20,826 bases of DNA from a virus. Each line of letters opens with the position of its first letter. Position 1 is the first letter of the stretch. The DNA lies in the IMG/VR virus record IMGVR_UViG_3300045115_000139, positions 1 to 20,826 of that record; one strand, given 5' to 3'. The notes under the pieces are model-generated. The model was not told the origin of the DNA. It made no database searches and saw nothing but the letters and a program-made list of their open reading frames with translations. Below are positions 1 to 20,826 of the stretch, piece by piece. Position numbers and translations under genes: made by a program.

Positions 1-28
1 GAGGCTCTCTGTACAGAGAGAGAGCCTC
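1..28. repeat. Inverted repeat / palindrome upstream of the packaging genes
   Basis: Positions 1-10 (gaggctctct) are the exact reverse complement of 19-28. Nested inside, positions 5-20 form a perfect 16-bp palindrome centred on gtac. It could be the terminator stem of a gene left of the window, but no T-run follows. It could also be a protein-binding palindrome belonging to the packaging site. The left part is cut by the window edge, so the arms may be longer. Confidence 0.6.
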
Positions 29-51
29 GCGCTCTCCGGCAGCCATGTTTT

Positions 52-85
52 CGCAAAGCGTCCCGCAAACGGTCCGCAAAGCGTC
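52..85 (+). promoter_or_regulatory. Three 11-bp iterons, candidate terminase-binding (cosB/pac-like) site
   Basis: The unit cgcaaagcgtc occurs exactly at 52-62 and 75-85, and a variant, cgcaaacggtc, lies between them at 64-74. The three copies are nearly head-to-tail and in the same orientation, about 130 bp before a Nu1-like small terminase gene. In lambda, the small terminase binds repeated R sites of cosB that lie just upstream of its own gene, so position and architecture agree. The function is inferred; the repeats are seen directly. Confidence 0.45.
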
Positions 86-120
86 ACGGTACCCGAGAGG
101 AGAAAGATCGCACCCCACCC

Positions 121-146
121 GGGGGTAAGGAATCTATTCCAACCCC
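121..146. repeat. Imperfect hairpin in the pre-terminase region
   Basis: ggaat (129-133) and attcc (136-140) are exact reverse complements around a 2-nt centre. Outer gggg (122-125) and cccc (143-146) can pair with a small internal bulge. It lies between the iterons and the small terminase gene and may be part of the packaging signal or a leader structure. The rest of 86-216 shows no ORF, and I could not identify a convincing promoter in it. Confidence 0.35.
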
Positions 147-216
147 ACCCCGAAAGTAGGGTCCGTGGACTCGCGCCGTTTGCCTGTAAAACCCCCAAAA
201 GTGATCTGACCCTAAC

Positions 217-639
217 ATGAAACCCAAGGCTCAATGGACGGTCTGGCGGGCGGCCTCCGAGTTCGGGACGACCCGGGAGACCCTTATCCGGGCACTCCGT
301 GAGCGCGGCCACGTGATCAAGAAGGGTGCCCGCTTCACCACCATCGAAGTGCACGGTGCCTTGGCCGGGGACCTCAAGGCCGAGCGGGTGCGCAAGACCC
401 GGGCCGAGGCGGACTTGCTCGAGCTGGAACGCCGGAAAGAGACGGGCGACCTGATCGACTTCGAGACAGCGAAGGCCGTGCTGATCGAGCCTTGCCGGGC
501 GATCGCGGCGGCCATCAAGGACATGGGCGCCCGGCTGTGCGGGAAGTGCAACCCCTCGGACCCGCCCCTGGCGCGGGAAGTCATCGACCAGCACTGCCGC
601 GAGGTTTGCGCGGCCATCCAGGAGAGGTTCGGGCCATGA
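217..639 (+). CDS. terS: Phage terminase small subunit (Nu1-like)
   Basis: This 140-aa protein most likely binds the packaging site and loads the large terminase on phage DNA. Residues 9-45 read as a winged-helix/HTH segment (AASEFGTTRETLIRALRERG) of the type at the N-terminus of lambda Nu1. Residues 57-82 are the charged helix with the TRAEADLLELERRKETGDLID-like pattern (RAEADLLELERRKETGDL) typical of Nu1/TerS proteins, which mediates dimerisation. The start ATG has an A/C-rich leader with no Shine-Dalgarno sequence, as elsewhere in this phage. The stop overlaps the large terminase start by ATGA, so the two are translationally coupled. The family call rests on pattern and gene position; identity between TerS proteins is usually low. 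Confidence 0.82.
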   Translation: MKPKAQWTVWRAASEFGTTRETLIRALRERGHVIKKGARFTTIEVHGALAGDLKAERVRKTRAEADLLELERRKETGDLIDFETAKAVLIEPCRAIAAAIKDMGARLCGKCNPSDPPLAREVIDQHCREVCAAIQERFGP

Positions 640-2474
640 AACAGCGCATCCTTGCCGCCTTCCTCGCGCTGCTCGATTGGCCACCGATGCTCTCGGTAGT
701 CGAGTGGTGCCAGGCGGCACTGAGCCTGACGAGCATCCAGACGGACGTGCCTGGGCGCTACTCGGCCGCAATGACCCCCTACGTGACCGAACCGCTGAAC
801 AGTTTCGCCGACCCCTACGTGGAGACACTTGTCCTCTGCTGGGGGGCGCAAACGAGCAAGACCATGACGTTGATGGCTGGGGTATGCTGGTGGTTGCGCA
901 ACCAACCGTCGCCGACGATGTGGGTGATGCCCAACAAGGACCTCGCGCAGAGCTTCAGTGAAAACCGGTTGCAACCGTTCATGCAGAGTTGCGCTGAGCT
1001 ATGGGCGACCAGGACCACCGACCGGCACCGCTGGAAAAAGACCGAAATGGCGTTCCAGTCGGCGGTGCTCAACCTCATCGGGAGCAACTCGCCCGCGAAC
1101 CTCGCCAGCCGGCCCGCCCGACTCCTCGTGATGGATGAGACCGACAAATTCCCACACGCCACCGGCACCGAGGCCGGCGCGCTTGAGTTAGCCGAACTGA
1201 GGACGCGCACTTTCGCCAGCCCGAAGGTCGTGAAGACCAGCACCCCGAGCACGCCGGACGGCGCGATCTGGCAGGCATTCCTCGATGGCGACCAACGCCG
1301 CTTCTTCGTGCCCTGCCCTGTGTGCGGCAAGGACGTGATCTTGTGCCTCAACCCCGACAAATCGGCGTTGCCCCGCCTCGGCTGCGAGGCGAAGCTGACC
1401 TGGGACCCGGGAGCCAAAGGACCAGACGGCTGGGATTACCGGGTGGTCGATCTAAGCGCGCACTTCGTTTGCCCGCATTGCCAAGGCCGGATTGAAGAGC
1501 GCCAGAAAACCGCGATGCTGCGCGCCGGGCGTTGGCAACCGACCAACTCGCAGGCCGCGACCGGTGTGCGCAGCTACCATTTGCCTGCCTTTTACGCCCC
1601 CTGGCGCAAGACCACTTGGGGTCGGCTGGCCGTCGATTTCCTGCGGGCTCAGGAGAGCGTCGAGGGCCTGCGCGGCTACATTTGCGGTACACTCGCCGAG
1701 CCCGACATGGCCCAATGGGAGGGGGGGGCGAGCGCTCGGCGCTCCGAGCGCATCGTCACCGCGGCGGACCCCCTGACGAAAGCCGTGCGGATCATCACCT
1801 GCGACGTGCAGCGCGACCATCTCTGGTTCGTGTGCCGCGAGTGGGCCCCTGGCGGGGTCTCGCGGCTCGTCGAGTGGGGCAGGCTCGGGACCCTCGACGA
1901 TCTGCGCTTGACCCAACAACGCCTCGAGGTGGCGCCGGACCTGTGCGGCGTCGATTCAGGTTTCGAGGCCACGGCGGTCTATCGCGACTGTGCGCGCTGG
2001 GGGTGGTTCGCGGTCCGCGGTGACGCGCGCGAATCCTGGCCACATCATGGCCGCCGCGGGACTATGGTGCTACGGCCCTATGTTGTGCGGCAATTCGATC
2101 CTCTGCTCGGGACTTCGGCACAGGGCGCCACCCGGATCAGCGAACTAAGGTGGAGCAACCCCTCGGTCAAGGACGTGCTGGCCCGGTTGCGCGACGGGGG
2201 ACGGTCGCCCGTGGCCTGGGAAGTGCCCGAGCGTTGGGCGTCTGAGGACTACTTTCGGCATCTGGACGGCGAATACAAGACGCGCCGGTTCAACGCGCGC
2301 ACAGGCCGCGCCTCATGGGAATGGGTTCGCCGCTCGCGGCACTGGCCGAACCACCTGCTCGACTGCGAGGCCATGCAGGTCGCCGTCGCGCTCTATTTGC
2401 GGATTCTGCCCCTCCTCGCCGACAGTGACGCCGAAACCGACGCAACCCCCGATGAACGAGCCCCAGCCACCTGA
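636..2474 (+). CDS. terL: Phage terminase large subunit (GpA family)
   Basis: This 612-aa ATPase/nuclease pumps DNA into the prohead and cuts it. In order: an unusual Walker A-like loop at about 69-77 (WGAQTSKTM) as in lambda gpA; Walker B at 161-172 (ARLLVMDETDKF) with D167/E168; a coupling motif at 201-205 (TSTPS); two CxxC pairs at 227/230 and 279/282 forming a zinc-knuckle insertion; and a C-terminal nuclease half with candidate metal ligands D390 (TCDVQRDH), D440 (GVDSGFEA) and D576 (LDCEAM). I chose the ATG at 636 because it gives the ATGA overlap with the small subunit and the normal family length. An in-frame start at 492 would lie inside terS. The 3' end overlaps the next small gene. 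Confidence 0.95.
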   Translation: MKQRILAAFLALLDWPPMLSVVEWCQAALSLTSIQTDVPGRYSAAMTPYVTEPLNSFADPYVETLVLCWGAQTSKTMTLMAGVCWWLRNQPSPTMWVMPNKDLAQSFSENRLQPFMQSCAELWATRTTDRHRWKKTEMAFQSAVLNLIGSNSPANLASRPARLLVMDETDKFPHATGTEAGALELAELRTRTFASPKVVKTSTPSTPDGAIWQAFLDGDQRRFFVPCPVCGKDVILCLNPDKSALPRLGCEAKLTWDPGAKGPDGWDYRVVDLSAHFVCPHCQGRIEERQKTAMLRAGRWQPTNSQAATGVRSYHLPAFYAPWRKTTWGRLAVDFLRAQESVEGLRGYICGTLAEPDMAQWEGGASARRSERIVTAADPLTKAVRIITCDVQRDHLWFVCREWAPGGVSRLVEWGRLGTLDDLRLTQQRLEVAPDLCGVDSGFEATAVYRDCARWGWFAVRGDARESWPHHGRRGTMVLRPYVVRQFDPLLGTSAQGATRISELRWSNPSVKDVLARLRDGGRSPVAWEVPERWASEDYFRHLDGEYKTRRFNARTGRASWEWVRRSRHWPNHLLDCEAMQVAVALYLRILPLLADSDAETDATPDERAPAT

Positions 2475-2652
2475 GGAAGATCAGTTGCTCGATTGCAAAA
2501 CGCTGGCCGAGCGACTCAACCGGAGCCGGACCTACATCTACGCCATGAGACGCCAAGGCTTCCCCATGCCGGGCGCACGGGCCACTTTGGCCGAGGCCCG
2601 CAGATGGCTGGCGACCCACCCCGAGCCCCGTTCCTGCGACTCAGACCCATGA
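2452..2652 (+). CDS. Small helix-turn-helix DNA-binding protein
   Basis: This 66-aa protein has a MerR/excisionase-like HTH: LLDCKTLAERLNRSRTYIYA is a helix-turn-helix segment, followed by RRQGFPMPG, the short wing typical of helix-turn-helix domain proteins of the AlpA/Xis type. Its role is unknown. Sitting between terminase and portal it could be an extra packaging-site binder or a late-gene regulator. I prefer the ATG at 2452 because its leader (cgcaacccccg) is A/C-rich like other starts here; a GTG at 2425 in the same frame would add nine residues. The gene begins inside the terL 3' end. Codons for the wing are duplicated 200 bp downstream. Confidence 0.62.
   Translation: MNEPQPPEEDQLLDCKTLAERLNRSRTYIYAMRRQGFPMPGARATLAEARRWLATHPEPRSCDSDP
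2542..2580 (+). repeat. Direct repeat, copy 1 (inside the HTH gene)
   Basis: Positions 2551-2580 (30 bp) are identical to 2751-2780, and the extension 2542-2548 matches 2742-2748, so 37 of 39 bases match. The offset between the copies is exactly 200 bp. This copy encodes the RRQGFPMPGAR wing of the HTH protein. Confidence 0.9.
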
Positions 2653-2686
2653 AGGATGGAGCCCCGCGCCGCCCTCGCCGATAATT

Positions 2687-2713
2687 CGGACAAATCGGCT
2701 TTTAAATTGTCCG
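2687..2713 (+). terminator. Weak hairpin after the HTH gene
   Basis: cggacaa (2687-2693) pairs with ttgtccg (2707-2713) around a 13-nt AT-rich loop, followed by tgttttc. It resembles a weak intrinsic terminator at the end of the terminase unit, but the stem is only 7 bp and the T-tract is interrupted. Confidence 0.3.
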
Positions 2714-2741
2714 TGTTTTCACGGCGCATGGTCAACGTTAT

Positions 2742-2780
2742 GCCATGACGCGCCAAGGCTTCCCCATGCCGGGCGCACGG
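2742..2780 (+). repeat. Direct repeat, copy 2 (non-coding)
   Basis: This is the second copy of the 39-bp segment in the HTH gene. Here it stands in the gap, with no intact HTH frame around it, directly before a remnant of a different HTH gene. It looks like a recombination scar or a partial duplication. Confidence 0.85.
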
Positions 2781-2788
2781 CCCAACAG

Positions 2789-2910
2789 GGCAATGGCGGA
2801 AGCTTCGATCTCTTCCGCCTCACGAAATCAAAGGAAGTGGTGGACCTGTGTGCCAACACGGTTCGGACTTTCCACAAGCGGGGCCTCCCGTTCTACAAGT
2901 CGGGCTCGCG
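2789..2910 (+). pseudogene. Remnant of a second small HTH gene
   Basis: One frame of this stretch reads like the N-terminal half of a small HTH protein: GSFDLFRLTKSKEVVDLC, then ANTVRTFHKRGLPFYKSG, a recognition helix and wing. No ATG exists in this frame. The reading ends immediately after the wing in a 10-bp tandem repeat whose period is not a multiple of three. A complete member would continue with a final strand and helix, which are missing. I infer a decayed or truncated gene; the alternative is a chance reading in a GC-rich frame. A GTG at 2837 is the only plausible in-frame start and would cut into the first helix. Confidence 0.38.
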
Positions 2911-2950
2911 GAACAATACGGAACAATACGGAACAATACGGAACAATACG
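2911..2950 (+). repeat. Four perfect copies of a 10-bp tandem repeat
   Basis: The unit gaacaatacg is repeated four times without a mismatch. It is AT-richer than anything nearby and sits exactly where the HTH remnant breaks off. Such arrays usually arise by slippage and vary in copy number between relatives. It lies in a gap of about 340 bp between genes that also holds the duplicated segment and a hairpin; the rest of the gap shows nothing clear. Confidence 0.95.
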
Positions 2951-2991
2951 GACTATGGACAAAACCCGAAAACGTGCCCGAAGCTTGAGGC

Positions 2992-3363
2992 GTGGCAGCG
3001 GCCTCTTTCGATTACCGGCGCATGTGGCTCGGGCGGCAATACCGCCGCGCGGTCGCTTCGGGCGTCTCGCTGCTCACCCAGCTTCAGACTGAGGGTGATG
3101 CCCGGATCGCCGCCACCGAGACCGGGCAGATCGTCGCCACCACGGCGGGCAACGGTCTCAGCGTTGGCTTCTCCAACCCGGGCGCCGCGGGTTCAACCCC
3201 CGCCCAAATGGCGTCCCTCTGCGGCGAGATGCTGCGGCGCTACGATGACGCCAAGTCCACCCTTGGCGGGTCTCCGACCGATGCGCAAATCTACGCCAAG
3301 ATGCTCGCGGACCTGGTCAGCATCCCGGCCTACGGACACGAATTCGCCGACCTCACGAAATGA
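2992..3363 (+). CDS. Small pre-portal protein, possible head-tail joining protein (gpW position)
   Basis: This 123-aa protein lies between terminase and portal, the place of gpW in lambda-like genomes, and its stop overlaps the portal start by ATGA. I do not recognise its family. It has a basic N-terminus (SFDYRRMWLGRQYRRAVASG), a helical middle and a C-terminal pair of helices ending in FADLTK. The GTG at 2992 is the first start after an in-frame stop at 2986, with gagg only one base before it. An ATG at 3022 would give 113 aa and is equally possible. A head-tail joining role is inferred from position alone. Confidence 0.6.
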   Translation: MAAASFDYRRMWLGRQYRRAVASGVSLLTQLQTEGDARIAATETGQIVATTAGNGLSVGFSNPGAAGSTPAQMASLCGEMLRRYDDAKSTLGGSPTDAQIYAKMLADLVSIPAYGHEFADLTK

Positions 3364-4811
3364 GCGGCGCATCTCTCATCCTCGGCCCGGACGGCCGCCC
3401 GGCGCGGCAAATCGACGCTGTGCGCGCCTACTACGAGGCGGCCCGGTGGACGCCTGCCCGCTCGCAGCCACTCACATCCTACGTCGATGCTCGTCAGGAC
3501 ATCTCGCGCTGGTCACGCTCCCGCATTGCGAGCAAGGCCCGCTATCTCGAGGCCAACAGCCCGACCTTTGACGGCCTCGCGACCCGCCTCGCCGACCTCG
3601 TCGTCTCGACCGGCATCACCCCCACCCCGGCCACTTCGAGCAAGCGCTTCAACGCCGCGGCGGCGGAATTCTGGCGCCAATGGTCAGGCGCCTGTGAGTT
3701 GACGGGGGCGCTCGACTTCGGCGGCCTGCTCTGGCTCGCCTACCGGCGCGGTCCGGTCATCGACGGCGATTGCGGCATCCTCCTCACCTGGGGCGACGAC
3801 AACACGCCGAAGCTCCAAATCATCGAGTCCCATCGGCTCGCGGGGGACAGCCCCAAGCCCGACTTCGACGGCGTCACCCTCGACCCCCTCGGCAGACCCC
3901 TCGGCTACACCATCACGACCACCGCCGCCGACAACTCGACCAGCACCACCACCGTGCCGGCGTCATCGCTCGTCCTCTGCATGTTGCCGACCCGCGCCCA
4001 CCAGGCCCGCGGCATGAGCATGTTCGCCAGCGCCATCCATGAGTTCGAGGATGTTGACGACATCCTGGCCCTCGAGAAAGCGGCGGTCAAAAAGGCGTCG
4101 AGCCAGGTCGATGTCATCTACTCCCAGCAGAATCCCGAAGAAAACCCGACCGCCTTCGGCATCGGCAAGAGCGTCCGGACGCTCAACGACGGCACGCAGA
4201 GGGTCGAATACTACAAGCAGGTCACCGGCACCGAAACCAAAGTCCTCATGCCCGAGGACCGCTACCAGATCGTCGAGAGCAACCGTCCGTCGAACGCCTG
4301 GGCGGGATTCATGGATTTCCTTGACAAGACGGTCTGCCGCCCCTCGGGCATTTCGGCCAACGTGCTCCTTGACCTCAAGGTGGGCGGGGCCGACACGCGC
4401 AAGGACGTGGCCCAAGCCCGGCGCACCATCGCGCGCCACCAGGCCATGCTCGTGCGCAAGGCTCAGGCGATTTACGAATACGCGCTGAGCTGGGCCATCG
4501 ACAAGGGCATGGTCGCGAACGCGCCCCTCGAATGGCAGCGGTGCGAATGGCACCTGCCGCCGGACCTGACCGTTGACGCTGGCCGCGACAGCCAGGCCGA
4601 CCGCGAGGATGTCAAGGCGGGCCTGCTCACCCGCCGCGAATACTGGGCGCGCTTCGGCCTCGACTGGCGCGAGCAGACCGAACAGAAGGCCATCGAGGCG
4701 GCGGCCATCAACGAACTTGCCCGGCGTTACAAGGTCGAGCGCGCCGAGATCGCGCTGCTCGATCCGAGCGAACTGGCCGTCCGCGCGGTCAACCCCGACC
4801 CCCAGCCATGA
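3360..4811 (+). CDS. Phage portal protein (lambda gpB-like)
   Basis: This 483-aa protein forms the dodecameric ring at the head vertex through which DNA passes. It has the hallmarks of the lambda family: an N-terminal region with RYLEANSPTFDGLATRLADLVV (arginine-rich, followed by an Asn/Asp-containing helix), the core motif IDGDCGILLTW, the segment IIESHRLAG, the RGMSMFASAIHEFEDVDD stretch before the long crown helix, and the C-terminal LLDLKVGGADTRKDVAQAR helix. Length fits the family. The gene is coupled to both neighbours by ATGA overlaps, giving the classical order TerL - joining protein - portal - protease. Confidence 0.93.
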   Translation: MSGASLILGPDGRPARQIDAVRAYYEAARWTPARSQPLTSYVDARQDISRWSRSRIASKARYLEANSPTFDGLATRLADLVVSTGITPTPATSSKRFNAAAAEFWRQWSGACELTGALDFGGLLWLAYRRGPVIDGDCGILLTWGDDNTPKLQIIESHRLAGDSPKPDFDGVTLDPLGRPLGYTITTTAADNSTSTTTVPASSLVLCMLPTRAHQARGMSMFASAIHEFEDVDDILALEKAAVKKASSQVDVIYSQQNPEENPTAFGIGKSVRTLNDGTQRVEYYKQVTGTETKVLMPEDRYQIVESNRPSNAWAGFMDFLDKTVCRPSGISANVLLDLKVGGADTRKDVAQARRTIARHQAMLVRKAQAIYEYALSWAIDKGMVANAPLEWQRCEWHLPPDLTVDAGRDSQADREDVKAGLLTRREYWARFGLDWREQTEQKAIEAAAINELARRYKVERAEIALLDPSELAVRAVNPDPQP

Positions 4812-5938
4812 AAGCGCGCACCTGGTTCAACATCGCCAACAAGGCCGCGCCGAACGTCGAACTCTACCTGTTCGACGAAATCGGGGGCTGGGGCATCAGC
4901 GCGCGCGATTTCGCCGCGCAACTCAAGGAAGTCCCCGCGTCGTCCAAGATCACCGTGCGGATCAATTCCCCGGGCGGAAACGTCTTCGACGGGCTCGCGG
5001 TGCATTCGCTGCTCGCGTCTCGCAAGGAGCACGTCACCTGTCAGGTGGACGGCCTCGCCGCCAGCATCGCCAGCGTCATTGCGCTGGCCGGCTCCAAGAC
5101 CCGCGCGAGCAAGAACGCCCTCGTCATGATGCATGATCCGGCTGGCGCTGTCGTCGGCGACTCCGAAGACATGCGCTCGATGGCGTCTGTCCTGGACAAG
5201 ATTCGCGACCAGATCGCCGGCGTCTATAGCGCCAAGACGGGCAAAACCCTCGAGGAATGCCGCAAGGCGATGGATGCCGAGACCTGGATGACCGCCGATG
5301 ACGCACAAGCCTGGGGCCTGATCGACGAGATCAGCGAGCCCGTGCAGGTCGCCAACTACGATTTGAGCCGGTTCAAAAACGCACCCGCCGGGTGCGGCGC
5401 CGGCTCTCAACAACCGGAGGGATCAACCTCCAAGTCACCAACAGTACCTATGGAAAAGCTCCTAAAGGCTCTGGTGGAGGCGAAGCTTATTCCCTCCACA
5501 AAACTCGAAGACGCTGAGGCCGCCGAGATTTTCGCGGCGTCCTGGAAGCGTCGTCTCGAAGACGAAGCCGCCCTCACCACCGAAAACAAGAAGCTCACCG
5601 ACACCATCGAGACGCAGCGCCGGCAACAGGCCGACGCCATCGTCAACGCGGCAGTGGCCGCGGGCAAGATCAAGGACGACGCCGGCCTCAAGGCCAAGTG
5701 GGTCGAGGCGTGCCTGCGTGACCTCGATGGCGCAAAGGCCATGCTCAACGGAATGCCCGAGATCAGACCCGCCGCGGGTTCGCCGCCGATCCCGTCCGGC
5801 TCGTCAGCGGCGCAAGGCGACATCCTGGCGCAGTACAACGCGATGGCCGATGGGAAGGCCAAGGCGGATTTCCTCCGCGATCACGCCAACGAACTCCTGC
5901 GCGCCGCGCGTGCCCAACAGAAGGCCGCGGTCCGCTAG
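4808..5938 (+). CDS. ClpP-like prohead protease fused to a scaffold domain
   Basis: This 376-aa protein has a ClpP-fold head-maturation protease at residues 15-180 and a scaffold-like C-terminal tail. Visible features: INSPGGNVFDG (52-62), the nucleophile motif GLAAS with Ser86, VMMHDPAG with His109, and Asp156 in KAMDAETWMTADDAQAWG, giving a complete Ser-His-Asp triad. Residues 187-214 are a flexible linker. Residues 215-376 are charged, with a coiled-coil-like section (about 245-290), as expected for an internal scaffold removed by the protease during capsid expansion. It overlaps the portal by ATGA and precedes the capsid gene. An internal ATG at codon 215 may give a separate scaffold. Confidence 0.92.
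   Translation: MKARTWFNIANKAAPNVELYLFDEIGGWGISARDFAAQLKEVPASSKITVRINSPGGNVFDGLAVHSLLASRKEHVTCQVDGLAASIASVIALAGSKTRASKNALVMMHDPAGAVVGDSEDMRSMASVLDKIRDQIAGVYSAKTGKTLEECRKAMDAETWMTADDAQAWGLIDEISEPVQVANYDLSRFKNAPAGCGAGSQQPEGSTSKSPTVPMEKLLKALVEAKLIPSTKLEDAEAAEIFAASWKRRLEDEAALTTENKKLTDTIETQRRQQADAIVNAAVAAGKIKDDAGLKAKWVEACLRDLDGAKAMLNGMPEIRPAAGSPPIPSGSSAAQGDILAQYNAMADGKAKADFLRDHANELLRAARAQQKAAVR
5450..5938 (+). CDS. Possible nested scaffold protein from an internal start
   Basis: The in-frame ATG at codon 215 of the protease gene begins exactly at the start of the scaffold domain (MEKLLKALVEAKLIP) and would give 162 aa. The preceding bases (caagtcaccaacagtacct) are A/C-rich like the leaders of genuine starts in this phage and unlike the surrounding coding DNA. 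Further upstream, ggagg (5416-5420) can pair with cctcc (5427-5431) around a 6-nt loop. Lambda makes scaffold Nu3 from an internal start in its protease gene C in the same way. This is inference from position and base composition; the domain could equally be made only as a fusion. Confidence 0.42.
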   Translation: MEKLLKALVEAKLIPSTKLEDAEAAEIFAASWKRRLEDEAALTTENKKLTDTIETQRRQQADAIVNAAVAAGKIKDDAGLKAKWVEACLRDLDGAKAMLNGMPEIRPAAGSPPIPSGSSAAQGDILAQYNAMADGKAKADFLRDHANELLRAARAQQKAAVR

Positions 5939-5974
5939 CCAACTTTCAAGCAAAGCCTCAACTAACGCACCAAT

Positions 5975-6871
5975 ATGGCTAACACACTCACTAACATGCA
6001 GGCGCGCATCTTCGCTGATGCCGCCATCCGCAAGTTCAACGACATACTCCTGCCGCTCGCCGCGATCTCGACCTCGTTCGAGTCCGAGGCGAAGCGCCGC
6101 GGCGACACCGTGCGCGTGCCGGTCTTTCCGACCCTCACCGCCGCCTCGTTCAGCGGCGATTACAGCGCTGCGGACAAGACCATCACGGGCGTGGACGTGT
6201 CGATCGACCAGCACTACTTCTCCTCCGTCGCGATGACGGATCGTGAGGTTGCCGAGAGCCCGGCCGACTACTTCACCAACCTGGGCCAGCAGGAAGCCAA
6301 GGCCGTCGCCAAGCAAGTCCTCACCGGGGTCATGAGCACCATCACCGCCGCCGCCTTCGGCAACGCCGCCGGCGACAAGCTGGTGGTTGCCTCGACCGCC
6401 TTCAACGCCGAGTCCATCGCGGACCTGCGCGGCAAGTCCGTCAAGAAAGGCATCCCGGCCGGCGACGCCGCGATTGTCCTCGGGCCGGACTACTACGTGG
6501 CCTTGCTCAAGGACACGACCCTCAACGCGGGCGCCCTGGGCAGTCCGCAGGCCGTGCAGGATGGAAAAGTCCCGCGTCTGTTCGGGTTCAACAACATCTT
6601 CGAGTGCAACTTCGTCCCGGGCAACTCGGAGAATCTCACGGGCTTCGTTTGTTCCCGCCAGGCACTCGCGGCCGCGATCCGCTATCTCGCGCCGCAAAGC
6701 ACCGATGGCCTCATCGACGCCGGCATGGTCTCCGATGATGAATCGGGCATCACCCTGGGCGTCCGCGTCATCCCGCAGCCGTTGGCCGGCAAGGTCCACT
6801 ATGTGACCGAATGCCTCTGGGGCCAGAAGGCCCTCGACGGTGCCGCGCTCGTCCGCATCCTCAGCGCCTAA
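5975..6871 (+). CDS. Major capsid protein (HK97-fold candidate)
   Basis: This 298-aa protein directly follows the protease/scaffold gene, the expected place of the major head subunit. The sequence supports it: an N-terminal helix (MQARIFADAAIRKFNDIL), the GDTVRVPVFPT strand typical of E-loop/P-domain regions, VAMTDREVAESP before the spine helix, a central A-domain-like part (IVLGPDYYVALLKD), and a C-terminal strand set ending in GAALVRILSA. The leader is long, A/C-rich (caactaacgcaccaat) and without Shine-Dalgarno. A strong hairpin follows the stop codon. I recognise the capsid type by layout rather than by a named family. Confidence 0.85.
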   Translation: MANTLTNMQARIFADAAIRKFNDILLPLAAISTSFESEAKRRGDTVRVPVFPTLTAASFSGDYSAADKTITGVDVSIDQHYFSSVAMTDREVAESPADYFTNLGQQEAKAVAKQVLTGVMSTITAAAFGNAAGDKLVVASTAFNAESIADLRGKSVKKGIPAGDAAIVLGPDYYVALLKDTTLNAGALGSPQAVQDGKVPRLFGFNNIFECNFVPGNSENLTGFVCSRQALAAAIRYLAPQSTDGLIDAGMVSDDESGITLGVRVIPQPLAGKVHYVTECLWGQKALDGAALVRILSA

Positions 6872-6877
6872 CCCTGA

Positions 6878-6913
6878 CCAGGCCCGGCGCTGCTCATGTG
6901 GCGCCGGGCTTGG
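6878..6913 (+). terminator. Strong hairpin after the capsid gene
   Basis: A stem of 13 pairs (one G-U) forms between 6878-6890 and 6901-6913 around a 10-nt loop; the core gcccggcgc/gcgccgggc is perfect. No T-tract follows, so it is not a classical intrinsic terminator. It could be a partial attenuator or an RNA-stabilising 3' structure that raises capsid mRNA relative to downstream genes. Confidence 0.5.
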
Positions 6914-6933
6914 GCTCAACGCATCCCTCCCAT

Positions 6934-7254
6934 ATGTCCGACGGAACACCGATCAAAAAAGACGTGACCGGCACGCACTTGGGCCGCGCCACGACCGACA
7001 AGCTTGGTCTCTACGGCGTCACGCCCGTGGTCCAAGCCACGGGTGCTTCGCAAGCGGCCGTCACGCAGACCGGCGTGGCTGTCGCGACGACAGCAGCCAC
7101 CAACAGCAGCCCCTATGGTTATGCTCAAGCTCAAGCCGATGCGATCGTGGCCAACCTCAACGCGGCCACCGTGGACATCGCCGCTCTGATCGTGTTGGTG
7201 AACAAGCTCCGCACCGACCTCGTCGCTCTCGGCGCCATCAAGGGCGCCGCCTAA
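6934..7254 (+). CDS. Small virion protein, probable head fibre/decoration protein
   Basis: This 106-aa protein has the pattern DKLGLYGVTPVVQATGAS near its start, then a small low-complexity Ala/Thr middle, then a helix and the closing segment LVALGAIKGAA. Proteins with a GxxGVTPVxQ motif and such a C-terminus are common beside capsid genes in phages and are sometimes annotated as head fibre proteins. The exact role is not established here. I chose the ATG at 6934, after a pyrimidine/A leader (aacgcatccctcccat). Upstream in-frame codons would run through the capsid hairpin and are unlikely to be translated. Confidence 0.65.
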   Translation: MSDGTPIKKDVTGTHLGRATTDKLGLYGVTPVVQATGASQAAVTQTGVAVATTAATNSSPYGYAQAQADAIVANLNAATVDIAALIVLVNKLRTDLVALGAIKGAA

Positions 7255-7265
7255 CCGCCCCAGCC

Positions 7266-7571
7266 ATGCCGACACCGTCGCCCCTCGACGCGCAAGCGTT
7301 GAACGCGTTGCTCCAGACACGCGGCGAAACAGCCTCGTTTCGCGGCGCGTCGGTGTCGGCACTGGTGGATCGCCTCACGCGGCCCGCCCCCATTCCAGGG
7401 CGCGTGGACGCATCCCCAACCGAAGGCGTTACGGTGTGGCTCATGCTCAGCCAAGTGACCGCGCCGCGCCCCGGCGAAATCATCACCGACAGCAACGGCT
7501 TCAAGCTGCGCATCACGCGCAGTGATTTCATTGGGCACTCGTGGCAGTGCCTTTGCTCGACCGACCGATGA
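7266..7571 (+). CDS. Probable head-completion (head closure) protein
   Basis: This 101-aa protein lies between the capsid genes and a tail-completion-like gene. The N-terminal half is helical and variable. The C-terminal half (VTAPRPGEIITDSNGFKLRI) resembles a small beta-rich fold as seen in FII-like connectors. The family is not recognised with certainty; the role is inferred from order. Its start follows the previous stop by only 11 bases (leader ccgccccagcc), and its stop overlaps the next start by ATGA. Confidence 0.55.
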   Translation: MPTPSPLDAQALNALLQTRGETASFRGASVSALVDRLTRPAPIPGRVDASPTEGVTVWLMLSQVTAPRPGEIITDSNGFKLRITRSDFIGHSWQCLCSTDR

Positions 7572-8209
7572 TCCAGATTGACGCCAGCGAAGTCGAGCGC
7601 CTCAACCGCAACTTGCAGGCTTACGTCGCGCTCTCGGGGCGCGCCGCGGATGAAGTCGTGCGCAAGAAAGGCGAAGACCTGCGCATCCAACTGGCGCGCG
7701 AGTTTTTCCGGCAGCGCTGGAAGGGTGGCCGGGGCGTCGCCTGGCGCGAATTCAAGAGACGCGTGAGAGCAGGCGAAGGGACTCTCGTCCGGCTCAAGTC
7801 TGTTTCCTCCCGTTTCCTCGCGGCTTCGGGCAAGGAACTTCCGGCCACCGACAAACGCGGGCGCCCCCTCACATCGTGGCAGCAACTCGTCTGGCAAGAA
7901 ATTGCCCGGCGACAACACGGCGTTGGCGCGCTCGGCGCGACCTTCCTCGTCCACCGCTGGCAGCACAGCGGCGGCGAAAAGAAGCTGGTCGCGAATCGCT
8001 CGCGCCTTTCCGGCAACTACCACAAGCGGGCGCTCGACATCGTGCTGCGCGACGGCGCCTACACGCTCGAGGCCAAGACCCCGGGAATTGCGGCTGTGGG
8101 TAGCCGTTACGGTCTCATCACGAAGGCGCTCGCGAGTGTGAACGCCGACACCGAAAAGTATCTGACGCGCAAGATGGAAGAGGCCGCGAAACTTGCTTTA
8201 CCGAAATGA
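7568..8209 (+). CDS. Probable tail-completion / minor tail protein (gpZ or HK97 gp10-like)
   Basis: This 213-aa protein begins MIQIDASEVERLNRNLQAYV, then GRAADEVVRKKGEDLRIQLA. This helical opening, with a predicted domain of short strands and basic helices, is typical of gp10/gpZ-type proteins that join head and tail. The chain is rich in Arg and Lys, and its C-terminal half (GAYTLEAKTPGIAAVGSRYG) may carry the strand-turn core. It is coupled to the upstream gene by ATGA (start 7568; a GTG at 7541 would overlap more) and to the 33-aa ORF downstream in the same way. The assignment is from position and overall pattern. Confidence 0.55.
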   Translation: MIQIDASEVERLNRNLQAYVALSGRAADEVVRKKGEDLRIQLAREFFRQRWKGGRGVAWREFKRRVRAGEGTLVRLKSVSSRFLAASGKELPATDKRGRPLTSWQQLVWQEIARRQHGVGALGATFLVHRWQHSGGEKKLVANRSRLSGNYHKRALDIVLRDGAYTLEAKTPGIAAVGSRYGLITKALASVNADTEKYLTRKMEEAAKLALPK

Positions 8210-8307
8210 CCTGGTGGTGGCGCATCCTAAAAACGCTGCGGTTCGCCGTGAACGAAAGCGGCGAGTTTCTTGTTGACCAAACCGGCAGGCGCCTGCGCCT
8301 GCACTAA
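8206..8307 (+). CDS. 33-aa coupled small protein of unknown function
   Basis: This ORF starts on the ATGA that ends the previous gene and stops 10 bases before the tail-fibre gene. The peptide has three tryptophans after MT, then basic and polar residues (RILKTLRFAVNESGEFLVDQ), and ends RRLRLH. Its exact coupling, and the fact that it fills the only gap between two structural genes, support real translation, but the length gives little statistical weight. It could serve only to keep ribosomes engaged up to the next gene. Confidence 0.45.
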   Translation: MTWWWRILKTLRFAVNESGEFLVDQTGRRLRLH

Positions 8308-8317
8308 AAAAAACACT

Positions 8318-10273
8318 ATGGGAACTTTCCGTCTCAAAGACGCGCCGAACATCGGCACCGTGGACAGCGCCGAGCGCTTCGTGGTGGACGGCGCCAACGG
8401 CGTGCGATCCATCGCCAAAAGCGATCTGGTCACCGACCTGGCCGCAGTCATCAAAGCCGCGCCGAGCACGTTCAAGCTGGCGACGCTCGATTCGGGGAAC
8501 AAGGTGCCGACGACGCAGTTGCCGGCGAGCCTGAGCGGGTCGCTGAATTACAAGGGAGGGATCGCTGGGGCGAGTGTGCCGGCGACGAGCACGGCCGCCG
8601 GTGATTACTATGTGATCTCGAGCGCGGGGACGAGCCAGAGCAAGACCTGGGCGGTGGGTGACCTGGCGATCTACGAGGGGACGAGCGGGAATTGGTCGCA
8701 GATCGCGGCGGGGGCGGATTTGGCGGCGGTGAACAACTTGAGCGATGTGGCGGATGTGTTCACATCGCTCCAGAATGTGGATGGGGAGCCGCGCGGGGGG
8801 CCGCAGCCGGCGATCATTTTCGATGGGAACACGGCGGTGAACAGCGCGGTGAAGACGCAGTTGGTGGGGCAGCCGCTCGGGACCGGGGATGTGAGCATCT
8901 CGGTGAAGTTCGAGGTGCCGACGGACGCGACGCGGGCGTTCGGGGTGTGTTACCTGGGGGACGGGGCGTCGGGGGACAGCGGCAATTCGCTCTCGATCGA
9001 CATCAGTAGCGGGACGCTGCGGGTCGGGAACAAGGTCTCGAGCACGTATCACTCGAAGACGAGCAGCGGTTTTGTGGTGGCCTACGGGGGGCGCGTGGTG
9101 CGGCTGGATGTGACGCGCGCGGGCAGCGCGATGGCCTGCTACCTGAACGGGGTGTTGTTCTTGAGTGAGACGGACTCGAGTTGGGCGACGAATCTGGGGA
9201 CGAGCCCGTATTTGCAGGTGGGGACGCGGAGCGGCTCGGACACGTTCCTCGGCGAGGTGCATCGGGCGCAGGTGTGGAATCTGGCGCTGACCGCGGCGGA
9301 GGTGAAGATGAACATCCGCACGGGGATTCCGTTCAAGTATCGGTGGGGAACTGCCGTGGATCTGATCAACTCGACGACGCCGACGCTGAACGGCGGGTTC
9401 GAAACGGCGGGCGGCGGCGGGGCGGATGTGTTCGCTTCTTGGGCGGAGGCTGTGGCCGGGACGTCAACGCTGAACGATGAGACTACCGCGTTCCACGGCG
9501 GCGCTCATGCGTGCAGGATGGATATCGACGGCAGCAACAGCCTCGCGCAGGTCAGCCAGCCCCTGCTGACGCTTGGGAAGGCATACCGGGTGGACCTGTG
9601 GGCCAAGTCGTCGAGCGGCACGCCGGACATTAGCATCGGCTGCGCGAGCGGCACGTCCGGGACGCATTATCACATAGTGACGCTGAGTGCGAGCTACGCT
9701 CAGATCACGAAGCGATTCGAAGCGAACAACGCCTCGTTCGTTATCAAGCGGTCCTCGGCGACGGGCCTTTCACTTTATGTGGATGATGTGACGCTGACGC
9801 CAGTCGGCTGCATCTGCGATTTGGATTTTTCGGTGGGCAAAGGGCTGTTTTTCCCGGATCGATCGAGCAACCGTTTCGGGGCGGTGGGTCAAACGACGGT
9901 GAGCCCGGTGCATCGGTTCGAGCGGAATTATGGGAATTACGTGCGCGTGGTGACGTTCGCGCACGGGGATATTTCGGCGACGGCCGCGACGACGAAGCTG
10001 CTGGACTTGCCGCCGAATTGCGCGGTGGAAGAAATCGAGTTTGACCGTGAAGCGGCTTTCGACGCGGGGATTACGCTGGACGTCGGCATCACGGGCACGA
10101 CGGGGAAGTTCGTGAGCGCGCAGGCGGTCGATGCGACCGGGAAGGTGCGGGTGGCGAGCGGCAGCTTGGTGAGCGAGAGCGCGAGCGCGTGGACCTCGGT
10201 GTGGATCAAGAAGAGCGGGTCGACGACGGTGGGGAGCACGAAGGTGCGAGTGGTGGTGAAGATTAGGGGATAA
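8318..10273 (+). CDS. Tail fibre / receptor-binding protein with LamG-like and CBM-like domains
   Basis: This 651-aa protein has a modular adhesin layout. Residues 1-57 (MGTFRLKDAPNIGTVDSAER...) look like a short virion-anchoring segment. Residues 58-150 contain the fibre-type pattern GNKVPTTQLPASLSG and AVGDLAIYEGTSGNWSQIA. About 165-330 form a concanavalin/LamG-like jelly roll. About 350-497 form a carbohydrate-binding-module-like domain (NGGFETAGG ... LYVDDVTLTPVG). The C-terminal 150 residues are a beta-rich end domain. Base composition flips from C-rich to G-rich near codon 58, so the adhesin part may have been acquired. The ATG at 8318 has the leader aaaaaaaacact. Placement before the tail genes is unusual. 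Confidence 0.8.
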   Translation: MGTFRLKDAPNIGTVDSAERFVVDGANGVRSIAKSDLVTDLAAVIKAAPSTFKLATLDSGNKVPTTQLPASLSGSLNYKGGIAGASVPATSTAAGDYYVISSAGTSQSKTWAVGDLAIYEGTSGNWSQIAAGADLAAVNNLSDVADVFTSLQNVDGEPRGGPQPAIIFDGNTAVNSAVKTQLVGQPLGTGDVSISVKFEVPTDATRAFGVCYLGDGASGDSGNSLSIDISSGTLRVGNKVSSTYHSKTSSGFVVAYGGRVVRLDVTRAGSAMACYLNGVLFLSETDSSWATNLGTSPYLQVGTRSGSDTFLGEVHRAQVWNLALTAAEVKMNIRTGIPFKYRWGTAVDLINSTTPTLNGGFETAGGGGADVFASWAEAVAGTSTLNDETTAFHGGAHACRMDIDGSNSLAQVSQPLLTLGKAYRVDLWAKSSSGTPDISIGCASGTSGTHYHIVTLSASYAQITKRFEANNASFVIKRSSATGLSLYVDDVTLTPVGCICDLDFSVGKGLFFPDRSSNRFGAVGQTTVSPVHRFERNYGNYVRVVTFAHGDISATAATTKLLDLPPNCAVEEIEFDREAAFDAGITLDVGITGTTGKFVSAQAVDATGKVRVASGSLVSESASAWTSVWIKKSGSTTVGSTKVRVVVKIRG

Positions 10274-10280
10274 TGAGCTC

Positions 10281-10304
10281 ACACGAAGACACGAAGACAC
10301 GAAA
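10281..10304 (+). repeat. Three 8-bp direct repeats abutting a start codon
   Basis: acacgaag occurs twice (10281-10288, 10289-10296), then acacgaaa (10297-10304), directly followed by the ATG of the next gene. The array forms the complete leader and is A/C-rich, fitting the non-Shine-Dalgarno starts seen here. Confidence 0.85.
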
Positions 10305-10490
10305 ATGAAAACGATCGCAATTGTGACTATCAAGCCCCTCGAGGGCAAAGTGGAATACGGCGTGCAGCAGGACGGCCAATGGCTGGTGCATGGCATCGTG
10401 ATCGCGCTCGAGGTGGGGGCCGACACGATCGGGCACGAGATCATCGCGGCGGCGACGGCGGACGCGGAGGCGCGCGGATTGCTGAGCTAA
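10305..10490 (+). CDS. 61-aa hypothetical protein
   Basis: I do not recognise this protein. It opens with a short strand pair (MKTIAIVTIKPLEGKVEYGV), then VQQDGQWLVHGIVIALEV, and ends in an Ala-rich helix (AAATADAEARGLLS); no membrane segment or signal peptide is evident. It stands between the tail fibre and the probable lysis genes, so it may belong to either group. The leader is the 8-bp repeat array. Confidence 0.6.
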   Translation: MKTIAIVTIKPLEGKVEYGVQQDGQWLVHGIVIALEVGADTIGHEIIAAATADAEARGLLS

Positions 10491-10504
10491 CGCTCCAGGA
10501 GCCA

Positions 10505-10789
10505 ATGGAGCGAAAGGCACCATTCTTGGAGCGGTTGAACAGCGGGTTCGGCGCTGTCGCCGCTGCCACCGCGATCCTGGCTGCGATTGGCGCCCCGTTC
10601 GTCGCGTTCTACCGCATCCAATCGCTCGAAGCCGGGCAGATCGAGCTTCGCGCTGCGTATAAGGAGATCGACAAAAAGCTTCAGGCCACACGGGAAGACG
10701 CCCTCCTGATCGGCTCCAAACTCGACGCCATCCAGAGCGAGATCAAGCGCCTGAGTGGCTTGCTCGACGACCAGAAAAAGCGCCCATGA
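10505..10789 (+). CDS. Membrane-anchored coiled-coil protein, candidate inner-membrane spanin or holin-associated protein
   Basis: This 94-aa protein has a short basic N-terminus, one hydrophobic segment at about 15-36 (FGAVAAATAILAAIGAPFVA), then a charged heptad-rich helix to the end (residues 40-90). That is the architecture of i-spanins (Rz) and of XhlA-like holin partners. The next gene, coupled by ATGA, encodes a lipoprotein, which strengthens a spanin-type reading. aggag lies four bases before the ATG, one of the few Shine-Dalgarno-like starts here. No endolysin or clear holin is visible in the window, so the lysis assignment is an inference. Confidence 0.55.
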   Translation: MERKAPFLERLNSGFGAVAAATAILAAIGAPFVAFYRIQSLEAGQIELRAAYKEIDKKLQATREDALLIGSKLDAIQSEIKRLSGLLDDQKKRP

Positions 10790-11532
10790 GAGCCATCCTC
10801 GCATGTGTTGTCTTCGCGCTGCTGCTCACCGGCTGCACGTTCGCGCGCCAAAAGCAGGCCAAGGCAACTGAGGCCTTGGCCGGCAACCATGCCGCGCTCG
10901 ACGAGCAGAGCCGCGCATTGACGACCGGAGTGGTGGACTCGCTGAGCCTGGCCCCGACCAATCCACCGACGGCCCTGGCCCTTGACCTGGCCAAGCGGGA
11001 TCAGATCATCGAGGGTCTCCCAACGAACCGCATCGACGTGCCGTCCATCCTGGCGGGCGTCAAAACGGCTCAGGACGCGCTGGACGCTCGGTTCCGCTCC
11101 ATTGACACGCTCCTGGCCCAGAAAGCCACGCTGGAAGCCAGCCTGCGCGCAGCCGAGGCAAAATTGATCGAGATGGGTCGGCTCTATGAGGCTGAGCGCA
11201 ACCGGGGAATTCTGCGGCGAATCTGGAGTGGCGTCATCGGTGCGCTCGGCCTCGGTGGTGTCATCGCGCTGGTGATGCTGTGCCCCGCGTTGTTGCCCCT
11301 CGCCGGGCGGCTCGTTGGGGCCATCGTCGCCAAACTCCCGAGCCTCGCGGGTTACCTCGGCCTGGTCTCGCACCGGGCGTTCGATTCCGTCGTCAAAGGC
11401 GTGGGCGAAGTCCGCGCGGCGCTCGACAAGTCGAGCGCCTTCCGCCAGCAGCTTGACAACGAACTGCTCAAAGCCACCGACGAAGATCACCGCCGCCTCA
11501 TCGACGCGCGCCGCGCCGTCCTCAATGTGTGA
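10786..11532 (+). CDS. Lipoprotein with internal membrane segment (u-spanin-like candidate)
   Basis: This 248-aa protein has an N-terminal signal with lipobox LLTGC and lipidated Cys17. The residue after Cys is Thr, which favours the outer membrane. A helical, probably coiled-coil segment covers about 92-140. A hydrophobic stretch at about 148-185 (GLGGVIALVMLCPALLPLAG and following) can span a membrane once or twice. A charged C-terminus of about 60 residues follows. An outer-membrane lipid anchor plus an inner-membrane helix in one chain is the plan of unimolecular spanins such as T1 gp11, although those end at the membrane helix. Coupling to the coiled-coil membrane gene upstream fits a lysis role. 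It is not proven; it could also be a structural or exclusion lipoprotein. Confidence 0.6.
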   Translation: MRAILACVVFALLLTGCTFARQKQAKATEALAGNHAALDEQSRALTTGVVDSLSLAPTNPPTALALDLAKRDQIIEGLPTNRIDVPSILAGVKTAQDALDARFRSIDTLLAQKATLEASLRAAEAKLIEMGRLYEAERNRGILRRIWSGVIGALGLGGVIALVMLCPALLPLAGRLVGAIVAKLPSLAGYLGLVSHRAFDSVVKGVGEVRAALDKSSAFRQQLDNELLKATDEDHRRLIDARRAVLNV

Positions 11533-12041
11533 TCCTCGACGACTTCCAAGCCGGCATCGTCAACGCGCTCAAGGACGACGCGTATTTCACGCGGTCACCC
11601 GCGGTGCCGGTCTTTGCCGAGGACCAACCGCAAGCGCACAAGGACGCGGCGGACGCGCTCGGGCAAGTCGGAATCGTAGTGCTGGCGGGCGAGCCAGTGG
11701 TGAGCATCGGCGATTATCGCGACAAGATCATGATGCAATGCACGGTCGCGCTGATCGAGAATACGGACCTGAATCGCGGCCAATCGGGCACCGGACGCAA
11801 GGCCCGGCAACTCGGGCTCAAAGCCTGGGCGCTCCTGCACGAGCGAATGCTCGGCCTGATCGAGTTGCGTTGCGCGAGCCTGCAACAAGCGGCGGCGGGC
11901 GAGGGCCTCGTCGTCTGGGAGCTTGAGGTGCGCGCGGATTTCCCTTTCGCGGTCATCAAGACCTTGCTCGTGGATCAAAACGACGCGGGCGCAGCCGATC
12001 AAAACGGCAACATAGGAGAGTATCAACCGACAGAACCTTAG
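11529..12041 (+). CDS. Probable tail terminator protein (gpU-like)
   Basis: This 170-aa protein starts with GTG in a GTGA overlap with the lipoprotein gene. A helical N-terminus (ILDDFQAGIVNALKDDAYF) is followed by strands (VGIVVLAGEPVV, KIMMQCTVALIEN) and a helix with KARQLGLKAWALLHERMLG. This pattern matches tail terminator/minor tail protein U-type folds that cap the tail tube. It directly precedes the presumed tube gene, as in lambda (U then V). The last 20 residues are polar and probably disordered. Confidence 0.6.
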   Translation: MILDDFQAGIVNALKDDAYFTRSPAVPVFAEDQPQAHKDAADALGQVGIVVLAGEPVVSIGDYRDKIMMQCTVALIENTDLNRGQSGTGRKARQLGLKAWALLHERMLGLIELRCASLQQAAAGEGLVVWELEVRADFPFAVIKTLLVDQNDAGAADQNGNIGEYQPTEP

Positions 12042-12044
12042 CTT

Positions 12045-12521
12045 ATGAGTTCATTCTACGCTTACGCCACCGTGAAAGGCACGGGCACCGATGTCTCCGG
12101 CACCCGCAGCAAAATCGCCTGGTCCGGGATCGCCACCGGTGCCGCGCACCAGATCAACGGGTTGTCCTTCTCGCACGAGCGCGCCATCGGCGAGTTGCGC
12201 GACAGCGAAGGCCGTTTGCAGGGCTTCTCGCGCGCCGAGGAGGCCACCGAACAACTCGACCTCGAGATCGTCGTCCGCGCGGCGACGCTCGCCGGCAGCC
12301 TGAACAGCTTGATCCCACCGCCGGACCTGGGCGTCATCACGCTGAGCAACTGCCACGACCCCGCCGGCCAATCCAACCCGACGCTGTTCAACGGCGATTG
12401 GCTCTACAAGAGCGGATGGAAAGTCACGCTCGGCGAGGAGGAGGCGAAAATCAGTTGCACGGTCTTCCGCTACCCGGGCTGCTCGAAGACCATCGCGCAA
12501 CTCACCACCGTGGTCTCGTGA
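12045..12521 (+). CDS. Probable major tail tube protein
   Basis: This 158-aa beta-rich protein lies between the tail terminator and the presumed assembly chaperone, where the tail tube subunit is expected. The sequence alternates strand segments (GTRSKIAWSGIATGAAHQIN, ATEQLDLEIVVRAATLA) and ends in WKVTLGEEEAKISCTVFRY, a strand pair typical of tube proteins. No specific family signature is certain. The leader (gacagaaccttagctt) has no Shine-Dalgarno. Its stop overlaps the next GTG start. Confidence 0.58.
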   Translation: MSSFYAYATVKGTGTDVSGTRSKIAWSGIATGAAHQINGLSFSHERAIGELRDSEGRLQGFSRAEEATEQLDLEIVVRAATLAGSLNSLIPPPDLGVITLSNCHDPAGQSNPTLFNGDWLYKSGWKVTLGEEEAKISCTVFRYPGCSKTIAQLTTVVS

Positions 12522-13111
12522 CGCCGGAGGTCCAATACGCGCGGGCCTGTTTCCCAGCGCCGTGGACGATTCTCGGCGTGCAGTTGGAACGCTTCACGCT
12601 CGCCCACCTGCTGGCCCTCCAGAGCCTCGACTCGCCCCTGCTCGGCACCGGCCCGGTGACACTCGGCGCGCTCACCGTGGCCGTCTGGGTCTGCGCCCAA
12701 CGCTCTCACGCCCTCGCCGTGGCCTTGCATCGGCCTCTGCCCTGGCGCTGGCGCTGGTGGGCCCTGCAACTGCGCTGGCTCCGGCGTCGCTGCCCGGGAC
12801 TCGTCGAATCACGCGCGGAATTGCTCCGGCAATATCTCGCCGATGCCGTCGCTTGGCCACGCTACTGGCGCCAGCCAACGACCCAAGACTCGCGCTCGCT
12901 GAGCGCCCCGCACGCCCTCGTTGTTAAGCAGTCCCTCATCCGCGATTGTGGCTACACCCCCGAGGCCGCCCTCGCCTTGCCGGTCAGCCAGGCGCACTGG
13001 GAATACGCCGCGCTCCTCGAGCGCGAAGGCATCATCAAACTGCGCAGCCGCGATGACGATGAAGTGAGCCGGATGCTCGAGCAACTCGAACAAACTCCCG
13101 CCAATGGCTGA
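12518..13111 (+). CDS. Probable tail assembly chaperone
   Basis: This 197-aa helical protein stands between tube and tape measure, the position of gpG/gpGT-type chaperones. It starts with GTG in a GTGA overlap with the tube gene and overlaps the tape-measure start by 8 bases. It is rich in Trp, Arg and Leu (PLPWRWRWWALQLRWLRRR), and its C-terminal acidic part (LRSRDDDEVSRMLEQLEQ) resembles chaperone tails. I saw no slippery heptamer in the right frame for a lambda-type frameshift, so it appears to be made as one chain. The function is inferred from order. Confidence 0.5.
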   Translation: MTPEVQYARACFPAPWTILGVQLERFTLAHLLALQSLDSPLLGTGPVTLGALTVAVWVCAQRSHALAVALHRPLPWRWRWWALQLRWLRRRCPGLVESRAELLRQYLADAVAWPRYWRQPTTQDSRSLSAPHALVVKQSLIRDCGYTPEAALALPVSQAHWEYAALLEREGIIKLRSRDDDEVSRMLEQLEQTPANG

Positions 13112-14234
13112 AGCCTCACTACTGATTCGCATCAAGGCCGACGGCGCTGGCGTCGCCAAGGGCGTCAGTGCCGCCACCGGCCATTTCTCGAAGCTCGACC
13201 AGGCAGCCCGGGGCATTGGTCGCCGCGTCACGGCAGCGGCCGGGGCATGGTTCGGGCTCGAGCAGATCAAGAAGACCGTCGAGTTTGGCGCGCGCATGGA
13301 CGATCTCTCGCAGCGGATGGGCGTCGGCACGGAGGCGCTTCAGGCGTGGGACTATGCCGCCCAAAAAGGCGGCGCAACCATCGAGGATGTCGCGGGCTCC
13401 TACAAGAAGATGCAGATCGCCCAGATTAAGGCACTTGCTGGCGACGAACAGCAGATCGAGGCCTTCGGTCGACTGGGTGTTACTGCCGCGGATTTGAAAG
13501 CCAAAAAGCCCGAGCAACTCTTCGAGCAACTTGGGGCAACCATCGGTAAAATGCCGCATTCGGCTCAACTGGTGGCCGACATGGTCGAGGTGTTCGGCAA
13601 ACAAGGCGACACGATTCTGCCGATATTCCGTGACGGTTTTGCCGACGCCGCCGAGGAGGCCCGGAAACTGGGCGTGGTCATCCAGGATGATACCATCAAA
13701 AAGCTCGCTGCCCTCGACGATCGATTGATGGTGACTGGCAAACGGCTCACAGCCACCCTCGCCGAGCCGCTCGCAACGTTTGTTGGTTGGATCGAAAAAG
13801 CAATTCGCTACGTCACCCGCTTGCTGGGATTTATTGGCGGCGTTGCCGGCGGCCTGTCCGCTGGCCTGTCGTTAAAAGAGGCCAAGGCAGCAGCACAGCG
13901 GCAAATCGACGAGGCATACCCGAAGGAACCCGACGTGGCGCCCGCCGCTGCGGGCAAGCGCATCGAGCAAGTGGCGCCTGACACGACCGGGGTGAAGACC
14001 AAGAAATCGCGTGAACGTCTCAGCGTTGGCGCGCCGAAGGGGGACGAACTCACGCGCATCGGGCTTTTCCGCGGCGCGGGCGATCGGACTCTCGTGGAGA
14101 TAGCGCGCCTCCAGCAGTCCCAGTTGACGCGCCTCGAGCAATTGGCCGCGGCGACCACATCGATTGACGCGACGGTCAAGCGCACCACCACCGAGTCGAG
14201 CTACGCAATGGTGCAGTCCGAGCAATTCATGTGA
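13104..14234 (+). CDS. Tape measure protein (short)
   Basis: This 376-aa helical protein begins MAEASLLIRIKADGAGVAKG, the usual tape-measure opening, followed by FSKLDQAARGIGRRVTAAAG and the motif MDDLSQRMGVGTEALQAWDY, common in tape measures. A hydrophobic segment at about 238-256 (LLGFIGGVAGGLSAGLSL) may be the membrane-active part. It sets tail length and is ejected ahead of the DNA. Using the published ruler of about 1.5 angstrom per residue, 376 residues would give a tail near 55 nm, short for a siphovirus. No peptidoglycan hydrolase domain is visible in it. Confidence 0.8.
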   Translation: MAEASLLIRIKADGAGVAKGVSAATGHFSKLDQAARGIGRRVTAAAGAWFGLEQIKKTVEFGARMDDLSQRMGVGTEALQAWDYAAQKGGATIEDVAGSYKKMQIAQIKALAGDEQQIEAFGRLGVTAADLKAKKPEQLFEQLGATIGKMPHSAQLVADMVEVFGKQGDTILPIFRDGFADAAEEARKLGVVIQDDTIKKLAALDDRLMVTGKRLTATLAEPLATFVGWIEKAIRYVTRLLGFIGGVAGGLSAGLSLKEAKAAAQRQIDEAYPKEPDVAPAAAGKRIEQVAPDTTGVKTKKSRERLSVGAPKGDELTRIGLFRGAGDRTLVEIARLQQSQLTRLEQLAAATTSIDATVKRTTTESSYAMVQSEQFM

Positions 14235-15040
14235 CCTTTTCAGGCGAAACGCTGGTCGAGTTGAAGCCCGCCTGGACGTGGGATCCGCGGAACGGCTTGG
14301 CCCTCACCCGGCGCTGGCGCGGCACTCCCGCCGCGGTCAACGCGCTCGCGCTCGATCTCAGGTCGCGCGGCCTGCGTTACACGATCGACCCCGAGGAATC
14401 GGGTTATCAAGTCCTCGCATCGACCAGCGGCGCCGAGGAATCGCAGTCCCTTGAGACCCCGCTCAGCGACGTGTGGAGCCTCGTCGGCAACGACATCGAG
14501 CAGGACATTTGGCTCATGAGCAAGGTGCAGGTCGAATTCGCCAAATTCGCCGACACGATCGATGGCGCGAAAGTCCGCAAATGGCTCACGATGCTCGCCA
14601 ACGGCGACTTCATTTTCCGCGACGAGCAAGGCAACGACGTGACTCTGTCCTGGGGTTACGTCGCCGATTTCATCGGCCAGGCATCCGTGAAGCCGGGCGT
14701 CCCGAGCCTGAAGGTCGATGTGTTCGAGGGCCTGTTCGGGTCGCTTTGCGCGGGCGTCCAAAGCAAACCCGAGTCGCGCTATGTGCTGCGCCGCGTCCTC
14801 ACGATCCTGGCGGGCAGCAAGATTCGCCCAGCCTACGAGGGGGTCAACAAGGTCTGGAGCACGGACGAACTCAAGAGCCACCTGGCAATACCCTCGACGA
14901 TCATGTTCGATTTGCCCGACGGCATCTGGCTCAAGCGCACCCCCACCGTCGAGCAAAGCGCCGCGGACAAGTGGACCATCACGCAGGAGTGGTGGCACGC
15001 CGACAGCTACGATCCGTTCATCCTCGAACCCGCCCTATGA
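14231..15040 (+). CDS. Tail protein of unknown function (distal-tail position)
   Basis: This 269-aa protein follows the tape measure through a GTGA overlap. I do not recognise a family. It opens with MTFSGETLVELKPAWTWDP and LALTRRWRGTPAAVNALALD, includes a middle part with KVRKWLTMLANGDFIFRDEQ, and ends with strands and WWHADSYDPFILEPAL. No signal peptide or membrane helix is seen. Its place right after the tape measure is where distal tail and baseplate hub proteins lie in siphoviruses, so a tail-tip role is likely but unproven. Confidence 0.6.
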   Translation: MTFSGETLVELKPAWTWDPRNGLALTRRWRGTPAAVNALALDLRSRGLRYTIDPEESGYQVLASTSGAEESQSLETPLSDVWSLVGNDIEQDIWLMSKVQVEFAKFADTIDGAKVRKWLTMLANGDFIFRDEQGNDVTLSWGYVADFIGQASVKPGVPSLKVDVFEGLFGSLCAGVQSKPESRYVLRRVLTILAGSKIRPAYEGVNKVWSTDELKSHLAIPSTIMFDLPDGIWLKRTPTVEQSAADKWTITQEWWHADSYDPFILEPAL

Positions 15041-15041
15041 T

Positions 15042-15215
15042 ATGAGCTTGGCAAAACAATCCGACCTCGAGCGCCTGCGCCGGGAGATCGGGCGCCAGCG
15101 CCCGACGCCGTCCCCGGGCTCCCTGACCAGCCGGACTACGCGCGGCGTCATCCGACAAACGATCCGATCCTCGAGCACAACCACTCAATCAACTATCGTG
15201 CCCCGCTGGGGCTAA
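15042..15215 (+). CDS. 57-aa Ser/Thr/Arg-rich small protein
   Basis: This small protein starts one base after the previous stop. It has an amphipathic helix (LAKQSDLERLRREIGRQR), followed by a Ser/Thr/Arg-rich tail that ends TIVPRWG. Its charge pattern and tight packing in the tail cluster suggest a minor virion part or assembly factor, but no family is recognised. The start ATG (15042) has no Shine-Dalgarno and probably depends on coupling to the previous gene. Confidence 0.5.
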   Translation: MSLAKQSDLERLRREIGRQRPTPSPGSLTSRTTRGVIRQTIRSSSTTTQSTIVPRWG

Positions 15216-15221
15216 GACACT

Positions 15222-15626
15222 ATGGCAACAAACGCAATCACTATCACGAGCGGCGTCACGTGGAGCAACGGCGGCGCTTCGCTCTCGATTCCAACCATCA
15301 GCAAGAGCATCGATCAAACGGGCAACGACGGCGACGGCTCAACGTTCGACATCGACACGAGCGGCGATGTCGAGTTGACCAGGCCCGCTGGCATCACCGA
15401 TTTGGCGGGGACAACGGTCAGCGTCAAGAATCTCGACGCGACGGCCACCGTGGACCTGAGCTACGAGAAAGAGACGGGGGCGGGCTTTGCGGGCTACAAG
15501 TTCTGCAAGATCGCGCCGGGGGCCGTCGTGACGTTCCAGGTGTCATTGCCAGGCAACAAGACCAAGCTCTACGCCAAGTCCTCGGCGGGGACGGTCAAGG
15601 TGTTCCGCGTCATCCTCGAGGCGTGA
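15222..15626 (+). CDS. Small beta-rich virion protein
   Basis: This 134-aa protein is almost all beta-strand and glycine/threonine turns: ATNAITITSGVTWSNGGASL, SVKNLDATATVDLSYEKETG, then AGYKFCKIAPGAVVTFQV. It looks like a single immunoglobulin- or jelly-roll-like domain as found in tail-tip or decoration proteins. The family is not identified. The leader aagacact shares acactATGG with the tail-fibre start. It ends three bases before the large tail-tip gene's start. Confidence 0.6.
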   Translation: MATNAITITSGVTWSNGGASLSIPTISKSIDQTGNDGDGSTFDIDTSGDVELTRPAGITDLAGTTVSVKNLDATATVDLSYEKETGAGFAGYKFCKIAPGAVVTFQVSLPGNKTKLYAKSSAGTVKVFRVILEA

Positions 15627-15629
15627 TGT

Positions 15630-18600
15630 GTGGTCACCTTTCCCCGAGCGCCGATTGTCGGAGCGGGTGACGCCGTCGTCAGCACGCAGTTAGCTGGCCT
15701 GGCCAACGCCGCCAACGTCCGGTTGCGCTCAGGACTGGGCAACGGTTCACGGCGCATCCGCTCGTGGCTGTACTCTCTGTTTCGGAATCTCCGCAACGGC
15801 TCGGGGACTCTCACACCATCGGACTTCGAGTTCTTCTCGTTCTACGCTCACGTTGACCCATCGGTTGCCCAGTATCCGCCGGCGGGACCGGGCGAGGAGG
15901 AGGGGACCAACGTCAACAATCCGATGGGCGCTTTCGTGTTCGGCAACGAGGGTGCCGACATCTTCGACGAGGAAAGCAGAGTAAGCGATCCGCCGTCCGG
16001 TGGGATGCCGTTCACTATCGGTTTGCATGTGCCGACGAAGCTCGGCGACATCTGGCAGCTTGGCAAAGCGCAGCGCGGTGCGGTGGCCCCCGACGGCACA
16101 GCGGCTTACCCGGCGATCAGCGCGGGGCGGTCGGCCTACTGGATCAGCTATTCAACGCGCTCCATTTGGGGGAACAGCTATGGCGGGTTCATCGCGGCTC
16201 CCATGCTCGGCCCGGCGTGCGATGATCCGGGGACCGGCCCACCGCCGAACTACCAGATTTTTTTCACGGCCAAGCCGGGCAGTGGCAAGCCAGACAAGGT
16301 CTATGATGGGACGTGTGAGCCGGTGCCGGCGGGTGAGCCTTACCCGACACACATCGCTCAACTCATCACGACCCCTTGGTCGTGGATCGTGATTCTGAAC
16401 AACGGAACGGTCGATGTGCTGAGCACGAACGATTACGTTCAGGGGCCCTACACGGGGTCCGTGCATCTGCGGCGGGCAACGGCGGGGCACATCGGGCGCG
16501 TCATTCACGCTTTCTGCCGAGAATTCCGGGGCAGCGACACTCAGAGGGCTGAGCCGGGTTATCACATCCAGGAGAGCTTCAACTTCGATGCGTTCTTGCG
16601 CGCTCAGTATTTCCTCGCGCCCCAGCGTGGACACCTCGACGGCGAGGGAATCATGTCTGATTATCGGCGCTTTTACCTGCCGGTGACGGCTGGGGCGGTG
16701 CGCGATGGAGCGACGAGCGCGGTCGAGACCTGGGAGCCCGGCTACGTTCTCACGCACGTCTATGTCCGGGCCGAAGGCATGACCGGGACGGGGACCGTCA
16801 AGGTGCTGGTGGACGGGACGACGGCGGCTACCGCTCTGTTGACCGCCGATGCTGACGGGCTCGGGGATGACATCGTCTATGTGCCGACGCTTCCGGCGGG
16901 CAAGCGCGTGTCGATTCAAGCGGCTGGGGCCATCGTCTGCGCCTCTCTCTACGCTGAGGGGACGGAGCTACTCCCCTGGCTGCCGCAAGAGTCGGATCAA
17001 TACTTGGTGCTTCGGGCGACCACGGGGCACGATGGGAATTGGCAGGATGGCCTGGGGACGCAGGAGAGTGGGGCGAAGGACGCCTGGGACAATTACGTCC
17101 GTTACGGCTGCATCCTCAACAGCTACGATTCGCCGGGCCTGTTCGGGCAACTGGTCGAGGTCAACACGAATGCGGTGTTCGATGCCGCGCGGCGGTACTC
17201 GAAGTACGTCCGGTGCGTGACCCGCAACAATCTGTTGGGCTACGGAGTCACGAACGGCAAGAGCGAAATCTACCTCTCGCGCTGGCTCACGTTCGATGGC
17301 GTGACGGTCGATGTGTTGGATGGGATTGCCCCGGCTGCGGGGGCCGTAGCGTCCGGGAGCATAGCATGGGGCGTGCGCTACGTGGTGCGGTCGGGTTCCA
17401 TCGAGTATGCCGGGCACGGCTATGGCGCAGGCCAGCCATTCACGGGGCTGCGTGGTAAGAAGGATTACACGGGCTCGGGTGCGGTCTATGAGTATGACGG
17501 GATTCGAGCGACCGCGCCCCAACAGGGCGAGACGAACGAATGGTTGTTCGAGATCGAGAGCAAAGCGTACTGGTACGCCGAAGGCTCGCCGTTCAACCCG
17601 GAGAATTACGCTGACCGATACGCGCTCGTGAACCGTTGTCATTTCGGGCTCGATTTGCTGCTCAAGAAAGATGAGAAGTGGCACATCAATTACGGCGACC
17701 GCTGGGCGGTGCAACCTGACAGCGTGGACGCCTACAACTACATCAGCGGCTTCAACGCGTCGGCGGTCGAGAACGATTACAGAGGATGCCGACTCTACGA
17801 GACGCCGGGTGAGATCGAGTCTGCAACGGTGGTGACCTGGCAGGGGGTCGAGTGCATCAAGCTCGTGCTCAAGAATCGGCTCTACAGCACGTACGGTGAG
17901 ACGGGCGGCGCACCCGACACCGTGGACGCGACCGACTACAGTGACTCCGTGGTTGCGGCAATTCGTGCGGAGCCACATCGGACGCCGGAGAACACGTTGC
18001 GCGAGTATCTCGCGTTGCTGGCGCGGGGAAAAAACTGCGACTCGTCGAGCGAGATCGGACGGCGGATGAAGCCCGGCGACTATGCGACCGGGACAGAGCC
18101 CGCGAGTAGCGATACAATGCTTGGGTGGGACATCTTCGGCGCGTGCTTCCCGACGATCTGGTTAACCAAGCTCGTCCCGAAGCCGTACGACGACGGCAAC
18201 GACAAGCCGGACACGCACGACACCAGGATTGTGCATGACCCCATGACGCAGCTTGACCTTTACCTCCGGGCGATGGTCGAGGGTTACATTGCGGGCCGGT
18301 CAAGCGTAGCAGAGGCGTGTGACTGGCTGGACGGATGGGATGCTTACGACTACACATGGGACTCAGCCTGCTTCGAGGCATTCGGCAATTCATGGATCGG
18401 ACCGTTGCCGGACTCGCTCAGGCCGGATCAAGCAGAGGGCCACGGCCCGATGCCGACGACTCAGTTGTGGGCCGAAGTGTTCAACCGCTACTCGAAAATC
18501 TTGAACCTCTTGGACACGGTGCGCGTGGTCCTGCCTTACAAGGTCGAGGAACAGATCACGACGTATTCCGACGCAGAACCGATAGCCGGGGATGTGGGGC

Positions 18601-19184
18601 CGGACTGCGACGCGAGCAACACGGGCTGCGGTGCGAATGGTAAGGTGGCCTGGCAGGGCATAGGTCCGGCATCCGTGACCGTGACGAACGTAGGTCCCTG
18701 GGGTGACCTCGTGCAGGCGTACACGCAGGGCCAAACGTACGTCGAGTTCAGTGATAACTGCGACGTGGACCCCTCGAAATGGAGCTTGGTGACAAACCGG
18801 ATCGTGTCGCAATTCCGCATCGCGCTCGTGGACCCCGATGCTCTTTATGCCGTGCCGGAGCTTTGGCGGGACATGATCGACGGCTACGGCGCGGTCCTGG
18901 GCGTGCTCGAGACGCTGAGCTACTCGCAGGTGGCCATCGATGGGACGCCGCCAACGGAATGCTTTGGCGGCGACTTTGGCGGGTGTTACCTGGCGGACCA
19001 TTACTGGGAAAACTCGCAGGAATGCGTCATCATGCGGGCCGGGACATTGGACGGGGACCAGCCACGGAAGGCGTGGCACACGTTCTGCAAGCAACCCGGC
19101 TGGGGCAAGGGCGGTTACTGGCGGCAGATCGCGTTGACCCCGAAGGCGACCCCGGGATGGTATCTCAAGGTGCCGATCACATGA
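15630..19184 (+). CDS. Very large virion protein, probable tail tip / receptor-binding protein
   Basis: At 1184 aa this is the largest gene in the window and is last but one in the tail cluster, the place of host-specificity proteins (lambda gpJ). It lacks visible fibronectin repeats, hydrolase motifs or other known domains. The N-terminal 60 residues (APIVGAGDAVVSTQLAGLAN, then SRRIRSWLYSLFRNLRNG) may be a virion-attachment helix. The rest is rich in Tyr, Trp, Gly and Asp, with many cysteines. From about 15.9 kb the coding strand becomes G-rich, unlike the C-rich head genes, as in the tail fibre. Start is GTG at 15630 (MVTFPRAPIVG). The stop overlaps the next ATG by ATGA. Confidence 0.7.
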   Translation: MVTFPRAPIVGAGDAVVSTQLAGLANAANVRLRSGLGNGSRRIRSWLYSLFRNLRNGSGTLTPSDFEFFSFYAHVDPSVAQYPPAGPGEEEGTNVNNPMGAFVFGNEGADIFDEESRVSDPPSGGMPFTIGLHVPTKLGDIWQLGKAQRGAVAPDGTAAYPAISAGRSAYWISYSTRSIWGNSYGGFIAAPMLGPACDDPGTGPPPNYQIFFTAKPGSGKPDKVYDGTCEPVPAGEPYPTHIAQLITTPWSWIVILNNGTVDVLSTNDYVQGPYTGSVHLRRATAGHIGRVIHAFCREFRGSDTQRAEPGYHIQESFNFDAFLRAQYFLAPQRGHLDGEGIMSDYRRFYLPVTAGAVRDGATSAVETWEPGYVLTHVYVRAEGMTGTGTVKVLVDGTTAATALLTADADGLGDDIVYVPTLPAGKRVSIQAAGAIVCASLYAEGTELLPWLPQESDQYLVLRATTGHDGNWQDGLGTQESGAKDAWDNYVRYGCILNSYDSPGLFGQLVEVNTNAVFDAARRYSKYVRCVTRNNLLGYGVTNGKSEIYLSRWLTFDGVTVDVLDGIAPAAGAVASGSIAWGVRYVVRSGSIEYAGHGYGAGQPFTGLRGKKDYTGSGAVYEYDGIRATAPQQGETNEWLFEIESKAYWYAEGSPFNPENYADRYALVNRCHFGLDLLLKKDEKWHINYGDRWAVQPDSVDAYNYISGFNASAVENDYRGCRLYETPGEIESATVVTWQGVECIKLVLKNRLYSTYGETGGAPDTVDATDYSDSVVAAIRAEPHRTPENTLREYLALLARGKNCDSSSEIGRRMKPGDYATGTEPASSDTMLGWDIFGACFPTIWLTKLVPKPYDDGNDKPDTHDTRIVHDPMTQLDLYLRAMVEGYIAGRSSVAEACDWLDGWDAYDYTWDSACFEAFGNSWIGPLPDSLRPDQAEGHGPMPTTQLWAEVFNRYSKILNLLDTVRVVLPYKVEEQITTYSDAEPIAGDVGPDCDASNTGCGANGKVAWQGIGPASVTVTNVGPWGDLVQAYTQGQTYVEFSDNCDVDPSKWSLVTNRIVSQFRIALVDPDALYAVPELWRDMIDGYGAVLGVLETLSYSQVAIDGTPPTECFGGDFGGCYLADHYWENSQECVIMRAGTLDGDQPRKAWHTFCKQPGWGKGGYWRQIALTPKATPGWYLKVPIT

Positions 19185-19483
19185 TGTTCCGCGCTCAGGG
19201 GCGTCTGCTGCCACCAGGACGCGCCGGGAGCCCGCGCCCGCTACCACCAGCCCGCCAACTGGCGAAGAACGCCGCTGGGGCCGCCATGGCCACGGCCCGG
19301 GGCCTTGTGGCGGGTCATCTGCTCGTCGATGAGGCGACAGCGGACCGCCGCGCGGTGGTCTGCCGGGCCTGTGACGTGTGGTACCGGGCGATCGATGAGC
19401 GTTGCTCCCATCCGAAGTGCGGTTGCTTTCTCCGGCTGAAGCGTTGGCTATGGGCGCAGACGTGCCCGGCTGGCCGCTGGTAG
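19181..19483 (+). CDS. Cys-rich zinc-ribbon-like small protein at the tail-module end
   Basis: This 100-aa protein is coupled to the large tail gene by ATGA. The C-terminal 40 residues carry six cysteines at 61, 64, 75, 80, 82 and 95 (CRACDVW..., RCSHPKCGCF..., CPAGRW), enough for one or two zinc sites. A terminal CPxGxW signature after such a cluster recurs in small phage proteins next to tail-fibre genes; their role is unknown. The N-terminal half is basic, Pro/Ala-rich and probably flexible. The integration site begins immediately after its stop. Confidence 0.65.
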   Translation: MMFRAQGRLLPPGRAGSPRPLPPARQLAKNAAGAAMATARGLVAGHLLVDEATADRRAVVCRACDVWYRAIDERCSHPKCGCFLRLKRWLWAQTCPAGRW

Positions 19484-19487
19484 GTTT

Positions 19488-19506
19488 GGTATGCCTGATG
19501 GTATGC
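19488..19506 (+). promoter_or_regulatory. Left pair of ggtatgc repeats, candidate integrase arm sites
   Basis: ggtatgc occurs at 19488-19494 and 19500-19506, a 12-bp spacing, 5 bases after the last tail-gene stop and 52 bases before the tRNA-derived core. The same element with the same spacing and orientation recurs on the other side of the core, suggesting integrase arm-type binding sites. Confidence 0.5.
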
Positions 19507-19557
19507 GGCTGGTTGGAGGAGGACCCTCAAGAATCGTTGTAAGTCCTTGATAGTAAA

Positions 19558-19602
19558 TGGCGCGTCCGACAGGACTTGAACCTGTAACCTTCTGATCCGA
19601 AG
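19558..19602 (-). other. attP core: 3' fragment of a tRNA-Arg(UCG) gene
   Basis: On the minus strand this reads as the 3' half of a tRNA: anticodon loop CTTCGGA (19602-19596, anticodon TCG), 3' anticodon strand TCAGA, variable loop AGGTT, a perfect T-arm (ACAGG, loop TTCAAGT, CCTGT), acceptor strand CGGACGC, G73 and an encoded CCA. The 5' half is absent: beyond the loop the anticodon strand has only 3 of 5 expected bases, and no D-arm or 5' acceptor follows. Phages that integrate in tRNA genes carry exactly such a 3' piece, which restores the gene on insertion. An integrase remnant lies alongside. It is not a functional tRNA gene. Confidence 0.82.
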
Positions 19603-19636
19603 TTAGGCTTGGAGGGTTCCGGTGGAAACCGCAGAA

Positions 19637-19651
19637 GCGGGTGAAACCCGC
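19637..19651 (-). terminator. Hairpin directly after the integrase stop codon
   Basis: gcgggt (19637-19642) and acccgc (19646-19651) form a perfect 6-bp stem with a 3-nt loop, beginning at the base after the integrase-remnant stop on the minus strand and followed there by ttctg. This fits a short intrinsic terminator for the int transcript, though the T-run is poor. Confidence 0.45.
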
Positions 19652-19954
19652 TCAGGACGGGGCTTTGCTCGCGGTCGGGAGTCCGCTCGGGACCGCATGA
19701 GACATACCGATTTGGGTATGCCGAGTGGTATGCGGAATGGTATGCCACGCGGCCGGATGTTTGGCCGGCAACCAGGCAAGGGGAGCCTCGGCGCGCCAGT
19801 TGGGCGGGACGCTCCCATAGGTCGAGGCGATCAGGCTGGCCCCGGTACTGTCGCCAATCTCGGCCGCGATTTGGGCGTCGGTCACGCCCTGGGATCGTCT
19901 GACGGTCACGTAGAAGCTGCGCATTCCGTGGCTGGTGATTCGGCGCCCGAGTAC
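19652..19954 (-). pseudogene. int: Tyrosine recombinase integrase, C-terminal remnant only
   Basis: Only the last 100 or so codons of an integrase remain. Reading on the minus strand: LGRRITSHGMRSFYVTVRRS holds the HxxR motif (His and second Arg of the active site), EIGDSTGASLIASTYG holds the candidate nucleophile Tyr, then a Trp/Pro tail and a stop at 19654-19652. The first catalytic Arg, the core-binding domain and the arm-binding N-terminus are missing; the frame has no start of its own. Upstream sequence switches to a truncated repressor gene, joined out of frame near 19951-19960. The next ATG in frame (19924) would yield a useless 90-aa peptide. It ends 50 bases from the tRNA-derived core, the normal place for int. 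Confidence 0.82.
19715..19745 (+). promoter_or_regulatory. Right triplet of ggtatgc repeats, candidate integrase arm sites
   Basis: ggtatgc occurs at 19715-19721, 19727-19733 and 19739-19745, each 12 bp apart, with an inverted cataccg at 19703-19709. They lie within the 3' end of the integrase remnant, where they encode a repeated His-Thr pattern. That the same element exists outside any gene left of the core argues for a DNA-level function. Confidence 0.5.
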
Positions 19955-20379
19955 GGCGGGGCCGAGTTGGGCGCGAAAACGACGGTATCACCCGCGCGGA
20001 TGTCCGGTTCCATTGAATCGCCCTCGATGATGACGCCGTAGCTGCCGGGGTCTTTGGAATCCGTCTCGACCCATTCTTCGAGTTGACGGCAAAGGTCCTC
20101 GTAGTCCGCCCCGATCCCAGCTTTGGCCCAACTCACCACGGGCACTTGGCGCGCAGGGGGACCCGAGGGAATCGGCTTCGGAGTGTCAGGATCGAGCAGG
20201 AACTCGGCGCTCGCGAGCAATCGCTCGCTGACAGAAACCCACCCACCTCGGACTTTCGAGATGTAGGTAGGGGTTATTTTTAGCGTTTTCGCTACATGAG
20301 CGTCAGTAAGCCGCCCTCTAGCCTTATGCGCATCAACGAGTTGCATGAATCTTCCATTTCTATAATTTTGTTCTTGCAT
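19906..20379 (-). pseudogene. LexA/CI-like phage repressor (HTH + S24), C-terminus lost
   Basis: This 157-aa reading has an N-terminal HTH (AHVAKTLKITPTYISKVRGG, residues 28-46), a linker, the Ala-Gly self-cleavage site at residues 87-88 (SWAKAGIGADYEDL), and the S24 nucleophile motif EGDSMEPDIRAGDTVVFAPN with Ser122. About 15 residues later the frame runs into integrase DNA and ends PPYSGAESPATECAAST. The catalytic Lys and the dimerising C-terminal strands expected in the following 60-70 residues are gone, so SOS-type autocleavage and probably dimerisation are lost. Start is ambiguous: ATG at 20379 (A-rich leader) or 20346 (preceded by ggaag); an ATG at 20424 would overlap the divergent gene. 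Confidence 0.8.
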
Positions 20380-20402
20380 TGGAATGTTATTGTTATGACA
20401 AT
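20361..20402. promoter_or_regulatory. Divergent control region between repressor and early genes
   Basis: This is an AT-rich stretch in GC-rich DNA. A consensus TATAAT lies at 20361-20366 on the plus strand, suitably upstream of the gene at 20412, although no good -35 box is seen at 17 bp. attgt (20389-20393) and acaat (20398-20402) form an inverted repeat with a 4-base centre, a candidate operator in the repressor leader. A CI/Cro-like switch is the expected function here. Confidence 0.45.
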
Positions 20403-20411
20403 GTGCAGCAA

Positions 20412-20612
20412 ATGAGCGCGACACAGAACACCGGAAACACGGCCCGGGGAACGACTAGCATCCGCATGGATACGCTGCGTCGAGCCCGGATCGCCGCGAG
20501 GTTGGAGGATAAGAGCATGACCGATTTCATCAGTGAAGCGGTGGATGCGGCCACATTGCCGCTGCTGAAGCGGTACGGGCTGAACTCCCACGGCCCGCTG
20601 TCTGGAAATTAG
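20412..20612 (+). CDS. Small ribbon-helix-helix-like DNA-binding protein
   Basis: This 66-aa protein is transcribed divergently from the repressor, the place of cro or an early regulator. After a flexible N-terminus, TTSIRMDTLRRARIAARLED looks like the RHH strand plus first helix, and KSMTDFISEAVDAATLPLLK the second helix, as in CopG/Arc or plasmid antitoxin proteins. It could be the Cro-equivalent or a partner of the ParB-like protein encoded next. I chose the ATG at 20412; an in-frame start at 20379 would cover the operator and overlap the repressor start. Confidence 0.6.
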   Translation: MSATQNTGNTARGTTSIRMDTLRRARIAARLEDKSMTDFISEAVDAATLPLLKRYGLNSHGPLSGN

Positions 20613-20631
20613 CAAAACGCACAAGCCAATA

Positions 20632-20659
20632 CTTGCACAAAGTGACACATTTGCGCAAG
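20632..20659. promoter_or_regulatory. Inverted-repeat operator before the ParB-like gene
   Basis: cttgcacaaa (20632-20641) and tttgcgcaag (20650-20659) are reverse complements except for one base, separated by 8 bases (gtgacaca). A third half-site, cacaag, occurs at 20620-20625. The element lies 18 bases before the next start codon, well placed for repression by an HTH or RHH protein. No clear -10/-35 pair could be assigned. Confidence 0.55.
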
Positions 20660-20676
20660 TCCAGTCCTTACTAAAT

Positions 20677-20826
20677 ATGACGAAGACCCCTACACGCAGC
20701 CTCAAGCTGGCTGAGATCAGGATCGACGCCGGGACGCAGAGCCGGGCGACGATCGACCACGAAACGACCGTGCCTGAGTACGCCGAGGCGATGCTCGATG
20801 GCGCGAAGTTTCCGCCCGTGGTTGTG
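20677..20826 (+). CDS. ParB/sulfiredoxin-fold N-terminal domain protein (cut by window end)
   Basis: Fifty codons are visible and the frame is open at the edge. LKLAEIRIDAGTQSRATIDH followed by VPEYAEAMLDGAKFPPVVV is the beginning of a ParB-like nuclease/CTPase domain: the strand with the xxQxR pattern and the helix that precedes the FPPVVV strand. Phages use such proteins as regulators, partition factors or nucleases, and the visible part does not discriminate. The leader (cagtccttactaaat) is again without Shine-Dalgarno. It probably begins the early gene operon behind the operator at 20632-20659. Confidence 0.7.
   Translation, partial: MTKTPTRSLKLAEIRIDAGTQSRATIDHETTVPEYAEAMLDGAKFPPVVV

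Follow-up and report, generated by a model that had tools for sequence, protein, structure and literature searches.

A predicted lipoprotein with an internal membrane helix, preceded by a small membrane protein: a candidate spanin-like pair in two phages

The window, meaning the whole stretch of DNA analyzed here, is an entire virus record of 20,826 bases and is probably a fragment. It begins 216 bases 5' of the small-terminase gene and contains genes for the small and large terminase, portal, protease, coat, tail proteins, tape measure, and a very long protein, with a repressor gene at its right end. No integrase or replication genes were recognized in the 20,826 bases. The 1184-aa tail-region protein encoded at 15630-19184 has no PHROG match at E <= 0.1. 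The terminase, portal, protease, coat, and tape-measure proteins match those of P8625, a phage of Puniceicoccales, at 22-41% identity. However, for the terminase and protease other phages are equally good or better matches, so that assigning the host to the Verrucomicrobiota is no more than a guess.

A block of about 3.3 kb between the genes at 7541-8209 and 11529-12041 carries a fibre gene, a small ORF, and a pair of genes for a membrane protein and a lipoprotein:
8270..10273, + strand: fibre-like protein with LamG (concanavalin A-like, PF13385) and carbohydrate-binding (PF02018) domains, first gene of the block that holds the pair
10305..10490, + strand: 61-aa ORF between the fibre gene and the pair, no family, gene-like GC by codon position
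10505..10789, + strand: 94-aa membrane protein with a helix at residues 15-38, a helical tail with a heptad pattern, no cysteine, and AGGAG ahead of its ATG
10786..11532, + strand: 248-aa predicted lipoprotein with an internal membrane helix and a C-terminal tail (from the ORF, DG scores, and comparison with a relative)
10786..10836, + strand: signal sequence and lipobox LLTGC of the lipoprotein, residues 1-17, with Thr at +2 (from the sequence)
10933..11052, + strand: conserved periplasmic stretch, residues 50-89, with LAPTN, LALD, and RIDV motifs, 60% identical to the relative
11221..11295, + strand: predicted membrane helix, residues 146-170 (from the DG score)
11296..11529, + strand: tail beyond the membrane, residues 171-248 (from alignment with the relative)

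In the fibre-like protein the LamG domain scored above its cut-off (E 1.4e-9) and the carbohydrate-binding domain under its cut-off (E 7.7e-5). Both ORFs of the pair have the same codon-position GC pattern as the neighbouring genes. The lipoprotein gene lies in tandem with the late structural genes, on the same strand, and overlaps its neighbour by 4 bases at both sides. An earlier note on this DNA described the pair as coupled. The 4-base ATGA overlap between the two ORFs is indeed present, but such overlaps are ordinary in the window, where they occur at 5 of 20 gene junctions. The same note remarked on the lack of a neighbouring endolysin, and none was recognized anywhere in the window.

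The lipoprotein combines a lipobox, one internal membrane helix, and a long tail. The lipobox LLTGC reported earlier is present at residues 13-17, with Cys17 as the predicted site of lipidation. Membrane helices were scored as DG with our own implementation of the Hessa scale, and on this scale residues 146-170 form a helix (DG -0.69). The hydrophobic segment had been placed at about 148-185 and read as more than one helix. The plural is unsupported, because only 146-170 scores as a helix; residues 171-194, the other hydrophobic segment, have an amphipathic character, and 172-194 scores DG +3.4. A long tail does exist as proposed, although it has 78 residues after the helix and not about 60. 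It consists of the amphipathic stretch, an AFDSVVKGVG motif at 195-213, and a C-terminal motif (ELLK, TD, RRAVL). The coiled coil also proposed for the lipoprotein has no statistical support. In a crude heptad test the pattern in the middle of the protein was equalled by 13% of shuffles (42% for the relative described below) and is not significant. An AlphaFold2 model of low confidence (mean pLDDT 49.6) has helices at 2-55, 61-75, 85-165, 167-180, and 196-246, with its best blocks at 101-130 (pLDDT 72-77). Besides Cys17, the only cysteine of the mature protein is residue 166, which is inside the membrane helix (172 in the relative). Among 27 lipobox ORFs (copies included, all loci examined), only this lipoprotein and its relative have a later membrane helix. 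The same scan on phage T1 returned its annotated u-spanin alone.

The charges favour neither orientation of the helix. Provided that the lipoprotein has a single membrane helix, its tail would lie in the cytoplasm. By the lipoprotein sorting rules of E. coli, the outer membrane is the presumptive location of the lipoprotein.

The small protein upstream had been called a coiled-coil membrane protein. Its membrane helix (residues 15-38, DG -0.37) is clear, and its heptad pattern is equalled by only 1.7% of shuffles. However, the heptad pattern of the corresponding protein in the related phage is equalled by 22% of shuffles. The structure model of the small protein is a single helix from 6 to 92 with a pLDDT of 67.1.

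A relative of the lipoprotein, with a similar small membrane protein in front, is present in one other phage contig, G001 (IMGVR_UViG_3300009553_000007, 41,145 b). This contig has identical ends of 123 bases, and its terminase gene continues from one into the other; the genome, about 41.0 kb long, is therefore probably complete. Its relevant features are:
24497-25639: fibre
25695-26117: secreted 140-aa protein directly upstream of the pair, without a family match
26246-26539: small membrane protein
26536-27339: lipoprotein
28457-29650: integrase on the opposite strand, with small ORFs between the lipoprotein and the integrase
30500-30955, minus strand: second lipoprotein (LTGC) upstream of the integrase, with no adjacent membrane partner
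32397-32648: 83-aa ORF with a single helix, beyond the integrase

The pair in G001 comes after the fibre gene and the tail gene run and before the integrase, where the late genes end. This is a common position for lysis genes. The location between fibre and tail genes, which had been considered odd, is thus found in the window but not in G001. The secreted 140-aa protein is possibly a novel endolysin or a lysis helper, and the second lipoprotein is possibly a moron.

The two lipoproteins are 43% identical overall, and conservation is concentrated in two regions. The G001 protein has 267 aa. Its lipobox is ASGC at 23-26, in which Ala at -3 deviates from the strict consensus, and its helix at 155-179 (DG -1.2) is followed by a tail of 88 residues. 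Besides the signal sequence and this helix, no stretch scores under DG +5.2. The span from the cysteine to the predicted helix is 129 residues in both proteins. The alignment is gap-free from Cys17 to residue 141, whereas gaps interrupt the signal sequence, the vicinity of the helix, and the tail. In window numbering, identity is 38% in the signal sequence (6/16), 33% in residues 17-49, 60% in 50-89, 25% in 90-141, 30% in the helix region, 54% in 171-194, 74% in 195-213 (14/19), and 49% in 214-248, which includes 10 gap columns. The best conserved part is the motif just beyond the membrane (195-213), suggesting that more than tethering is selected. The two phages have thus retained a span of constant length together with two conserved patches, which would lie on opposite sides of the membrane if the predicted topology is correct.

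The small proteins are less similar. They have 94 (window) and 97 aa (G001), occupy the same position 5' of the lipoprotein gene, share the ATGA overlap, and have a hydrophobic helix, which is clear in the window and marginal in G001 (DG +1.9). Both lack cysteine. Their identity is 20%; the local alignment score was reached by 73 of 1000 shuffles and the global score by 1 of 1000, so the similarity is weak.

Database searches found no further members of the family. No library family matched the lipoprotein or the small protein. A weak PHROG match of the lipoprotein to phrog_1119 (Cor, E 0.044) covers only residues 1-28, the signal sequence. Matches to chorismate mutase (NCBIfam, E 0.002, far under the cut-off), LmuA (PADLOC, E 0.007), and ribosomal protein L17 (PDB, E 0.06) likely reflect helix composition and were rejected. 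The viral_contigs collection was searched with single proteins, a two-row profile, and DNA patterns made for two motifs, and G001 was the sole relative; the other 25 of 26 stretches returned by one pattern scan were judged to be chance, and the small protein as query had no match. In genome_contigs neither the lipoprotein profile (A1) nor a terminase profile had a match, and there was none among plasmids. In phages, tblastn at E <= 1 gave no match to either protein of the window pair, and the G001 lipoprotein matched seven mycobacterial helicases (E 0.08-0.3), which were rejected. The lipoprotein profile was also run against 47 records (45 of 80 loci, plus T1 and P8625). A single match of 36 residues and 10 bits was judged to be chance, and neither T1 nor L034, a phage contig discussed below, was matched. 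The earlier suggestion to look for the pair in other phages therefore yielded one comparable pair, and the lipoprotein family has two members, both from metagenome-type records.

The lysis genes of G001 likely lie in the cluster that ends its late region, because some lysis proteins must exist. No holin, Rz/spanin, or peptidoglycan hydrolase was recognized in G001 by Pfam (41 and 45 ORFs; 17 and 3 families). The PHROG scan of the 41 ORFs covered the best 25 of 61 families, and ten chosen ORFs were scanned singly. The holin family PF23987 is absent from G000 and G001, and the Rz family PF03245 was found in neither of these two records at E <= 1. A separate canonical spanin pair elsewhere in the genome had been named as a finding that would count against a spanin role; as to G001, there is no Rz match and the other lipoprotein has no adjacent membrane partner. 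A strict helix threshold, which would also miss the holin of L034, shows no other membrane protein in G001, whereas a looser one reveals the 83-aa ORF at 32397-32648 along with weak segments of structural proteins and of spare ORFs.

The pair resembles both known types of spanin and fits neither. As described in a 2018 survey (PMC6139136), o-spanins are outer-membrane lipoproteins, and u-spanins are lipoproteins defined by an added membrane helix. Periplasmic cysteine is absent from all 58 u-spanins surveyed, and 507 of 528 two-component systems have cysteine in at least one partner (PMC6139136). Both lipoproteins described here have an N-terminal lipoprotein signal and no periplasmic cysteine, as in u-spanins. 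Phage T1 gp11 (AY216660, 43581-43982), scored in the same way as a yardstick, has 133 aa, a helix at 108-126, and a 7-residue tail. It shares with the present proteins the N-terminal lipobox, the periplasmic span, and an inner-membrane helix in one chain, again with no periplasmic cysteine. In contrast, the present lipoproteins are longer (248-267 aa), and 78 (window) or 88 (G001) residues follow the helix, with the best conserved motif in this tail. The span of gp11-type u-spanins is mostly beta (PMC6139136), whereas that of the window protein is predicted to be helical by a low-confidence model. T1 gp11 stands beside a pinholin and a SAR endolysin and has no partner, while here there is a small membrane partner and no recognized lysis neighbour. 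A C-terminal helix is a defining feature of u-spanins. The helix here is not C-terminal, so the lipoprotein is not filed as a u-spanin, but at somewhat less than an even chance it works like a spanin.

Similarly, the gene arrangement resembles that of Rz/Rz1, LysB/LysC, and PseT.3/PseT.2, in which a small membrane protein with a helix and a helical tail is followed by an overlapping lipoprotein gene. The small protein would correspond to the type II inner-membrane partner of such pairs if its orientation is N-in/C-out. The lipoprotein here differs in being long and having its own membrane helix, neither partner in the window or G001 has a periplasmic cysteine, and PF03245 is absent. The helix and the lack of cysteine argue against classifying it as a two-component o-spanin. 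The earlier proposal of a mixed or new spanin arrangement has partial support, in that it agrees with the anatomy, the 129-residue span, and the partner kept in G001. The survey found no spanins in 91 of 677 genomes and by its own statement leaves out other spanin topologies (PMC6139136). No spanin with such a tail, and no account of lysis by verrucomicrobial phages, was found in literature titles and abstract openings.

The explanation favoured here, tentatively and at somewhat less than an even chance, is that the lipoprotein is a late-expressed spanin-like lysis protein that joins the outer and inner membranes and works like T1 gp11. From anatomy and gene position only, we infer lipidation, location, partner contact, timing, and lysis. 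After export, the lipoprotein would receive its lipid on Cys17 and, as Thr at +2 suggests, be transferred to the outer membrane. Its helix at 146-170 would stay in the inner membrane, and the roughly 129 residues between, mostly helical, would bridge the periplasm through the peptidoglycan mesh. After degradation of the wall, the bridges would collapse, fusing or tearing the outer membrane. The small membrane protein, translated immediately ahead of the lipoprotein, would be the inner-membrane partner and may align with the helical stalk or keep the lipoprotein inactive. The conserved tail would gate this collapse or interact with a partner from the phage or the host.

Several established features of the sequence, conserved in two phages, favour this explanation. 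The lipobox, the one internal helix, the fixed 129-residue span, and the lack of periplasmic cysteine are found in both members, and in both phages the small membrane protein precedes with the same overlap. In addition, the pair of G001 is at the end of the late genes, in a genome with no recognized holin, Rz, or hydrolase. Two membrane-helix ORFs of P8625, gp27 and gp28 (L117:20244-20797), also follow a LamG fibre gene; they are annotated as hypothetical and are likely the lysis genes of that verrucomicrobial phage. On the other hand, the helix is not C-terminal, the middle is predicted to be helical, and no endolysin was recognized in G001 or the window. U-spanins need no partner, two-component spanins nearly always have cysteine, the similarity of the small proteins is weak, and the membrane helix of the small G001 protein is marginal. 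G001 also has the unpaired lipoprotein and the 83-aa ORF elsewhere, and another lysis cassette may lie left of the window.

This last point comes from L034, the closest terminase relative (57% terminase identity), which has the following candidates directly upstream of its small-terminase gene or beside them:
8956-9564: ORF with a PF23987 holin domain (residues 2-52, E 2.4e-16) followed by an ALPSGC lipobox (Cys79), found in L035 and L036 too; it lies, together with a small membrane protein, directly upstream of the small-terminase gene
8187-8615: Agglutinin_C protein (PF18021, E 3.7e-6) beside the holin

The ORF at 8956-9564 may encode a holin fused to a lipoprotein, or it may hold an internal start from which the lipoprotein is made separately, giving two proteins. 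The Agglutinin_C protein is possibly an unusual wall-degrading enzyme. As in the window, a small membrane protein is followed by a lipobox-bearing ORF in the same terminase lineage, but the L034 genes are upstream of the small terminase, include a holin domain, and do not match the lipoprotein profile. By analogy, the window's phage may have a lysis cassette left of the window start.

If it does, the pair could have a different role, of which superinfection exclusion is the most likely. Cor and Llp are examples of phage lipoproteins that act in this way. As an exclusion system or another kind of moron, the pair would reside in the envelope of the infected or lysogenic cell and prevent other phages from adsorbing or delivering their DNA, with the tail binding an entry factor. 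The signal-sequence match to Cor points in this direction, although no profile match extends beyond the signal sequence. The block is also missing at the matching point in L034 and P8625, where similar-sized genes adjoin in similar order, consistent with an insertion; this comparison is of gene order and size only, as those small genes have no sequence match at E <= 0.01. However, the genes are in tandem with the late structural genes, follow the late genes in G001 as well, and gave nothing convincing in the PADLOC search, so this explanation is considered unlikely.

An ordinary two-component pair is improbable. In such a pair the small protein would be the i-spanin and the lipoprotein the o-spanin, with the hydrophobic stretch as a membrane-proximal fusion element and the tail in the periplasm. 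Gene order, overlap, and type of partner match overlapped i-/o-spanin pairs, and residues 171-194 are amphipathic. However, 146-170 and 155-179 score as membrane helices (DG -0.7 and -1.2), the added helix marks u-spanins and not o-spanins (PMC6139136), and no periplasmic cysteine is present in either partner. A combined holin and spanin, in which the lipoprotein helix and amphipathic stretch together with the small protein also make the inner-membrane hole, is quite improbable. It would account for the lack of a separate holin family in G001 and the window, and L034 has a holin domain and a lipobox in one ORF. However, family models often miss holins, at least one more ORF with a single helix occurs in G001, and the L034 ORF may be two proteins, with no match in L034 to the lipoprotein profile. 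A virion or tail component or adsorption factor, its lipid anchor and helix helping the tail to attach to or cross the envelope, is very unlikely: the genes follow a fibre gene in both phages, but a signal sequence with a lipobox points to a protein that is exported and lipidated in the envelope of the host, the G001 genes come after the tail gene run, and no structural family matches.

A more far-reaching and rather unlikely reading is a gated-bridge class of spanins. One lipoprotein would connect both membranes through its constant 129-residue stalk, and a conserved domain across the inner membrane would, with the small partner, sense holin triggering or itself open the inner membrane, so that a single chain couples the rupture of the two membranes. 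In the spanins surveyed, the inner-membrane helix is at one end of the chain or missing (PMC6139136), so they appear to offer little with which to read the cytoplasm. A conserved tail beyond the helix would, if the model is true, point to a way of controlling outer-membrane disruption from the cytoplasmic side. The pair is a concrete candidate for a topology outside the survey criteria (PMC6139136) and, if confirmed, would provide a template with which to look for lysis genes in phages whose hosts have received little study.
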